Below are positions 1 to 64,000 of a DNA stretch of 64,000 nt, one piece after another. How positions within the stretch are numbered: position 1 is the stretch's first letter; the number at the start of each line of letters is the position of its first letter. A program made the position numbers and the translations under genes. This stretch comes from Rhodospirillaceae bacterium (lineage in GTDB: Bacteria > Pseudomonadota > Alphaproteobacteria > UBA8366 > Aestuariispiraceae): contig PAQY01000013.1 of NCBI GenBank assembly GCA_002709955.1, positions 380,057-444,056 of the forward strand, in the 5' to 3' direction. The notes under the pieces are model-generated. The model was not told where the DNA came from. It saw only the letters and a list, made by a program, of their open reading frames with translations, and ran no database searches.

Positions 1-314
1 TCCCCGAAGGAGATGGGAACGGTCATGCGCACCAGACCTTCTGGCCGCGTGTGAAGGGCGGAGACATCTTCAAATGCCGTTTGCACCGTGCCGATGATGC
101 GCTGGCAATACGGCAGGAACCGGGCTCCCGCCTCAGTCAATTCAATGCGCCGGGTGGAGCGAAACAGCAATTGCGCCCCCAAAGCTTCCTCCAGCCGTTT
201 CACATGCTGACTGATCAGGCCTTTTGACAGAGTCAGCTTTCGGGCGGCTGCTGTAAATCCACCCTGTTCTGCAACCGCGGCAAAACTTAACATTTCCATG
301 ACATAGTGCGTCAT
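1..314 (-). CDS. LysR-family transcriptional regulator, N-terminal part (cut by window edge)
   Basis: Reading the minus strand from an ATG at 314 gives MTHYVMEMLSFAAVAEQGGF followed by TAAARKLTLSKGLISQHVKRLEEALGAQLLFRSTRR in pieces, the winged helix-turn-helix of LysR regulators (recognition helix around residues 28-45). The frame stays open to base 1, so the effector-binding domain lies outside the window. The gene is divergent from the SDR gene at 421 with about 106 bp between the starts, the usual arrangement for a LysR protein controlling its neighbour. The family assignment is firm from the HTH; the ligand and the control of the SDR gene are inference. Confidence 0.88.
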   Translation of the reverse strand, partial: MTHYVMEMLSFAAVAEQGGFTAAARKLTLSKGLISQHVKRLEEALGAQLLFRSTRRIELTEAGARFLPYCQRIIGTVQTAFEDVSALHTRPEGLVRMTVPISFG

Positions 315-420
315 TGTTTACACCATTAAACAATAAGTTCTGAATATACCACCTTATCAGACCAAGCATGGCATGCCCATATATTCCTTATCAAACACGC
401 ATTGTAAGGATACGGACATT

Positions 421-1020
421 ATGAAGATATTGATCGTTGGTGCCTCTGGCACTTTGGGTAAGGCTGCTGCTGAGGAGTTGGGAGCCCGTCACGATATCAT
501 TCGCGCGTCGCGCAGCGGGTTGGATATCGCCATCGACATTGGGGATGCGGCCAGTATTGAGGCGGCGTATAAAAAACTGGGTACAGTCGATGCTGTTATC
601 TCTGCTGTGGGTAATGTCCATTTCGGTGATCTGGCCGACATGGATGAGGAGAAATATCGCATCGGTATCGACAACAAGCTGATGGGTCAGGTCAATCTGG
701 TGCTGATCGGCAGGCATTATGTCAGCGACACAGCCTCCTTCACCTTGACCACAGGGATACTCAGCAAGGATCCGATCCGCTATGGCAGTTCGGCGTCCAT
801 GGTCAATGGGGCGGTGGATGCCTTTGTTCGGGCAGCCGCCATTGAAATGCCCGCCAAACAGCGGATCAATTCTGTTAGTCCCGGCGTGATCCTGGAATCA
901 ATGGAAGGCTATGGACCTTACTTCCGGGGCCATAATCCGGTTCCCGCCGCCCGCGCCGCGCTGGGCTATGCCAAAAGCGTTGAAGGGCTGCAGACCGGTC
1001 AGGTCTTTGAGATCTTTTAG
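421..1020 (+). CDS. short-chain dehydrogenase/reductase (SDR) family protein
   Basis: A 199-residue Rossmann protein starting MKILIVGASGTLGKAAAEEL; GASGTLG (about residues 7-13) is the nucleotide-binding loop. The start is ATG 421, preceded by GTAAGGA near 405; an upstream ATG at 373 has no ribosome site. The usual YxxxK catalytic motif is altered: the matching region reads RYGSSASMVNGAVDAF, where the tyrosine is not followed by lysine at +4. This 'GSSASMVNGA' pattern occurs in a subgroup of SDR proteins, so activity may differ from classical reductases. It is divergent from a LysR regulator that may control it. The TAG stop is the first three bases of a repeat element shared with the convergent heparinase gene. 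Confidence 0.85.
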   Translation: MKILIVGASGTLGKAAAEELGARHDIIRASRSGLDIAIDIGDAASIEAAYKKLGTVDAVISAVGNVHFGDLADMDEEKYRIGIDNKLMGQVNLVLIGRHYVSDTASFTLTTGILSKDPIRYGSSASMVNGAVDAFVRAAAIEMPAKQRINSVSPGVILESMEGYGPYFRGHNPVPAARAALGYAKSVEGLQTGQVFEIF

Positions 1021-1122
1021 AGCAAATCCCGAGCAAACGGGATCGTTTGCGACGACGTATTTTCTGAAAAAAGAAATGGTTAGAGTATTATGTATGAGCT
1101 CATGCGAACGCATGATGCTCTA
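1018..1122. repeat. palindromic intergenic element, copy 1 (long form)
   Basis: Begins TAGAGCAAATCCC and ends GCTCTA, so TAGAGC/GCTCTA form terminal inverted repeats. Inside are a hairpin GCAAACG-ggat-CGTTTGC (about 1035-1052) and a second hairpin TCATGCG-aa-CGCATGA (about 1100-1115). The TAG at 1018-1020 ends the SDR gene and the complementary TAG at 1122-1120 ends the heparinase gene. Two related copies lie at 55994-56053 and 60961-61054, and the second hairpin is amplified at 62174-62275. Confidence 0.85.
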
Positions 1123-2817
1123 GCGCTTGGTTTCGCGCTGCAGCGCCCATTTCACGGACGCCCCTTCAGGCCCTGTAACACCTGTCAACAGGATCTGCTG
1201 GGTGCGTTTCGTGTCTTGCGGGCCGCCCAGATAGATGCTGTCGGCCAGCGACATTTCTGCACCGCTGACCCGCAACCGCCAGCCGCTGCCCGATGGGGTT
1301 TTCAGCAGGGCTGCGGAATGATTAGACAACAGCGACACCTGAACCTTGGGGTGCAGGTGGAAGCGCAGGGTGAATGTTCGACCCTCCGTTCCTTCCAGCC
1401 GGTCCTCCCCGCGCAGGTCGGTGCCTTCTGGGGCCAGATACAGGCGGCGGCGATGGGTGACGCCAAAGGGTTTCAGATAGCCATCATGGGACATGTCGAT
1501 CCAGACAGCCCCGTCGGTTTCGTTCCGCTCCACCACTGTGCTGGCGCGGCGTCTGCCGATGCGCCCGTCATTGCTGATTTCATCGGCATTGGTGTCTTCA
1601 ACGCCAATGGTGGAATGGGCCGCCGTGCTGCGTTGCGCCTTGGCCCAATCGCCATCGATGACCTTGGACGCACCGCAATTAACGATTAAGCGTTCTGTCC
1701 CATAACTGACTTCCATCGCCAGGGGGGCGGCATGGGCGTGACTGTCATAGGGGGCACCAGGCGGGGCACCCGCATCGACAATGATGTTCAGTTTACCGGA
1801 AACCAACCGTTCAAACCCGCCATGGGGACAGCGTGCGGGCGCGCGCCCTTTTGCATCGGCGCGCCCCAGAACGCCATCAATATCTGCTGATACGCCTTCG
1901 CGCGTGTCATGGAACAGGGCCAGCCCCCCATCGCCATGTCGGAAAAACCGCAAGACCGGGGCCATTCGGTCAATGGCGGTCACCAGACAGATGGGCACTT
2001 CGGCCTGTAGCTCGCTGAACAACTCACGCAGACCTACCAGATCGCGCATAACCTCGAACTGAAGGCGGGGGCTGCGGGTCGCATGACAGCCATCTGGCAG
2101 GATGGAATAGGTCAATTCCCGCTCCATCAGGCCAACGGCCCTGGACAGGCGGGGATGAAAGGCGGGGACCATCAGGCTGGCCTGAACCAGACCCAATATG
2201 GCGGTTAATCTTTCTTCGCCATCCCCCTCTGCCCCGGCGATCAGATCCAGATGCCGCACCTGTCGCCCCAGTGAGTTCAGGATTTCCGGACCCAGCGTGC
2301 CGGACTCGCCCCCGATCAGCATGCTCCAATGATTAAGCCAGGCCCGCACGCGCCGCCCGGTTACGGCAGCAGACCAGGCAATGCGATCAGCGCCTGGTTT
2401 TTTCGTAGCGTCCCAGTCCAGCCACAGGCCGACCAGGGCCTGGGCACTGCGGGCGGAATCATCGCCACTGCTGCCAGCAGCCGCCAGGTCACGCAGCCAG
2501 CTAAAGCCATGCGCCTCGCGCAGCCATCCCGGGGGGGCGTCGGCCACCTCCCAAGGGGAGCCTTGCGGGGTTTGGGTCGTGCCTGCAAAAATATAGCGCC
2601 CGGACGCAATCGCGCGCCCCAATGCCGGATCGCCCAGCCAGGGATCCGCAATGCTGCGACTGGGCGCGCCGGGGCGGGGGCCAGACAGCAGATATCGATA
2701 CAGACCCGTAGCGCGCGCCAATCGTGCGACGAGATAGCGTGCTTCCTGACCAATCAGGCTGGGTGGATGGGCGACCGGTTCCATAGGGGCTTTCGGCCTT
2801 TCAGTTACTGTCTTCAC
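1120..2817 (-). CDS. heparinase II/III family protein
   Basis: 565 residues. The N-terminal half is helical with many Trp and Arg, as in the alpha/alpha toroid of this family; the C-terminal half (from about residue 310) is the beta-sandwich Heparinase_II_III domain, visible in [16 protein letters not shown] and in [18 protein letters not shown]. Family members are polysaccharide lyases acting on glycosaminoglycans or related uronate polymers, but this chromosomal form next to rpe is common in alphaproteobacteria and its substrate is not known. The start is GTG at 2817, overlapping the rpe stop (GTGA), so the two are translationally coupled. There is no clear signal peptide. The stop codon lies in the repeat at 1018-1122. 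Confidence 0.85.
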
Positions 2818-3479
2818 ACGCCGCGAAGGCGACGGATATTGTCGGCATAGGCATCGGGGCCGCCCTTGAAAGTGGCGGTACCGGCGACCAGGACGTCGGC
2901 CCCGGCCGCAATCGCCTGTGGGGCCGTCTCAAAATTAATCCCGCCATCCACTTCCAGGTCGATATCCCGTCCGGTGGCGTCAATCATTTTTCGCAAGCGG
3001 GCGATCTTGTCCAACTGTGACGATATAAAGCTCTGACCGCCGAAGCCCGGATTGACGGACATTACCAGGATCAGATCCACCAGATCCATTACCGGTTCCA
3101 CAACAGATGCCGGGGTTGCCGGGTTCAGAACCACACCAGCCTTTTTGCCCAGCGCACGGATGCTTTGCAGCGTGCGGTGCAGATGCGGGCCGGATTCTGG
3201 ATGGACGCTTAAGATATCCGCGCCTGCCTTTGCGAAGTCTTCGATATAGGGATCGACGGGCGAAATCATCAGATGCACATCGAAAATCTTTTTGCTGTGG
3301 GCGCGCAGGGCGGCCACGACACCCGGTCCAATGGTGATATTGGGCACGAAATGCCCATCCATCACATCCACATGGATGAAATCCGCCCCGGCAGCATCGA
3401 TTGCCGCAATCTCTGCACCAAGTGCCGCAAAATCGGCGGATAGAATGGACGGCGCGATGCGGCATGGTTTCTGAGTCAC
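2814..3479 (-). CDS. rpe: ribulose-phosphate 3-epimerase
   Basis: 221 residues, full length for Rpe. It interconverts ribulose-5-phosphate and xylulose-5-phosphate in the pentose phosphate and Calvin pathways, in the cytoplasm. Visible motifs are [14 protein letters not shown] at the N-terminus, [16 protein letters not shown] (metal-binding His and catalytic Asp), [13 protein letters not shown] and DGGI near the C-terminus. It is first in a two-gene minus-strand unit; its TGA overlaps the GTG start of the heparinase-like gene. Assignment is secure from motif order and length. Confidence 0.97.
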
Positions 3480-3561
3480 GGCATGACCTTTGGACAGGGG
3501 AATGTCTTCCTTACCTAGTCTCAGATTCGCCGTTTCGCAACATGCAGCGCCCGAAAACCGG

Positions 3562-3936
3562 TTAATCAGGCAGTGGATATTGGATTAGTGTCAGAATATT
3601 GTCGTCTGTATCAAAGAAATAGGCCAGTGCCCCGCCCCAGGGCTGTAATTCCGGGCGACCGTCAAATCGCACCTTCTTGTCCGACAGGGCGGCATAGGCG
3701 GCGCGGATATCTGCCACGGCGAAGGAAATTCCCGTCAGGCGCCCGACCAGTTCAATTGCTTCATCCTCGTCCTGGGGATCGATTGCTTCCAGCATCAGCT
3801 TGGTTTCGCCATTGGCAAAAATCGCCATGGCTTCGTCACTGATGGCCAGCTTCATATCCAGGGCGTCACGATAAAAGGCAATCGCCTTGGGCAGATCCGT
3901 GGTGAACACGCGAATGGTATCAATGGGTCCCAGCAT
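3562..3936 (-). CDS. VOC (glyoxalase/bleomycin-resistance fold) family protein
   Basis: A 124-residue protein with the vicinal-oxygen-chelate layout: an N-terminal strand [24 protein letters not shown] and a C-terminal module [15 protein letters not shown] ending [16 protein letters not shown]. The first metal ligand is not the usual His (IRVF), so metal binding is doubtful. Such small VOC proteins include glyoxalase I, dioxygenases and antibiotic-binding proteins; nothing in the neighbourhood fixes a substrate. It is a single gene, with rpe upstream on the same strand about 80 bp from its stop. Confidence 0.8.
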
Positions 3937-4034
3937 GGCACTCTCCTTTTATCGGCAGAATGGGCGGTTGTATTTGACACATCCGGTAGGGTTGGACAAC
4001 GATCCTGGGACCGAAATAGGGCAGGGAGGCGGAA

Positions 4035-4355
4035 ATGAAGGCGGTAACTTTAACGCAAGCGCGGGTGATCCTTACCCAGGCCAAGGCACAGACCTGCATC
4101 AGCTATGGCAAACCGACCAAGACCATGATGGCCCTGGCAGAAGAATTCCCGACCTGGTTCGATGGCATCAGCCGTGTTTCCATGGACCGCATGGGCCTGC
4201 CCCTGATCGCGACCAAGGGCGGCGTCTTCATGCGCGATCCAGCCGGAAACACCGTCGGTGCCGTCGGCGTCGCGGGAGAGGCCGGAGACTATGACGAGGC
4301 CCTGGCAATTGCCGGTATCCTGGCCGCAGGCTTTGTACCGGATGCGGGGGAGTAG
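4035..4355 (+). CDS. GlcG/HbpS-like (DUF336) protein, shortened
   Basis: 106 residues. The start MKAVTLTQARVILTQAKAQ and the C-terminal part LPLIATKGGVFMRDPAGNTVGAVGVAGEAGDYDEALAIAGI match the heme-binding GlcG/HbpS (DUF336) family. The family is usually about 130-150 residues and carries a segment like PVSVAVVDAGGHLVAFARMDGA after the first helix; here the sequence jumps from ILTQAKAQTC to ISYGKPTKTMMALAEEF, so roughly 30 residues of the first beta strands are missing in frame. The product may be a degenerate family member. The role of the family (glycolate operon accessory, heme binding) is not settled. AGGCGG just before the ATG can serve as ribosome site. Confidence 0.72.
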   Translation: MKAVTLTQARVILTQAKAQTCISYGKPTKTMMALAEEFPTWFDGISRVSMDRMGLPLIATKGGVFMRDPAGNTVGAVGVAGEAGDYDEALAIAGILAAGFVPDAGE

Positions 4356-4819
4356 AGGGGGTGCGGCAGCATCGGTGAATACATCTGGATGCGCGAATCG
4401 GGGTTTCAGGCGGTGGATGACAGCTTTCATCGCGCCAGTCATCCCATTTTTAGCGCTAGAAAGCCATGACATGACCCCGTAAGTCGGCAGTCAAATATGC
4501 CTGCCCGTTTAGCGACTGTTGCAGTTGCGAATATGTTGCAATGCATTCTAAAATAATCCCTTGAATTAGTATGGGTTTATGCTGTGGCGTTGGATTCTAC
4601 CGCCATCTGGGTATGTTTAGAGTCAATTCCAAAGAACAACCAATGCGATACTTATTCTTCTGCCACTTATTAACAAAACTGCAATAAATTTCCTGAGAAG
4701 CCCACAAAAGGCTTGTTTCCGATCCCTTTCTGTTGCCCACTTTTTAATCAGGACATCCGTGGGATGTTTTGCGCCCGAATTGGTGTAGGGCTTTGTTGTT
4801 CATAAATAGGGGAAATAAG
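4356..4819. other. 464-bp intergenic region, promoter side of the usp/symporter pair
   Basis: No gene is supported here. It becomes AT-rich after about 4540, as expected for the promoter region of the universal stress protein gene. A short inverted repeat AAGCC-cacaaaa-GGCTT lies near 4698-4715. I see no FNR box or recognisable operator. A 140-residue frame on the minus strand (4472-4050) lies opposite the DUF336 gene and looks like a shadow. Confidence 0.5.
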
Positions 4820-5257
4820 ATGACAACAAGTATCGTGGTTGGGCTCGACGGGGATGGATCAGGCATGCGTGCCTTGGACTTCGCGAAGAAGCTCGCAAAA
4901 GGCATGGGGACATGCGAACTGATCCTGGTCTATGTGATTGAATGGTCGCCGTATTCTTTTCAGACAGCGGAAGAAAATGCGGTGCGGCACAAACGCCGCG
5001 AGGAAGAAATCGAAGCAGCGCTGGAGCGTGTCGTAACGCCCAGTGTCGCTGCGTTGAAGAAAGAAGGCTTCTCGGCCCGGGGCATCGTCCGCCATGGCGA
5101 TGTCGCGGATTTGTTGAACACGGTGGCTGTGGAAGAAGGGGCAGATCAGATCGTGGTCGCCCGTTCATCTGAAGGCGGGTTTGTGAAGCGTGTCTTTGGC
5201 ACGGCGACCGCCAATCTGGTCATGCATGCAACCGTCCCTGTGACCGTTGTCGGCTGA
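4820..5257 (+). CDS. universal stress protein, single domain
   Basis: 145 residues starting [26 protein letters not shown], the UspA fold. The start ATG 4820 has AGGGGAAATAAG in front; the longer upstream frame has no such site. The C-terminal ATP-binding loop (G-2x-G-9x-G-S/T) is degenerate: the region reads [20 protein letters not shown], so nucleotide binding is uncertain. The gene lies 10 bp before the sodium:alanine symporter gene and shares its ribosome-site region, so the two are one operon. Usp proteins fused to or coupled with transporters can act as cytoplasmic regulators of them; that role here is inference. Confidence 0.88.
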
Positions 5258-5267
5258 GGAGAAAATC

Positions 5268-6809
5268 ATGAAAAAGCTCTCATTCGCGGCCCTTGCAGGG
5301 CTGCTTGCAACACCGTCTGCCGCCTTCGCACAAGAAGCCGGTGGGATCGATCAGGCCGTCAACGAAGTTTTCGCAGCGGTGACCGGGCCTTTTGTTAATC
5401 TTATCTTTGCACCGCTTCCAGGAACCAGTTTTCCCTGGATCGTGCTTTGGTTGGTGGTCGCAGCGTCGATTTTCACGCTGTATTTCGGGTTCATTCAGTT
5501 CCGGGCGTTTAAACATGCCATTCAATTGGTGAAGGGGGATTATTCCGATCCCAAAGATGCGGGGGAGGTCAGCCACTTTCAGGCACTGGCCACCGCCTTG
5601 TCGGGAACGGTCGGTCTGGGGAATATTGCCGGGGTGGCTGTTGCCGTTGGGATCGGCGGGCCGGGGGCGACATTCTGGATGATCCTGGCTGGCCTGTTGG
5701 GCATGGCGTCCAAATTCACCGAATGTACGCTGGGCGTGAAATACCGGAATGAATATCCAGATGGCACCGTGTCCGGTGGCCCGATGTATTACATTTCCAA
5801 GGGCTTCATCGAACGCAAGGTGCCAGGTGGGAAGATCATGGCGATCCTGTTTTCGATCTTCTGTATCCTGGGTGCTCTTGGCGGTGGGAACATGTTCCAG
5901 GCCAACCAGGCCCATGCCCAGATTTCCGGTATCCTGGGGGATTATCCAGGCTGGATCACCGGTGTGATTTTCGCCGGGGTGGTCTTTGCGGTGATTGTTG
6001 GTGGGATCAAATCCATTGCCCGCGTGACGGAAAAAGTCGTGCCCTTCATGGGGGTTTTGTATGTCGTGGCAGCGCTTGTCATCATTGCCGCGAATTACCA
6101 ACAGATCGGCTGGGCCTTTGGTCAGATCTTTGAAGGGGCGTTCACGGGTCTTGGTATTGCCGGTGGCTTTGTCGGGGCCTTGATTCAGGGCTTCAAGCGG
6201 GCTGCCTTTTCGAACGAAGCCGGGGTTGGTTCTGCGGCCATCGCACACTCTGCCGTGCGCACGAAAGAGCCGATTACAGAGGGCTTCGTATCCCTGCTGG
6301 AACCGTTCATCGATACGGTCGTGATCTGTACGATGACCGCTTTGGTGATCACGATTTCCGGTCAGTTGATGGTGGATCCGGCGACGGGCAACTATCTGAT
6401 GGACGGCAATATGATTCAGACCGTCGGGGGCACGTCCGGTGTGGCGCTGACCTCTGCGGCCTTTGCCTCTGCCTTCAGCTGGTTCCCGTATGTGCTGGCC
6501 ATTGCGGTGGTGCTGTTTGCCTTCTCCACCATGATTTCCTGGTCCTATTACGGGCTGAAGGCCTGGACCTACCTGTTTGGGGAAAGCAAGCGTGCGGAAC
6601 TGACCTTTAAGGTCGTGTTCTGTGTGTTCGTGGTAATCGGTGCGGCCGCCAGCCTGGGGCCGGTCATCGATTTCTCTGATGCGGCGATCTTTGCCATGGC
6701 GGTTGTGAACATTGCCGCCCTGTATGTCCTGATGCCAATCGTGAAGAAGGAGCTGAACTCCTATCTGAGCCGATTGAAATCAGGCGAGATCAAACGCTTT
6801 AAGGGTTAA
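5268..6809 (+). CDS. sodium:alanine/glycine symporter (AGCS family)
   Basis: 513 residues, polytopic inner-membrane carrier that takes up alanine or glycine with Na+. The family signature is visible as [20 protein letters not shown] followed by GATFWM. The start ATG 5268 follows AGGAGA that overlaps the end of the usp gene. It begins with a signal-like stretch [22 protein letters not shown], which is unusual but seen in some proteobacterial members; the first membrane helix then starts near residue 50. A strong terminator follows immediately (6828-6861), closing the two-gene operon. Substrate choice within the family is inferred. Confidence 0.93.
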
Positions 6810-6827
6810 TTTAATCCTGACGAAAGG

Positions 6828-6861
6828 TGCCGGGGCCCGATCATTGGGTCCCGGCATTTTT
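6828..6861 (+). terminator. intrinsic terminator of the usp-symporter operon
   Basis: Stem TGCCGGGGCCC (6828-6838) pairs with GGGTCCCGGCA (6846-6856), one G-U pair, loop GATCATT, followed by TTTTTA. The convergent glycosyltransferase gene stops inside the loop (TGA complement at 6841-6843), so its last codons encode half of the hairpin. There is no T-run on the other strand, so it probably serves the plus strand. Confidence 0.92.
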
Positions 6862-7665
6862 ATTGGACTGTTGGGCAATCCATTCCAGGCGTTTGGCATA
6901 GCCCTTATCCCGTTCATTCAGGCGATAAAAGACGGTCGGCGTATGGGTTGGGCCACCCCGGTACTGTTGAACCAGGGCGGCAAACACCCGGCGGTCTGCG
7001 GACAGGAAGGTATCGTCCCCATTCATCGGAACACTCCACAGGCCCAGTACTGCTAGACAGGTGATCTTATCCAGCATCAGGCAATTGGGATCGACGAAGC
7101 CCCGCAGGGAATCCTTATACCCGCCGGCATCGGGACCGACCGATTCTAACCGATCAACGCATAATGGCTTTAGCGTTGCCGGGTCGACATACCAGCGCAG
7201 GGTATAGGCATAATCATGCCCTTGAATGGCTGTCAGCAGCTTTTCCAGATGGTCCGGTGCCAGCCAGTTGTCATCATCCAGATAGGCGACATAGCGGCTG
7301 TTGGCCATATAGCTGAGGATGGTGCGCAGTGCCCCGCCATCCCCGGCGGCATGTATCCCGCCATGCCGGGTGGATGTTGAATAGCCCAGATTGACCAGCG
7401 TTGTGACACAATTATCGGGTTGTTCCTGAAATATGGGATTAATCGCAGCGATGTCCCCTTCAGCCCGGTCGACACCGACCAGAATGTGAATCCGCCCGAC
7501 ATTCTGTTGCGCAAAGATCGATCGCAGCGCTTGCGCCAGACTGGGGCGCAGCAATGTCGGGATAACGATGGCCGCGTCAAACGGTGGCTGTAAAGGCGCA
7601 CCGTCGCTGCCGATGTGATAGGCAACGGGCATGCTGCCAGGGGATTTTGGGGTGGGGGATTTCAT
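6841..7665 (-). CDS. glycosyltransferase family 2-like protein
   Basis: 274 residues, GT-A fold. After a 30-residue proline-rich N-terminus comes AAIVIPTLLRPSLAQALRSI, then VGVDRAEGD, and the metal-binding DxD as YLDDDNWLAPDHLEKLL (Asp 130-132). There are no membrane segments, so it is a cytoplasmic or peripheral enzyme that transfers a sugar from a nucleotide donor; donor and acceptor cannot be told. It stands alone, convergent with the symporter operon, and its final codons are within that operon's terminator. An alternative start at Met 12 (MPVAYHIG) is possible. Confidence 0.8.
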   Translation of the reverse strand: MKSPTPKSPGSMPVAYHIGSDGAPLQPPFDAAIVIPTLLRPSLAQALRSIFAQQNVGRIHILVGVDRAEGDIAAINPIFQEQPDNCVTTLVNLGYSTSTRHGGIHAAGDGGALRTILSYMANSRYVAYLDDDNWLAPDHLEKLLTAIQGHDYAYTLRWYVDPATLKPLCVDRLESVGPDAGGYKDSLRGFVDPNCLMLDKITCLAVLGLWSVPMNGDDTFLSADRRVFAALVQQYRGGPTHTPTVFYRLNERDKGYAKRLEWIAQQSNKNAGTQ

Positions 7666-7783
7666 GGCCGATCATCCCGTGTTCAATATGGGGCTGGATG
7701 TTCTTTAGCATGGCTGGTGTCCCTGTGACACAATCCCCTTTAAACAAAGTGATGCTCTTTTCTTGACCGCGAAAGCGCAAGGG

Positions 7784-7860
7784 CTTATCACCCGCGCATT
7801 CAGCGGATGCTGGGGGCGGGGCTATGTTCCCCGCTGGGGCGGCCCTTTGGTGGCGATAAG
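7784..7860 (+). promoter_or_regulatory. possible structured 5' leader of yhhQ
   Basis: CTTATC (7784-7789) is complementary to GATAAG (7855-7860), closing a domain that contains a compact hairpin GCGGGG-ctatgtt-CCCCGC (7816-7834) and further GC-rich pairing. It ends about 37 bp before the yhhQ start. The placement before a queuosine-precursor transporter suggests a regulatory RNA, but I cannot match it to the preQ1-I, -II or -III consensus, so this is a structural observation only. Confidence 0.3.
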
Positions 7861-7896
7861 ACCCTGATGCGCCCAGCACGAAAAGGAGTGATTGCC

Positions 7897-8478
7897 ATGA
7901 AAATGGATGCGTCGTCTTTTGCGCGGCTGTTGCCCGCCATCATTGCCATGGGTGTGATCATCCTGGCGTCCAACATTCTGGTTCAATTTCCCGTCCAGGC
8001 CATGATCGGCAGCTTTAATGTCGCTGACTGGGTCACCTATGGCGCGGTCACCTATCCCATCGCCTTTCTGGTCACCGATACGACCAATCGGGTGCTGGGC
8101 GCTGCGGCGGCCCGCAGGGTGGTTCTGGTCGGGTTCTGCTTTGGGGTTCTGCTGTCGCTGATCCTGGCGGATATGCGCATCGCCCTGGCCTCCGGGTCCG
8201 CCTTCCTTGTGGCGCAGATGCTGGACGTCTTCGTTTTTGACAAATTGCGTCAGGGAACCTGGTGGAAGGCCCCGTTCCTGTCCACTCTGGTAGGGTCAGC
8301 CCTGGATACGGCGCTGTTTTTCTCCATCGCATTCATGGGGACCGGCCTGCCCTGGCAGACCTGGGCGCTGGGGGATTTCGTTATCAAAGTGGCGATGGCA
8401 ACGCTGTTGCTGCCGGTTTTCCGCGCCTTGATGACCTTGCTGCCTGCCCCCACTGAAAAGCGCAGCGTGGCCCTTTGA
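7897..8478 (+). CDS. yhhQ: queuosine precursor transporter (YhhQ/VUT family, DUF165)
   Basis: 193 residues with about six membrane helices. Family features include [15 protein letters not shown] and the region [16 protein letters not shown]-like (here [21 protein letters not shown]), plus [10 protein letters not shown]. YhhQ imports 7-cyano-7-deazaguanine (preQ0) or preQ1 in E. coli. The start ATG 7897 has AAGGAG at 7885-7888; the longer frame from 7807 lacks one. It lies 7 bp upstream of queA, which supports the precursor-uptake role and makes this the first gene of a queuosine operon. None of the de novo genes queC, queD, queE or folE2 is in the window. Confidence 0.9.
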
Positions 8479-8485
8479 GTCCGCA

Positions 8486-9544
8486 ATGAAGGTTGATCTT
8501 TTCGACTTTGACCTCCCGGACCAGTGCATCGCACAAAGCCCGGCAGAGCCGCGAGACTCTGCCAAACTGTTGCATGTGCCGGTATCGGGAGGCTTCGCGG
8601 ATCGACGGGTGTCTGACCTTCCGGACCTGTTACAGCTCCAGGACTTGCTGGTCGTAAACGATACCAAGGTTCTGCCAACCCGCCTGTTTGGGCAGCGCGG
8701 CACGGCGGGGATTGAGGTGACGCTGATCAAGGAGCGGGCCAGCGACCTGTGGGATGCCTTCGCGCGACCGGGCAAGAAGCTAAAGCCAAAGGATCAGATT
8801 ATCTTTGCCGATGATTTGGTGGCCTTGGTGGAGGATAAACACCTCGACGGTCAGATTACCTTGCGGTTCAATTGTCAGGGGGCCGCCCTGCGCGAGGCGC
8901 TGTGGCAGCGCGGGACAATGCCCCTGCCGCCCTATATCAAACGATCCCGGACACCGGACCGCGACACCGATGCAAAAGACCGGGATCACTATCAAACCCT
9001 GTTTGCCCAGCGGGAAGGGGCGGTTGCTGCCCCGACGGCCAGTCTGCATTTCACCCCAAACCTGCTGCAACGCCTGCAGGATAAGGGGGTGCCGATGGTG
9101 CGCCTGACCCTGCATGTCGGGGCGGGGACGTTCCTGCCGGTGAAGGTGGAAGATACGGACGACCATCCCATGCACAGTGAATGGGCCCAGCTGTCACCCG
9201 AAGCCGCCGAACGCCTGAACGCGCATAAGGCATCGGGGGGGCGGATCGTCGCGGTGGGCACAACGCCGATGCGCACACTGGAAAGTGCTGCTGCGCCCGA
9301 TGGGACCTTGGCTGCCTTTGAAGGGGAAACCGACATTTTCATCACGCCGGGCTATCGCTTTCGGGCGGTGGATCGATTGATGACCAATTTCCACCTGCCG
9401 CGCTCGACCCTGTTCATGCTGGTCAGCGCCTTTTCGGGGTTGGATCGGATGCAGGCGGCCTATGCCCATGCGATTTCCAGTGGCTATCGGTTCTATTCCT
9501 ATGGCGACAGCAGCCTGTTGGATCGCGCCCCTGTTGAGGGATGA
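8486..9544 (+). CDS. queA: S-adenosylmethionine:tRNA ribosyltransferase-isomerase
   Basis: 352 residues, full length. QueA moves the ribosyl group of SAM onto preQ1 in tRNA to make epoxyqueuosine, in the cytoplasm. It starts [20 protein letters not shown]; further motifs are [30 protein letters not shown] and [15 protein letters not shown], all diagnostic. It is 7 bp from yhhQ and therefore co-transcribed. A 91-bp tandem repeat with strong palindromes separates it from tgt, so tgt may be at least partly uncoupled. Confidence 0.97.
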
Positions 9545-9549
9545 AGATG

Positions 9550-9774
9550 GGTGCGTGATGCTCTGGACCCCGGATCAAGTCCGGGGTGACGGTTATTGTC
9601 ATTCCCGCGTAGGCGAGAATCCAGGGCGGTGGGTGATTTGGGTGCGTGATGCTCTGGACCCCGGATCAAGTCCGGGGTGACGATTTCTGTCATTCCCGCG
9701 TAGGCGGGAATCCAGGGCGGTGGGTGATTTGGGTGCGTGAAGCTCTGGACCCCGGATCACGTCCGGGATGACGC
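9550..9774. repeat. tandem 91-bp intergenic repeat (two full units and a partial third)
   Basis: Units begin at 9550, 9641 and 9732, each starting GGTGCGTGA-gCTCTGGACCC; the period is exactly 91 bp. Each unit holds a palindrome ACCCCGGA-tcaag-TCCGGGGT and a second one around CCCGCGTAGGCGGG, with GTCATTCCCGC next to it. Sequence of this type (CTGGACCCCGGATCAAGTCCGGGGTGAC) is a known dispersed palindromic repeat of many alphaproteobacterial genomes. The third unit ends after its first palindrome. It fills the space between queA and tgt. Confidence 0.9.
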
Positions 9775-9835
9775 CCTCTTGGGGCGGCGTGCGGAAAAGG
9801 GCGGGTTAAAGGTTTAAATTTTGAAAGGCTTCGAT

Positions 9836-10963
9836 ATGGCTGAGTTTGGATTTACCCTGTTGGGAACCGATGGCGGCGCGCGGCGCGGGCGGGTTCAAAC
9901 GGCGCATGGATCTATAGAAACACCGGCCTTCATGCCCGTTGGCACGGCTGGCACCGTGAAGGCGATGATGCCGGAATCGGTGGCGGCGACCGGTGCGGAA
10001 ATCGTGCTGGGCAATACCTATCACCTGATGCTGCGGCCGGGGGCAGAGCGGGTGGAGTCGCTGGGCGGCCTGCATAAATTCATGAATTGGCCGGGCCCGA
10101 TCCTGACCGATTCCGGGGGATATCAGGTCATGTCGCTGGCCGCATTGCGCAAGATCACCGAACAGGGTGTTCGTTTTCGCAGCCACATTGACGGCAGTTA
10201 TCAGAACCTGTCGCCGGAAAGTTCCATGCTGATCCAGCATCAACTGGATGCCGATATCACCATGGCCTTTGATGAATGCACGCCCTTTCCGGCAGAAGAG
10301 GAGGTGGCCGCAGCCTCCATGGAGCTTTCCATGCGCTGGGCGGCCCGGTCCAAGGCGGCGTTTAAGACGCGGCCTGGCTATGGCTTGTTTGGGATTGTTC
10401 AGGGTGGGGTTTATGAAATTCTGCGCCATCGTTCCATCGCGGCGCTGACCGATATCGGGTTTGACGGCTATGCTGTGGGCGGTCTGGCCGTGGGCGAAGG
10501 GCAGGAATTGATGTTTTCCACCCTGGATTACACGATGCCCGCCCTGCCAGAAGATCGCCCGCGTTACTTGATGGGCGTTGGAAAGCCGGATGATCTGGTC
10601 GGCGCGGTGAAGCGTGGCATTGATATGTTCGACTGTGTCCTGCCCACCCGGTCGGGCCGCAATGCCCAGGCCTTCACGCGGCGCGGCACGGTCAATCTAA
10701 AGAATGCGCGCCATGCCGATGATCCAAGACCCCTGGACGAGGAATGTCCCTGTCCCGCCTGCACCAAGTACAGCCGCGCCTATCTACATCACTTGATCAA
10801 GGCGCAGGAATTGTTAGGACCCATGCTGCTGACCTGGCACAATCTGGCCTATTACCAGCACTTGATGGCCGGTATGCGGGGCGCGATTGAGGCGGGCAAG
10901 TTTGAGGATTTTGAAGCCGCCTTCCATGCCGAACGCACCATCGGTGATATACCGGTACTTTAA
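9836..10963 (+). CDS. tgt: queuine tRNA-guanine transglycosylase
   Basis: 375 residues. Tgt swaps guanine 34 of GUN-anticodon tRNAs for preQ1. Catalytic Asp 92 is in [12 protein letters not shown] and the nucleophile Asp 266 in [16 protein letters not shown]; the zinc site is Cys 304, Cys 306, Cys 309 and His 335 ([16 protein letters not shown] and TWHNLAYY). The start ATG 9836 has GAAAGG 7 bp upstream; the frame extends to a TTG at 9821 that overlaps that site. It follows queA after the repeat block, so the repeat hairpins may lower read-through. Confidence 0.97.
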
Positions 10964-11007
10964 ACTCTTTCGGAATCTGTGTCGTGACATAATGCGGTGG
11001 TTTTGCA

Positions 11008-11601
11008 TCAACGGCTTTCGTAGTAGATCCGTATTCTTGCATATTCCATTAATTCATAGCGGGTCAGTTCCGCGACTAAACTTTTTCTGTAATCCTCTGA
11101 TATAAACATTTTCACGGACCCTCTCCAGGAGGCCAAACTGTTCCTTTCTCGCGGACTTATCTTTACCTTATTGCTTCGTCTGGTGCTTAAACCCCTCTCT
11201 TCAGCGATTTTCTTAAGAACATTCTCTAAGACATCGAGAGAGTCGGCTCCGTTAATGCCACTGGCAGAAACGATACAAACATTCGAACTGGCCCAAAAGT
11301 CTGATAAACTTTCTAAAAGCATAACATTTACATCATCGCCGTTGGGAAAAGGGACGTTCCAGTCGGACAACACCAGCTGACTCAGGTCATTTTTTGTGCC
11401 ACCATTTCTTGCCGCCAGCTGGTCCAGATTTTCTGGGGAAAACTCCGTTCCAATGCAGTACTCCTCAGCCAATCGACCCAGTTGCTCAGAGCGCTCTTTT
11501 TCTTGTGGAGTGTTTGCATCCCTTGCAAAGACGGTCGTTGTGAAGGACAGACATACAATCCCTGCAAAGAATATTGTCAGCCAGTTTTGCCTTTGGGTCA
11601 T
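11008..11601 (-). CDS. hypothetical secreted protein, AT-rich gene
   Basis: 197 residues starting MTQRQNWLTIFFAGIVCLSF, with a signal peptide and likely cleavage after VFA (residues 24-26). The mature part is charged, with motifs EYCIGTEFSPENLDQLAARNGG and VCIVSASGINGADSLDVL that I do not recognise; two cysteines could form a disulfide. The longer frame from 11670 has no ribosome site; ATG 11601 gives a clean signal peptide. The base composition is clearly lower in GC than the flanking tgt and queG genes and the gene runs against them, which suggests a later insertion into a queuosine locus. Function unknown. Confidence 0.7.
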   Translation of the reverse strand: MTQRQNWLTIFFAGIVCLSFTTTVFARDANTPQEKERSEQLGRLAEEYCIGTEFSPENLDQLAARNGGTKNDLSQLVLSDWNVPFPNGDDVNVMLLESLSDFWASSNVCIVSASGINGADSLDVLENVLKKIAEERGLSTRRSNKVKISPRERNSLASWRGSVKMFISEDYRKSLVAELTRYELMEYARIRIYYESR

Positions 11602-11731
11602 TTCTGTGCCTCGCTTTAAAGTCCGGTACGGCATCCAAAGTCGCATTTTGCAGTTTTTTCTTTTCAACATACAACCTAAAATTTTGTAATTTGTACGGGC
11701 TGTTTAGGATTGGATCGGGTATTTTGATGGC

Positions 11732-12856
11732 ATGACAGGTGCCCTTCAAACGACAGTCAAAGATTCCATCCGCGCGCAGGCCCTTCAGGCGGGGTTTCAG
11801 GCTGTGGGGTTTGGGCCTGCCGCGATGGGCGAGCGGGAGCAGGGGCGGTTGCAGGCCTTTGTGGACAGCGGGCAGAATGGGGATATGGCCTGGATGGCCG
11901 ATCATCTGGACCGGCGGCTCTCCCCCAAAGGGCTGTGGCCCGATGCGCGCAGCGTGATTGTTCTGGCGATGAATTATGGGCCGGAAGAAGACCCAATGGC
12001 GATGCTGGAGCAACCGGACCTTGCCAATATCTCCTGCTATGCCCGCAACCGTGATTATCACGATCTGATCAAAAAGCGCCTGAAGCAGGTGGCCCGCTGG
12101 ATCGTTGGTCAGTATGGCGGCGATGTGAAGGTGTTCGTCGATACCGCCCCGGTGATGGAAAAGCCGCTGGCCGCGCTGTCTGGTATTGGCTGGCAGGGCA
12201 AGCACACCAATCTGGTGTCGCGCGATTATGGATCCTGGCTGTTTCTGGGGGAGATTTATACGACCCTGGATCTGGTCGCAGATGAAGCGCAGGGGGATCA
12301 TTGCGGCGGGTGTCGGCGCTGTCTGGATGTCTGTCCAACACAGGCCTTCCCCGCGCCCTATACCCTGGATGCGACACGCTGCATCAGCTATCTGACGATT
12401 GAGCATAAGGGGCCGATCCCGGTGGAATTCAGGAAGGCGATGGGCAATCGAATCTATGGCTGTGATGACTGTCTGGCGGTCTGCCCCTGGAATAAATTTG
12501 CCACCCCCACCCAGGAGACGTGGTTCCTGCCCCGCGAGTCAGTTCAAGGGGCGACCTTGGCACTCTATCTGGGGTTGGATGATGCGGCGTTCCGAGCCTG
12601 CTTTTCAGGGTCGCCGGTAAAGCGCATTGGGCGGGACCGGTTCTTGCGCAATGTACTGATCGCGGTGGGCAATAGCGGGAATGATACATTGGTGCCTGCT
12701 GTGATTGGCCTGCTGGCTGATCCCAATCCGATTGTGCGGGGGGCGGCTGTTTGGGCCTTGAGCCAATTATCGACGACAGAGTTTCAGCGTTTGAAGTCTG
12801 AGCGAATGGGGCCGGAAACCGACCCTGACGTTCTGGCAGAATGGTCTTTAGAATAG
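11732..12856 (+). CDS. queG: epoxyqueuosine reductase
   Basis: 374 residues. QueG reduces epoxyqueuosine in tRNA to queuosine using cobalamin and two [4Fe-4S] clusters. The clusters are bound by Cys 191, 194, 197, 201 (CGGCRRCLDVCP) and Cys 217, 244, 247, 251 (CDDCLAVCPWNK). Asp 138 in VFVDTAPVMEKP is the likely proton donor. The C-terminus carries HEAT-like repeats (VPAVIGLLADPNPIVRGAAVWALSQL), normal for QueG. It completes the queuosine set of this locus; the cobalamin need fits with the B12-dependent ribonucleotide reductase downstream. Confidence 0.97.
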   Translation: MTGALQTTVKDSIRAQALQAGFQAVGFGPAAMGEREQGRLQAFVDSGQNGDMAWMADHLDRRLSPKGLWPDARSVIVLAMNYGPEEDPMAMLEQPDLANISCYARNRDYHDLIKKRLKQVARWIVGQYGGDVKVFVDTAPVMEKPLAALSGIGWQGKHTNLVSRDYGSWLFLGEIYTTLDLVADEAQGDHCGGCRRCLDVCPTQAFPAPYTLDATRCISYLTIEHKGPIPVEFRKAMGNRIYGCDDCLAVCPWNKFATPTQETWFLPRESVQGATLALYLGLDDAAFRACFSGSPVKRIGRDRFLRNVLIAVGNSGNDTLVPAVIGLLADPNPIVRGAAVWALSQLSTTEFQRLKSERMGPETDPDVLAEWSLE

Positions 12857-12888
12857 AAAAGGCCCGCCCCTGTTAAAGAGGCGGGCCT
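12856..12888 (-). terminator. intrinsic terminator of rpmB
   Basis: On the minus strand AGGCCCGCC (12888-12880) pairs with GGCGGGCCT (12868-12860) and is followed by TTTTC. It lies about 40 bp after the rpmB stop and directly after the queG stop on the other strand; the plus-strand side has no T-run, so it mainly serves rpmB. Confidence 0.82.
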
Positions 12889-12927
12889 GATACTCTAGCA
12901 CACGCTATTTGCGCGGCACCCTTCGCC

Positions 12928-13221
12928 TTATTTGGCGATGGCGGCCTGGCGCTTCACAATGCGGCGCTTCAGCTTCTTGGCTTCGTCCGTCAGCTTGCGG
13001 GCTGGCGTGTTCAGCAGGAATTCATCGATACCGCCCTTTTTATCCACCGTGCGCATGGCACGGGTGGTCAGGCGCATGCGAATGCGCTCGCCCAGGATAT
13101 CGCTTTGCAGGCGGACAACTTGCAGGTTCGGCAAAAAGCGCCGACGGCTGTGGTTCATAGCGTGAGAAACGTTGTTACCGCTCATCACGCCTGTGCCGGA
13201 AATATCGCACCGACGAGACAT
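12928..13221 (-). CDS. rpmB: 50S ribosomal protein L28
   Basis: 97 residues, the length usual for alphaproteobacterial L28 with its C-terminal extension. The start MSRRCDISGTGVMSGNNVSH and the following SRRRFLPNLQVVRLQSD are diagnostic; the protein is very basic. It is a structural protein of the large ribosomal subunit. The gene is monocistronic, with its own terminator at 12888-12856 and a roughly 310-bp upstream region shared with a divergent outer-membrane enzyme gene. Confidence 0.98.
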   Translation of the reverse strand: MSRRCDISGTGVMSGNNVSHAMNHSRRRFLPNLQVVRLQSDILGERIRMRLTTRAMRTVDKKGGIDEFLLNTPARKLTDEAKKLKRRIVKRQAAIAK

Positions 13222-13533
13222 GGCTTTAGTCCTTTCCAGTCATTTCAGAAGTTCCACCCGCTCTTCTTTCGGCGGCAGGCTTTCTTCCGCGTTATTGCTT
13301 GCTTATAAGCCCCCTTGGTATGTCTCCATCCAGGAAAGCCGGTGCATTTAGGGTATCGGACCCCCGGTCGTCAAGCCTTTCGCGCCGGTTTTCAGGCCTT
13401 GTTGCGCTTTGGCTACATAAAATGTGCCTGATTGGCACATTTGCGTATTTTTCGTGAGTTTTTTCAAATGTTGGCGCATATTCCCTACGCTTGAAAGAGC
13501 CTATGAATGCCGTGGTGTTTTGGGGGAAGTGCC
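13222..13533. other. 312-bp divergent intergenic region between rpmB and pagL-like gene
   Basis: Holds the promoters of both genes and a perfect inverted repeat at 13420-13442 (listed separately). No reading frame in it is convincing; the 83-residue minus-strand frame from 13543 has no recognisable similarity and crosses the inverted repeat. Confidence 0.5.
13420..13442. promoter_or_regulatory. perfect inverted repeat, candidate operator
   Basis: AAATGTGCC (13420-13428), spacer TGATT, GGCACATTT (13434-13442): nine matched bases per arm, about 90 bp before the pagL-like start. No T-run follows directly, so an operator is more likely than a terminator. It is not a sigma-54 promoter: GG and GC are not spaced by ten bases. 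Confidence 0.45.
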
Positions 13534-14055
13534 GTGTTTCCACGTTTTAGCCTGATTTTCGCGATTATCGCGACGATTTTCGGTCTGTCTGTGTCGCCTG
13601 CAATGGCACAAAACACGGATAAGGAACCGTCCTTTATTCGGTTTGGGTCTGGATATTACGATATCAATGACGACCACAGCGCGGCAGAATTTCATCTGGA
13701 ATATATTTCAGGGTCGAAATGGTGGGTCTTTAATCCCTTCGTCGGGGCAATGGCGACCAGTGATACAGCGTTTTACGGATATGCCGGGATTCGGTTGGAT
13801 CTGTTCGTGGGGCGTCGCTTCGTGATCACCCCATCTTTTGCGCCGGGCCTGTACCATGATGGCGACGGCAAGGATCTGGGCTATCCGATTGAGTTCCGAT
13901 CTGCGATTGAATTTGCCTATCGATTCGATGATCGCTCTCGTCTTGGCCTCAGCCTGTATCATCTGTCGAATGCGGGATTGGATGAAAACAATCCTGGCAC
14001 CGAAGTGATCAACCTGCACTATTCCTATCCCCTGACCAGCCTGTTTGGCGACTGA
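13534..14055 (+). CDS. PagL-like lipid A 3-O-deacylase, outer membrane
   Basis: 173 residues. A signal peptide MFPRFSLIFAIIATIFGLSV ends at AMA-Q near residue 26; the rest alternates like an eight-strand beta barrel and ends in an aromatic-rich strand. The catalytic region SLYHLSNAGLDENNPGTEVI shows the His-x-Ser-Asn and Asn-Pro-Gly pattern of PagL, with the catalytic Glu expected a few residues on. PagL removes the 3-position acyl chain of lipid A at the outer membrane. The start is GTG 13534 with GGGGGAAG just upstream; ATG 13507 lacks a ribosome site and would spoil the signal peptide. The family call is good; activity is inferred. Confidence 0.82.
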   Translation: MFPRFSLIFAIIATIFGLSVSPAMAQNTDKEPSFIRFGSGYYDINDDHSAAEFHLEYISGSKWWVFNPFVGAMATSDTAFYGYAGIRLDLFVGRRFVITPSFAPGLYHDGDGKDLGYPIEFRSAIEFAYRFDDRSRLGLSLYHLSNAGLDENNPGTEVINLHYSYPLTSLFGD

Positions 14056-14109
14056 TCGCCGTATAAGCGGTTAGGCATCGTTGCGGGCGTTTATGAATTT
14101 TTCACTTTT

Positions 14110-14129
14110 AATTCAATTATTATTGAATT
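14110..14129. promoter_or_regulatory. inverted repeat before arsR, probable ArsR operator
   Basis: AATTCAAT-tatt-ATTGAATT, arms of eight perfect bases, ends 11 bp before the arsR ATG. ArsR/SmtB repressors bind AT-rich inverted repeats of this kind over their own promoters. Confidence 0.6.
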
Positions 14130-14140
14130 ATTGAAGTATC

Positions 14141-14512
14141 ATGCTTGATACAAAATCCGCCGTCACTGTTTTGACCGCTCTTGCCCAGGGCCATCGCTTG
14201 GAAGTGTTTCGCCGCCTTGTCGCGGCGGAACCAGAAGGCATGGCGGCTGGTGAATTGGCCCGGCAATTGGATGTCGCGCCTGCGGCCCTGTCGTTTCATC
14301 TCACCCATTTGGGGCATGCGGGTCTGGTTACCTCATCCCGTCAGGGGCGCAGCATCATCTATCGCGCAGATTTCAGCACGATGCGAACTTTGCTGGGCTA
14401 TCTGACACAGGATTGTTGCGGCGGGCGGCCGGAAATCTGTGGCGACCTGTCTGTGTGGAATGCCGCAGAAGGCTGTGCGCCGACGCGCCGCACATCAAAG
14501 GACGTTAAATGA
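14141..14512 (+). CDS. arsR: ArsR-family repressor
   Basis: 123 residues, winged helix. The recognition region is LDVAPAALSFHLTHLGHAGLV (split here as residues about 45-65) followed by the wing SSRQGRSIIYRADF. A cysteine cluster DCCGGRPEIC (about residues 92-101) near the C-terminus is a likely As(III) site of the type seen in proteobacterial ArsR. The perfect inverted repeat 14110-14129 in front is the probable autoregulatory operator. An ACR3 arsenite pump follows about 120 bp downstream, which supports arsenic sensing. No arsC reductase is in the window. Confidence 0.9.
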   Translation: MLDTKSAVTVLTALAQGHRLEVFRRLVAAEPEGMAAGELARQLDVAPAALSFHLTHLGHAGLVTSSRQGRSIIYRADFSTMRTLLGYLTQDCCGGRPEICGDLSVWNAAEGCAPTRRTSKDVK

Positions 14513-14630
14513 CCTGCACAGCCGCCAACTCTTCATTCCTCTTTCTGCAAATCTTTCCCATGAAAGCAACGGATTGCCTTTTTGGGGCATGGCCGTGGTG
14601 CGATATGGGGCATAACCGATCGGACATTCT

Positions 14631-15704
14631 ATGAGCACGCAAGATCAGGCAGCCAATCCCCCCGGCGGAATTGGCTTTTTTGAAAAATGGCTGTCAGTCT
14701 GGGTGGGGCTGTGCATCGTTGCAGGCGTCGTGTTGGGTAATCTGGTACCGGACGTCTTCGCAATGTTGGCTGGCTTTGAATATGCGTCGGTCAATCTGGT
14801 CGTTGCGGTTCTGATCTGGGCGATGGTCTATCCAATGATGGTTGCCATTGATTTTGCCAGCCTGACCCATATCGGGGAACGCCCGAAAGGCCTGATCCTG
14901 ACGCTGGTGGTGAACTGGCTGATCAAGCCGTTCAGCATGGCGGCTTTAGGTGTGGTGTTCTTTGAATATGTTTTTGCCGATCTGATCGCGCCGGCTGATG
15001 CGACACAGTATATTGCCGGTCTGATTCTATTGGGCGCGGCACCGTGCACGGCGATGGTCTTTGTCTGGTCACAACTGACACGGGGGGATGCGGCCTATAC
15101 GCTGGTTCAGGTATCGGTCAATGATGTCATCATGATCTTTGCCTTTGCCCCGATTGTTGCGGTGTTGCTGGGGGTGACAGATATCGTCGTGCCTTGGGAT
15201 ACGCTGCTGTTATCCGTCGGCCTGTATATCATCATCCCGCTGGCTGCCGGGGCATTGACCCGCAAGGCGCTGATGCGCCGACGCACGGGCAATCCAGATG
15301 CGGCCGTGCAGGCCTTTACCGCAGCGGTAAAGCCGATTTCCGTACTGGGCCTGCTGGCGACGGTGGTGCTGTTATTCGGATTTCAGGCGCAGGTTCTGTT
15401 GGAAAAGCCCCTGGTGATCGCCTTGATCGCGGTGCCGCTGCTGATTCAGTCTTACGGCATTTTTGTCATCGCCTATGGTGCTGCCTGGCTGTGGCGGGTG
15501 CCGTTCAACATTGCGGCCCCCTGCGCCCTGATCGGTACGTCAAACTTCTTTGAATTGGCGGTGGCGGTTGCGATCAGCCTTTTCGGGTTGGATTCCGGGG
15601 CTGCCCTGGCGACTGTGGTTGGGGTTCTGGTCGAAGTGCCGGTGATGCTGTCGCTGGTCGCCTTTGCCAATCGCACGCAGCAGCATTTCCCCCGGAAAGG
15701 CTAG
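14631..15704 (+). CDS. acr3: ACR3-family arsenite efflux permease
   Basis: 357 residues with about ten membrane helices. ACR3 exports arsenite driven by the proton gradient. The family motif [15 protein letters not shown] carries the conserved Cys needed for transport; [19 protein letters not shown] is the second conserved block. It lies downstream of arsR on the same strand with a 118-bp gap, so it may be read from the arsR promoter or its own. Arsenate reduction would have to be encoded elsewhere. Confidence 0.95.
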
Positions 15705-15718
15705 TGTGGTGCACCATG

Positions 15719-16144
15719 CTATGGGACAGACCCTAGCGGCCCCTTTAACTCGACGACATTGCCGTCTGGATCGGTGATGTACAGCGACGGGCCATCCCCT
15801 TCCGCCCCATAGCGGGACGCGATATCCTGTGGCGTTACTGCAATATCGTGTGCTTTGAGGTGGCTACACAAGGTTTCCGGGACAAAAGGATCAATGGCCA
15901 GGCAGATGTGATCCACATTGCGGCCTTCTTTGCCGGGGCCTTTGCCACCCATCGCCCCCAGTTTTCCAGATAATGGCACCAGATCGATCAGACACGCGCC
16001 GGCGCGCAACTGGATCAGGCCCAAGTCCTGTTGTTCCTTTTCCAGATGGCAGCCCAGGATGTCACGGTAGAAATGCAGGGACTTATCCAGATCCGCAATG
16101 CGCAGAACAACATGGTCAATTCGCTTAATCCGGAAGGGCGGCAT
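15719..16144 (-). CDS. VOC-family protein (glyoxalase-like)
   Basis: 141 residues with two VOC modules. RIDHVVLRIADLDKSLHFYRD gives the first metal ligand His, HICLAIDP the second and NVVELKGP a Glu, so a His-His-Glu type metal site is plausible. The region FYRDILGCHLEKEQQDLGLIQL resembles glyoxalase/virulence-type VOC proteins. The start is 6 bp below the stop of the zinc-ribbon gene upstream, so the two are probably co-transcribed. Substrate unknown. Confidence 0.85.
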   Translation of the reverse strand: MPPFRIKRIDHVVLRIADLDKSLHFYRDILGCHLEKEQQDLGLIQLRAGACLIDLVPLSGKLGAMGGKGPGKEGRNVDHICLAIDPFVPETLCSHLKAHDIAVTPQDIASRYGAEGDGPSLYITDPDGNVVELKGPLGSVP

Positions 16145-16150
16145 TAATCC

Positions 16151-17110
16151 TCAGTTGCTGTTGGAATTGGTGCTGGGCGTATCCGTTCCCTGACTTTCCG
16201 TGCCGGTGGGGGCAGACGGACCCTCAGACTTCATTTCTTCCGACCCATCTTCAATGGCGCTTTCAGTATTGGGCAACAGCGTGAAATTCGCATTGGTCAC
16301 ACCCGATGGCGGATTGATGACTTCTGTGGTGAAGGAAACCGTTTCCCCAGGCAGAATATCAGGCTTGTCCGCCGTGAAGGTCCAGACATGCAATTCCTGC
16401 TGGTTGGTATCCACCAGGGACCCCCGCAGCAGGGGAATATCGACCCGTTCTGACAATTTCGATGTGATCTTACCGGTAAAGACCAATCGAATGCCATCTT
16501 CGGTCTGGATCGCCTTGGCCTCATCAGCCTCTGGAATCAGGCCGTTGATCAGCAGGTTGGCGTCCAGCCCGACCCAGGAATAGACCTTGGCGATTGGCGG
16601 ATAGGCGGACACGATGCCATCGCGGAAGAAGAAACCGACGGCCCCGGTGGCGATTAACAGAATCAGCAAAATCACCCAGGCCATGACGGGGCTTTTCTTT
16701 TCCACCTTGGGCTGACGCTGACGCAGCACAAAATCCCCATCCGGCGCAAGCGGCGGCGGGTCCATGCCGTCTGGCGGCGAATTCATATCATTGGCCGACA
16801 TGCCATTGGGCGCGGGTGATCGTAGCGGTGCGGCAGCCGCAGGGGGCGGTGCGAAATCTTCTTCCATCCGGTCCACAGGGGCCTCTGATTCCGGTGGTGC
16901 CACTGGCTTGGGGGCAGGGCGTGGCGCTGCGGCGGGGCGCGCGGATGCGGCAGACGCAGCAGGCTTGGGTGCCGCAGGCGCGTCCATCCCGTCTGGCATG
17001 GCATGCCAGACATTCTCACAATTGCGACATTTTACTTTGCGACCCGTTGGCCCAATCGCGTCATCTTTGACACGGAATTTAGTGCTGCAATTGGGGCATG
17101 TCAGAATCAT
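16151..17110 (-). CDS. zinc-ribbon (MJ0042) membrane protein with proline-rich linker
   Basis: 319 residues. The N-terminus MILTCPNCSTKFRVKDDAIG with KCRNCENVW is the MJ0042 CxxC-CxxC zinc ribbon. A long Ala/Pro-rich, low-complexity linker (residues about 45-130) precedes one membrane helix (VMAWVILLILLIATGAVGFF, near 145-165) and a C-terminal domain of the DUF3426 type containing GSLVDTNQQELHVWTFTADK. The layout is cytoplasmic zinc ribbon and periplasmic sensor-like domain. In many alphaproteobacteria it lies divergent from ftsEX as here. Function unknown; an envelope or division link is inference from position. Confidence 0.82.
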   Translation of the reverse strand: MILTCPNCSTKFRVKDDAIGPTGRKVKCRNCENVWHAMPDGMDAPAAPKPAASAASARPAAAPRPAPKPVAPPESEAPVDRMEEDFAPPPAAAAPLRSPAPNGMSANDMNSPPDGMDPPPLAPDGDFVLRQRQPKVEKKSPVMAWVILLILLIATGAVGFFFRDGIVSAYPPIAKVYSWVGLDANLLINGLIPEADEAKAIQTEDGIRLVFTGKITSKLSERVDIPLLRGSLVDTNQQELHVWTFTADKPDILPGETVSFTTEVINPPSGVTNANFTLLPNTESAIEDGSEEMKSEGPSAPTGTESQGTDTPSTNSNSN

Positions 17111-17273
17111 AAGGACCGCGCCGCTTTCAAAGGATATCCAGGATAATCAATTTGTCATCGCAGATTTTGGCGATTCGTGCAACTTTACCAGCGGTTTCAG
17201 CGGCGTCAATTTTAAGCCGGATCGGGGCATGGCCCGGCTTTGCCAAGACCTGCGACGCATGCCATTGTGCGCA

Positions 17274-17313
17274 GGGTCCTAAGACCCCAAATGTGCACGG
17301 GGTCATAAGACCC
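17274..17313. promoter_or_regulatory. two identical short inverted repeats upstream of ftsE
   Basis: GGGTC-ctaa-GACCC (17274-17287) and GGGTC-ataa-GACCC (17300-17313), spaced 26 bp apart start to start, about 20-60 bp before the ftsE ATG. Paired identical palindromes suggest cooperative protein binding; no T-run follows, so they are not terminators. Confidence 0.4.
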
Positions 17314-17331
17314 GGATTCACTTGTCTATTC

Positions 17332-18033
17332 ATGGTAAATGGAACAACCGGCGTGATTCGGTTCGAAAATGTTGGCATGCGATACGGGACCGGTCCAGAG
17401 GTCCTGCGCGACGTGACGTTTGAGTTACCCCCAGGCTCCTTTCATTTTCTGACAGGGGCCAGTGGTGCTGGTAAATCGTCTTTGATGCGGTTGATGTATC
17501 TGGCTCACCGGCCCAGCCGTGGCCTGATTGATATTTTCAATCGCGATTTATCGACGATTCCACGGTCTGATCTGCCTGCCTTGCGCCGTCAGATCGGGGT
17601 TGTGTATCAGGATTTCCGACTGCTGGGTCATTTGACGACGTTCGAAAATGTCGCCCTGCCGCTTAAGATCAAGGGTGCGTCTGAGGGCATGATCCGTAAG
17701 CATGTCGGGGAATTGCTGGCCTGGGTCGGGTTGAATGATCAGGCCCATGCCCGGCCTGCAACCCTGTCTGGTGGACAGCAGCAACGCGCCGCAATCGCGC
17801 GGGCTGTTGTGACGCGGCCGCAATTGCTGTTGGCGGATGAACCAACGGGGAATGTGGATGATGCCTATGCGGTGCGGCTGTTGTTCCTGTTACAGGAATT
17901 GCATCGCCAGGGAACGACTGTCGTAATCGCAACCCATAACCGCGCCTTGATAAAGAAGTTCAGACACCCGGTTCTGCATCTGGAAGATGGCATTTTAAGC
18001 CGCGTAGGAGAGGACCCGGTTTACGATGGCTAA
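17332..18033 (+). CDS. ftsE: cell division ATP-binding protein FtsE
   Basis: 233 residues, ABC ATPase. Walker A GASGAGKS at residues 42-49, signature [14 protein letters not shown], Walker [14 protein letters not shown]. FtsE with FtsX links divisome activity to periplasmic cell-wall hydrolases. The start ATG 17332 is chosen because the conserved strand [11 protein letters not shown] begins at residue 9; the frame runs open further upstream without homology. It overlaps ftsX by 8 bp, so the pair is translationally coupled. Twin inverted repeats lie directly upstream. Confidence 0.95.
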
Positions 18034-18928
18034 ACGTAAGACCGATATTCCGTTCAATCAGGATCCGGCCTCTCGTCTGATGCCCTGGATCGTGGCCGTT
18101 ATGGTTTATATTGCCGGGCTGGCACTGGCCGGGGCCTTTGTCCTGTCTGCCTTCGCAGATCGATGGGAATCCGGGCTGACCGGGTCGCTGACCATTCAAA
18201 TTCCACCGCCTTCTGATGAAGCGCTGTCACCGGATGCGCAGACACAAAAGGTTGAGGCAGCACTGGATGTCCTGCGCGGCACCAAGGGCGTGGTATCCGC
18301 CAATGCTCTGGCCACGGAAGAGATGCGCCGCCTGTTGGAACCATGGCTTGGTCAAAACATCGACCCGCGTGATTTGCCGCTTCCCTCCTTGATTGCTGTT
18401 GAATTACAGGGCGGACTGATTGCGTCTGATCTGGACTTGCGCGACTTGCGACGTCGATTGGATGCGGTTGCCCCCGGTGTGCTGATTGATGATCATGGAC
18501 AATGGCAGGAGCGTCTGGTGGCGTTTCTGGGCGCGTTGAGACTGGTATCGGCGGTGCTGGTCGCGATTGTCACGGCGGCGGGCTTGATCATGGTGATTTT
18601 TGCCACGCGGGGGGGATTGTTGGCCCATCGTCAGACGATTGAATTGTTGCACCTGTTTGGTGCCCAGGACGGCTATGTCGCCAGCCAGTTCGCCCGGGAG
18701 GCGATGAAGGCTGGTCTTAAAGGTGGCTTGTTTGGGGTCTTTGCCACGGCCTTGACCGTTATCGGGCTGGGCCAGGGGGCGGCCTCTACCGGGGCTGTTT
18801 TGCCGGGGGTTGCGGTGCTGGCACCTTTGGATTGGGCCGTGTTGGCGCTGTTGCCATTGGCGACGGCCCTGATCGCGATGATTGCTGCGCGCATCACTGT
18901 GATGCGGGCGCTGGCGCGGATGGTCTAG
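18026..18928 (+). CDS. ftsX: cell division protein FtsX
   Basis: 300 residues, polytopic. A short cytoplasmic start, one membrane helix (about 20-42), a periplasmic domain with repeated Asp/Leu-rich segments, then three helices near the C-terminus (about 165-190, 220-245, 260-290). This is the FtsX topology. FtsX is the membrane partner of FtsE and activates peptidoglycan hydrolases through partners such as EnvC. It is less conserved in sequence than FtsE, so the call rests on topology and on the 8-bp overlap with ftsE. Confidence 0.92.
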   Translation: MAKRKTDIPFNQDPASRLMPWIVAVMVYIAGLALAGAFVLSAFADRWESGLTGSLTIQIPPPSDEALSPDAQTQKVEAALDVLRGTKGVVSANALATEEMRRLLEPWLGQNIDPRDLPLPSLIAVELQGGLIASDLDLRDLRRRLDAVAPGVLIDDHGQWQERLVAFLGALRLVSAVLVAIVTAAGLIMVIFATRGGLLAHRQTIELLHLFGAQDGYVASQFAREAMKAGLKGGLFGVFATALTVIGLGQGAASTGAVLPGVAVLAPLDWAVLALLPLATALIAMIAARITVMRALARMV

Positions 18929-18938
18929 GGAGCCCGCG

Positions 18939-19571
18939 ATGGCACGATGGCGGGACAATCGAAAGCGGCGAAAGCCTATCGGGTTGCTGCTGCTTGCCGT
19001 GCTGGCGACGGGCTGGGCCATGGGCTTCGTCGTTTTCGCCAGCACGATACCGGAAACCCCGGCCCCCTTATCGGAAAAGACCGACGCCATTGTTGTGTTG
19101 ACCGGTGGCACGCTGCGGCTGGAGGCGGGTATTGAATTATTGGAGGCAAAGGCAGCCGATAGGCTTTTCGTATCTGGCGTTCATCGGGGCGTGGATGTCG
19201 CGGAATTACTGCGCATTCAAAAGCGTGCGCCGGATCGCCTGCAATGTTGTATTACGCTGGGCCATGATGCGGTCGATACCGATGGCAATGCCCAGGAAAC
19301 GGCTGCCTGGGTGAAGGAAACAGGCATTGGCTCTATTCGGCTGGTGACGGCTGGCTATCATATGCCGCGCAGCTTGCTGGAATTTCGCGCCGCAATGCCG
19401 GGAATTAGGATTGTTCCACATCCCGTTTCCCCTGATCATGTGAAGCACGAAAGCTGGTACCGCTATCCAGGCACGGCAGCCCTGATTGCGGGAGAATATA
19501 CGAAATTCATTCTGGTCTGGATACGTCAAACCCTTCGGGAATTGGTGCTCGGCCCGGAGGAGAGACTATGA
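18939..19571 (+). CDS. YdcF/ElyC-family protein (DUF218)
   Basis: 210 residues: one N-terminal membrane helix (about 14-36) followed by the DUF218 domain with DAIVVLTGGTLRLEAGIELL, then TDGNAQETAAWVKE and VTAGYHMPRSLLEF. E. coli members include ElyC, which affects the lipid carrier for envelope polymers. The gene lies 10 bp after ftsX and overlaps plsC by 4 bp (ATGA), so it belongs to the envelope operon. Biochemical activity of the family is unclear. Confidence 0.88.
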   Translation: MARWRDNRKRRKPIGLLLLAVLATGWAMGFVVFASTIPETPAPLSEKTDAIVVLTGGTLRLEAGIELLEAKAADRLFVSGVHRGVDVAELLRIQKRAPDRLQCCITLGHDAVDTDGNAQETAAWVKETGIGSIRLVTAGYHMPRSLLEFRAAMPGIRIVPHPVSPDHVKHESWYRYPGTAALIAGEYTKFILVWIRQTLRELVLGPEERL

Positions 19572-20290
19572 CGGTTCTGCGGTCGCTATTGTTTGGTTTT
19601 GCCTTCTATGGGGGCACGATTGTCATTGGGTTTCTGTATCTGCCCCTGATCCTGTTGCCGGAATGGATCGGCCGACCGTTCTTTCGGTTCTGGATATTTT
19701 ACGGTGTCGCCTGTGCGTGGCTGTTTGCCGGGATAAAATATCGGGTTGTTTATGCCGATGGGGCGGCGCTGGCCGATGGGCCTGCGATTTATGCATCCAA
19801 GCATCAATCCGCCTGGGAAACGATGGCGTTCAGTCATATCCTGCCAAAGCCAGTCTTTGTTCTGAAGCAGGAACTGAAGTCTGTTCCATTCTTTGGCTGG
19901 TACCTGTCCAAAATGCGCATGATCGCCGTTGATCGCGCCGCAGGGGCGTCGGCCATGCGCAGTATGGTGCTGCAAGGGCGGGCGGTGATCAAAGATGGCT
20001 ATTCGGTTGTGATCTATCCTCAAGGGACGCGCGTTGCGCCGGGGGTGACCGCGCCCTATCACCCGGGCGTCTATGCCTTGTATCGCGCGTTGAATGTTCC
20101 AGTCATCCCGATTGCCCTGGATTCGGGGATGCGCTGGCGGCGCAACAGTTTCCTGAAGCGGGCGGGCACGATTACTGTTTCCATCCTGCCAGCCATTCCA
20201 CCTGGTCTTGATCGGCAAAGCTTTATGGACAGGCTGGAAAATGTAATAGAATCAGAGTGCAAACGGATCAATGAAGAAACCTGTGGATAA
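19568..20290 (+). CDS. plsC: 1-acyl-sn-glycerol-3-phosphate acyltransferase-like protein
   Basis: 240 residues, two N-terminal hydrophobic segments then the acyltransferase domain. PlsC acylates lysophosphatidic acid to phosphatidic acid at the inner membrane. The catalytic motif usually HxxxxD appears as KHQSAWETM (His-x4-Glu), and the EGTR motif as YPQGTRVAPG; both variants occur in alphaproteobacterial homologues next to ftsEX. The first residue of the gene overlaps the stop of the YdcF gene. The substrate could be another acyl acceptor, since the key acid is Glu. Confidence 0.88.
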   Translation: MTVLRSLLFGFAFYGGTIVIGFLYLPLILLPEWIGRPFFRFWIFYGVACAWLFAGIKYRVVYADGAALADGPAIYASKHQSAWETMAFSHILPKPVFVLKQELKSVPFFGWYLSKMRMIAVDRAAGASAMRSMVLQGRAVIKDGYSVVIYPQGTRVAPGVTAPYHPGVYALYRALNVPVIPIALDSGMRWRRNSFLKRAGTITVSILPAIPPGLDRQSFMDRLENVIESECKRINEETCG

Positions 20291-20412
20291 CTTTGTGGAA
20301 TGTTTCACTGGGCAGTATCGATTGCATGATCTTCTTTGATTTCAAAATCTTATCCGGAATGACACGCACGGGTCGGTGCATCGACTGTCATCAAACAAAA
20401 ACAGAACATCGA

Positions 20413-20442
20413 TTGACTTGAATCGCATTTGCGCGTTATAAT
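20413..20442 (+). promoter_or_regulatory. sigma-70 promoter of nrdJ
   Basis: TTGACT (20413-20418) and TATAAT (20437-20442) are separated by 18 bp, an almost perfect housekeeping promoter, about 100 bp before the nrdJ start. The -35 box lies within a palindrome CGATT-gacttg-AATCG (20410-20425), a possible repressor site. Confidence 0.75.
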
Positions 20443-20539
20443 AAAAAAGTCATTATATATCTGATAGTTAGTCAGAAATCGACAATGCCTGGACCCAATT
20501 GGGTGCCACTCTCAGATCGATCCAAACGAGGATAACCAT

Positions 20540-22825
20540 TTGGAATTTAGTACTTTTTCCAAGCGTATCTGGGATATGAAATACCGGCTGAAAAAGCCGG
20601 ATGGAACGCCTGTGGACAAAACGGTGCAGGATACCTGGCATCGGGTGGCTAAGGCCTTGGCGTCAGTGGAAAAAGACCCCTCGATATGGCAGCCGCGCTT
20701 CTATGAAGCGATGGCGGATTTCAAGTTTCTGCCCGCCGGGCGCATTCTGGCCGGGGCCGGGACCGATCGTGACGTCACGTTGTTCAATTGCTTCGTGATG
20801 GGCACGATTCCAGACAATATGGTCGGCATTTTTGACCATTTAAAAGAGGCCGCGGTGACGCTGCAGCATGGCGGGGGGATCGGTTATGATTTCTCCACGC
20901 TGCGCCCGCGGGGGGCATTGGTTAAGGGTGTCGGGTCTGATGCGTCGGGTCCGGTGTCTTTCATGGAAGTGTGGGATTCCATGTGTCGCACGATCATGAG
21001 CGCCGGTTATCGCCGGGGTGCCATGATGGCGACGATGCGCTGCGATCATCCTGATGTTGAGGAATTTATCGCGGCCAAGCGCACGGCTGGGAAGCTGACC
21101 AATTTCAACATGTCGGTTCTGGCCAGTGATGCCTTTATGGAGGCTGTTGCGGCCGATGGTCCCTGGGATCTGGTCTTTGATGGTGCCGTGATCCGCACGG
21201 TTAAGGCGCGGGATCTGTGGGACAAGATCATGCGCTCCACCTATGACCATGCAGAGCCTGGCGTCATTTTCATCGACCGTATCAATGCCCGCAACAATCT
21301 GCATTATTGTGAGACGATCCAGGCGACCAACCCCTGTGGAGAGCAGCCTTTGCCCCCCTATGGCGCGTGCCTGCTGGGGTCGATCAATCTGGCGCGTCTG
21401 ATTCAACAGCCGTTTACGGAAGCCGCCCATCTGGATGTGAAGGCCCTGGAGGCGCTGGCGACCATCGCGGTGCGCATGATGGATAATGTGATCGACCTGT
21501 CGCGTTTCCCAATGGACGCGCAACGGCAGGAAGCGATGGCGAAACGGCGTATTGGCCTGGGCGTGACCGGGCTGGCGGATGCCCTGATGATGTGCCGCAC
21601 GCGCTATGGCAGTGCGGATTCCTTGAAATTGACGGAACAATGGCTGGCCAGCCTGCGCGATGCGGCCTATCGGGCCTCAATTGATCTGGCGGGGGAAAAG
21701 GGCGCATTTCCGTTGTTTCAGGCAGAGCCCTATCTGGCCGGGGAAAGCATCGCCGAATTGCCGGAGGATATTCGAAAGGATATCGGCCGTTATGGCATCC
21801 GCAATGCGCTGGTCACGTCCATTGCGCCAACCGGCACGATTTCCCTGGTGGCAGAGAATGTGTCGTCGGGGATAGAGCCCGCCTTTTCCTTTCGCGCCCA
21901 TCGCAAGGTCCTGGCACCCGATGGCAGTCGGGAAAGCCATGAGGTCGTGGACTATGCCTATCGCCTGTATCGGGACTTGTTTGGTGCAGAGAGTGAGTTG
22001 CCGGATTATTTCGTTGATGCACAGGCGCTGCAGCCAGAGGATCACCTGGCAATCCAGGCCGTCGCGCAACGATTCATCGACAGTTCGATATCCAAGACCA
22101 TCAATCTGCCCGCAGAAATATCGTTTCAGGCCTTCAAGGATGTTTATGCCCGCGCCTATGCCCTGGGCTGCAAGGGATGCACAACCTACCGCCCCAATGA
22201 GATCACCGGATCGGTACTAAGTGTTGAGGGAACCCCACCAGCAGAGGCTGCCGCCCTGCCGCAAGCAACACAGTCGGAAGGGGATGTGGTTTATATGTCC
22301 CAGCCCCTGGACCGTCCCGGTGCATTGGAAGGACTGACGTATAAACTGCGCTGGCCGGAAAGCGATCATGCAACCTATATCACCATCAATGATGTGATGG
22401 AATCATCGGGCCGCCGCCGCCCGTTCGAGGTCTTCATCAATTCCAAGAATATGGAACATTACGCCTGGACCGTCGCCTTAACGCGGATGATCAGTGCAGT
22501 ATTCCGGCGGGGCGGCGATGTTGCCTTCGTGGTGGACGAATTAAAGGCGGTTTTCGATCCGCGCGGCGGCTATTGGGTAGAGGGGCGCTATGTCCCCTCC
22601 ATCCTGGCGGCCATCGGGGAAGTGATTGAGCGCCATATGATCGCCATCGGCTTTCTAGGCAGTGATGAGGAAGGCGAGGTCACGCGACCCGCAAGTGGGG
22701 CTAAGCGGGCCCATGGATCAACAGACAGGGGCGGCGCGCAATGCCCGCGCTGTGGTCAACCCGGCCTGGTGCATCAGGAAGGCTGTGACACCTGCGAAAG
22801 CTGTGGCTGGTCCCGCTGCGGCTAA
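20540..22825 (+). CDS. nrdJ: adenosylcobalamin-dependent (class II) ribonucleotide reductase
   Basis: 761 residues. Reduces ribonucleotides to deoxyribonucleotides with a B12-derived radical, independent of oxygen. Conserved parts: GGIGYDFSTLRPRGA, TLFNCFVMG (redox Cys), NPCGEQPLPPYGACLLGSIN (active-site block), TSIAPTGTISLVAENVSSG, and a C-terminal cysteine-rich tail CPRCGQ...CDTCESCGWSRCG. The start is TTG 20540, preceded by GAGGAT 7 bp upstream; the first ATG in frame (20576) would cut the conserved N-terminus. A strong promoter lies upstream. I see no cobalamin riboswitch in the short leader. It is monocistronic and convergent with a PLP enzyme gene. Confidence 0.95.
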   Translation: MEFSTFSKRIWDMKYRLKKPDGTPVDKTVQDTWHRVAKALASVEKDPSIWQPRFYEAMADFKFLPAGRILAGAGTDRDVTLFNCFVMGTIPDNMVGIFDHLKEAAVTLQHGGGIGYDFSTLRPRGALVKGVGSDASGPVSFMEVWDSMCRTIMSAGYRRGAMMATMRCDHPDVEEFIAAKRTAGKLTNFNMSVLASDAFMEAVAADGPWDLVFDGAVIRTVKARDLWDKIMRSTYDHAEPGVIFIDRINARNNLHYCETIQATNPCGEQPLPPYGACLLGSINLARLIQQPFTEAAHLDVKALEALATIAVRMMDNVIDLSRFPMDAQRQEAMAKRRIGLGVTGLADALMMCRTRYGSADSLKLTEQWLASLRDAAYRASIDLAGEKGAFPLFQAEPYLAGESIAELPEDIRKDIGRYGIRNALVTSIAPTGTISLVAENVSSGIEPAFSFRAHRKVLAPDGSRESHEVVDYAYRLYRDLFGAESELPDYFVDAQALQPEDHLAIQAVAQRFIDSSISKTINLPAEISFQAFKDVYARAYALGCKGCTTYRPNEITGSVLSVEGTPPAEAAALPQATQSEGDVVYMSQPLDRPGALEGLTYKLRWPESDHATYITINDVMESSGRRRPFEVFINSKNMEHYAWTVALTRMISAVFRRGGDVAFVVDELKAVFDPRGGYWVEGRYVPSILAAIGEVIERHMIAIGFLGSDEEGEVTRPASGAKRAHGSTDRGGAQCPRCGQPGLVHQEGCDTCESCGWSRCG

Positions 22826-22844
22826 ACCGAGCTCCTTAATCACC

Positions 22845-23960
22845 TTACCAGCCGTTGCAGCGGTCCCATTGGTCGATGATCGCCTCCCCATCCGTCACAT
22901 GATAAACGGGATAGGCGGCAGCCGTCATACAGACATGATTGGGCAGAACCCGCACCCGACTGCCCACCGGCAAGCGATCAAACAGGGCTGGATCCGCAAC
23001 CTTCACATGCCCATGTTCCTGACTGACAGAGGTCACATAAACATCGTTCAGGGCGGGGCCTTCCACGGCCACAACGGCCCCATAGCGGACTTCAGGACGG
23101 AAGGCGTTGGCACCGATATCTTTTGACAGGGCAAGGCCCCCGGCATCCAGCAGGATCTTACTGGCTTCCCGGTTGTGTCCAATGACCGTTGCCAGAACGC
23201 TAAGCGCCAGATCCTGGGTTTGACAGACACCGCGCGACTGTTGGTCCAGGTCAAAGAAGACATAGACCCCGGCGCGATATTCGGTCAGCCCCGTCGCATC
23301 CTGACTGAACAAGGCGGTCGGGGTGGATCCGGCGCTGACGGTTTTTACGGCATGCCCGGCAGCGCGCAGTCGTTCTGCGGCATGAACCACGGCCCGGCGT
23401 TCATCTTCCGCAATTTCCTGGATTTTCGGGATGTCATTGACGCCATAGGAATGTCCGGCATGGGTCAAAACCCCCTCCAACCGGGCGGCTTTTGACACAG
23501 ACAGGCAGTCGGCTATTGCCAGCAGGGTTTGCCCGGTGGCAGACACCCCGGCCCGCCCGTCACCGCAATCGATCTCAACCAGCAGCTTGAACGCTGCGCC
23601 GTGATCGGCAATCGCCCTGGCCGCATCCACCGTATCGGCCAGGACCTTTAGATCGATACCGCGCGCGATCAGGGCTGCGGCGCGGTCCAGCTTGCCTGGC
23701 GCAAGACCCACGGCATAGGTGATATCCTTAAACCCGTGAACGGCGAAATATTCCGCCTCCCGCAGGGTGGATACCGTGATGCCAAATTGATGATTCTGTG
23801 TTGCCAGAAGGCCAACTTTTTCAGATTTCGCCGTCTTCAGATGCGGCCGCAATTTCACACCCAATCGGTGGGCTGACTGTGTCATGCGCGCAATATTGGC
23901 CGCCAGCTTTGCCTGATCCAACAAAAGGCAGGGCGTTTCCAGGGTGGCGATGGAGGTCAC
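22845..23960 (-). CDS. DSD1-type PLP enzyme (D-serine dehydratase / D-threonine aldolase-like)
   Basis: 371 residues, fold-type III PLP enzyme. The N-terminal alanine-racemase-like barrel carries LRPHLKTAKSEKV, whose Lys binds PLP; the C-terminal domain has LPNHVCMTAAAYPVYH, where His and Cys match the zinc site of the DSD1/D-threonine aldolase family. These enzymes cleave or deaminate D-hydroxy amino acids such as D-threonine or D-serine. The start is GTG 23960, 7 bp after the stop of the small Pmp3 gene, so the two are likely co-transcribed. Exact substrate cannot be read. Confidence 0.87.
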   Translation of the reverse strand: MTSIATLETPCLLLDQAKLAANIARMTQSAHRLGVKLRPHLKTAKSEKVGLLATQNHQFGITVSTLREAEYFAVHGFKDITYAVGLAPGKLDRAAALIARGIDLKVLADTVDAARAIADHGAAFKLLVEIDCGDGRAGVSATGQTLLAIADCLSVSKAARLEGVLTHAGHSYGVNDIPKIQEIAEDERRAVVHAAERLRAAGHAVKTVSAGSTPTALFSQDATGLTEYRAGVYVFFDLDQQSRGVCQTQDLALSVLATVIGHNREASKILLDAGGLALSKDIGANAFRPEVRYGAVVAVEGPALNDVYVTSVSQEHGHVKVADPALFDRLPVGSRVRVLPNHVCMTAAAYPVYHVTDGEAIIDQWDRCNGW

Positions 23961-23967
23961 GGCAACG

Positions 23968-24126
23968 CTATTTCTTCACAACCAACCACAGCGCATGGAT
24001 CGACCCTGGCACGAAAAAGAAGCATGTCAGAATAAGGTTCAGCCAGAAATGCAATCCCAGGCCGACCGTCAGGAATGCCGCAACGGGGGGCAGAAACAAG
24101 GCGATGATAATGCGGATAAGGTCCAT
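23968..24126 (-). CDS. YqaE/Pmp3-family small membrane protein
   Basis: 52 residues, too short for most ORF filters. The translation begins MDLIRIIIALFLPPVAAFLT, continues VGLGLHFWLNLILTCFFFVPG and ends SIHALWLVVKK: two hydrophobic helices with the conserved PPVA and the FxPGxxHAxW pattern of UPF0057 (Pmp3/YqaE). AAGGAAG lies upstream of the ATG at the right distance. Members are membrane stress proteins affecting ion permeability and membrane potential in yeast and plants. It precedes the DSD1-type gene by 7 bp. Confidence 0.9.
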   Translation of the reverse strand: MDLIRIIIALFLPPVAAFLTVGLGLHFWLNLILTCFFFVPGSIHALWLVVKK

Positions 24127-24222
24127 GATGCTGTCTTCCTTGGTTTTAATTCGACCCGACGGTACTGTCTTTCACGTCAAATTACCAGTGCCGTTGGGGG
24201 AAGTATCCTTACGAGATCGGCC

Positions 24223-24993
24223 TTAGGCCAGGACGATTTCAACCTGACCCAATGCCCCAAAGTCCCCAATGATCGGGACCCCTCTTTTGCCCTCAAAGAC
24301 GGGGGCCAAAGAGCCAGTGATGATATAGTTCCCGGCATTCAGCCGTTTGCCCTTCTGGCGCAATTCTTCCGCCAGCCAATGCAGTGCCTTTAAGGGCCCC
24401 CCCATGGACTCAGCGCCCGTTCCTGTGCCCATGACCTTGCCATCCATCGCGACAGATACGGCAAGCTCCGGCAGGTTCAATGCGCGCCAATCTGTGCGGC
24501 CTTCGCCATAGATAAAGGCATGGTTTGCCGCGCCATCGGCGATCAACCATTTCGCATCCACCGGCTTGCCCGTATCGCGAAAGCGACGGTCCACGATTTC
24601 AATGGCGGGATGAACGGAACCGATGGCATCCGCGACATCCTGTTCGCTGAAGGCTTCGTCACGCAGTTCCAGATCGCGCTTCAATCGGAAGGCAATTTCC
24701 ACCTCGACAACCATTAATGCGCCATTCGGGGTCGGTATCCGGGTCGGGGCGGCATAGGTCCAGCGATCAAACAGGGGGCCATATAATGGCTGGTCCGTGT
24801 TCAGCCGGGCGCGGGCCTCGGGACTGTTGGCACCGATCTTCCAGCCGACCACAGGCACGCTGATCGTCTCGATCATCTCATCCTGGATTTCATAGGCCTG
24901 TGCCAGGCTTTTCGGGATTGGGCCAGGGTCAGCCGCAAGCTTTGTCCCGTCCAGCCGCGCAGAGGCCAAAGCCCTGCCAATAGAGCTGTTCAT
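24223..24993 (-). CDS. 2-keto-4-pentenoate hydratase-like protein (FAH superfamily)
   Basis: 256 residues. The start matches hydratases of the MhpD/XylJ group, with AYEIQDEMIE, GWKIGANSPEARARL, LYGPLFD, and the metal-binding VEVEIAFRLKRDL and HPAIEIVDRRF. These enzymes add water to 2-hydroxypenta-2,4-dienoate in aromatic meta-cleavage pathways. No other meta-cleavage gene is nearby, so the role here is unclear. It begins 3 bp after the stop of the cupin gene upstream and is likely in one transcript with it. Confidence 0.88.
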   Translation of the reverse strand: MNSSIGRALASARLDGTKLAADPGPIPKSLAQAYEIQDEMIETISVPVVGWKIGANSPEARARLNTDQPLYGPLFDRWTYAAPTRIPTPNGALMVVEVEIAFRLKRDLELRDEAFSEQDVADAIGSVHPAIEIVDRRFRDTGKPVDAKWLIADGAANHAFIYGEGRTDWRALNLPELAVSVAMDGKVMGTGTGAESMGGPLKALHWLAEELRQKGKRLNAGNYIITGSLAPVFEGKRGVPIIGDFGALGQVEIVLA

Positions 24994-24996
24994 GGA

Positions 24997-25752
24997 TTAC
25001 TCTTTCTCACTTAAAGTTTGTTGGGCCAACATGTCCTGATCGACCGGTTGTGCCTTGCCTCGGTTCCAGACGCCGGTTGAGTCACGGGACCACTCGACAC
25101 GCTCCCATATACCGGTTTTGGCCTGATGCCACCAATAAATTGGTGCCTCCAGCGCGCCCACCCATGCAAAAAACAGCAAAACGGGCTCAGACCCGGTGGA
25201 AAGCGCATGAACACGCTCAATGGGTGTGATCGAATAGTCACCGCCCTTAAGCAAAAAAGGCACCCCATTCACGCCATGACGCAGCGTCAGCGTGCCAGAG
25301 AGGCAAAAATAAAGCTCCGCAGCGCTGTGACTGTGCAGCGGATAATCGATATTGGGGGCCAGCGTGAACAATCCGGCGCGCATGCCAGGCATGCCAAGAA
25401 TGCCCAATTCACCAAATATATGCGCCGCATGCATACCGCCGGATAGGGCGGGATCAACATCAGGATGCGCGGATACAACATCACGCCAATGACACAGGGG
25501 CGCAGTATCCTGGACGGCCTGGCGCAATGCGTCCGATCCTGAAAAATTATCCAGACTGGGCTGAAAAGCCGACGGGGCGGGCGCACGGTCCGTCGCTGGC
25601 TGCGCAACAAAGCCGTCCCGTGCGCCGCGAATCAGCGGGGCCAGGAACGGAAGGAGTGTTATATCCTCCCGCGCCCGGACCCGTAATTCTTCTATCACAA
25701 CATCCGCGAAGTGTAGCGCAGCAGTGTCCGGCGTACCGGCAGATTGACCCAT
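24997..25752 (-). CDS. cupin protein of the DMSP lyase (DddL/DddQ-like) type, candidate
   Basis: 251 residues. The C-terminal half is a cupin: LHSHSAAELYFCLSG gives His 140, His 142, Glu 146 and Tyr 148, and IERVHALSTGSEPVL gives His 182, the set of metal ligands and catalytic Tyr used by cupin DMSP lyases. The tail SEPVLLFFAWVGALEAPIYW resembles the region after motif 2 in that family. The N-terminal half is helical, as expected. DMSP lyases split dimethylsulfoniopropionate into dimethyl sulfide and acrylate. It sits between an aspartate aminotransferase and a hydratase, not next to known acrylate genes. Family call fair; substrate unproven. Confidence 0.68.
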   Translation of the reverse strand: MGQSAGTPDTAALHFADVVIEELRVRAREDITLLPFLAPLIRGARDGFVAQPATDRAPAPSAFQPSLDNFSGSDALRQAVQDTAPLCHWRDVVSAHPDVDPALSGGMHAAHIFGELGILGMPGMRAGLFTLAPNIDYPLHSHSAAELYFCLSGTLTLRHGVNGVPFLLKGGDYSITPIERVHALSTGSEPVLLFFAWVGALEAPIYWWHQAKTGIWERVEWSRDSTGVWNRGKAQPVDQDMLAQQTLSEKE

Positions 25753-25766
25753 CAGCGAATTCTACC

Positions 25767-27002
<1,236 letters not shown>

Positions 27003-27226
27003 TCATGTTGTGCGCGAATGGGCGAAACCTACGCCGAACGACCGGATGCTGCAACGCCGTTCCGGCCAAAATTCATGCGAATAGACCCCAACTGTTGCCT
27101 AAAGATGCAGGCAGACCACAGTTCCGCCGCAAAACGACCCCCAACTTGCCCTGATACCAGCCCCAGCCTGCCGTGATTGCCCGGCAGGATATGCCCCAGA
27201 TTAACTCATATGAGGAGACTGGGATT

Positions 27227-29353
27227 ATGAAGGTGCAGCTCTTTTCCCATCGCACAGGCCATTCCTATCGTCAGGCCCGACGGGACCGGTATCTGATCGG
27301 CGCAATTGCCCTGATCACCTTTCTAACGGTGCTGATATCGTCGGTTCTGGCGATGACCAGCGCGGCAAGCGCAGCAGAGGCACAGAATGACGGTCTGTAT
27401 CTGCGGCCAATGGGCCAGGCAGAGGCCCCCTTTGCCTCAGCCCCCAGACTGGCGCAATCGGTGCAGTTGGATATCGCCGCCATCGTTGCGCGGGGAACGG
27501 TCATTCAATTGTTCCGGAATGACAGCACGGATTGGGTCGAAGGACGCTATCGCTTTCCCTTGCCCGATAAGGCGACGGTGGATCGCCTGACCATTCGCGT
27601 CAATGATCGCATCGTCGAAGGGGAAATTCGAGAGCGCAGCGCTGCCAGAAAAGAATACGAAGCGGCAAAGGAAGCCGGGCAGACTGCGGCCCTGATGGAT
27701 GAGAATCGCCCCAATCAGTTCATGCTGTCCCTGGCCAATATCGGACCGGGGGAAATGGTCTCTGTCACGTTGGAGTTTCAGTCAACGGTCGACCGGGATG
27801 GGGATTTGTTTGAATTTCGCATGCCGCTGGTCACCGCCCCCCGATATGTGCCGGATATGAAATTGTCGGCCCTGGAACATCCACAGGTTCAGGCGGAGAT
27901 TGAGCGTCAGATGGCGGATGCCGCACGCCTGGGATTCCCAATTGATGAACAGCGCCAGTCAAACCCGACCGGGTTGCAGGTTACGCTGGATGCCGGGGCT
28001 GAATTGGCGACGCTGGAAAGCCCCAGCCACGATCTGGTCGTAACCCGCGAAGGGGAGAAATACAAAATTGGCCTGCGATTGGAAGCAGAGCCTGCGGATC
28101 GTGACATCGTTCTGCGCTGGCGCACCCAACGCAATGATATGCCAGGTGCGATGTTGTTTCATGAACGGGTTGGCACGGTGGATTATCTATTGGCCATGGT
28201 TCAGCCGCCCCAACCTGATCAGGCCAAGCAATTGGAGCGTCCCCGTGATGTGACATTTATCATCGATACGTCCGGTTCAATGGAAGGGGAGTCGATGCAG
28301 GCGGCCAGCGCGGCGCTTATTCAGGCATTGGCGGCGCTGGGCCCCAAGGACCGGTTTGATGTCATAGAGTTTGATTCCAGCTATCGACGCCTGTTTGGTC
28401 AAACGGAACCGGCGACACCGGCGCGAATTCAAAAGGCGGTTGGCTTTGTTGCGGGTCTGAAAGCTGATGGGGGAACGGAAATGATGCCCCCGCTTCGATC
28501 TGCTCTGGCATTTGGGCATAGCGTCCAGGATAGCAGCGATCAGGCTGCGTTGCGCCAGATCGTGTTCCTGACCGATGGTCTGGTCGGCAATGAAGATGAA
28601 TTGTTTCAGATGATCGAAGCCAATCTGGGCAATGCTCGTTTGTTTACGGTTTCCCTCGGCTCTGCGCCGAATGGATGGTTCATGCGCAAATCCGCCCAAC
28701 TGGGTGCGGGTGAAACCCTAAACATCGCTAATGTGTCCGAAGCGGCCTCGAAGATGGCAGAATTCTATAAACGGATTGAAACGCCTGTTGCGATTGATCT
28801 GCAGATATCAGCCGATCCCGCCACCCGGATGGAAGTATATCCAGACCGGTTGCCCGATCTGTATGGGGCCCGCGCCTTGATTGTTCCGATTGCGATGGAA
28901 AATTGGGATGGAAATCTGACATTTACCGGCAAAATGGCGCAGGACGATATGCTGGTCCACCTGACCCGCGCAGATCTGCGCCCTGCCAAAGGGATCGCAA
29001 AATTATGGGCCCGAACCAAGGTTGAATCGATCCAGGACGATATTCGCCGGGGCGCGATTGATCCAGAAGCGGGACGTCTTGCCATATTGGACCTTGCCCT
29101 GCCGCATCAACTGGCAACCGCCTATACCAGCTTTGTCGCGGTGGATCGCCCGGTTCGCCGTCCCGCATCAGAAGACATACAGCAGCACGACATGCCCAAT
29201 AATCTGCCCGCCGGTATGGTGATGGCGTCCCTTGCCGGACCTGCAGGGGCGACCGGATGGCAGGGCATGATCCTGATTGGTGTGGGGTTGATCGCAGGCT
29301 CGATTGTGCTGTTGTTGATCAGCCGCCGGCGTGGCTTTGGGGCGGGGAAATGA
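27227..29353 (+). CDS. marine proteobacterial sortase target protein (VIT + vWA)
   Basis: 708 residues. A signal-type N-terminal helix (about 25-50), a VIT domain (about 60-190, with FPLPDKATVDRLTI and REYEAAK-like sequence RKEYEAAKEAGQTAAL), a von Willebrand A domain with the MIDAS DTSGSM near residue 346, and a C-terminal anchor: GPAGATG, a membrane helix (MILIGVGLIAGSIVLLLI) and a basic end SRRRGFGAGK. That is the tail of a sortase substrate. The start ATG 27227 follows GAGGAG; 18 extra codons upstream have no support. The stop overlaps the sortase start (ATGA), so enzyme and substrate are co-translated. Role of the anchored protein unknown. Confidence 0.88.
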   Translation: MKVQLFSHRTGHSYRQARRDRYLIGAIALITFLTVLISSVLAMTSAASAAEAQNDGLYLRPMGQAEAPFASAPRLAQSVQLDIAAIVARGTVIQLFRNDSTDWVEGRYRFPLPDKATVDRLTIRVNDRIVEGEIRERSAARKEYEAAKEAGQTAALMDENRPNQFMLSLANIGPGEMVSVTLEFQSTVDRDGDLFEFRMPLVTAPRYVPDMKLSALEHPQVQAEIERQMADAARLGFPIDEQRQSNPTGLQVTLDAGAELATLESPSHDLVVTREGEKYKIGLRLEAEPADRDIVLRWRTQRNDMPGAMLFHERVGTVDYLLAMVQPPQPDQAKQLERPRDVTFIIDTSGSMEGESMQAASAALIQALAALGPKDRFDVIEFDSSYRRLFGQTEPATPARIQKAVGFVAGLKADGGTEMMPPLRSALAFGHSVQDSSDQAALRQIVFLTDGLVGNEDELFQMIEANLGNARLFTVSLGSAPNGWFMRKSAQLGAGETLNIANVSEAASKMAEFYKRIETPVAIDLQISADPATRMEVYPDRLPDLYGARALIVPIAMENWDGNLTFTGKMAQDDMLVHLTRADLRPAKGIAKLWARTKVESIQDDIRRGAIDPEAGRLAILDLALPHQLATAYTSFVAVDRPVRRPASEDIQQHDMPNNLPAGMVMASLAGPAGATGWQGMILIGVGLIAGSIVLLLISRRRGFGAGK

Positions 29354-29967
29354 GGGCTGTTTGGACGCAAGACGGCGGGAAGCCCGTGAAGGGCACTCAT
29401 TCCCCCCGGCGCAATCGGCCCCTGTTGGTGCTGGCCATGATCTTGGCGGGGTTCGGGGTCTGGCAGGTGGGCCAGTCTGGGGTGATCCTGGTGAAGGCAT
29501 GGTTGGCCCCGATCCTGATTCAGCGGGCCTGGGCGGCGGCGCAGGACGGACAGACAGGCGATGCGCTAAAGCCCTGGCCCTGGGCCGATACCCAGCCAAT
29601 TGCCAAACTGCATTTCCCAAGTCTGGGGCGGGACAGGATCGCGCTGGCCGGGGCGTCCGGCAGGGCGATGGCCTTTGGCCCGACCCTGGCTCAGGGGGGC
29701 GATGTTCCGGCCTTTTTCGGACATCGCGATACCCATTTTCTGATGCTGCAGGATTTGCAGCCGGGCGACTCGGTCGTATGGGAAAAGGCGGATCGTTCTG
29801 TCGCGGCGTATCGCGTGATTGATGCGTCTGTGCAGCATAAGGACCATTTGCAGGTGCCCTTGGGACTGCCGGGCCAGTATGTCGCTCTGGTCACATGCTG
29901 GCCGTTCGATGCGGTTCAGGCGGGCGGGCCCCTGCGCTATGTGATACTCGCACAGCGCGAAGAATAA
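29350..29967 (+). CDS. class GN sortase
   Basis: 205 residues, with one N-terminal membrane helix (about 24-48). The catalytic triad is His 125 in FFGHRDTHF, Cys 183 in LVTCWPFDA and Arg 196 in PLRYVIL. This is the Gram-negative sortase class always found with one VIT/vWA substrate. It cleaves a C-terminal sorting signal and attaches the substrate to an acceptor, probably at the periplasmic face. The start ATG 29350 overlaps the target gene's TGA by 4 bp, which supports this start over the longer frame from 29257. Confidence 0.93.
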   Translation: MRAVWTQDGGKPVKGTHSPRRNRPLLVLAMILAGFGVWQVGQSGVILVKAWLAPILIQRAWAAAQDGQTGDALKPWPWADTQPIAKLHFPSLGRDRIALAGASGRAMAFGPTLAQGGDVPAFFGHRDTHFLMLQDLQPGDSVVWEKADRSVAAYRVIDASVQHKDHLQVPLGLPGQYVALVTCWPFDAVQAGGPLRYVILAQREE

Positions 29968-30052
29968 TGGTGGCCCCATTCAATTACGATTTATTAATAA
30001 ATATCTGTCATTTTCATGACATCAGTCGCTGGTGATGCAAGGGGAGCATGAA

Positions 30053-30352
30053 ATGGGTAGGATGTCACCGCAATGCATATTGAATTTGCGCATGGTCGAA
30101 GGGGCCTTGTTGAAAGGCGACTGGGCCCGTGCTCGTAAGCTTGTTGTTGCCTGGGAATGTCCTGAAGGCGGCGCGTGCGGCCCTGGGGAAAGTTGCACCG
30201 CCCATCGTGGTTTTCTGCACCATGTGGCCTTGACCGTAAAAATCATGGGGCTGGAGGCGGCGCGCAAACACCTGGCGCATGCCGTGCCCGTTTCTATTGC
30301 CCAGCCCGCCCGAGTTTTGCCGCTTCAGATGGCGAATTCGTCTTCGCTGTAG
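30053..30352 (+). CDS. small cysteine-containing protein, unknown
   Basis: 99 residues starting MGRMSPQCILNLRMVEGALL. ATG 30053 has a strong AAGGGGAG 6 bp upstream. The central part WECPEGGACGPGESCTAHRG has four spaced Cys/His residues that could bind metal; the rest is helical. It overlaps the last 28 bp of the convergent serB gene, which is a warning against it, but the ribosome site and AT-rich promoter-like DNA in front (29985-30025) support it. I do not recognise the family. Confidence 0.5.
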   Translation: MGRMSPQCILNLRMVEGALLKGDWARARKLVVAWECPEGGACGPGESCTAHRGFLHHVALTVKIMGLEAARKHLAHAVPVSIAQPARVLPLQMANSSSL

Positions 30353-31230
30353 CCCTGATAGAATAACAGCGCGGTCATGTCGGTATGTTCGATGTGCACA
30401 CGGGTCTGTTCCCGCACAATGGGTTTTGGGAAAAAGCCAATGCCCAATCCTGCGGCGGTCAACATATCCAGATCATTCGCGCCATCGCCAATCGCCGCTG
30501 CACCGCTGCGGGGCACAGCCTGGCGGATGCACATGTCATCCAGGATTTCCAATTTCGTCGCCCGTCCGACAATTTTACCAGTCAAGTTGCCGGTGAAGCA
30601 GCCATCATCGCCAATTTCCAATGTATTGGCCGCATGTTCCTGAAAGCCCAGCTGGGCGTGGACCACTTCGGTGGTAAAGGTGAAGCCACCAGATACCAGC
30701 GCACACAACGCGCCATTTGCCACCATGGTCTTAACGGCACGTTCCGCCCCGTTTGTGTGCAGAATCTGATCCATCACAACAGCCATCGATTCGGTCGCCT
30801 GATAGCCTTTCAGCAGGGCGACGCGGGCGCGCAGGCTCTCAATGAAATCAAGCTCTCCGGCCATTGATCTGGCCGTGATCGCCATGACCGCATCGCCAAA
30901 GCCCAGCGCCGTTGCCAATGTGTCCAGGGTTTCGTTCTGGATCATGGTTGAGTCCATATCGGACACAAGAACACGTTTGCGCCGGCCTTCCGGGGCCTGC
31001 ACCGCGCGATCGATACCGTCCAGACCTGGGGCCCCTTCCAGCGCAGCGATCAAGGCCAGTTGCGTGGCCCCATCCGCAATGAATTCCGCGGCCCAGCCTG
31101 AGGCCAGGGTTTTGGTTTCCATGGATGGAGCAGCCCCGGCGCGCTGTACGGCGGCACGCGCAGCGGTCAGGTGGTCTTCAGTAAGGGCGGTGCGATTGCG
31201 GTTTGCAACCAATGTGATGACGTTTTGCAT
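30325..31230 (-). CDS. serB: phosphoserine phosphatase
   Basis: 301 residues, HAD superfamily. Hydrolyses phosphoserine, last step of serine synthesis. Catalytic DMDST at 91-95 (VLVSDMDSTMIQNETLD), SGGFTFTTE, and GDGANDLDMLTAAGLGIGF. The N-terminal 80 residues form the usual ACT-like regulatory part. ATG 31230 (MQNVITLVANRNR) is chosen; an upstream TTG at 31275 would add 15 residues without similarity. It is divergent from miaA. Confidence 0.95.
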   Translation of the reverse strand: MQNVITLVANRNRTALTEDHLTAARAAVQRAGAAPSMETKTLASGWAAEFIADGATQLALIAALEGAPGLDGIDRAVQAPEGRRKRVLVSDMDSTMIQNETLDTLATALGFGDAVMAITARSMAGELDFIESLRARVALLKGYQATESMAVVMDQILHTNGAERAVKTMVANGALCALVSGGFTFTTEVVHAQLGFQEHAANTLEIGDDGCFTGNLTGKIVGRATKLEILDDMCIRQAVPRSGAAAIGDGANDLDMLTAAGLGIGFFPKPIVREQTRVHIEHTDMTALLFYQGYSEDEFAI

Positions 31231-31375
31231 AGGGAAATCGCGATACCCGAGGCCATCCATTCCCGCAAGCGACAAATTCGTGACGCTGGCGGATTTCTGA
31301 TCTGTACGCTTCGCTCTCGCCCCGTCGGTGGGAAGCGTCTAGACTGCGCCGCGTTAACGCGTGAAGGATGGTTGT

Positions 31376-32335
31376 GTGACTTCTGAACCTGATACGATCC
31401 GCCCCTGTATTGTGCTGTATGGCCCGACGGCTTCTGGGAAGTCGGCGCTGGCGCTGGCGGTGGCGCAAAGGTTTGGCGGTGTCGTGATCAACGCCGATTC
31501 GATGCAGATCTATCGCGACTTGCGGATATTAAGCGCCCGACCCTCGGCAGAGGAGGAGGCTTTGGTGCCGCATCGCCTATATGGTGTTTTAGATGGGGAT
31601 GATGTCTGTTCGGCTGCCCGGTGGCGGGATATGGCGCGGATGGAAATTCAGGCGGCGCACGCTGCGGGACGCATCCCCATTCTGTGCGGCGGCACGGGAT
31701 TTTATATCAAGGCCTTGATCCAGGGCCTGTCGCCCATGCCACAGGTGCCGCCGGAAATTCGGGCGCAGATACGGGCCGAAGTTGCCGCTGCACCGGGCGT
31801 TTCAGCCTGGGATCGGTTGCAGGAACTGGACCCTGTGGCGGCTGCCCGCATTGAACCCATGGATATGCAGCGCATCAGCCGCGCGCTTGAGATTTATGCC
31901 GCAACCGGTCGCATCCTGACCGATTGGCAGAATGATCCCCTGGATGGTCCACCGCCTGGCCTGACATTTCTGACCTGTGTTATGGTGCCGCCCCGGGCAG
32001 AACTGGTCGCGCGGTGCGATGCCCGGCTGGATGCGATGGTGGATCAGGGGGCCTTGGCAGAAGTATCTGCCCTGATGGCGCGCGGCCTGCCTGACGACCG
32101 GCCGATCATGCGGGCCGTTGGGGTCCCGGAACTGACCGCGCATCTGATGGGACAGCTTACCCTGGCAGAGGCGCTTGTGCAGGCGAAAACGGCGACGCGA
32201 CGCTATGCCAAAAGACAGGCCACTTGGGCCAAGAATCAGATTGTTCCAAATTTTCTTATAAAAGAGAAATATTCAGAAAGTTTGGAGGCCAGATTTTTTG
32301 CATTTATTGAAGAAAACGGGTTGATTCGGGTTTAA
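31376..32335 (+). CDS. miaA: tRNA dimethylallyltransferase
   Basis: 319 residues. Adds a dimethylallyl group to A37 of tRNAs reading codons that begin with U. P-loop GPTASGKS at residues 16-23, then VINADSMQIYRDLRILSARP and GGTGFYIKALIQGLSPMP, and the C-terminal RRYAKRQATWAKNQ. GTG 31376 has AAGGA 7 bp upstream; the frame extends 5 codons to another GTG that overlaps that site. The 3' end turns AT-rich, but the protein is complete. Confidence 0.96.
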   Translation: MTSEPDTIRPCIVLYGPTASGKSALALAVAQRFGGVVINADSMQIYRDLRILSARPSAEEEALVPHRLYGVLDGDDVCSAARWRDMARMEIQAAHAAGRIPILCGGTGFYIKALIQGLSPMPQVPPEIRAQIRAEVAAAPGVSAWDRLQELDPVAAARIEPMDMQRISRALEIYAATGRILTDWQNDPLDGPPPGLTFLTCVMVPPRAELVARCDARLDAMVDQGALAEVSALMARGLPDDRPIMRAVGVPELTAHLMGQLTLAEALVQAKTATRRYAKRQATWAKNQIVPNFLIKEKYSESLEARFFAFIEENGLIRV

Positions 32336-32361
32336 GCCGCCCGTATTGTGCGCCGCACGCG

Positions 32362-32426
32362 ATGAGGCGTCTGTCTGGCGATAGAATCCTTTCCCGAAAT
32401 TGAATGACCCCGTTGGGGTGTTTTTT
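32362..32426 (+). promoter_or_regulatory. possible attenuator leader of ilvBN (short peptide plus terminator hairpin)
   Basis: An ATG at 32362 opens a 13-codon frame MRRLSGDRILSRN that contains Leu, Ile and Leu codons and stops at 32401-32403. Three bases later comes the hairpin ACCCC-gtt-GGGGT (32407-32419) followed by GTTTTTT, only 20 bp before the ilvB start. A terminator this close to a gene fits transcription attenuation by branched-chain amino acids; it could instead just end miaA. The peptide has no good ribosome site. Confidence 0.4.
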
Positions 32427-32445
32427 AACAAGATGGATGAACGAC

Positions 32446-34212
32446 ATGTCGACACAGCAACTTTCCGGCGCGGAAATGGTGATTAAAGCCCTAAAAGATC
32501 AGGGTGTCGATGTTGTATTTGGATATCCAGGCGGCGCCGTGCTGCCAATTTATGATGCGCTGTTCAAACAGAACCATGTGCGCCACATTCTGGTGCGTCA
32601 TGAACAGGGTGCTGTGCATGCGGCGGAAGGCTATGCGCGGTCCACCGGCAAGCCTGGTGTTGTGCTGGTGACCTCTGGCCCGGGCGCGACCAATGCGGTG
32701 ACCGGCCTGACCGATGCGCTGATGGATTCCATTCCCATCGTCTGCCTGACCGGGCAGGTGCCGACCCATCTGATTGGGAATGATGCATTCCAGGAATGCG
32801 ACACGACCGGGATCACGCGCCCCTGCACAAAGCACAATTATCTGGTCAAGGATGTGAACAAGCTGGCCCGCACGATGCACGAGGCCTTTTATGTCGCGAC
32901 CAGCGGGCGTCCCGGCCCGGTCGTGGTTGACCTGCCAAAGGATGTGCAGTTTGCGACCGGCACCTATGAAATGCCGAAATCCGCGGCGCACAAGACCTAT
33001 AAACCTATCCTGAAGCCCGATCATTCCCGCATCGAAGCGGCTGTTGATCTGTTGCTGTCGGCAAAGCGCCCGATTGTGTATGCGGGCGGTGGGGTCATCA
33101 ATGCCGGGCCGAATGCTGCAAAACTGCTGACTGAATTTGTGCGCATGAACAATTTTCCCTGCACCCTGACCCTGATGGGCCTGGGGGCGTTCCCAGCCAA
33201 CGAGCCGCAATATCTGGGCATGTTGGGTATGCATGGAACCTATGAGGCGAATTGGGCGATGCATGATTGCGATGTCATGCTGGCCATTGGATCGCGCTTT
33301 GATGATCGCATCACCGGGCGATTGGATGCGTTCTCCCCCAATTCCAAGAAGATCCATATCGATATCGATGCGTCTTCGATCAACAAGAATGTGCGCGTCG
33401 ACTTGCCGATCGTCGGGGATGCTGGATACGCGCTGGAAGACCTGATCAAGGTTATGAAGGCACGCCAGAAGAAGCCAGATGCTGCGGCAATGGAGCGCTG
33501 GTGGGGCAAGATCGATGAATGGCGGGCCTTGAAATGCCTGTCCTTCAAAAACGGTGAAACCGTTGCCAAACCTCAGCAGGCAATCCGCCGTCTGTATGAA
33601 AAGACGCTGGAAACCGGTAAGGATACCTTTATCACGACCGAAGTGGGCCAGCATCAGATGTGGGCGGCCCAGCATTTTGATTTCCAGAAGCCCAATCGCT
33701 GGATGACATCTGGCGGATTGGGAACCATGGGCTATGGCCTGCCTGCTGCGATCGGCGCGCAATTGGGCAATCCCGATGGTCTGGTGATCGATATCGCGGG
33801 CGAAGCCTCAATCCAGATGAACATCCAGGAACTCTCCACCGCCATTCAATATCGCCTGCCGGTGAAGATATTCATCCTGAACAATGAATATATGGGCATG
33901 GTGCGCCAATGGCAGGAATTGCTGCATGGCGGTCGCTATTCGGAAAGCTATTCCGAGGCCCTGCCCGATTTCGTGAAGCTGGGTGAGGCCTATGGCATGA
34001 AGGGCCTGCGGGCGGAAAATGCGGGTCAGCTGGATGATGTGATTGACGAAATGCTGGCCCATGATGGTCCGGTCATCGCCGATATTATGGTCGATAAGTC
34101 CGAAAATTGCTATCCGATGATCCCATCGGGGGCGGCCCATAATGACATGCTGTTGGGTCCGGTTGCTGAAGGCGAAGAAGCCATTGGCAATGCTGGGAAA
34201 ATGCTGGTTTAA
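32446..34212 (+). CDS. ilvB: acetolactate synthase large subunit
   Basis: 588 residues, ThDP enzyme for the first common step of valine, leucine and isoleucine synthesis. The catalytic Glu is in VRHEQGAVHAAEGYAR, FAD-binding middle domain around GMLGMHGTYEANWAMHD, and the ThDP/metal motif DIAGEASIQMNIQEL. ATG 32446 (MSTQQLSGAEMVIKAL) begins the conserved part; ATG 32437 (3 codons longer) is equally possible and neither has a strong ribosome site. It is followed by ilvN after about 30-50 bp. A terminator-like hairpin precedes it. Confidence 0.97.
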   Translation: MSTQQLSGAEMVIKALKDQGVDVVFGYPGGAVLPIYDALFKQNHVRHILVRHEQGAVHAAEGYARSTGKPGVVLVTSGPGATNAVTGLTDALMDSIPIVCLTGQVPTHLIGNDAFQECDTTGITRPCTKHNYLVKDVNKLARTMHEAFYVATSGRPGPVVVDLPKDVQFATGTYEMPKSAAHKTYKPILKPDHSRIEAAVDLLLSAKRPIVYAGGGVINAGPNAAKLLTEFVRMNNFPCTLTLMGLGAFPANEPQYLGMLGMHGTYEANWAMHDCDVMLAIGSRFDDRITGRLDAFSPNSKKIHIDIDASSINKNVRVDLPIVGDAGYALEDLIKVMKARQKKPDAAAMERWWGKIDEWRALKCLSFKNGETVAKPQQAIRRLYEKTLETGKDTFITTEVGQHQMWAAQHFDFQKPNRWMTSGGLGTMGYGLPAAIGAQLGNPDGLVIDIAGEASIQMNIQELSTAIQYRLPVKIFILNNEYMGMVRQWQELLHGGRYSESYSEALPDFVKLGEAYGMKGLRAENAGQLDDVIDEMLAHDGPVIADIMVDKSENCYPMIPSGAAHNDMLLGPVAEGEEAIGNAGKMLV

Positions 34213-34241
34213 GACGACACTTGAAATAGGGTGATTTTACA

Positions 34242-34829
34242 ATGCCGGAAGGAAGTTTTGGGATGGCGAATTCAGGGACCGTGGGTCAGCCGGGCGCAGC
34301 CTATACCTTTGCCAGCGGGAATGAGACCGTGCGGCGTCACACCTTTGCCGTGATCGTTGACAACGAACCCGGCGTTCTGGCCCGCGTGATTGGGCTGTTC
34401 TCTGGCCGGGGCTATAATATTGAAAGCCTGACCGTGTCGACCGTCACAGCAGATGAAAGCGTCAGCCGCATCAATATTGTCACCACGGGAACGGAGATGA
34501 TCATTGAACAGATCAAGGCGCAATTGCACCGACTTGTTCCGGTTCATGACGTTCATGACCTGACCCTGGATGGTGCGCATGTGGAGCGTGAATTGGCCCT
34601 GATCAAGGTCCGCGCCAAGGATCATGCCCGCCGGGAAAGCCTGCGCATCGCCGACATCTTCCACGCCAAAGTCGCCGATACGACGCTGGACAGCTTCGTC
34701 TTTCAGATTGATGGCGATCCGGAAAAGGTCAACAGCTTCATCGAATTGATGCGCGCCCTTGGCGACACAGAAGTCGCCCGCTCCGGCGTCATCGCCATTG
34801 CGCGCGGGAATGATGTTCTGAAGGTTTAA
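34242..34829 (+). CDS. ilvN: acetolactate synthase small (regulatory) subunit
   Basis: 195 residues from ATG 34242. The ACT domain (HTFAVIVDNEPGVLARVIGLF, then SGRGYNIESLTV) binds valine for feedback inhibition; the C-terminal domain KVADTTLDSFVFQIDGDPEKV activates the large subunit. It is longer at the N-terminus than the E. coli protein, as in other alphaproteobacteria. ATG 34263 has a better ribosome site (GGAAGGAAG) and would give 188 residues. It follows ilvB in the same operon. Confidence 0.95.
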   Translation: MPEGSFGMANSGTVGQPGAAYTFASGNETVRRHTFAVIVDNEPGVLARVIGLFSGRGYNIESLTVSTVTADESVSRINIVTTGTEMIIEQIKAQLHRLVPVHDVHDLTLDGAHVERELALIKVRAKDHARRESLRIADIFHAKVADTTLDSFVFQIDGDPEKVNSFIELMRALGDTEVARSGVIAIARGNDVLKV

Positions 34830-34869
34830 GGGGCTTCAGATAAGTAGGCTACATTTGAAATCTTTGATT

Positions 34870-35190
34870 TTACGTGTCTAGGGCGCGTAAGATTTTTGTC
34901 CAGTCCTGCTTCTCGCCCAGAATTCGGATGACAACAAGGTCCTCATCGGCGATTTGATACAGGATATAATGAGACCCAGTTGAATAAATACGGACTGGCG
35001 GGTTTAGCTCTGCGCGCAAGCGGGCTATTTCAGGTGCATAGAGGAGAAGTTGGAAGGTCTGTGTCAGATTGTTGACATAGTTTTCAGCCTGATCTGCTGA
35101 CCACGCAGTGGCTGTGTAAATCCAGATTGCTTCCAGATCTTCCCGTGCTCTTGGCGTTAGCCGATATCTGTTTGGTCTCTTAGGCCCCAT
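34870..35190 (-). CDS. parE: ParE/RelE-family toxin
   Basis: 106 residues starting MGPKRPNRYRLTPRAREDLE, the ParE fold with the typical sequence AIWIYTATAWSADQAENYVNNL, ELNPPVRIYSTGSHYILYQI and VVIRILGEKQDW. ParE toxins poison DNA gyrase. The start overlaps the last 11 bp of parD, the usual antitoxin-first order with coupling. A longer frame to 35229 would run far into parD and lacks support. Confidence 0.9.
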   Translation of the reverse strand: MGPKRPNRYRLTPRAREDLEAIWIYTATAWSADQAENYVNNLTQTFQLLLYAPEIARLRAELNPPVRIYSTGSHYILYQIADEDLVVIRILGEKQDWTKILRALDT

Positions 35191-35422
35191 GCTTTTTGCG
35201 CATCGTTGCATTAAACTCGATTGGGTCAAACAGTTCAGGCGTACCGCTGTTCAGGCCGTCATTGATTGCATCTTGTAAGGTTGCAATCGCGCTTTGGCGC
35301 TCCTGATCACGTCGGATCAAATGCCGCACATAGTCGCTGGTATTGCTGAAACACCCATTTTGTAATTGTTCTTCAATCCACGCTTTCATTGGGTCGGGGA
35401 GAGATACATTCATTGTTGCCAT
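35180..35422 (-). CDS. parD: ParD-family antitoxin
   Basis: 80 residues. MNVSLPDPMKAWIEEQLQNG with SNTSDYVRHLIRRDQER is the ribbon-helix-helix domain that binds DNA; the C-terminal part PELFDPIEFNATMRKKHGA wraps the toxin. ATG 35422 follows GGAGA with 7 bp spacing; ATG 35413 is a shorter option. The perfect palindrome 35458-35474 upstream is the likely operator for autoregulation. Confidence 0.9.
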   Translation of the reverse strand: MATMNVSLPDPMKAWIEEQLQNGCFSNTSDYVRHLIRRDQERQSAIATLQDAINDGLNSGTPELFDPIEFNATMRKKHGA

Positions 35423-35457
35423 CACAATTCTCCATTCAAGTGGAATGATAGAGCATC

Positions 35458-35474
35458 ATGGCAAAGATTGCCAT
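35458..35474. promoter_or_regulatory. palindrome upstream of parD, probable autoregulatory operator
   Basis: ATGGCAA-aga-TTGCCAT, seven perfect bases per arm, 36 bp before the parD ATG. Ribbon-helix-helix antitoxins bind such short palindromes over their promoter. Confidence 0.6.
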
Positions 35475-35537
35475 ATATCTGTTGGACTTCCTAGCCTGAA
35501 TAAAAATTTCGTTGCTGTGCAATCTAGGCCTCGAACG

Positions 35538-36509
35538 TTAGAGTTCCTCATTCCGGTCTGTTGCCGAGGCGGGCTGTTCAGACAGGCCAGCGATTTCGGT
35601 CCACAGGGCGTCGGTCATGTCTATTTTGACAGAGTCCAGTGACGCCTGAAGCTGTTCAACGCTGCGCGCGCCGATGATGGGGCAGGTGATGCCGGGGTGA
35701 TGGGCGGCCCAGGCGACGGCCAGGCTGACCGGGTGTTCGCCTCGTGCATCGGCAAGGGCTGTGAATTTCTCTGCGGTTTCATAGTACCAGGGCACGTCAT
35801 AGCGTTTTGAATACATCTTGTTTTGCACAAGTCGGGTGCCTTCGGGGCGCTGACCGCTGCGATACTTGCCGGTCAGCAATCCACCCGCATTTGGACCGTA
35901 GGAGATTACGCCCAGGTCTTCGGCCTGCGCCAGGGGCAGGATTTCAACCTCTGACTGGCGCTTCACCAGATTGTACATGGGTTGGATGATATCGAACCGG
36001 GACCAGTTGTTCTTATCCTGAATACCCAGCGATTTTGCCAATTGCCAGGCCGCGAAGTTGCTCGCCCCGATATGCAGGACCTTGCCCGCGCGCACGAGGT
36101 CTTCCAAGGCCCGCAGGCTTTCTTCGATCGGGGTTTCAGGGTCCCATTTATGCAGGAAATAGACGTCCAGCCGATCCGTGTTCAGGCGGCGCAGGCTGTC
36201 TTCAACCGCGCGGGTGATGTGGCGGCGATTGGACCCTCTGTCATTGGGGCCCCCTTCATTCAACGGCATGCCGACCTTGGAGGTGATGACCAGCTTGTCC
36301 CGTTCTGGTGCAATCAGGCGGCCCAGAATTTCTTCGGCGCGGCCCCCATTATAAACATTGGCACAGTCAAAAAAGATGATGCCCGCATCCCGGCACGCGG
36401 CATACAGGCGACCGGACTCCGCCTCGTCCGCATCGCCGCCAAAGGACATGGTGCCAAAGCATAATTCAGAGACAGTAAGGCCTGTACGGCCCAGTCGGAC
36501 GGATTTCAT
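35538..36509 (-). CDS. aldo/keto reductase
   Basis: 323 residues, TIM barrel, NADPH-dependent. Tetrad Asp/Tyr/Lys/His visible as FFDCANVYNGGRAEEILGR (Asp, Tyr), LVITSKVG (Lys) and VYFLHKWDP (His); GPNAGGLLTGKYRSGQ and PIIGARSVEQLQASL are cofactor-binding regions. It resembles the YajO/Tas-like branch, whose natural substrates are mostly unknown. It starts MKSVRLGRTGLTVSELCFGT. It stands alone between parDE and the ankyrin-like gene. Confidence 0.92.
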   Translation of the reverse strand: MKSVRLGRTGLTVSELCFGTMSFGGDADEAESGRLYAACRDAGIIFFDCANVYNGGRAEEILGRLIAPERDKLVITSKVGMPLNEGGPNDRGSNRRHITRAVEDSLRRLNTDRLDVYFLHKWDPETPIEESLRALEDLVRAGKVLHIGASNFAAWQLAKSLGIQDKNNWSRFDIIQPMYNLVKRQSEVEILPLAQAEDLGVISYGPNAGGLLTGKYRSGQRPEGTRLVQNKMYSKRYDVPWYYETAEKFTALADARGEHPVSLAVAWAAHHPGITCPIIGARSVEQLQASLDSVKIDMTDALWTEIAGLSEQPASATDRNEEL

Positions 36510-36546
36510 TAAACAGTATCCTTTGCAAAAATCAGCGGGGGAGGGG

Positions 36547-37044
36547 TTATCCGCCGTTCTGTTCCGCGACCTTGATCAGGGCCATGATGTCGTCGCGCTT
36601 GCCATATTCCTGCATCAGGCGTTCGCGCGTCGTGCGTTTTGTAATCGGCGGCGCGTCCAGTTTGGCACCGGCCAGAACCAACATTTTGACCCACAGGGAG
36701 CGTTGTTCAACTTCCCATCTGTCCCAGGAAATGACGGTGGCCAGCATATCGCCTTCCATCCCGCCCACGGCCGGATTGGCCCCCAATTCCAGATAGCGCA
36801 CGGCAAGCTTTGGACAATCCCTGAAATAGGCGGCATAGAGCGGTGTCCAGACAGAACGGCCCCGCACCAGAATGGCATTCATGTCCTTGCCCTTATAGGC
36901 TTTGTCCAGATCCTCGCATTTCATACAGTAATCAGGGTCCTGATCACTGCATTCCAGTGCCTGTGCCGGTTGGGCTTGAAGCACAAGACCTAAGGTCAGA
37001 CACAGGATTGTAAAAAGAAGGGGCCGCAGCATAACCAACCTCAT
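36547..37044 (-). CDS. periplasmic ankyrin-repeat-like protein
   Basis: 165 residues. A signal peptide MRLVMLRPLLFTILCLTLGL ends near AQA-L (residue 28). The mature part has Cys pairs near its start (ECSDQDPDYCMKCEDL) and two to three ankyrin-like units: WTPLYAAYFRDCPKLAVRYLELGANP and SLWVKMLVLAGAKLDAP. The start ATG 37044 overlaps the cytochrome c stop (ATGA), which sets the start and shows coupling. Periplasmic ankyrin proteins next to redox genes can protect against peroxide (AnkB next to catalase); that role is only suggested here. Confidence 0.78.
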   Translation of the reverse strand: MRLVMLRPLLFTILCLTLGLVLQAQPAQALECSDQDPDYCMKCEDLDKAYKGKDMNAILVRGRSVWTPLYAAYFRDCPKLAVRYLELGANPAVGGMEGDMLATVISWDRWEVEQRSLWVKMLVLAGAKLDAPPITKRTTRERLMQEYGKRDDIMALIKVAEQNGG

Positions 37045-37418
37045 TGTACAGGTGCACAGCGAGAGGGGTCTTCCAGCAATTGTGCGCCATCGCCCTGACA
37101 CGCATAAAATGCCGCCATGTCACGGATCGTCTGACCATCCAATCGGCCTGCATAAATTTCCATGAATTTGTGCGGTCGACGCCCGTCGCGGAAGTTTTGC
37201 AACTGGTTGATCAGATAAACCTCAAACTGGCCATCCAATCGCGGGACGCCAGGCGTTTTTGTGCGCCCAAGCCCGGTTTCCCCATGGCATTTTGGACATT
37301 TCATTTCGATCATCAGGGCCTTGCCTTTGGCGGGGTCCCCTGAGACATCTTGGGCCACTGCCGGTGACAGCCAAAGCAGCAGCGGTGTGACCAAAAGGGT
37401 TATAATGAATGTCTTCAT
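37041..37418 (-). CDS. small class I c-type cytochrome
   Basis: 125 residues. A signal peptide MKTFIITLLVTPLLLWLSPA ends near VAQ (residue 23); the heme site CPKCH is at residues 41-45 and Met 86 in PHKFMEIYAG is the likely sixth ligand. It is a periplasmic electron carrier of the cytochrome c553-like type with GxxRLDGQ and YLINQLQNFRDGRR features. It is coupled to the ankyrin-like gene and divergent from the NADPH oxidase gene. Its redox partner is unknown. Confidence 0.9.
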   Translation of the reverse strand: MKTFIITLLVTPLLLWLSPAVAQDVSGDPAKGKALMIEMKCPKCHGETGLGRTKTPGVPRLDGQFEVYLINQLQNFRDGRRPHKFMEIYAGRLDGQTIRDMAAFYACQGDGAQLLEDPSRCAPVQ

Positions 37419-37538
37419 GGATATAAGATAAAATACTTTCTATTTTTCGGCAATGCTAACCCCTGCTTTTAGATCAGAAGAATCTGTTACAAGAAAACAC
37501 TGTCTATCCGGCAAGAACGCGCTTTAGGAGCCATGGCA

Positions 37539-39584
37539 ATGACCAAGAATGATACCGGGACAATTGTCAAACTGGGGCGCGACGCGATCTCTCAACTGCG
37601 TGATATAGAAACCCGGTTTAAAGTCATCGCGGGCGAAGATGGGAAAATTGATCAGGCTGAGTTGCAGGCGGGGTTGGGACTGCATGATGCGGAGTATGCC
37701 GCCCGTATCTTTGGGCTGATTGATCGGGATGGCAGCGGCACTGTCACGCTGTGGGAATTTATTGATTTCGCACAGATTCTGCTGACTGGATCGCCGGATG
37801 AAAAACTGCGCATCGTCTTTGACCTGCATGATCTGAATGGCGATGGCACCATTGATAAGGCAGAGCTGACCCATATCCTGGACCGCAGTTTGAACGAGCA
37901 CCATCTGGATATTCCGCCCCATAAATTGGATGCCTTAAGCGAGGCGATGTTCCAGAAGGTGGATGCGGATGGCAGCAAATCTATTACATTTGGGGAATTC
38001 AAGGCCTGCATCGATTCCCATCCGGCCCTGAAAGAACAAATGGTCGCAAATTCCGCCACATGGTTGCGATTGCCAGAGCGCATCGAGCGCGACCGTCGCC
38101 GTCAGCACGGACGCCTGTTGCACAATCTGACAGAGGGCGCGATACGCCTGTGGGAGAATGAGCGCCCCTGGCTGGTCCTGTTGGTGCTGTATTTCGCGGC
38201 CAATGCCTGGATGTTTCGCGGTGGCGTGCTGGCCGAAATCCAGTTAGGGTCCGATCTGTTCACCCAGATTGCCCAGGGGGCCGCGGCCTGTCTGAAACTG
38301 AACGGGGCGATCATTCTGATCGCCATGCTGCGCCATTCCCTAACCTTTCTGCGGCGCACCTGGTTTGGACCATTCCTGCCACTGGATCATGCGATCGCGT
38401 TTCATAAAATCGTCGGCCATGTGACCTTTCTATGCGCGGTCATCCATGTGGGGGGGTATATCGGGGCCTATGAGAGCATTATCGACCCGGACTTTTTCAC
38501 ACGCGATGTCGTGTATGGGGAATTGTTCAAATCACGGGTTGGCTGGACCGGCCTGACCTTGATTGGCCTGTTTCTGGTGATGTGGATATTTTCCCTGCGA
38601 TTTGTGCGGGATAAGGGCTTGTTTGACCTGTTCTATATCACCCATCAACTCTATTGGCTGTGGTTTGCCTTCTTCCTGTTGCATGTCCCAGGATTCTGGA
38701 TGTGGGTCGTTGGTCCCGGCGCGCTGTATCTGATTGAACGGGGTATCCGGTTGGTGCACGGGCTGAAAACAACGGATTTGCAGCAAGCCGATGCGCTGTC
38801 TTCTAATGTGACACGGTTGCGGATGACGCGGCCTGACTGGTTTCACTATCAGCCGGGCGAATATGTTTTCCTGAAACATCCGATGATTTCCAGTTTTGAA
38901 TGGCATCCTTTCACCGCCACTTCCAACCCGGAAGAAACGGAAATGTTGGAACTGCATGTGCGGGGGGTCGGAAATTGGACGCACAAGCTGCATGATCTGG
39001 CACAGCAGCCTGTTCCGGAACGCCCGGCCGCATGGACCAGGGTCTATCTGGACGGCCCCTATGGGTCGCCTGCATCGGATATTTTTGACAGCAAGATCCC
39101 CGTATTGATCGGGGCCGGGATTGGGGTGACACCCTTTGCCTCCATCTTACGGTCCATCCTGCACCAGCGCCAACAGGGGGCCGCCAGCCAGATGCAGCGG
39201 ATCTATTTCATCTGGATGAACCGGGATCAGAAAGCCTTTGAATGGTTTGTCGATCTGATGGCGCAATTGGAAGAAGACCCTGCGACGCGCGATGTGATCG
39301 AAATTCAGGTCTATTTGACCGGGCTGCGGGCGGAACTGACATCGGCCAGCCTGACCGTTGCAATGGAAGTCTATCATCAGGAAACGGGACGCGATTTGTT
39401 GACCGGGCTTCATGCCCCGACACGCCTGTCGCGGCCCGATTGGCAGTCCGTTTTCAAATCAATCCGACAGGCCCATCCGGACCAGGCGGTTGATGTTTTC
39501 TATTGCGGGCCTGAAGGCTTATCGCGCGTTTTGTTACGGGAAGCAGGCCGCTTTGACTTCGGGTATAAGAAGGAGAATTTCTGA
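37539..39584 (+). CDS. EF-hand NADPH oxidase (NOX5-like flavocytochrome)
   Basis: 681 residues. N-terminal calcium module: three canonical EF-hand loops, DRDGSGTVTLWE (62-73), DLNGDGTIDKAE (98-109) and DADGSKSITFGE (142-153), plus a degenerate one near 34. Then about six membrane helices with the two heme pairs: His 289 and His 303 (H-x13-H, FHKIVGHVTFLCAVIH) and His 369 and His 382 (H-x12-H). Then FAD motif HPFTATS, NADPH motif GAGIGVTPFASIL, and the C-terminal FYCGPEG...FGYKKENF ending in Phe as in eukaryotic NOX. Such enzymes pass electrons from NADPH to O2, making superoxide, or to other acceptors. ATG 37539 is 8 bp after TAGGAG; ATG 37533 is too close to it. Confidence 0.93.
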   Translation: MTKNDTGTIVKLGRDAISQLRDIETRFKVIAGEDGKIDQAELQAGLGLHDAEYAARIFGLIDRDGSGTVTLWEFIDFAQILLTGSPDEKLRIVFDLHDLNGDGTIDKAELTHILDRSLNEHHLDIPPHKLDALSEAMFQKVDADGSKSITFGEFKACIDSHPALKEQMVANSATWLRLPERIERDRRRQHGRLLHNLTEGAIRLWENERPWLVLLVLYFAANAWMFRGGVLAEIQLGSDLFTQIAQGAAACLKLNGAIILIAMLRHSLTFLRRTWFGPFLPLDHAIAFHKIVGHVTFLCAVIHVGGYIGAYESIIDPDFFTRDVVYGELFKSRVGWTGLTLIGLFLVMWIFSLRFVRDKGLFDLFYITHQLYWLWFAFFLLHVPGFWMWVVGPGALYLIERGIRLVHGLKTTDLQQADALSSNVTRLRMTRPDWFHYQPGEYVFLKHPMISSFEWHPFTATSNPEETEMLELHVRGVGNWTHKLHDLAQQPVPERPAAWTRVYLDGPYGSPASDIFDSKIPVLIGAGIGVTPFASILRSILHQRQQGAASQMQRIYFIWMNRDQKAFEWFVDLMAQLEEDPATRDVIEIQVYLTGLRAELTSASLTVAMEVYHQETGRDLLTGLHAPTRLSRPDWQSVFKSIRQAHPDQAVDVFYCGPEGLSRVLLREAGRFDFGYKKENF

Positions 39585-39587
39585 GCC

Positions 39588-39971
39588 ATGCTGCGCCGTC
39601 TGGACCATGTCCATCTGCGCACCGCCCAGCTTCAGCGCATGATCGATTTCTATACTGACATTCTGGGGCTGACAGTCGGCGCGCGTCCTGATTTCAATTT
39701 CCCAGGTGCCTGGCTGTATTGCGACGGGTTTCCCATCGTACACCTGATCGGTGTCAGCGACCCACCCGCCCCCTATCGACCCGACCAGCAATTGGAACAT
39801 TTCGCCATATCTGCCGACGACATGACGGGGTTTCTGGCGATCCTGCAGCGGAAAGGAATTCCCTATCACCGCGTTGATGTGCCAGGCATGCCGATCACCC
39901 AGATCAATCTCCATGACCCGGATGGCAACCATCTGCATATCGATTTTTCAAGAGAGTCCACATCCGTCTGA
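39588..39971 (+). CDS. VOC-family protein following the NADPH oxidase
   Basis: 127 residues. LRRLDHVHLRTAQLQRMIDF begins with a metal-ligand His; the second module has QLEHFAISADDMTGFLAIL (His) and HDPDGNHLHIDF (His and Asp near the C-terminus). It resembles fosfomycin-resistance/glyoxalase proteins. It starts 3 bp after the oxidase stop and is clearly in the same operon, which hints at a role in handling a reactive product, but no substrate can be named. Confidence 0.87.
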   Translation: MLRRLDHVHLRTAQLQRMIDFYTDILGLTVGARPDFNFPGAWLYCDGFPIVHLIGVSDPPAPYRPDQQLEHFAISADDMTGFLAILQRKGIPYHRVDVPGMPITQINLHDPDGNHLHIDFSRESTSV

Positions 39972-40093
39972 CCTTGGAAATCATTGGAATTTCAATAATA
40001 CGCCGTGATTTGGATTGAATTCGGTCTGGAAAGCACCGCAATTCCGGGCTAGGTATGTGTCAGAACTATTAATCACTGTGAAAGTGGTCATTT

Positions 40094-42031
40094 GTGACAG
40101 ATGTAAGCCCCATGCTTGCCACGCCCTTACTGGATACGGTTTCCCTGCCGTCTGATCTGCGCGATTTGAAGCCAACGCAATTGCGGCAATTGGCTGATGA
40201 ACTGCGCGCCGCAACCATTCGTGCGGTGTCCCAGACAGGGGGGCATCTGGGCGCGGGGCTGGGCGTGGTCGAACTGACCGTGGCGCTGCATTACGTGTTC
40301 AACACGCCCGATGATCGCCTGATCTGGGATGTCGGACATCAATGCTATCCCCATAAAATCCTGACCGGGCGGCGGGACCGCATTGAAACCCTGCGCCAGG
40401 GCGGCGGGTTAAGCGGCTTTACCAAGCGGGATGAGAGTGATTATGACCCGTTTGGCGCGGCGCATTCGTCAACCTCCATTTCTGCCGGGCTGGGGATGGC
40501 CGTCGCGCGGGATTTAAGTGGCGATGACAACCATGTCGTAGCCGTGATCGGCGATGGCGCAATGTCGGCTGGCATGGCCTATGAGGCGATGAACAATGCT
40601 GGTGCGATGAATTCCCGCCTGACCGTTATTTTGAATGATAATGATATGTCAATTGCGCCCCCCGTCGGCGCGATGAGCGCATATCTGTCGCGTTTGATGT
40701 CGTCGAAACAGTATTTAAGCCTGCGGGAAATCGGCAAGCATATCGCAGAACGCTTCCCGCGGTCTTTTGAGCGCGCGGTTGAAAAGGCTGAGGAATATGC
40801 CCGTGGTTTCGTGACGGGGGGAACCCTGTTCGAAGAAATGGGCTTTTACTATGTGGGCCCGATTGACGGCCATAATCTGGATCATTTGCTACCGGTTCTG
40901 AAGAACGTCCGGTCTGCAAAGGAATCCGGTCCGGTCCTGATCCATGTTGTGACGCAAAAAGGGAAGGGCTATCCCCCCGCAGAAGCGTCTGCTGACAAAT
41001 ATCATGGCGTCGCGAAATTTGATGTTGTCACCGGTGCCCAGCACAAGCCCAAACCAAATGCGCCGGCCTATCAGAATGTTTTTGGTCAGGTGTTGAGCGA
41101 TCTGGCAGTAAAAGACGACAAAATCGTCGCTATCACCGCCGCCATGCCATCTGGCACAGGCCTGCATTTGTTTGAAAAGGCCCATCCCAGCCGGACCTTC
41201 GATGTCGGTATTGCCGAACAGCATGCGGTGACCTTTGCGGCGGGCTTGGCGACAGAGGGATATCGACCCTTTGCCGCGATCTATTCGACATTTCTACAGC
41301 GTGGCTATGACCAGGTCGTTCATGATGTCGCCATTCAGAATTTGCCGGTGCGCTTCGCCATTGATCGGGCGGGCTATGTCGGGGCCGATGGCGCGACCCA
41401 TTGCGGGGCGTTTGACCTAAGCTATCTGTGCTGTCTTCCCAATTTCATCGTCATGGCCCCGTCGGATGAGGCGGAATTGGCGCGCATGGTGGTGACCGCC
41501 GCTGGTATTGATGATCATCCATCCGCCATCCGCTATCCGCGGGGAGAGGGCATTGGGATTGAGATTCCCAAGAACCCCGAACCGGTAGAGATCGGGAAGG
41601 GGCGGATTGTGCGGGAGGGGAAGACGGTTGCCATTCTGTCTTTGGGAACCCGTCTACAGGATGCCATGACTGCGGCAGAAGATTTGGCCGCCCATGGGTT
41701 TTCAACGACGGTTGCCGATGCCCGCTTTGCCAAGCCGGTGGATGCTGATCTGGTGCGGAAATTGGCACAGACCCATGATGTTTTGATCACGGTGGAAGAA
41801 GCGGCCATTGGCGGCTTTTCGACCCAGGTGTTGAACATTCTGGTGGCGGAAGATCTGATCCAGGGCATTCGATTGCGCACCTTGTTCATGCCCGACCGCT
41901 TTATTGATCAGGACAAGCCGGATCGTCAGATTGCAGAGGCTGGATTGGATGCGGCGGGGATCGTGAAAACGGCCCTGGCGGCGCTGGAAACCGAAGCGGC
42001 GGCTGAAACGGATGCTCCGGCGCGGGCTTAG
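40094..42031 (+). CDS. dxs: 1-deoxy-D-xylulose-5-phosphate synthase
   Basis: 645 residues, ThDP enzyme that joins pyruvate and glyceraldehyde-3-phosphate in the first step of the MEP isoprenoid pathway and of thiamine and pyridoxal synthesis. Motifs: [54 protein letters not shown] (ThDP/Mg), and [18 protein letters not shown] (catalytic Glu). GTG 40094 is taken as start ([16 protein letters not shown]); ATG 40112 is possible. No xseB or ispA is next to it, unlike in many proteobacteria. Confidence 0.97.
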
Positions 42032-42045
42032 GATTGGAGCGGGCG

Positions 42046-42420
42046 ATGCCGCGCATCGTCTATCTTATATTTGGATGCCTGTTTGTCGGGCTCGGCTTTA
42101 TCGGGGCGTTCCTGCCGCTATTGCCGACAGTTCCTTTCCTGTTGCTGGCGTTATGGTGTTTTGCGCGCTCGTCACAGCGGTTTCATGACTGGCTGTATCA
42201 TCACCCCCGCTTCGGCCCGCCCCTTAGAGATTGGGACCAGCATGGTGTGATCCCGGTCCGCGCGAAGATCCTGTCCACGGCGATGATGGTGGTCAGCATG
42301 GCGATCATGCTGGCGGTAACAGATTTATCGGTTTGGACCTATGGGGGGATTGCAGCGGTTTTGACATTGGTATCCCTGTATATTCTGTCGCGTCCGGGAA
42401 GCCCCCCTGATCGATCGTAA
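42046..42420 (+). CDS. YbaN-family (DUF454) inner-membrane protein
   Basis: 124 residues with three hydrophobic helices. MPRIVYLIFGCLFVGLGFIG AFLPLLPTVPFLLLALWCFA is the conserved DUF454 start, followed by FARSSQRFHDWLYHHPRFGPPLRDW. Function of the family is unknown. It starts 14 bp after dxs and is probably in its transcript; ATG 42046 is preferred over TTG 42034. Confidence 0.9.
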   Translation: MPRIVYLIFGCLFVGLGFIGAFLPLLPTVPFLLLALWCFARSSQRFHDWLYHHPRFGPPLRDWDQHGVIPVRAKILSTAMMVVSMAIMLAVTDLSVWTYGGIAAVLTLVSLYILSRPGSPPDRS

Positions 42421-42497
42421 ACAGGTCTAGATTTTTCATTCCCGGCATATCCTCTATTTCCTTCCCCACTGCCTAAAATTGAGGCATAAGCCTCGGC

Positions 42498-43901
42498 ATG
42501 ACACAGGATGAAACGATACAAGCTCCCACGGTTCTGGACCGAAAAGCGGAGGTAGGGGCGACATTCTCGCTCGCCTGGCCCATGATCATGACCATGGTTG
42601 CGGTGATCATGATGGAAACCGTGGACATGCTGATGATCGGTCATCTGGGTCAGGATGCCATCGCGGCGGCGGCATTGGCGCTGAATGCCTGGTTTATTTT
42701 TCTGCTGTTTGGCATTGGCACATTGGGGGCGGTGTCGTCCCTGACCGCCCAGGCCGTTGCGCAAAATGATGATCGCGGTGTACGGCGCAGCGCGCGTCAG
42801 GGCCTGTGGATCGGGTTGATGATGGGAACGCCGTTTGCCCTGATCCTGCAATATGGAGAGGCCGCCTTTATCTTTCTGGGTCAGGACCCAGTAATTTCCC
42901 ATGCTGCGCAAGGCTATCTGAACTGGATGGCACCGGTTCTTATCATCGTGTTTGTCACCATACCCTTGCGATTGACCATGGCATCCTATGGGGTGACGCG
43001 GCCTGCCATGTTGTTTGCCTGGTCTGGTGTGCCCCTGAACGCATTGATGAACTGGGTCTTCATGTTCGGTGGCCTTGGCTTTCCCGCTATGGGCCTGCCA
43101 GGGGCAGGATTGGCGACCTTTGTGGTCGATATCTACATTTTGGTCCTGGCCGTTCTGTATATCAATTTCACACCGAAATTCGCAAAGCTGCAGTTATTCG
43201 TGCGGTTCTGGCGACCGGACTGGCCGCGCTTTCGCCAGATGTTGAGCATCGGCCTGCCGTCGGGTGGCAGTTGGGTCATGGAGCATGGCCTGTTCGGCGC
43301 GACGGCGATTATGATGGGGTGGGTTGGCGTTACCCAATTGGCAGCGCATCAGATCGCCCTGCAGGTCATGTCGATCACCTTCATGGTGCCCTTTGGTCTG
43401 TCGCAGGCTGCTACAATTCGCATCGCCCTGGCAGCAGGCGCACGGGACCTGGCGGCGGTTCGCCTGCGGGGTCGGGTGATACTGGAAACGACGCTGGTTT
43501 TCATGCTGGGCTGCGCCATCCTGTTCTGGACAGTGGGTTATCTCTTTATTGGCCTGTTCCTTAGCGACGATGATCCAAACCGGGCGCAGATCATTGCCTA
43601 TGGCGCGACCTTTTTAGCGGTCGGGGCGCTGTTTCAATTATTTGATGGGGTGCAGATCACGGCCGGGGGCATATTGCGCGGGCTGAACGATACGCTGGTG
43701 CCAATGGTCCTGGCATTCCTGGGATATTGGGTTGTTGGCATTGGCGGGGCCTATGTCATGGGGTTCGTTCTGGGCTATGGCGGTGTCGGTGTCTGGTATG
43801 GCCTGATGATCGGGTTGGGCTTCTGCGCCATCGCGGTGACGCTGCGGTTCTGGCGTCAGACCGGTCCCAATGGCAGCGCGTTCCATCGTATTCGCGGTTA
43901 G
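42498..43901 (+). CDS. norM: MATE-family multidrug efflux transporter
   Basis: 467 residues, twelve membrane helices in two homologous halves. MATE pumps export cationic drugs in exchange for Na+ or H+. The N-terminal half contains FSLAWPMIMTMVAVIMMETV and AVSSLTAQAVAQNDDRGVRRS, the second half begins with LSIGLPSGGSWVMEHGLF and has VPFGLSQAATIRIALAAGARD. Substrate and coupling ion cannot be told; the gene symbol is by family. It ends convergent with the HAD gene, overlapping by 4 bp. Confidence 0.92.
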   Translation: MTQDETIQAPTVLDRKAEVGATFSLAWPMIMTMVAVIMMETVDMLMIGHLGQDAIAAAALALNAWFIFLLFGIGTLGAVSSLTAQAVAQNDDRGVRRSARQGLWIGLMMGTPFALILQYGEAAFIFLGQDPVISHAAQGYLNWMAPVLIIVFVTIPLRLTMASYGVTRPAMLFAWSGVPLNALMNWVFMFGGLGFPAMGLPGAGLATFVVDIYILVLAVLYINFTPKFAKLQLFVRFWRPDWPRFRQMLSIGLPSGGSWVMEHGLFGATAIMMGWVGVTQLAAHQIALQVMSITFMVPFGLSQAATIRIALAAGARDLAAVRLRGRVILETTLVFMLGCAILFWTVGYLFIGLFLSDDDPNRAQIIAYGATFLAVGALFQLFDGVQITAGGILRGLNDTLVPMVLAFLGYWVVGIGGAYVMGFVLGYGGVGVWYGLMIGLGFCAIAVTLRFWRQTGPNGSAFHRIRG

Positions 43902-44599
43902 AGTATCTCAGGCAGAGCGGCGATCGAGTCCAATATCATTGCAGCCCCCGCAGCGCGCAGTTCTTCAGCGCTGGATGTGCCGGTCAGGACCCCGATGCCT
44001 GTTGCCCCAGCGGACAGGGCCATTTCTATGTCATGGCGATTGTCGCCGATCACCCAGATGCGGTCCGGGGGCAGGTCTGTGGCGGCGCAGAATCCATGCA
44101 CCATGCCGGGTTCCGGCTTGCGTCCATGGCCGCTGTCAAAGCCGACAGCAAAGGCAAAGCGATGCAGAATATCAAACGGGGCCAGGGACATTCGCAAGCC
44201 ATTGGCGCTGTCGGCAGTGGCAACGCCCAGGGCAATATTACGGGCCTGTAACTGCGTCAACAGGGCGGGCAGATTACAGACCGGCGTTGGCACCATATTG
44301 GCGGGAAAGGCACTGTCCAGATAGGCGACAATGCTGTCAATCGTGCGGTCTGGGCCGTCGGGCAACAGGTCCTGCCACAGGGTCGCGATGTCTTCCAGAT
44401 CCCCCGCCGCCAGGGGACTGCCCGAAGCGACACGATCGGTTGCCTGATCCCATCCCCCAGCACGCAGCAAATGGTGGGCTGTGTTCAAATCACCCTGCGC
44501 CAGTTCCAGAGCAACCGCATGATTGGCTGGCATCCAGGTTGCGTGATATTCCAGCAGCGTGCCATCTTTATCAAACAGAATACCTAAGGGCGCTTGCAT
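43898..44599 (-). CDS. HAD hydrolase, phosphoglycolate phosphatase-like
   Basis: 233 residues from ATG 44599. HAD motif I is LFDKDGTLLEYHATW (Asp nucleophile and second Asp), motif II region VATADS, motif III Lys in GRKPEPGM, motif IV WVIGDNRHDIEMALSAGA. The cap is helical (C1 type). It probably removes phosphate from a small sugar phosphate such as phosphoglycolate. It is the last gene of a minus-strand block with phosphomannomutase, which stops 3 bp upstream; a link to that sugar pathway is inferred. Confidence 0.9.
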   Translation of the reverse strand: MQAPLGILFDKDGTLLEYHATWMPANHAVALELAQGDLNTAHHLLRAGGWDQATDRVASGSPLAAGDLEDIATLWQDLLPDGPDRTIDSIVAYLDSAFPANMVPTPVCNLPALLTQLQARNIALGVATADSANGLRMSLAPFDILHRFAFAVGFDSGHGRKPEPGMVHGFCAATDLPPDRIWVIGDNRHDIEMALSAGATGIGVLTGTSSAEELRAAGAAMILDSIAALPEIL

Positions 44600-44602
44600 C
44601 AA

Positions 44603-45994
44603 TCAGGCGGCCAGATCACTGGCATCATCAATTTTGATACCACTGATTTTCAGTTGGGCAAGAAGCTGTTCTTTCAAATTTTTCAAGGACTTTTCGTCTG
44701 GCCCCTCACAGCGGGCAACCAATGCCGGTTGTGTGTTGGAGGCACGCAACAGCCACCAGCCCCCAAAATCTGATACCCGGACCCCGTCCGTGTCATTGAC
44801 AACGGCACCAGCCTCAATCAGGCGGGCTTTGACTTCTTCAACGACAGCAAATTTCCGCGCGTCGGGCACGTCTATCCGCACTTCTGGCGTATTGAGCATT
44901 TTGGGCAATTCATCCAACAGGTCGCTGGCTTTCTTACCGGAATTGGCAACCATCGCCATGAAGCGCACGGCAGCATAAAGCGCATCGTAATAGCCATAGT
45001 ATTTGTCGGCAAAGAAGATATGGCCGCTCATTTCCCCGGCCAGGGGCGATTTATGTTCCAGCATCTTTGTCTTGATAATGGAATGGCCGGTCGGGCACAT
45101 GACCGGTTTGCCGCCCAAACGCTCAATCTCATCGAACAGGACCTGACTGGCCTTTACATCCGCCAGAATTGGGGCACCTGGCATTTCTTTCAGGACTTCG
45201 CGCGCCATCAGGGCCAAGAGCTGATCGCCCCAGATCGCGCGGCCCTTATCATCGACAATCCCTATTCTGTCGCCATCGCCATCAAAGGCCAGGCCCATAT
45301 CCAGCTTTTCTGTCAGCACCAGATCCTTTAGCTGCGCCAGATTTGCTTCGACGGTTGGATCAGGATGATGCGCGGGGAAGGTGCCATCGACCTTTTCATT
45401 GATCAGCAAATGCTCCCCCGGTAACCGATGGGCCAGCCGCAAGACGACGGGACAGGCCGCCCCATTGCCTGGATCCCAACCAACCCGCATTGATTTCTGG
45501 GTTTCATATCCCAGTAGAATTCGGGTTGTATAGGCAGCCAATGTATCTGTTTCGACCATAGCACCCTTGGCGCGTGCCCAGACACCGCGATAGGACAGGT
45601 CCCGGAGGCGCTGTATTTCTGCGCCATAAAAGGGCATCCCGTTCAGGACGATTTTAAAGCCGTTATATTCTGGTGGATTATGGGACCCGGTCACCATGAT
45701 ACCCAAAGACGCCTTTAGCATTTTCGCAGCGAAATACAGGCAAGGTGTGGGCACAAGGCCAATGCGCAAGACATACAGACCACAGGAGGCCAGACCGCGG
45801 CACAATTCCTCCTCCAGCATGGGGGAGCTCATCCGCCCATCATAGCCGACGACGGCGATACGACCGCTGCCTGCGACGGCAATCGTCCCCATTGTGCGCC
45901 CCAGGGCCAATGCGTCGGACGCTGAAAGCGACTGACCAACGACCCCACGAATATCGTATTCCCGCAAAATCTCGGGATCGAAACGATGCCCCAT
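44603..45994 (-). CDS. manB: phosphomannomutase/phosphoglucomutase
   Basis: 463 residues, four-domain alpha-D-phosphohexomutase. Phosphoserine loop VTGSHNPPEYNG, metal loop LAFDGDGDRIGIVDDKG, sugar-binding GEMSGHIFFAD and phosphate-binding LLRASNTQPALVARCEG. Interconverts hexose-6- and hexose-1-phosphates (mannose, possibly also glucose, as AlgC does), supplying GDP-mannose and UDP-glucose routes. The neighbours ugd and galU and the distant gmd-fcl pair fit. The GDP-mannose pyrophosphorylase is not in the window. Confidence 0.93.
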   Translation of the reverse strand: MGHRFDPEILREYDIRGVVGQSLSASDALALGRTMGTIAVAGSGRIAVVGYDGRMSSPMLEEELCRGLASCGLYVLRIGLVPTPCLYFAAKMLKASLGIMVTGSHNPPEYNGFKIVLNGMPFYGAEIQRLRDLSYRGVWARAKGAMVETDTLAAYTTRILLGYETQKSMRVGWDPGNGAACPVVLRLAHRLPGEHLLINEKVDGTFPAHHPDPTVEANLAQLKDLVLTEKLDMGLAFDGDGDRIGIVDDKGRAIWGDQLLALMAREVLKEMPGAPILADVKASQVLFDEIERLGGKPVMCPTGHSIIKTKMLEHKSPLAGEMSGHIFFADKYYGYYDALYAAVRFMAMVANSGKKASDLLDELPKMLNTPEVRIDVPDARKFAVVEEVKARLIEAGAVVNDTDGVRVSDFGGWWLLRASNTQPALVARCEGPDEKSLKNLKEQLLAQLKISGIKIDDASDLAA

Positions 45995-46057
45995 ACTACT
46001 TCGTCCTTCCCCACTGGATACCGTCAGCGTGACGCGCCCAAGATTATAGGCCCATTG

Positions 46058-47374
46058 TTACATGCTGGGCGTCACACGCCCAACGCTGGAATACAGGAAA
46101 CCCAGTTCCAGCATATCTTGGGGCTCAAAGAGGTTTCGCAAATCGACCATAATCGGCCGGGCAAGAACCTCTTTAGCGCGGTTTAAATCCATCGTCTTAT
46201 AGTCATTCCACTCCGTTACGATGACGACGGCTTCCGCGCCTTTCATCGCATCATAGGCATTATCAGACCATTTCACATTATTGAGAAGCGTTTTTGCGAC
46301 ATCCATCCCTTTTGGGTCATGGACGGCGACGTCTGCCCCTTCCGCCTGCAGACTGGCGATAATATCGATTGCGGGGCTTTCCCGCATGTCGTCGGTTTCC
46401 GCCTTGAAGGTCAGGCCCAGAACGGCGATGCGCTTGCCCTTTACGGGGGCATTCAGGGCGGCCGCGACACGGCTTGCCATGCCTTGTTTACGGGCATCGT
46501 TTGACGCCACGACCGCTTCGACAATCCGGCTGGGGGTTTCAAATTTCTGGGCGGTGGCGACCAGTTCCAGCGTATCTTTTGGAAAACAACTGCCGCCATA
46601 GCCAGGGCCTGGCATCAGGAATTTTGGCCCGATGCGGGTATCCATGCCAATGCCCTGTGCGACCTGATAGACATTCGCGCCGGTCCGTTCACAGATATCC
46701 GCGATTTCATTGATAAAGGCGATTTTGGTCGCCAGGAACGCATTGGCGGCATATTTGATCAGTTCTGCGGAATCTGGATCCGTCATCAACAGGGGAATAC
46801 CGCGATCGGTCATGGGCTTGTACACATTAGCCATGACCTCTCTGGCGCGGTCGGATCGTATGCCAACGACAATCCGGTCCGGGTTCATAAAGTCCCCAAT
46901 CGCCGCCCCTTCCCGAAGGAATTCAGGGTTGGATGCGACGTCGAATTCTGAGGCATCGCGCATCCGGCTGATAATCTTTGTCACCTCCCGCGATGTACCG
47001 ACAGGGACTGTGGATTTATCCACTATGACGGTATAACCGGTCATGGCTGCGGCAATGGATTCTGCGGCGGCATGGACAAAGCGCATGTCGGCATGACCAT
47101 CTTCTGGACGCGGGGGCGTTCCAACGGCAATAAAGGCCGCATCAGCCCCTGGCACGGCTTCAGAAATTTCCGTTGTGAAGGATAAATTTCCTGCCGCGAC
47201 AGTGCGGGCAACCATTTCATCCAAACCCGGTTCATAGATCGGGATAATGCCCGCTTCCAGCTTGCGGATTTTTTCCGGATCGATATCAACGCAGACAACG
47301 GTGTGGCCAAGATCGGCAAAACATGCGCCGGACACCAATCCGACATAGCCGGTCCCAATTACTGCAATCTGCAT
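46058..47374 (-). CDS. ugd: UDP-glucose 6-dehydrogenase
   Basis: 438 residues. NAD-binding GTGYVGLVSGACFADLGHTV at the N-terminus, catalytic Cys in PGPGYGGSCFPKDTLEL (near residue 260), and the C-terminal domain with VLGLTFKAETDDMRESPA. Oxidises UDP-glucose to UDP-glucuronate for capsule, exopolysaccharide or LPS. It is followed 60 bp later by manB and preceded by galU, which makes its substrate, so the three form a sugar-nucleotide cluster. Confidence 0.96.
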   Translation of the reverse strand: MQIAVIGTGYVGLVSGACFADLGHTVVCVDIDPEKIRKLEAGIIPIYEPGLDEMVARTVAAGNLSFTTEISEAVPGADAAFIAVGTPPRPEDGHADMRFVHAAAESIAAAMTGYTVIVDKSTVPVGTSREVTKIISRMRDASEFDVASNPEFLREGAAIGDFMNPDRIVVGIRSDRAREVMANVYKPMTDRGIPLLMTDPDSAELIKYAANAFLATKIAFINEIADICERTGANVYQVAQGIGMDTRIGPKFLMPGPGYGGSCFPKDTLELVATAQKFETPSRIVEAVVASNDARKQGMASRVAAALNAPVKGKRIAVLGLTFKAETDDMRESPAIDIIASLQAEGADVAVHDPKGMDVAKTLLNNVKWSDNAYDAMKGAEAVVIVTEWNDYKTMDLNRAKEVLARPIMVDLRNLFEPQDMLELGFLYSSVGRVTPSM

Positions 47375-47423
47375 TTCGTCTCTCTCCCCACTATTGGGAT
47401 GGTTTGGTGTGATCGCGCGTGCC

Positions 47424-48293
47424 TCAGCGGTAACGCGCTAGAATCTGTTCGGTCTGGGCGCGACGATCCTCGCGGGCCAGGGAAAAGGCTATATTGGCTG
47501 CCAGCCATCCTTCTTTGGTACCACAATCAAACCGCTCCCCTTGAAAGCGCAGGCCATGAAAGGGCTGATCCCCGATCATCCGCGCCATGGCATCGGTCAA
47601 CTGTATCTCTCCACCCGCACCTTTTTCGTGCCGGTCCAGATGGGAAAATACGGATCCGTGCAGAATATAGCGACCAATAATCGACAGGGTGGAAGGGGCG
47701 TCTGCGGGTTTTGGCTTTTCCACCAGCCCTTTGATTTCGGCCAGTCGATCCTGTGGATTTGGCGTGTCCAGAATACCATAGCGGTCGGTCTGATCGCGGG
47801 GCACGTCCATCACGGCCACCACATTGCCCCCGGTTTCACTATAAGCCTGGACCAATTGCGCCAGGCAGGGGGGCTCCCCCAAAACCAGATCGTCGGGCGA
47901 TAGGATGGCAAAAGGTTCGTTGCCAATCATGTCACGGGCGCACCAGATCGCATGGCCCAGCCCCAGTGCTTCGCGCTGGCGCACATATTTGATCGCACCA
48001 GGGGGTGGCAGGAATTCATTGACCTGTTCCAGTTCGGCGGTCTTGCCGCGTCGGTCCAGTGTCTCATTCAATTCATAGGACAGGTCAAAATGATCTTCCA
48101 TCGCCTGCTTGCCGCGGCCGGTGACAAAGATGAATTCCTCGATCCCGGCAGCCATGGCTTCTTCAACGGCGTATTGGATCAGCGGCTTGTCAACGACGGT
48201 CAGCATTTCCTTTGGCATCGCTTTGGTTGCGGGCAGAAACCGGGTGCCTAGCCCGGCGACAGGAAATACAGCCTTTCTGATGCGCGCGACCAT
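47424..48293 (-). CDS. galU: UTP--glucose-1-phosphate uridylyltransferase
   Basis: 289 residues. AVFPVAGLGTRFLPATKAMP is the nucleotide-binding start; VDKPLIQYAVEEAMAAGIEEF, EREALGLGHAIWCAR-like (QREALGLGHAIWCARDMI) and VEKPKPADAPS are diagnostic. Makes UDP-glucose from UTP and glucose-1-phosphate. First gene of the galU-ugd-manB block on the minus strand. Confidence 0.97.
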   Translation of the reverse strand: MVARIRKAVFPVAGLGTRFLPATKAMPKEMLTVVDKPLIQYAVEEAMAAGIEEFIFVTGRGKQAMEDHFDLSYELNETLDRRGKTAELEQVNEFLPPPGAIKYVRQREALGLGHAIWCARDMIGNEPFAILSPDDLVLGEPPCLAQLVQAYSETGGNVVAVMDVPRDQTDRYGILDTPNPQDRLAEIKGLVEKPKPADAPSTLSIIGRYILHGSVFSHLDRHEKGAGGEIQLTDAMARMIGDQPFHGLRFQGERFDCGTKEGWLAANIAFSLAREDRRAQTEQILARYR

Positions 48294-48562
48294 TCAATGC
48301 TCCTCATGCTGCCTTGTGGGGAAAGGCAAGAAAGTCCCGTTGGGTATTGCCATAGCCAATGGCCCAAGGGCAAGCGGAAGGGTGCATTCCAGGCCTGCTT
48401 GTCATTGAATGGTCATGACAAACCACGATTGAACAGCGATTTGCCGCGATGCTGCCCCTTTTTCGCCCAATTTCAGGTGCGTAGTGAAAGGGTCAAAGGT
48501 CGCTGTGAGACCTTTTATCGAATCACTTAAAGGCTAAATCATTCCTTAGGGGAGTACAGGTT

Positions 48563-48793
48563 ATGATGATTAAGAGCACCAACAACACGGTCAGTTTGGC
48601 GCAAACCCGCAGCCAGTCCCGTTTGGTTTTGTCCGCTGTTTTCCTGATTGCTGCAGGCGTTGGTTTGCTGGGACAATTGGATGCGCATAAGGCTGCCTAT
48701 GCCCAGGCTATCAGCCCCCATCCAATTTCAAATGTCATTATCCAGCCCACTGATAATGCGGCGGACATGAACTGTCCGGCCCGCCCGGTTTAA
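48563..48793 (+). CDS. small exported protein, unknown
   Basis: 76 residues starting MMIKSTNNTVSLAQTRSQSR, then one hydrophobic stretch LVLSAVFLIAAGVGLLGQLD that serves as signal peptide or anchor, and a short polar end HPISNVIIQPTDNAADMNCPARPV with a single Cys. TTAGGGGAG lies about 9 bp before the ATG, a strong ribosome site. It ends convergent with the DnaJ-domain gene, overlapping 4 bp. Real gene likely; function unknown. Confidence 0.68.
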   Translation: MMIKSTNNTVSLAQTRSQSRLVLSAVFLIAAGVGLLGQLDAHKAAYAQAISPHPISNVIIQPTDNAADMNCPARPV

Positions 48794-49515
48794 CGGTTCA
48801 GCAATATATCTTTTGCCTCATTGACCCGGGCGGCCAGATAGGCAGAGCCGCCCGTGTCTGGATGAACCTGTTTCATCAGGCGACGATGCGCGGCCTTGAT
48901 ATCAGCGGCCGTCGCATCGGGTTTCAGGCCTAACAGTTTCAGCGCCTCATCCACTGTCATTTGGCCACTGTTGTTCCGCTGTGAGGTGGAACCGGTGGTA
49001 TGGTCCCCGTCCTGCTGATTATCCGACATACGCCACGCGGTCCCATGGGCGCGATCCAGGAAAGCTTCCAGCAATTGCAGGGACCTTGGGTCGTTGGATG
49101 CTTCGATATGGGTGTAAAGCTGTTGGCCTTCCGCCATCGATAATTCAGACAGCAGCGCCCCTTCAAACGGACCGGCCTTGATGCGCCCATCCATGACCCC
49201 GGTGTCATGGTCCAGATAAACATCAAAGAACGGGGCAGAGATATGCGAACGCTGGCCCCCCGATGGGCCCTTCATTGATTTCCACAGGCGGCGCAGCGCG
49301 TTCAGGCGCATAAGCCACGGGATCAGGAATACGCCCAATCCCCAGATTAGCTGAAAATTCTTCGTCAGCAGCACGACCAGCAGGACCGCCCCGCCCAGGC
49401 CGATCGCGGTCCATTTAATCGTTTTAAGGATATCCTTTGGATTGGCGTTGCGTGCCCAGTTCAATGCCGTGAACAGGACGACCATGGCGACAATGCCCAA
49501 CAGAAACCATGTCAT
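48790..49515 (-). CDS. membrane-anchored DnaJ-domain protein
   Basis: 241 residues. Two N-terminal membrane helices (about 2-20 and 33-52), a basic loop, a middle domain and a C-terminal J domain (about 185-241) with the essential HPD in MKQVHPDTGGSAYLAARVNEAK. It resembles Tim14/Pam18-like bacterial proteins with a C-terminal J domain. J proteins stimulate the ATPase of DnaK. The start overlaps the stop of the vWA gene by 4 bp, so they are coupled. Confidence 0.88.
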   Translation of the reverse strand: MTWFLLGIVAMVVLFTALNWARNANPKDILKTIKWTAIGLGGAVLLVVLLTKNFQLIWGLGVFLIPWLMRLNALRRLWKSMKGPSGGQRSHISAPFFDVYLDHDTGVMDGRIKAGPFEGALLSELSMAEGQQLYTHIEASNDPRSLQLLEAFLDRAHGTAWRMSDNQQDGDHTTGSTSQRNNSGQMTVDEALKLLGLKPDATAADIKAAHRRLMKQVHPDTGGSAYLAARVNEAKDILLNR

Positions 49516-50240
49516 CGTGGCGGCTTACCTTTTGGTCCTTGAAGCTGTTGCAGCAGGGCCGTAGCCGCGCCTGCGCGGTCGGTGCGGCCATAATCCTCCA
49601 GCGCCTTCAGGCCTCCGGCGGCATACACGGCGACGGCGGATAACAGTGCCTTTAACCGGTCTGCGCTGGCCAGATCAAAGGGGCACCATGCGCCATTGGT
49701 CAGTCTGGCAATTTCACGAAAAGCCCGTTGGGCAATCGGGTCCGCACCCTCCTGAAAGATAAAAACTGGCACTCCCAGAATACCAAGCTCACCCGCCTTA
49801 TGACAGACAGCGTCGATGTCTTCTTCAAATGCATCGCCGACATAGACGACGGCCCCAACCTTGCCTTGATCCGTCTGATTTTTGACATGGGTCAGAACCT
49901 TGCCGATCTGGGTTTTGCCCGCGTGACAGGCGACCTTTCCCATCAACCGGGCCAGGCCCGCGGCGTCGGGTTGCCAGGCCCCTGCCTTGCATTCCCCGAA
50001 ACCGCGAAAATAGACCAGTTGCACATCCAGGCCCCCGATTGCCCGGGTCGCCTCAAACATCTCCCCCTGGATCTGGCAGGCGGCATCCCAGGTCGGCTGG
50101 CGGCTCATCGTCGCATCCAGCGCAAATATCAGGCGGCCCCGCTTGCCCGATGGGACGGCAGGAGCGGGGGGGCGGCGGACCTTCTCCAAGAAGGCGTCCA
50201 CATCGCGGGTGGCATTATGATCGCGTGGCAGTTTGCTCAT
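49512..50240 (-). CDS. von Willebrand A-domain protein
   Basis: 242 residues, cytoplasmic. RLIFALDATMSRQPTWDAAC is the first strand and MIDAS loop in variant form (DxTxS), followed by VQLVYFRGFGECKAGAW and GAVVYVGDAFEEDIDAVCHKA with the later metal Asp. It precedes the J-domain gene with a 4-bp overlap, a pairing kept in many alphaproteobacteria. The function is not known; a chaperone-assisted complex is inference. Confidence 0.85.
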   Translation of the reverse strand: MSKLPRDHNATRDVDAFLEKVRRPPAPAVPSGKRGRLIFALDATMSRQPTWDAACQIQGEMFEATRAIGGLDVQLVYFRGFGECKAGAWQPDAAGLARLMGKVACHAGKTQIGKVLTHVKNQTDQGKVGAVVYVGDAFEEDIDAVCHKAGELGILGVPVFIFQEGADPIAQRAFREIARLTNGAWCPFDLASADRLKALLSAVAVYAAGGLKALEDYGRTDRAGAATALLQQLQGPKGKPPR

Positions 50241-50304
50241 AGGATTATATATGGGCTTTTTCGGCCATTCGTCACCCTATGCCTTGGATTTGTTGCCCAA
50301 CTGG

Positions 50305-51210
50305 CTAGTGTGCTTCCCGGTCCAGACCGATTGCCGCCATCAGGTCACGCACTTCCTGCCGGGCGGACAGATGGGACATATTCATGCGGATATCGGTCCC
50401 GGGTGTTTTCAGATCCAACAGCGTCAGGCCATCCAGGAAAAGCTCCCGAAAGATCACACGTTCTGAAAAGCCGGGCACCTGGCGAAACCCGATGCGGGAA
50501 CTGAGCTTCGTCAGGGCCTCTTCCATGGATCGCTGATTGCGCGATTCCAACTGGCCGGTTCTGTTGCGCATCACGACCCAGTCAAAGGTCCGGTTGCTTT
50601 TTTCCCGGCGGGCCTTTTGCATCTTAACCTGGAACACCATTTCCGCGTATTTGCTGGGGCGGGTCATGGCATAGGTTTCCGGATCGATCATCGCCAGCAC
50701 ATCCAGATCGATGAAACTATCATTCAAGGGCGTGATCAGCGTGTCGGAATAGGAATGTCCAACGCGGCTGAGGAAGTTATCCGTTCCTGGCGTGTCGATC
50801 ACGATGTAATCATGGCGCGGGGCCAGGTCCTGCACGGCCTTTTCAACAGAATGGGCATCATGTGCGCGTGCAACGTCAATTGAGGCAACGCTGGATGGCT
50901 CAATGGGGCGATGGGTTGGCATTAACAGATTAATACCGCGTCGTTCCGCATATTTACGCCGATTTTCAATATAGCGGGTCAGGGTTCCCTGGCGGGCATC
51001 CAAATCGATGCTGGCGACACTGGCACCCGTTGACAGCAGTGAGGCGATGACATGCATGGTCGTCGTGGATTTGCCAGAGCCGCCCTTCTGATTGCCGACG
51101 ACAACGATATGGGCGTATTTGTCCGACGCACTGTCGCCTGACTCTAACGAATCGCTGGTGTCAGACGGATGTGGCTGTTCTGATGCGTTTGCAGGGGCGT
51201 TTTCTGGCAT
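50305..51210 (-). CDS. mipZ: MipZ, ParA-type division-plane ATPase
   Basis: 301 residues. After a 30-residue acidic tail comes the deviant Walker A GNQKGGSGKST (40-49), SIDLDARQGTLTRYIENR, and VIDTPGTDNFLSR; then FIDLDVLAMIDPETY and RTGQLESRNQRSMEEAL, specific to MipZ rather than ParA. MipZ forms a gradient from the poles and blocks FtsZ assembly away from midcell. ATG 51210 (MPENAPANAS) starts the protein; the longer frame has no homology. Restriction to alphaproteobacteria supports the host assignment. Confidence 0.95.
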   Translation of the reverse strand: MPENAPANASEQPHPSDTSDSLESGDSASDKYAHIVVVGNQKGGSGKSTTTMHVIASLLSTGASVASIDLDARQGTLTRYIENRRKYAERRGINLLMPTHRPIEPSSVASIDVARAHDAHSVEKAVQDLAPRHDYIVIDTPGTDNFLSRVGHSYSDTLITPLNDSFIDLDVLAMIDPETYAMTRPSKYAEMVFQVKMQKARREKSNRTFDWVVMRNRTGQLESRNQRSMEEALTKLSSRIGFRQVPGFSERVIFRELFLDGLTLLDLKTPGTDIRMNMSHLSARQEVRDLMAAIGLDREAH

Positions 51211-51517
51211 GGTGTCCTTGTCAGTCACAGTCTGGTGGGTGGCTTTAGATCTGGTTTGATTTGGAAGGGACGTAACATGCCCGCCAGGATCAGACGGGGG
51301 CTGGCGCAAAAAGGCCCGACCGAATCCCCATTCTCTTCCCGTCCATGCCATAAATCCATGCCCCCATGCCCGATTTCACACTCAAATTCCCCGTCAGAAT
51401 GTGCCACCGTAGCGTCTTAAACCCCGAAAACGGTGCAATCAATCCACTCTCTTCCCCCTGTTTTAGCGCGGCTTCGCTTTGACACAAGGGAATCTATCCG
51501 ACAAGATTCATGCTACC
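51211..51517. other. 307-bp divergent intergenic region
   Basis: Lies between mipZ and a lipoprotein gene and must hold both promoters. I see no gene, no clear hairpin and no known operator; frames of about 60 codons on both strands have no ribosome site or protein character. Confidence 0.5.
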
Positions 51518-52135
51518 ATGAGATATTTGACTAAAATACTATTGTTTTTCGGGATTTGCGGACTTTTGGCCGCATGCGATGAATTGGGCTGGAATCCATT
51601 GGATACCAGCGAGGCGACCCGTATTGCCCAGATGCGGGAAGGAACGGTTCCGATTCTGCTGCAAATTGATGTGCCGACGTTGACCGATGGCGCGTCGTTT
51701 TATGATGAACAATGGGACCGGGAAACTGACATTCTGAAGCGACGACGCACCTGGCGGGGCCCGCCCGGCAATGATGTATCCGCATCCTTGCTGGAATTAC
51801 GCTACAAGGATGGCACCCCGATGGGGGAGGCGCCAAGCCCGGAAGAAGCAACCCGTAACTGGGACATTCTGGCGCAACGAAATCTGGTGTTTCAGGATCT
51901 GTATTCCAGTCGGAACGCCGTCGGCCCCATCCTGTGGCGACGCTTTACCATGGGTCCCAATATCTGTGTTTCCTTCGCCCAGGGATACAGTCCAGATGGC
52001 GATATCCCGACCCGCCATCTTCTGGGATATTATTGTGCCCCGGCGGGGGAGGCGTTCAGTGATGGACAGGCGGAGACTGTCGTGCGCGCGATTCGTGTCC
52101 AGGAAGGGGACCCAGCGCTATCACCCGATGGATAA
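51518..52135 (+). CDS. hypothetical lipoprotein
   Basis: 205 residues. MRYLTKILLFFGICGLLAAC is a lipoprotein signal with the modified Cys at residue 20, so it is anchored to the inner or outer membrane. The mature part has no domain I recognise; features are PLDTSEATRIAQMREGTVPI, a Trp/Arg-rich middle (WRGPPGNDVSASLLELRYKDG) and two Cys in the C-terminal half that may pair. The start ATG 51518 is set by the lipobox. The DUF3750 gene follows 72 bp downstream. Confidence 0.75.
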   Translation: MRYLTKILLFFGICGLLAACDELGWNPLDTSEATRIAQMREGTVPILLQIDVPTLTDGASFYDEQWDRETDILKRRRTWRGPPGNDVSASLLELRYKDGTPMGEAPSPEEATRNWDILAQRNLVFQDLYSSRNAVGPILWRRFTMGPNICVSFAQGYSPDGDIPTRHLLGYYCAPAGEAFSDGQAETVVRAIRVQEGDPALSPDG

Positions 52136-52207
52136 ATTCCTAATTTGGAGCAATTAATTACTATTTTGCCCTGTTTTTGCCATGCTGGCCCTATAGGTCT
52201 TTGATTT

Positions 52208-52987
52208 ATGAAAAAATGGTACATTCAAAAGCCGCTTCGCGCGGTTATGGCGGTTGTTGTGGTGCTGGGCGTATTGCTGGTCGGGCCTGCTACAGTGCTG
52301 GTTGCTGATGATGCACGGCTGGCCCAAAGCTGGCGGTCGGCACGGTCTGATTCCGCCGGTATCGCGCCCTTGCCCGCGCAAGAACCTGAGGCCGTCATTC
52401 AGGTTTATGCGGCGCGAACCTTTGGCTGGCGCGGCGCGTTTGCTGTGCATACCTGGATCGCCACGAAACGTCCCAATGCGGATCAATATCAGACCCACCA
52501 TGTCATTGGATGGCGATCCGGTAACAAGGTGATCAGCCGTTGGGAGGACCCGGATCGATACTGGTACGGATCCATGCCGGACCTGATTCTGGACCTGCGC
52601 GGGGATCGTGCGGCGGAATTGATCGATGCGGTGGAAGCGGCTGTTGCCAGCTATCCCTATCCAAATAGCTATACGGCGTGGCCGGGGCCTAACAGCAATA
52701 CCTTCATCGCCTGGATCGGGCGTGAAGTGCCCCAGTTACAGTTGGAAATGCCGCCCCATGCCGTAGGCAAGGATTATCTGGGTGGGTTCAGGCTTGTGGA
52801 TTGGACGCCCAGCGGCACGGGCGCGCAGGTCAGTCTGATGGGGGTGCTAGGGATGACGCTGGCCCTGGATGAAGGGGCGGAACTTAATCTGCTGGGACTG
52901 ACAATCGGGTTGGATCCACAGGATATGAATTTGAAATTGCCCGGTATTGGACGGGTTGGCCCTATGCCGGACCCGCGACGGGAATGA
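52208..52987 (+). CDS. DUF3750 family protein
   Basis: 259 residues. One N-terminal membrane helix (about 10-33), then the domain with VIQVYAARTFGWRGAFAVHT, HHVIGWRSGNKVISRW, YPYPNSYTAWPGPNSNTFI and LGGFRLVDWTPSGTGAQVSL. The pattern of a Cys-free NlpC-like or amidase-like core (His, Trp, PNSNTF) is conserved in this family, which is found in proteobacteria; its role is unknown. It is probably periplasmic and membrane tethered. Confidence 0.85.
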   Translation: MKKWYIQKPLRAVMAVVVVLGVLLVGPATVLVADDARLAQSWRSARSDSAGIAPLPAQEPEAVIQVYAARTFGWRGAFAVHTWIATKRPNADQYQTHHVIGWRSGNKVISRWEDPDRYWYGSMPDLILDLRGDRAAELIDAVEAAVASYPYPNSYTAWPGPNSNTFIAWIGREVPQLQLEMPPHAVGKDYLGGFRLVDWTPSGTGAQVSLMGVLGMTLALDEGAELNLLGLTIGLDPQDMNLKLPGIGRVGPMPDPRRE

Positions 52988-53098
52988 CGGGGGAAATGCG
53001 TCCTGTATGGTGGGACATGTCACTTCTGTCTTGCCGGTTCGGGGCAGGGCGGGGATAACTGCATAACCGCATTTCGACGTAGGATTGGGTTTGGATCG

Positions 53099-53836
53099 AT
53101 GAGCATCTGGGGAAAAATTGTTGGCGGTGCTGCTGGTTTGGCGCTGGGCGGTCCCATTGGGCTGTTAGTGGGTGCGGTTGGCGGCCATTTCGTCGATCGC
53201 ATGCGCAACGAGGGTGAGGTCGACCCGGATCGTGCGAAACGCTCTGTCGGGTTCACCATCGCGGTCATCGTGCTGGGCGCCAAAATGGCCAAGGCCGATG
53301 GCGTGGTGACGGAAGACGAAGTTTCGGCCTTCAAGGAAGTCTTCAAGGTTCCTGAAGAAGAGATGAAGAATGTCGCGCGCATCTTTAACCAGGCGCGTCA
53401 GGATGCCAGGGGGTTTGAACCCTATGCGGAACAGGTTGCGGGCATGTTCCAATCCACGCCAGAAGTGTTGGAGGAACTGTTATGGTGTCTGGCCCATATT
53501 GCCAAGGCCGATGGGGTAATCCATCCAGGCGAATTGGATTTTCTGAAACGTGTCGCACAAATTTTTGGATTCAATGATCAGACATTTGAGCGTGTGACCG
53601 CCCTGCAACTGGATGGTGAACAGGCTGATCCGTATCAGATACTGGGCGTGTCCCGGGACGCCAGCGAGGCAGAAATCAAAAAGGCGCATCGGGCGCTGGT
53701 GGTTGAAAATCATCCAGATAAGCTGATCGCTAAAGGCATGCCAGAAGAGTTCGTTGCTGTTGCCAATGAACGTCTGGCCAAAATCAACGCCGCCTATGAC
53801 CGTATCCGTAAGCGGAAGGGTTCCACGGAGGCATGA
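53099..53836 (+). CDS. djlA: DjlA-like co-chaperone (TerB + J domain)
   Basis: 245 residues. A glycine-rich hydrophobic N-terminus (KIVGGAAGLALGGPIGLLVGAVGG) that may insert in the membrane, a TerB-like helical domain (about 50-165) with metal-site Asp residues in AKMAKADGVVTEDEV and AHIAKADGVIHPGEL, and a J domain (about 180-245) with HPD in VVENHPDKLIAKG. This is the DjlA layout. It works with DnaK, and in E. coli affects capsule regulation. It overlaps the following transporter gene by 4 bp. Confidence 0.92.
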   Translation: MSIWGKIVGGAAGLALGGPIGLLVGAVGGHFVDRMRNEGEVDPDRAKRSVGFTIAVIVLGAKMAKADGVVTEDEVSAFKEVFKVPEEEMKNVARIFNQARQDARGFEPYAEQVAGMFQSTPEVLEELLWCLAHIAKADGVIHPGELDFLKRVAQIFGFNDQTFERVTALQLDGEQADPYQILGVSRDASEAEIKKAHRALVVENHPDKLIAKGMPEEFVAVANERLAKINAAYDRIRKRKGSTEA

Positions 53837-54711
53837 AACCTTTTGATCTTGCCATCGTCCTGTTCGTGGTCACGATCTGGGGGCTTAACTTTGTTTTCGT
53901 TAAAATTGGGGTGGCGGAAATTCCACCCTTTTTGTTTATGGCGCTGCGCTTTGGCGTGGTAGCGGCGATTCTGTTGCCATTCATCAAATGGCCTCATGGA
54001 CGGGGCAAGGCCCTGTTGGCCTATTCACTGATCCTGGGTGTTCTTCATTTCGGCCTGATGTTCAATGCGATCCATTTGATTGATGCGTCCACAGTGGCCT
54101 TGTTAAGCCAGTTGAACACCCCCTTTGCAGTGATCTTGTCGGCGGTGCTGTTTCGCGATTATCCGGGATGGAAGCGCGTCCTGGGCATTGCCATTGCCTT
54201 TGGCGGATGTTTCGTCATTGCCGGTGAACCCCGCTTCGACGGGGCTTTGCTGCCCATACTCATGGTGGTTGGGGGCACGTTTGCCTGGGCCGTTGCGGCG
54301 GTTCAGGCCAAACAGTTGGGGTCTATCGGTCCCTTCGCCCTGAATGGCTGGATGGCGCTGTTTGCCACACCGCCTTTGTTGCTGATTTCCCTGATGACCG
54401 AAACCGGGCAATTGGATGCGTTGCGCGGCATCAGCATGAATGCGGTGATTTCTGTTCTGTATCAATCGGTTCTGGTTGTTATTGTCGGGTATGGTCTTTG
54501 GTACGGTCTGATCAAACGCTATCCGTTGAGCCGGGTCATACCCTTTACCCTGTTAATGCCTGTGGTTGGCGTTGCGGGGGGCGTTCTGGCGCTGGGGGAG
54601 GCGATGACGATAGAGATGATAATTGGCGGCGGGTTGATCATTGTCGGTGTGGGCATTGTTGCATTGCGCCAGGCTGCGCGTGGCGAGACCTCACCCGTTC
54701 GACCCCATTAA
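53833..54711 (+). CDS. EamA/DMT-family transporter
   Basis: 292 residues, ten membrane helices in two EamA repeats. The first repeat has TIWGLNFVFVKIGVAEIPPF, the second VGGTFAWAVAAVQAKQLGSI and PFTLLMPVVGVAGGVLALGE. Proteins of this type export amino acids or metabolites (EamA exports cysteine pathway products). Substrate unknown. It overlaps djlA by 4 bp and precedes the amidase gene by 16 bp, so all four genes to 56001 probably form one operon. Confidence 0.92.
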   Translation: MKPFDLAIVLFVVTIWGLNFVFVKIGVAEIPPFLFMALRFGVVAAILLPFIKWPHGRGKALLAYSLILGVLHFGLMFNAIHLIDASTVALLSQLNTPFAVILSAVLFRDYPGWKRVLGIAIAFGGCFVIAGEPRFDGALLPILMVVGGTFAWAVAAVQAKQLGSIGPFALNGWMALFATPPLLLISLMTETGQLDALRGISMNAVISVLYQSVLVVIVGYGLWYGLIKRYPLSRVIPFTLLMPVVGVAGGVLALGEAMTIEMIIGGGLIIVGVGIVALRQAARGETSPVRPH

Positions 54712-54727
54712 AGACTGTGAGACCAGC

Positions 54728-55411
54728 ATGCGGATGATCGAAACGCCCTCCCCAAATTTTGGTGATCGCCGGGGCGGCGACGCGGTAACGATGCTGGTCA
54801 TACATTATACCGGGATGCGCAGCGCTGCGGAGTCGCTGGCAAGGTTGTGTGATCCCGCAGCAGAGGTCAGTGCCCATTATCTGATTACAGAAGACGGGGA
54901 TGTTCATCGCCTTGTTGCGGAAGAAAAGCGCGCCTGGCACGCGGGCCTTGGCCAGTGGCAGGGGGACCGGGATGTGAATTCACGCTCCATCGGGATCGAA
55001 TTGCAAAATCTGGGGCATGAATTCGGCTATCAACCCTTTCCAGCGGCGCAGATCGACAGTTTGATCGACCTGGCACTGGGCATACTGGACCGGCACGCAA
55101 TTCCGGCATCGGGCATTGTGGGGCATTCTGATATCGCGCCGGACCGCAAGCTGGATCCGGGGGAATTGTTTCCCTGGCCGGTATTGGCAGCGGCGGGCAT
55201 CGGGGTCTTTCCCGAAGCCGGTATCGATACTGAGGAAGATTTGGAGTCCTTGCTGACCCGCATCGGCTATGACCCGATGGCGCAGAATCGGATATCAGCG
55301 TTTCTGCGGCGCTTTCGACCAGACAGGATTGATGGTCAGCCCGATATCGAATGTCAGCGCCTTGCCGCTGCCTATCTTGCGGCGAATAACCACCAGGAGG
55401 AACCGATATGA
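54728..55411 (+). CDS. ampD: N-acetylmuramoyl-L-alanine amidase, AmpD-like
   Basis: 227 residues, Amidase_2 fold. Zinc ligands appear as MLVIHYTGMRSAAESL (His), a middle His in ARLHAG-like sequence (KRAWHAGLGQWQG) and IVGHSDIAPDRKLDPG (His and Asp); NSRSIGIELQN contains the catalytic Glu region. AmpD cleaves anhydro-muropeptides in cell-wall recycling. There is no signal peptide, so it is cytoplasmic. The start ATG 54728 is taken; a Met two codons later is possible. The stop overlaps the next gene's ATG. Confidence 0.9.
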   Translation: MRMIETPSPNFGDRRGGDAVTMLVIHYTGMRSAAESLARLCDPAAEVSAHYLITEDGDVHRLVAEEKRAWHAGLGQWQGDRDVNSRSIGIELQNLGHEFGYQPFPAAQIDSLIDLALGILDRHAIPASGIVGHSDIAPDRKLDPGELFPWPVLAAAGIGVFPEAGIDTEEDLESLLTRIGYDPMAQNRISAFLRRFRPDRIDGQPDIECQRLAAAYLAANNHQEEPI

Positions 55412-56001
55412 CCCAAGCGATTGATTATTTTTACAGCCACGTATCCCCCTGGGCATTTTTCGGGCATCCGCGCCTTCTGTCCTTGGCACAGCGTCGGGGC
55501 GTGGCGATCAATTTCCATCCCATCACCGTTGCGGAGGTCTTTCCCAAAACCGGGGGGCTTCCTTTGGCAAAGCGTCCGCCCGAACGCCGGGCCTATCGCA
55601 TGGTCGAACTGAAGCGCTGGTCGAAATATCTGGATATGCCAATCAACTTTGAACCGAAGTTCTTCCCCGTGGATGACCGCCCCTCGCTGCAATTCGCCCT
55701 TGCTGCAGCACAGGCGGGCGCTGATCTGGGCAGCTTGTCCTATGCCGTGATGAAGGCCGTGTGGCAGCAGGAACGTGATGTTTCCGACTGGTCAACCCTG
55801 GCGGCGATTGGCACAGAGGCGGGCCTGAATGGCGACGCCCTGGTGGCAGACGCGCAGACTGATGCCCTTAAAGCCAGGGGCGTGGCGGAATCCGAATTGG
55901 CCCTGCAGTCGGGCTGTTTCGGCGTGCCATGGTATTCCTATAAGGGGGAAGGGTTCTGGGGCCAGGACCGCCTGGAACTGCTGGAACAGGCTTTAGGGTA
56001 A
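55408..56001 (+). CDS. 2-hydroxychromene-2-carboxylate isomerase (DsbA-fold)
   Basis: 197 residues. AIDYFYSHVSPWAFFGHPRL carries the active-site Ser of the kappa GST/DsbA-like isomerases, and SGCFGVPWYSYKGEGFWGQDR is the cis-Pro (VP) block. These glutathione-dependent enzymes act in naphthalene-type degradation, but chromosomal copies without other pathway genes are common and may handle other substrates. Starts on the amidase stop (ATGA). Its TAA stop lies in the repeat 55994-56053. Confidence 0.88.
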   Translation: MTQAIDYFYSHVSPWAFFGHPRLLSLAQRRGVAINFHPITVAEVFPKTGGLPLAKRPPERRAYRMVELKRWSKYLDMPINFEPKFFPVDDRPSLQFALAAAQAGADLGSLSYAVMKAVWQQERDVSDWSTLAAIGTEAGLNGDALVADAQTDALKARGVAESELALQSGCFGVPWYSYKGEGFWGQDRLELLEQALG

Positions 56002-56053
56002 ATCCCAGACAAACGGAATCGTGTGTGAGCTCATGCGAGCGCATGATGCTCTA
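55994..56053. repeat. palindromic intergenic element, copy 3 (short form)
   Basis: Begins TAGGGTAAATCCC and ends GATGCTCTA. It keeps the first hairpin (ACAAACG-gaat-CGTGTGT, one mismatch) and the second hairpin GAGC-TCATGCG-ag-CGCATGA-TGCTC, but lacks the 40-bp middle of copies 1 and 2. The plus-strand gene stops at TAA 55999-56001 and the minus-strand gene at TAG 56053-56051, both inside it. Confidence 0.82.
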
Positions 56054-56392
56054 GCGTAAGAACATATCTATGTTCAATGGGACGCTGTCGCCCAGCCAGA
56101 TTGCGGCGTCCCGGTGATCATACAGATCATCCCCCGTTTGGGGATGGACGAAGATTGTAAGCCCGTCGCGCTTTAAATTCAGCCAGGGAATGGCGGTTGC
56201 GAAGGTTTCCACCGGAACCGTCAACTGGCAACTCCACCGGGGATGGGGGCCGACCAGACGTTCGTGCATGCGGCCCATTTCCAGCCCGAATCTATCGCGT
56301 GCCTGCATCAACAGGGCGCGGGCCTGATCAATGGTTTCAGCGTCATAATAGACATGGGCATGATAGTTTTGAATATCATTCAATTCTGGCAT
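56051..56392 (-). CDS. DOPA 4,5-dioxygenase-like protein
   Basis: 113 residues. NYHAHVYYDAETIDQARALL and HPRWSCQLTVPVETFATAIPWL, then LTIFVHPQTGDDLYDHRDAA, match the small DOPA-dioxygenase family (His residues bind iron). Fungal members open the ring of L-DOPA; bacterial members have unknown substrates. The last residues end at TAG in the repeat element. It is convergent with the isomerase gene. Confidence 0.88.
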   Translation of the reverse strand: MPELNDIQNYHAHVYYDAETIDQARALLMQARDRFGLEMGRMHERLVGPHPRWSCQLTVPVETFATAIPWLNLKRDGLTIFVHPQTGDDLYDHRDAAIWLGDSVPLNIDMFLR

Positions 56393-56623
56393 GGGGAACT
56401 TTCCGATAAAGATACGATGGTCCCGTAGGGTATCATCAAAAGGCGCCTATGCGCCATACCATGCGCGAATCCTTGACCGTCCGGGGCGGGGCGCGTAGCT
56501 AGATCAGAGTGTTGGAACATACTGCGGTCACACAGGATGTTTCAACTAAGTGCCATCAAAGTAAAGGCCCGTCCCAGACAGGGGCTTTTGTCCAGATTTG
56601 CTCTATCCAGCAAGGTGTTTCGA

Positions 56624-57664
56624 ATGAAGAAGGCGTTGATTACAGGGATTACCGGTCAGGATGGTTCTTATCTGGCGGAATTTCTGCTGCAGAAGGGATA
56701 TGAGGTCCATGGCATTGTGCGCCGGGCGTCCACTTTCACGACGGAGCGGATCGACCATATCTATCAGGACCCCCATGACAGCCATCTGCGCTTGAAATTG
56801 CATTACGGGGATTTGGCGGACGGATCGGGTCTGCGCCGTATCCTGGAACATGTTCAACCGGATGAGGTTTATAACCTGGGCGCGCAAAGCCATGTCCGTG
56901 TCAGTTTTGATCAGCCGGAATATACGGCCGATGTGGTGGGGACCGGAACCTTAAGACTGTTGGAAGCCTTGCGGGATTATATTCACACGACCAAGAAATC
57001 TGCAAAACTGTATCAGGCGGGCAGTTCTGAAATGTTTGGCGCGGCAAATCCGCCACAGAATGAAGCAACCGAATTCTATCCGCGCAGCCCCTATGCCGTA
57101 GGTAAGGTGGCTGGATTCTGGTTCTGTAAAAATTACCGGGAAGCGTACGGCCTATATGTTGCCAATGGCATATTATTCAATCACGAAAGCCCCCGCCGGG
57201 GGGAAACCTTCGTGACCCGGAAAATTACCCGGGCGGTTGGGCGCATCAAACTGGGCCTGCAAGATAAGTTATTCCTGGGCAATCTGGACGCCAGACGGGA
57301 TTGGGGTTTCGCCGGTGACTATGTCCAGGCGATGTGGCTGATGCTGCAACAGGAAAAGCCAGATGATTATGTTGTTGCGACGGGCAAGGCCTATTCCGTG
57401 CGGGAATTCCTGGAAGCAGCCTTTGGCTATGCCGGGTTGGATTACAAAAAACATGTTGAATTCGACGCGCGCTATCTGCGCCCGACAGAGGTGGATTACC
57501 TGTTGGGGGATCCCAGCAAGATCAAGAAAGACCTGGGGTGGGAGCCAAAGGTTGGTTTTCAGGAGCTCGTTGCCATGATGGTTGATAACGACATGGACCT
57601 GGCGCGTCGCGAAAAGGTTCTGCTGGATGCTGGTCATACGGTGCCCAGCCCGGTTGGGGCATAA
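56624..57664 (+). CDS. gmd: GDP-mannose 4,6-dehydratase
   Basis: 346 residues, SDR fold. NADP loop [20 protein letters not shown], then [30 protein letters not shown], catalytic [15 protein letters not shown] (YxxxK) and [17 protein letters not shown]. Converts GDP-mannose to GDP-4-keto-6-deoxymannose, the precursor of GDP-fucose. ATG 56624 has AAGGTG at 56612; the frame from 56537 has no homology there. The fucose synthase gene starts 5 bp after it. Confidence 0.96.
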
Positions 57665-57669
57665 AACCT

Positions 57670-58623
57670 GTGACGAAACCCAGTCTATCAGATCCCATTT
57701 TTGTTGCCGGGCATCGCGGTCTGGTCGGATCGGCGATCGTTCGCGCTTTGCAGGCCGCGGGCTATACCAATCTGATTACCCGACGGTCATCCGAACTGGA
57801 TCTGCGCGAACAAACGGCGGTGCGGGACTTCTTTGCGGCGGAACGCCCCCGCTATGTGGTTTGCGCTGCGGCCATGGTGGGTGGGATTGTCGCCAACCGG
57901 GATTATCCGGGAACCTTCATTCACGACAATCTGGCGATTCAGACCAATGTTATTGAGGCGTGTCGCCAACAGTCGGTTGCCAAGCTGATTTATCTGGGGT
58001 CGACCTGTATCTATCCAAAATTTGCCCCCCAGCCGATCCAGGAAGATCACCTGCTGACCGGTCCCCTGGAAGAAACCAATGAAGCCTATGCAATTGCGAA
58101 AATCGCCGGGCTTAAAATGTGTGAGGCCTATGCCAGGCAATATGGTTTGTCCTCCATCACCTTGATGGCGACAAACCTGTATGGGCCTGGGGATAATTTC
58201 GATCTTGAAAAAAGCCACGTCATTCCGGCCCTGATGCGCAAGGCGCATGAAGCAAAGCTGGCGGGGGCTAAGACCATGACGGTCTGGGGCACGGGCACGC
58301 CGCTGCGGGAATTTCTGCATGTCGATGATATGGCGGCAGCCGCGCGCTATTGTCTGGAAAATGACACACCCTATTCCATGGTCAATGTCGGATCAGGGGA
58401 AGAAGTCACCATCGCTGATTTGACCAGACTGATCTGTAAGGTTGTGGGTTTTCAGGGGGATCTGATTTTTGATTCTGAAAAGCCGGATGGAACCCCCCGG
58501 AAATTGGCAGATTCTTCAAGGCTGCGCGGTCTAGGGTGGCGGCCTGCCTTTTCCCTGCGTCAGGGGCTGGAAGATACGTATCGCTGGTTTACGGAAACGA
58601 GCAATGCCCGCTTAGGGAATTAA
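57670..58623 (+). CDS. fcl: GDP-L-fucose synthase
   Basis: 317 residues, SDR fold. FVAGHRGLVGSAIVRALQAA, VVCAAAMVGGIVANRDYP, GSTCIYPKFAPQPIQEDHLL, catalytic EAYAIAKIAGLKMCEAYA and NLYGPGDNFDLEKSHV. Does the epimerase and reductase steps to GDP-L-fucose. GTG start, 5 bp after gmd, so the pair makes GDP-fucose for O-antigen or exopolysaccharide. The mannose precursor route is in part at 44.6-46 kb (manB). Confidence 0.96.
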   Translation: MTKPSLSDPIFVAGHRGLVGSAIVRALQAAGYTNLITRRSSELDLREQTAVRDFFAAERPRYVVCAAAMVGGIVANRDYPGTFIHDNLAIQTNVIEACRQQSVAKLIYLGSTCIYPKFAPQPIQEDHLLTGPLEETNEAYAIAKIAGLKMCEAYARQYGLSSITLMATNLYGPGDNFDLEKSHVIPALMRKAHEAKLAGAKTMTVWGTGTPLREFLHVDDMAAAARYCLENDTPYSMVNVGSGEEVTIADLTRLICKVVGFQGDLIFDSEKPDGTPRKLADSSRLRGLGWRPAFSLRQGLEDTYRWFTETSNARLGN

Positions 58624-58647
58624 ATTTTTGGGGATTAATTAGGGATT

Positions 58648-60024
58648 ATGTCAGGGTCTGTGTCGTCTACTTCGATTTTAGCCTGGTTTGGCCTGGCAGG
58701 GGCTGTTGCAATTGGTGTGCTGGATCCTTTGGGGTTGGGGCCAAACGTGGCACCCGTCGCGGGGCTGGTGGCTGGGACAATCACCCTGTTTGCAACGGGC
58801 GCGGTGGCGGAACATCTGACCGCGCTGTTGTTCTTTGCATTCGCCATGGTTTTCAGTATCGCCCCGGCAGACCTGGTTTTTACCGGTTTTGCCAGCAAGG
58901 CATTCTGGCTGGTCGTGTCGGGCATGGTAATTGGCCTGGCGATCCATAAAACCGGGCTGGGGGCCCGTATTGCCAGGGCTTTGGCGCTGTTGTTTCCAGC
59001 CAGTTACACGGGCCTGATCGCAGGCCTGATCTTTGTTGCCATGGCGATTTCTTTTTTCATGCCCTCCAGCATGGGTCGTATCGTGCTGTTGATGCCCATC
59101 GCGCTGGCCCTGGCGGATCGTTATGGATTGGCCGAAAAGTCATTGGGGCGCAGCGGCGTGGCGCTGGTCGTCGGGTTTGCCTGTTTCAACCCACCCAATG
59201 GGATTTTGCCCGCCACCGTTCCCAACATGGTCTATGTTGGTGCGGTTGAGAAAATCTATGGTGTCGCCCCCCTGTATGGGGAATGGATGCTGCTGCACTT
59301 CCCCTTATTGGGCTTCGGGAAAGCGATTTTGATCTGGTTGGTCGGCTGTTTCCTGTTTCGCCAATCAATTACAATACAGGCAGAAACGGAACAGTCGTTG
59401 TCCCTGACGGCTGAAGAAAAGCGATTGGCCTTTATTCTGCTGTTTGCCCTGTTGGGCTGGTCAACGGATATCTGGCATGGGATTTCGCCTGCCTGGATCG
59501 GATTGATCGCGGCAGTATTTTGCCTGTTGCCGGGCGTCGGTGTATTGCCCAAGGATGCGTTCAAGCAGATCAATATCGCCCCGGCGATTTATGTCGCCAG
59601 TATCCTGGGCATGGGGGCCCTGATTGCTGATAGCGGCCTGGGCGCGCTGTTGGGGACGGCGATGGCCGATATCCTGCCCTTGGCACCCGGTGCGGCGGTG
59701 CAGAATTTCTTTTCATTGGCGCTGGGGGGTGGGGTAACATCGCTTGTATCCACCATGCCGGGCCTGCCGGCGGTTATGGTTCCTTTAGCCGAACCATTGC
59801 ATGTTGCATCCGGCCTGCCGTTGCAGACAGTGCTGGCCAGTGTCGTGTTATCCTATTCCACAACCATATTGCCCTATCAGGCCCCGCCGCTGGTTCTGGC
59901 CATCGGCATGACCGGTGCCAGGTTGATCGACGCCACCAAACTGGTTGTTCTGGTTGGTATTCTAAGCGTCCTGATCATTCTGCCCCTGACATTCCTGTGG
60001 TGGCGCGTGCTGGGGATGATTTGA
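58648..60024 (+). CDS. SLC13/DASS-family anion permease
   Basis: 458 residues with about eleven membrane helices. Two homologous halves each contain a re-entrant loop; SSMGRIVLLMPIALALADRY and ACFNPPNGILPATVPNMVYV, then LVSTMPGLPAVMVPLA, are in the usual positions. Family members carry dicarboxylates, sulfate or other anions with Na+. The Asn-Thr pair of Na+-dicarboxylate carriers is not clear, so the substrate is open. It starts 24 bp after fcl. Confidence 0.85.
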   Translation: MSGSVSSTSILAWFGLAGAVAIGVLDPLGLGPNVAPVAGLVAGTITLFATGAVAEHLTALLFFAFAMVFSIAPADLVFTGFASKAFWLVVSGMVIGLAIHKTGLGARIARALALLFPASYTGLIAGLIFVAMAISFFMPSSMGRIVLLMPIALALADRYGLAEKSLGRSGVALVVGFACFNPPNGILPATVPNMVYVGAVEKIYGVAPLYGEWMLLHFPLLGFGKAILIWLVGCFLFRQSITIQAETEQSLSLTAEEKRLAFILLFALLGWSTDIWHGISPAWIGLIAAVFCLLPGVGVLPKDAFKQINIAPAIYVASILGMGALIADSGLGALLGTAMADILPLAPGAAVQNFFSLALGGGVTSLVSTMPGLPAVMVPLAEPLHVASGLPLQTVLASVVLSYSTTILPYQAPPLVLAIGMTGARLIDATKLVVLVGILSVLIILPLTFLWWRVLGMI

Positions 60025-60043
60025 CCACAATTTCTTCGCGGGC

Positions 60044-60057
60044 TTGATTTGCATCAA
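60044..60057. promoter_or_regulatory. perfect FNR/ANR box upstream of the tandem universal stress protein
   Basis: TTGAT-ttgc-ATCAA matches the FNR consensus TTGATNNNNATCAA at every defined base. Its centre at 60050.5 is 29-34 bp before TAGGAT (60080-60085), exactly where a -10 box should sit if the FNR site is centred at -41.5. This is the layout of a class II FNR-activated promoter. Confidence 0.72.
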
Positions 60058-60132
60058 CGCGGTCCCGATGTGGGAGGCATAGGATGCAGCCATAAACTTT
60101 GGCAATAATCAGTGTTTGCGAGGAGATATGGT

Positions 60133-60963
60133 ATGACTGTGAAGCGAATTTTGGTCCATTTTGATGGATCCAAGCGTTCTGAGCGTGCGTTATCCGCCGC
60201 GCTGGAACTGGCGGAAGCGCAGGATGCACATCTGATTGGATGCGCTGTGGAAGCGGAACCCCGGATACCCACCTATGCCGCTGCGCAGATTCCGGCAGAT
60301 GTTATTGCTGCGATGGCAGAGGAACAGCGTCGCTATGTCGAAGCGGCAAAAGTATCTTTCGATAAACTGGTCGCCGCATCTGCCTGGACCGATCGATCCG
60401 AATTCGTGATGGCGAAAGGGGATGCGACCCGCGCCTTGTCACGGATAGCACGGGGCTGTGATCTGGTCATTCTGGGCCAGTCAGAACCGGATACGGATTT
60501 TGTGGAGATTGAAGACCTTCCCGATAATGTCGTGCTGGAAAGCGGTCGCCCTGTCCTGATCATTCCCTATATCGGCAAGAGAAAGCCGATTGGCGGGCAT
60601 GTTCTGTTGTGCTGGACCGATACACGCGAAGCCGCGCGGGCGCTGTCTGATGCTTTGCCTTTGTTGAATGAAGCATCAAAGGTGACAGTGTTGAGTGTTG
60701 GGGAGAGCCAGAAAGATCCGTCCATATCAGCAGATGACGCGGCCCGGCTGTTGGCGGCCCATAACATTTCTGCGGAACTGCACCATGCAACAGGAAGAGG
60801 GGTGGATGTTGGCTCTGTCGTCCTGAACGAAGCGTCTGACCTGGGCGCGGATTTGATCGTAATGGGCGCCTATGGCCATTCCCGTTTGCGGGAAACAATC
60901 CTGGGCGGCGTGACCCGCACAATCCTGAAAGAAATGACCGTGCCGGTCCTGATGTCGCATTAG
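60133..60963 (+). CDS. tandem-domain universal stress protein
   Basis: 276 residues, two Usp domains. The first begins MTVKRILVHFDGSKRSERALS; the second (from about 155) begins GGHVLLCWTDTREAARALSD and ends with the ATP loop GAYGHSRLRETILGGVTR, where the last position is Gly rather than Ser or Thr. Such tandem proteins often respond to low oxygen or stationary phase. GAGGAGA precedes ATG 60133. The perfect FNR box upstream predicts anaerobic induction. The TAG stop is in the repeat 60961-61054. Confidence 0.92.
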   Translation: MTVKRILVHFDGSKRSERALSAALELAEAQDAHLIGCAVEAEPRIPTYAAAQIPADVIAAMAEEQRRYVEAAKVSFDKLVAASAWTDRSEFVMAKGDATRALSRIARGCDLVILGQSEPDTDFVEIEDLPDNVVLESGRPVLIIPYIGKRKPIGGHVLLCWTDTREAARALSDALPLLNEASKVTVLSVGESQKDPSISADDAARLLAAHNISAELHHATGRGVDVGSVVLNEASDLGADLIVMGAYGHSRLRETILGGVTRTILKEMTVPVLMSH

Positions 60964-61054
60964 AGCAAATCCCAAACAAACGGACTCGTTTGTGACGGCG
61001 TGTTTGCTAAAAAAAACAAGTGGTTAGAGCATCATGCGCCCGCATTAGGCTCTA
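60961..61054. repeat. palindromic intergenic element, copy 2 (long form)
   Basis: TAGAGCAAATCCC at the left and GGCTCTA at the right. First hairpin ACAAACG-gact-CGTTTGT: compared with copy 1 (GCAAACG...CGTTTGC) the outer pair changes from G-C to A-T on both arms, a compensatory change. The middle TGGTTAGAGCATCATG is shared with copy 1. TAG 60961-60963 ends the universal stress gene and TAG 61054-61052 ends the TAXI gene. Confidence 0.85.
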
Positions 61055-62143
61055 GCTGCTGTGAACCGTATCGTAATAGGCCTGGGCGCCGGGATGGACG
61101 GGAACCCGTCCTTTCGGGCGCCCTTCTTCTATCGTTGGGAAGGTCAGGCCCGGATTGTTGTGATTGAATAAATCGGCGGTGCTGCTTTGCCACAGCGCGC
61201 GCGTGATATTCTGTATCAATACTGCGTCCATTTTTTCCTTCACGACCCATTTGACCCCCAGCTTCACGGTCGTGACTTCTTCAATCTTCCGATAGACTTG
61301 GGAGGGGATCGTTCCCACTGACAGGAACGGGAAGAAACCTTTCAAGGTTTGCTGGGCTGCACCATCAATGGGCAGCAGCTTTATGGTTTCTTCCTGCTGA
61401 AGTTCTGAAATGGCTTCTATTGGTGCAGCGCCCATTTCAAAGAATGCGTCAATGACGCCGGTGATTAAATGATCCGCTGCAGGGCCGGGCCTCAGGTAAA
61501 CAGGTTCTATGTCTTGCAAATCCAGGCCATTCAGGCGCAACAGTGTGTTGACGATTGTAACCGTCCCGGCCCCCCTGGCCCCAAGGGAGATGGTGCGTCC
61601 TTTCAGGTCCCGGATGCTGTTGATACCGGAATCTGCGCGCACCACAATATGCAGGGATACCGGGATCAAGTCCGCGATCACGCGCAGGTCGGGAACGCTG
61701 GCTTCGTCCGCGAAGGGCCCGCCGCCGGTAAAGGCCCAGTAAGCCATATCTGCATGGACCAACGCCGATTCCAGGACGCCATCGCGAATGTCACGAATGT
61801 TCGGGATGGACCCGGCGCGCGTCTGGGCGACGGCGATCAGCCCCGGTACGCCACAGATGCCCCCTACATCGCAGGGGCTGCTGCCGGGGGGGCGGCTGAT
61901 CCCTGCTGAAATCGCGGTCCCCAGGCTGTAAAGTGACTCTGCGGATGGGCCTGTTCCGATCCGGAAAAAGGAAAGGCTGGGGCGCTCTTCCTGTGCCGAT
62001 AGCGCGGTGAAAGGCGCGGGCAACAACAATCCCGCCATCGCGCCCCCCAGGCCCGTGGTCAGGATGCGACGCCGCGTGGCCTTATGTTGGGACCCCTGAC
62101 TCTGTCCAAAGATCACAGGGGATGGCGGCTTTTCACGGGTCAT
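61052..62143 (-). CDS. TAXI-family TRAP solute-binding protein
   Basis: 363 residues. An N-terminal twin-arginine-like leader (TRRRILTTGLGGAMAGLLLP, residues 23-42) with cleavage after LSA (about 49), then the TAXI domain: FFRIGTGPSAESLYSLGTAI, DLKGRTISLGARGAGTVTIV, VIDAFFEMGAAP and VPVHPGAQAYYD. It binds a substrate in the periplasm for a TRAP transporter, but no TRAP membrane genes are nearby, so it is an orphan. Substrate unknown. The stop lies in the repeat at its end; three palindrome copies lie between it and panE. Confidence 0.9.
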   Translation of the reverse strand: MTREKPPSPVIFGQSQGSQHKATRRRILTTGLGGAMAGLLLPAPFTALSAQEERPSLSFFRIGTGPSAESLYSLGTAISAGISRPPGSSPCDVGGICGVPGLIAVAQTRAGSIPNIRDIRDGVLESALVHADMAYWAFTGGGPFADEASVPDLRVIADLIPVSLHIVVRADSGINSIRDLKGRTISLGARGAGTVTIVNTLLRLNGLDLQDIEPVYLRPGPAADHLITGVIDAFFEMGAAPIEAISELQQEETIKLLPIDGAAQQTLKGFFPFLSVGTIPSQVYRKIEEVTTVKLGVKWVVKEKMDAVLIQNITRALWQSSTADLFNHNNPGLTFPTIEEGRPKGRVPVHPGAQAYYDTVHSS

Positions 62144-62173
62144 TTGTCATTCCACCGTGGGAGATCAGGACAC

Positions 62174-62275
62174 AAGCATCATGCGTTCGCATGAGCTTAC
62201 ACAAGATACACAAGCATCATGCGTTCGCATGAGCTTGGAATTTGTTACATAAGCATCATGCGTTCGCATGAACTT
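62174..62275. repeat. three tandem copies of the element's second hairpin
   Basis: AAGCATCATGCGTTCGCATGAGCTT at 62174-62198 and 62212-62236, and a variant ending AACTT at 62251-62275, with spacers of 13 and 14 bp. Each folds as a hairpin with a TCATGCG/CGCATGA stem. They are the same palindrome as in the elements at 1018, 55994 and 60961. A relic CTCTAGCAAAT follows near 62286. Confidence 0.85.
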
Positions 62276-62344
62276 TAAAACTATACTCTAGCAAATTGCG
62301 ATCAACGTAAAGGCGGGGCGAAGAAAGCGCCCTTCCTAAATATG

Positions 62345-63346
62345 TTACTCCGGCTTTTGATAGCAGCCCGCCGTTTCTGCCCGCATTCGGGTCAGGGCAT
62401 AGACCATGCGCATCGTTTCACACGGGGTCTTCAGCAGATCGGCGACTTCTATGGTCGCGCCCAGGATCGCATCCAGCTCTATGGCACGTCCACGGTCGTA
62501 ATCTTGCAGCATGGACGTTCTGAAGGCCCCCAGTTTCAGGCCTCCCTGGAACCGCTGGTCGATGGAAACGGACAGGGACACGTTCAACGCGACACACAGG
62601 TCTGAGAATTCTTCCATCATGCGCCGCCCGATCCCGGAAATCTGGGGATCATGGGTCATGACATCAAGGGTGCCGCCGGTCACGACGGAAAGAGGGTTCG
62701 CCCACAGATTGCCCATCAGCTTGTTCAGAACGTCAGCGCGGATCGTCTCTGACACGCTGCATGTCAGTCCGGCGGCTTCAATAATTGCGGCAATTTCCAG
62801 TAGAATGGGGGAAGGGGGCTGCGTGATGGCACCGATGACCAGCCTGTTCGCGCCGGAGCTTTTAATCGTATAGGGGGCGATAACTTCTGACGCCAGATAG
62901 ACCGCACAGCCAATGATCTTGGACGGGTCGAACTGTTGCGACAGGATGCCGTCCGGGTCCACATGTTTCACAATGTGATTTTTGTGGGGGCCGTCTGCGC
63001 CCTGAAAGAACCACCAGGGTAAGCCATTGATGGCTGTCAGGATTTGTGTGTCTGGGCCTATCAAGGGGGTGATCATGGGCAGGGCACTTTTAATTTGGTG
63101 CGCCTTGACCGCAATGATAATCAGGTCCTGGGGCCCCTCCATCGCGGGCGCATCCGTGACCCTGGGGTGACAGGTGAAACCGTCTGCCATGTTCTGGAAG
63201 GTGGCATCTTCAAAGGTCAGGCCATGTTGGCGGATTGCCGCTAGGGTCGGACCACGCGCGATTAACAGGGGATCCGCGCCAATTCTGGCCAACAGCGCCG
63301 TGATCATGCCCCCGATCGCACCGGCCCCAACAATCGCAATCTTCAT
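62345..63346 (-). CDS. panE: 2-dehydropantoate 2-reductase-like protein
   Basis: 333 residues. MKIAIVGAGAIGGMITALLA is the NADP-binding start; IIIAVKAHQIKSALPMITPL, and NKLMGNLWANPLSVVTGGTL with the catalytic Lys, are in ApbA/PanE order. It would reduce ketopantoate to pantoate for CoA, though related paralogues act on other keto acids. ATG 63346 follows AAAGGG; the frame beyond has no homology. It precedes the TAXI gene by 200 bp filled with palindromes. Confidence 0.88.
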   Translation of the reverse strand: MKIAIVGAGAIGGMITALLARIGADPLLIARGPTLAAIRQHGLTFEDATFQNMADGFTCHPRVTDAPAMEGPQDLIIIAVKAHQIKSALPMITPLIGPDTQILTAINGLPWWFFQGADGPHKNHIVKHVDPDGILSQQFDPSKIIGCAVYLASEVIAPYTIKSSGANRLVIGAITQPPSPILLEIAAIIEAAGLTCSVSETIRADVLNKLMGNLWANPLSVVTGGTLDVMTHDPQISGIGRRMMEEFSDLCVALNVSLSVSIDQRFQGGLKLGAFRTSMLQDYDRGRAIELDAILGATIEVADLLKTPCETMRMVYALTRMRAETAGCYQKPE

Positions 63347-63391
63347 TTCATACCCTTTATCGGTTCTTCGTCGCAACACTGTGCCGTGATA

Positions 63392-63426
63392 GGAAACGGG
63401 CGCCAGAGGATTTCCACTGACGCCCG
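63392..63426 (-). terminator. intrinsic terminator of the amino-acid ABC transporter operon
   Basis: On the minus strand CGGGCGTCAG (63426-63417) pairs with CTGGCGCCCG (63406-63397), one G-U pair, followed by TTTCC. It lies about 90 bp after the ATPase stop and before panE. Confidence 0.72.
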
Positions 63427-63516
63427 CTTTGCTGATACGGTGCCCCTGCGATGGGTGGCAACCATCCCCTCTTTAGTCCAATTTCTCCCTAAACTCAGGC
63501 AATTTTATTGTCAGAC

Positions 63517-63999
63517 TTAATGTCCCAGAATCTGGCTCAGGAACAGTTTTGTGCGCTCGTTTTGTGGGTTGGTGAAGAATTCCTCGGGCTTGTTTTCCTC
63601 GATGATTTCCCCACCATCCATAAAGATCACACGGTCGGCGACTTTGCGTGCAAAGCCCATTTCGTGGGTCACACACAGCATCGTCATGCCGGTTGAGGCG
63701 AGGTCGATCATCGTATCCAGCACTTCGGAAATCATTTCCGGGTCCAGGGCGGATGTCGGCTCGTCAAACAGCATGATCCGCGGGTTCATGCACAGGGACC
63801 GGGCAATGGCGACACGCTGTTGCTGACCACCGGACAATTGCCCCGGATATTTCAATGCCTGTTCCGGGATCTTGACCCGTTCCAGGTATTTCATGGCAAT
63901 CTCTTCCGCTTCACGCTTGGGGGTCTTGCGCACCCAGATCGGTGCCAGCGTGCAGTTTTCCAGCACGGTCAGATGCGGGAACAGATTGAAGTGCTGAAA
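63517..63999 (-). CDS. polar amino-acid ABC transporter ATP-binding protein (C-terminal part)
   Basis: About 160 residues are in the window; the N-terminus with Walker A is outside. [19 protein letters not shown] includes the Q loop, [17 protein letters not shown] is the signature, [16 protein letters not shown] Walker B, and [20 protein letters not shown] the H loop. It matches the GlnQ/AapP group that drives uptake of glutamine, glutamate or general amino acids. Last gene of its operon, followed by a terminator. Confidence 0.95.
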
Positions 64000-64000
64000 C

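Follow-up and report, generated by a model that had tools for sequence, protein, structure and literature searches.

A bacterial NOX5 with a changed oxygen pocket and a constant cytochrome c neighbour: a candidate calcium-gated route to a periplasmic electron acceptor

The window, a stretch of 64,000 nucleotides from an alphaproteobacterium of the Aestuariispiraceae, carries a gene for a NOX5-type EF-hand flavocytochrome of 681 aa (37539..39584, forward strand) in which both residues of the NOX oxygen pocket are replaced and which has a cytochrome c gene and an ankyrin-like gene as neighbours throughout its genus. The explanation that we favour, tentatively and as not quite an even chance, is that the protein is an NADPH dehydrogenase that spans the membrane and is gated by calcium, with an outer face reshaped for the delivery of electrons to a protein of the periplasm, in all likelihood the adjacent cytochrome c. 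A more specific form of this explanation is possible but somewhat doubtful: the enzyme would be a rewired NOX5 acting as a calcium-gated NADPH:cytochrome c oxidoreductase, its O2-reducing site having given way to a docking place for a cytochrome c of its own in the periplasm, with the ankyrin-like protein as a helper and without the making of superoxide.

The open reading frame is complete and without internal stop, and its start codon (ATG, 37539) has an AGGAG 8 nt upstream; an in-frame ATG at 37533 is a possible alternative start. Pfam recognised EF-hands, Ferric_reduct, FAD_binding_8 and NAD_binding_6 in its product. The EF-hand domain occupies residues about 32-160 (37632..38018, forward strand) and consists of a degenerate EF1, read by eye at residues about 32-45, followed by three 12-residue loops that start at residues 62, 98 and 142. 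All three match a loose EF-loop pattern; when the sequence was shuffled 5000 times this pattern gave no match in 4855 cases, one match in 142, two in three and three in none. The strict pattern was passed by two of the three loops; in the one at residue 142, DADGSKSITFGE, position 6 is occupied by Lys in place of the usual Gly. The initial annotation had described three loops of canonical spacing, which are indeed present, and had overlooked the degenerate EF1. The protein has four EF-hands, of which EF2-4 have calcium-type loops, and the same arrangement is found in human NOX5 (6sz5, 8u7y, 8u86), where EF2-4 are canonical (PMC11088703, excerpts). Two other bacterial NOX5s, L026 and L027 (Burkholderiales, isolate BP7), have an EF region in which no loop fits the calcium pattern; judged from their loops, these may be calcium-blind.

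The membrane part holds two pairs of heme histidines, H289/H303 (spacing x13) and H369/H382 (x12), which are the only histidines of the TM region spaced in this way, align with the axial histidines of csNOX5 and are unchanged in 18 of the 18 NOX sequences compared. A six-helix ferric-reductase domain is present and its helices are visible in the AlphaFold2 model. The FAD and NADPH modules are represented by HPFTATS (HPFT), GAGIGVTPF (GxGxG), CGP and a terminal Phe, the last residues being ENF as in human NOX5. The heme pairs, both motifs and the terminal Phe had already been listed from the sequence, and all were found. Three of the signature positions given in PMC3591440 (His101, Thr178 and Gly179) correspond to H289, T337 (Ser in three of the five full-length orthologues) and G338. 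All five full-length orthologues retain the terminal Phe and, in TM4, the Thr/Ser-Gly pair; four retain the inter-heme Trp and Phe, Pacificispira being the exception. The dN/dS values of the gene (0.05-0.18, with dS saturated) fit purifying selection.

Among solved structures the best full-length match by sequence was human NOX5 (E 5e-127), the DH domain of csNOX5 coming next, and the TM region searched alone matched csNOX5 5o0t best (E 6.4e-39). The AlphaFold2 model (mean pLDDT 80.5) superposed on human NOX2 8wej with Z 33.3 (rmsd 3.0 over 471), on human NOX5 8u86 with Z 30.5 (rmsd 5.0 over 424), on the TM part of csNOX5 5o0t with Z 23.2 (rmsd 2.6 over 206) and on the csNOX5 DH domain with Z 31.6 (rmsd 1.7 over 248). 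NOX2 and NOX5 chains headed the list of fold matches, a list filled by the catalytic core, so that the EF-hand part was barely probed. By sequence family the protein is a NOX5, which bears out the earlier assignment as a NOX5-like NADPH oxidase; the structure prediction and homology comparison that had been proposed as a check returned NOX enzymes, not plain ferric reductases, as the best matches. In a tree of 21 NOX sequences, built without any ferric reductase and omitting a duplicate (L019), a copy broken by an N run (L021) and a fragment (L035), the clade of the window had support of 100/100 and a stem of 1.01 changes per site. Its sister group was formed by alphaproteobacterial NOX5s with Arg and His in the pocket (89/95, below the starring threshold). 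The basal forks that would separate NOX5 from DUOX stayed open in this tree, in which DUOX1 and human NOX5 lie on long branches.

The preservation of the other catalytic parts and the NOX identity of the best matches both speak for the main rival explanation, that this is a conventional calcium-activated NOX5 which delivers superoxide into the periplasm, the pocket changes serving to tune the rate and the cytochrome c being a scavenger of superoxide or an unrelated neighbour. We consider this doubtful, though far from negligible, and one reason lies in the oxygen pocket. According to excerpts of PMC8129163, the O2 cavity of csNOX5 is formed by the heme together with Arg256, His317 and the axial ligand His313, and earlier work cited there found the R256S and H317R variants to be at least fivefold slower. 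In the window protein the position of Arg256 is taken by Gln246 (codon CAG, 38274..38276, forward strand) and that of His317 by Tyr307 (codon TAT, 38457..38459, forward strand), as read from an ungapped alignment to 5o0t and from the survey of homologues. Gln and Tyr were found in six of the six orthologues of the genus, counting five full-length proteins, among them the one from the window, as well as the initial piece of the copy broken by the N run. Among the other NOX sequences (n=16), Arg or Lys was found in 15 and His in 13; the tally covers the 21 sequences of the tree with the first pieces of L021 and L031, the Arg of L031 being read from its first piece. As the clade is sister to alphaproteobacterial NOX5s with Arg and His, the Gln/Tyr state is most simply explained as derived.

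The replacement of both cavity residues throughout the genus weakens the case for superoxide as the product. The initial annotation had proposed a calcium-switched superoxide or transmembrane electron-transfer enzyme; of this the calcium switch remains probable, in view of the EF loops, while the superoxide part has lost ground. With csNOX5 His317 equated with NOX2 His119, the protein lacks the O2-pocket residues of superoxide-producing NADPH oxidases (this His together with Arg256), and by this signature we do not class it among them; it may still reduce O2. Moreover, two genomes of the genus encode a second NOX5 with Arg and His, to which the classical function could fall in these bacteria, which also argues against superoxide as the role of the Gln/Tyr protein. 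His-119 of NOX2 was proposed to belong to the signature of NOX enzymes that generate ROS, and its loss to be one mark of metalloreductases, yet proteins of the NOX group without it exist and the knockout of one of them reduced ROS (PMC3591440, excerpts). A search of PMC9568551 for the pocket residues found no mention of them.

The lost histidine also raises the possibility that a NOX has turned into a transmembrane metal reductase, acting on ferric or cupric ions with the chemistry of ferric reductases, since this loss is the proposed metalloreductase feature (PMC3591440, excerpts). We regard this as improbable: the protein matches NOX5 over its full length, its sister group consists of NOX5s (in the tree without ferric reductases), and the neighbours tested with Pfam at the window and Pacificispira loci are not metal-uptake genes. 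The three sequences of the survey without the pocket His are all myxobacterial, two having Phe together with Arg (L030 and L033) and one Tyr together with Ser (L034). This looks like a separate change, and the pocket sequences make a second, independent change of output possible in the myxobacterial NOX5s.

Besides the pocket, the outer face as a whole has changed. Outer loop C (residues 308-332; 38460..38534, forward strand) has in this clade a specific insert of 7 residues around DPDFFTR, contained in the strongly kept sequence YES..DPDFFTR(D/E)..YGELF. Between the window and Pacificispira 21 of its 25 residues are identical, against 58% identity overall (p=0.005, a single uncorrected test); 34 of the 657 segments of 25 residues are equally conserved, and those from elsewhere map near EF3 or to the NADPH domain. 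Relative to 11 comparators, 13 substitutions are fixed in the clade, and 7 of them fell within the outer 103 of the 681 residues (2.0 expected, p=0.0012). This outer set, made up of the periplasmic loops and the outward-facing half of the membrane domain, was defined by us from the helices of the model and NOX topology, and the comparison used 18 of the 21 tree sequences (without human DUOX1, the partial L031 and the truncated L033), two myxobacterial ones being then left out. With the myxobacterial sequences restored the count was 3/6 (p=0.048) if a single exception was tolerated, 7/13 (p=0.0012) with two and 9/21 (p=0.0018) with three. The other six groups gave 21/122 when pooled, and human NOX5, taken as a control of a single sequence, was likewise enriched (13/43, p=0.007). 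On these alignments the outer face is the most changed part of the NOX in this clade, which does not favour a conventional superoxide-producing NOX5.

Immediately upstream and divergent from the NOX gene, with 120 bp between the start codons, lies a gene for a secreted monoheme cytochrome c (37041..37418, reverse strand) with the heme motif CPKCH, a Pfam match and a signal peptide recognised by eye. It resembles one half of cytochrome c4 (6q2u, 1etp), aligning to each half with E 1.4e-21; unlike the members of that family, which have two heme domains, it has a single CxxCH and so falls outside it. The gene is followed by that of the ankyrin-like protein (36547..37044, reverse strand), the ATG of which overlaps the stop codon of the cytochrome gene (ATGA) in the window, and then by an aldo/keto reductase (AKR) gene assigned by Pfam (35538..36509, reverse strand). 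On the other side a protein of VOC/glyoxalase fold (Pfam; 39588..39971, forward strand) is encoded 3 nt downstream of NOX. The operon with VOC and the divergent cytochrome c and ankyrin pair are thus arranged as the initial annotation had them. For the defence role that it had considered, no evidence came from the sequence, fold and neighbourhood comparisons. In the shared divergent intergenic region (37419..37538), five of the six genomes have conserved AAGATAAAATACTTT, which in the window occupies about 37425-37439, close to the start of the cytochrome c gene and upstream of it; by its position this could be a promoter or operator element. Just past the aldo/keto reductase gene a ParD/ParE toxin-antitoxin pair was seen (34870-35425, reverse strand), which is present at L021 too and was not found near the NOX copies L018, L020 and L036.

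A survey of whether these genes stay linked had been suggested, and it supported linkage for two of them. The cytochrome c and ankyrin-like genes adjoin NOX in six of six genomes of the genus, Pacificispira included, which amounts to the evidence of one lineage. VOC proved less constant, since VOC and AKR lie beside NOX in five of the six; in the 18 kb examined around the Pacificispira NOX no VOC, AKR or DXS gene was found, and the three-gene core is kept there. VOC was accordingly rejected as a core of the conserved unit. The stretches examined at 13 further NOX5 loci, those of the second paralogues among them, yielded neither the cytochrome c nor the ankyrin-like gene. A wider cytochrome link for the other bacterial NOX5s was also rejected, CxxCH ORFs being seen only near L030 and L034 (the one at L034 without a Pfam match) in a scan that can undercount, as it missed the real cytochrome of L020, where the longest ORF overlaps the NOX start.

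Some observations count against the cytochrome c as electron acceptor. All three myxobacterial NOX5s lack the pocket His, yet at L030 and L034, the two of their loci that were searched, no neighbouring cytochrome c was found. Moreover, cytochrome orthologues with 48-51% identity (L050 and L051) are encoded in two genomes of the same family that lack this NOX; no homologues of the other genes of the window were found near them. The cytochrome is hence not exclusive to this NOX, and it looks recruited. The mature cytochrome is also nearly neutral (-2 to +2 by charge count), so that no clear electrostatic match to loop C can be seen.

The distribution of the ankyrin-like protein is narrower. It was found in six of 98 relatives, exactly those with this NOX and always adjacent to it, and in none of the 92 others; in a sample of 385 genomes of the class it was found in two, both of this genus. 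Its gene product has a signal peptide (by eye) and four Cys in the mature part. The ankyrin label given to it earlier found no support in Pfam, with no ankyrin match in any of five members, and weak support in fold: the model (pLDDT 80.7) gave a best Z of 7.9, below the safe level for repeats, against matches that, among those listed, were mostly ankyrin or DARPin chains. Foldseek returned nothing significant (best E 0.67). Its strict co-occurrence with the NOX brings up the idea that the true partner is this secreted protein with its four cysteines and not the cytochrome, and that NOX and a heme-dependent oxidant defence act together; ankyrin-repeat proteins are reported to interact with catalase and promote it in other bacteria (review, PMC10294975, excerpts). 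We give this little credence, since the ankyrin fold is drawn from the Z of 7.9 with no Pfam family behind it, a redox role of the cysteines is putative, and the overlap of its start with the cytochrome stop codon in the window suggests that both proteins may act together.

Returning to the favoured explanation, electron transfer to the adjacent cytochrome c, the following course can be proposed. Cytosolic Ca2+ would bind EF2-4 and hydride would then pass from NADPH to FAD, as in human NOX5, where Ca2+ permits hydride transfer (PMC11088703, excerpts). Electrons would cross the membrane through two b hemes, one held by H289 and H369 and the other by H303 and H382. On the periplasmic side the O2 pocket is altered (Arg to Gln, His to Tyr) and loop C has its insert, so that the most likely exit for the electrons would be a protein docked there from the periplasm, for which the c4-like cytochrome c is the candidate. 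From there they could reach the respiratory chain: the genome encodes CcoP, a subunit of cbb3 oxidase, so that reduced cytochrome c could be reoxidised. The ankyrin-like protein might, speculatively, help in docking or assist a heme enzyme.

SpNOX of Streptococcus pneumoniae (8qt6) offers a precedent for the exit of electrons to a cytochrome c. A canonical O2 site was not found in this bacterial NOX, and under anaerobic conditions it hands electrons directly to cytochrome c at 124.7 per min compared with 48 per min for O2; a protein acceptor was suggested by its authors as a possibility (PMC11564096, excerpts). The same protein nevertheless reduces O2, which shows that loss of the pocket need not abolish that reaction and is a point in favour of the superoxide-producing alternative. 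It matches the window model with Z 26.4 (rmsd 3.5 over 375, 17% identity in the fold match) and, unlike it, consists of TM and DH domains only and is constitutively active (PMC11564096, excerpts).

Other known systems share parts of this arrangement. The cyanobacterial csNOX5 (Cylindrospermum stagnale; 5o0t, 5o0x, 8cak) is likewise a bacterial NOX5 with EF-hands, and differs in having Arg256 and His317 where the window protein has Gln and Tyr, in lacking the 7-residue insert of loop C and in its neighbours; no CxxCH ORF of at least 70 aa was found in the stretches examined around the cyanobacterial relatives L023, L024 and L032. Human NOX5 differs by Lys and His at the pocket positions and by insertions in the DH domain. 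MsrPQ (YedYZ) is not known to have EF, FAD and NADPH modules. It is nonetheless a membrane protein with a ferric-reductase domain that passes electrons to a dedicated periplasmic protein, the electrons coming, unlike those proposed here, from the quinone pool and the acceptor MsrP being a molybdoenzyme (PMC11564096, excerpts).

The initial annotation had called EF-hand NOX enzymes rare in bacteria. The rarity was confirmed, but EF-hand NOX5 had been described before in cyanobacteria, where it was attributed to transfer from eukaryotes (PMC9421330 and PMC3591440, excerpts). The gene is present in a single copy in the genome of the window and has an orthologue in six of six genomes of the genus; one of these, attributed to Pacificispira spongiicola KN72, which NCBI places in Alphaproteobacteria, Rhodospirillales, Aestuariispiraceae, has 58% identity to the window protein. 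Among the 98 relatives, 12 had a match at E<=0.001; for the six beyond the genus the matches were weak and partial, the best E being 9e-9. When a profile built from 15 NOX5s was applied at E<=1e-60, it detected the protein in 6/43 genomes of the order, 2/385 of the class and 1/398 of the phylum, all in this genus, the class and phylum genomes being drawn samples, in most of which at most three candidates were scored. Two peptide patterns, run against a collection of 84,980 species genomes, gave at least 19 loci, two of which are one locus at both ends of a contig, in cyanobacteria, alphaproteobacteria, Burkholderiales, a spirochaete, myxobacteria and an unplaced bacterium. Transfer of the gene by plasmids was rejected: 55 plasmid records match, none covers 80% of the query in one place, and the best among the matches listed has 23% identity.

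In the open-licence literature searched no description was found of such a pocket in a NOX5, or of a NOX5 linked to a cytochrome c in this way. The Gln/Tyr pocket with the loop C insert across the genus, and the constant cytochrome c and ankyrin-like neighbours, look new. As a candidate protein acceptor is encoded beside the NOX throughout the genus and the oxygen pocket of the family is changed, the question can be addressed directly with two purified proteins. If the favoured explanation is true, a NOX5, regarded as a dedicated ROS enzyme, would be convertible to another output while keeping its calcium switch, and the clade would be a natural experiment on the outer residues that decide between oxygen and a protein partner. 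On its more specific form, the rewired NADPH:cytochrome c oxidoreductase, bacteria would possess a calcium-controlled, superoxide-free route from cytosolic NADPH to periplasmic electron transfer.

Some minor observations concern the other copies. The second NOX5 of the genus (46% identity, with the intact Arg/His pocket) occurs in genomes G003 and G005 (L015, L016, L022 and L037), and no cytochrome c or ankyrin-like gene was found beside its copies at L022 and L037. The NOX copy L021 is split by a run of N in its assembly, and the frame of L031 is broken in its MAG. Finally, record CP051228.1 (L018, L019 and L022) is titled Mesoflavibacter, a flavobacterium, but the NOX locus that it contains has its nearest relatives in this alphaproteobacterial genus and is seen close to each of the two contig ends; the record is probably a mislabel and an unjoined circle.
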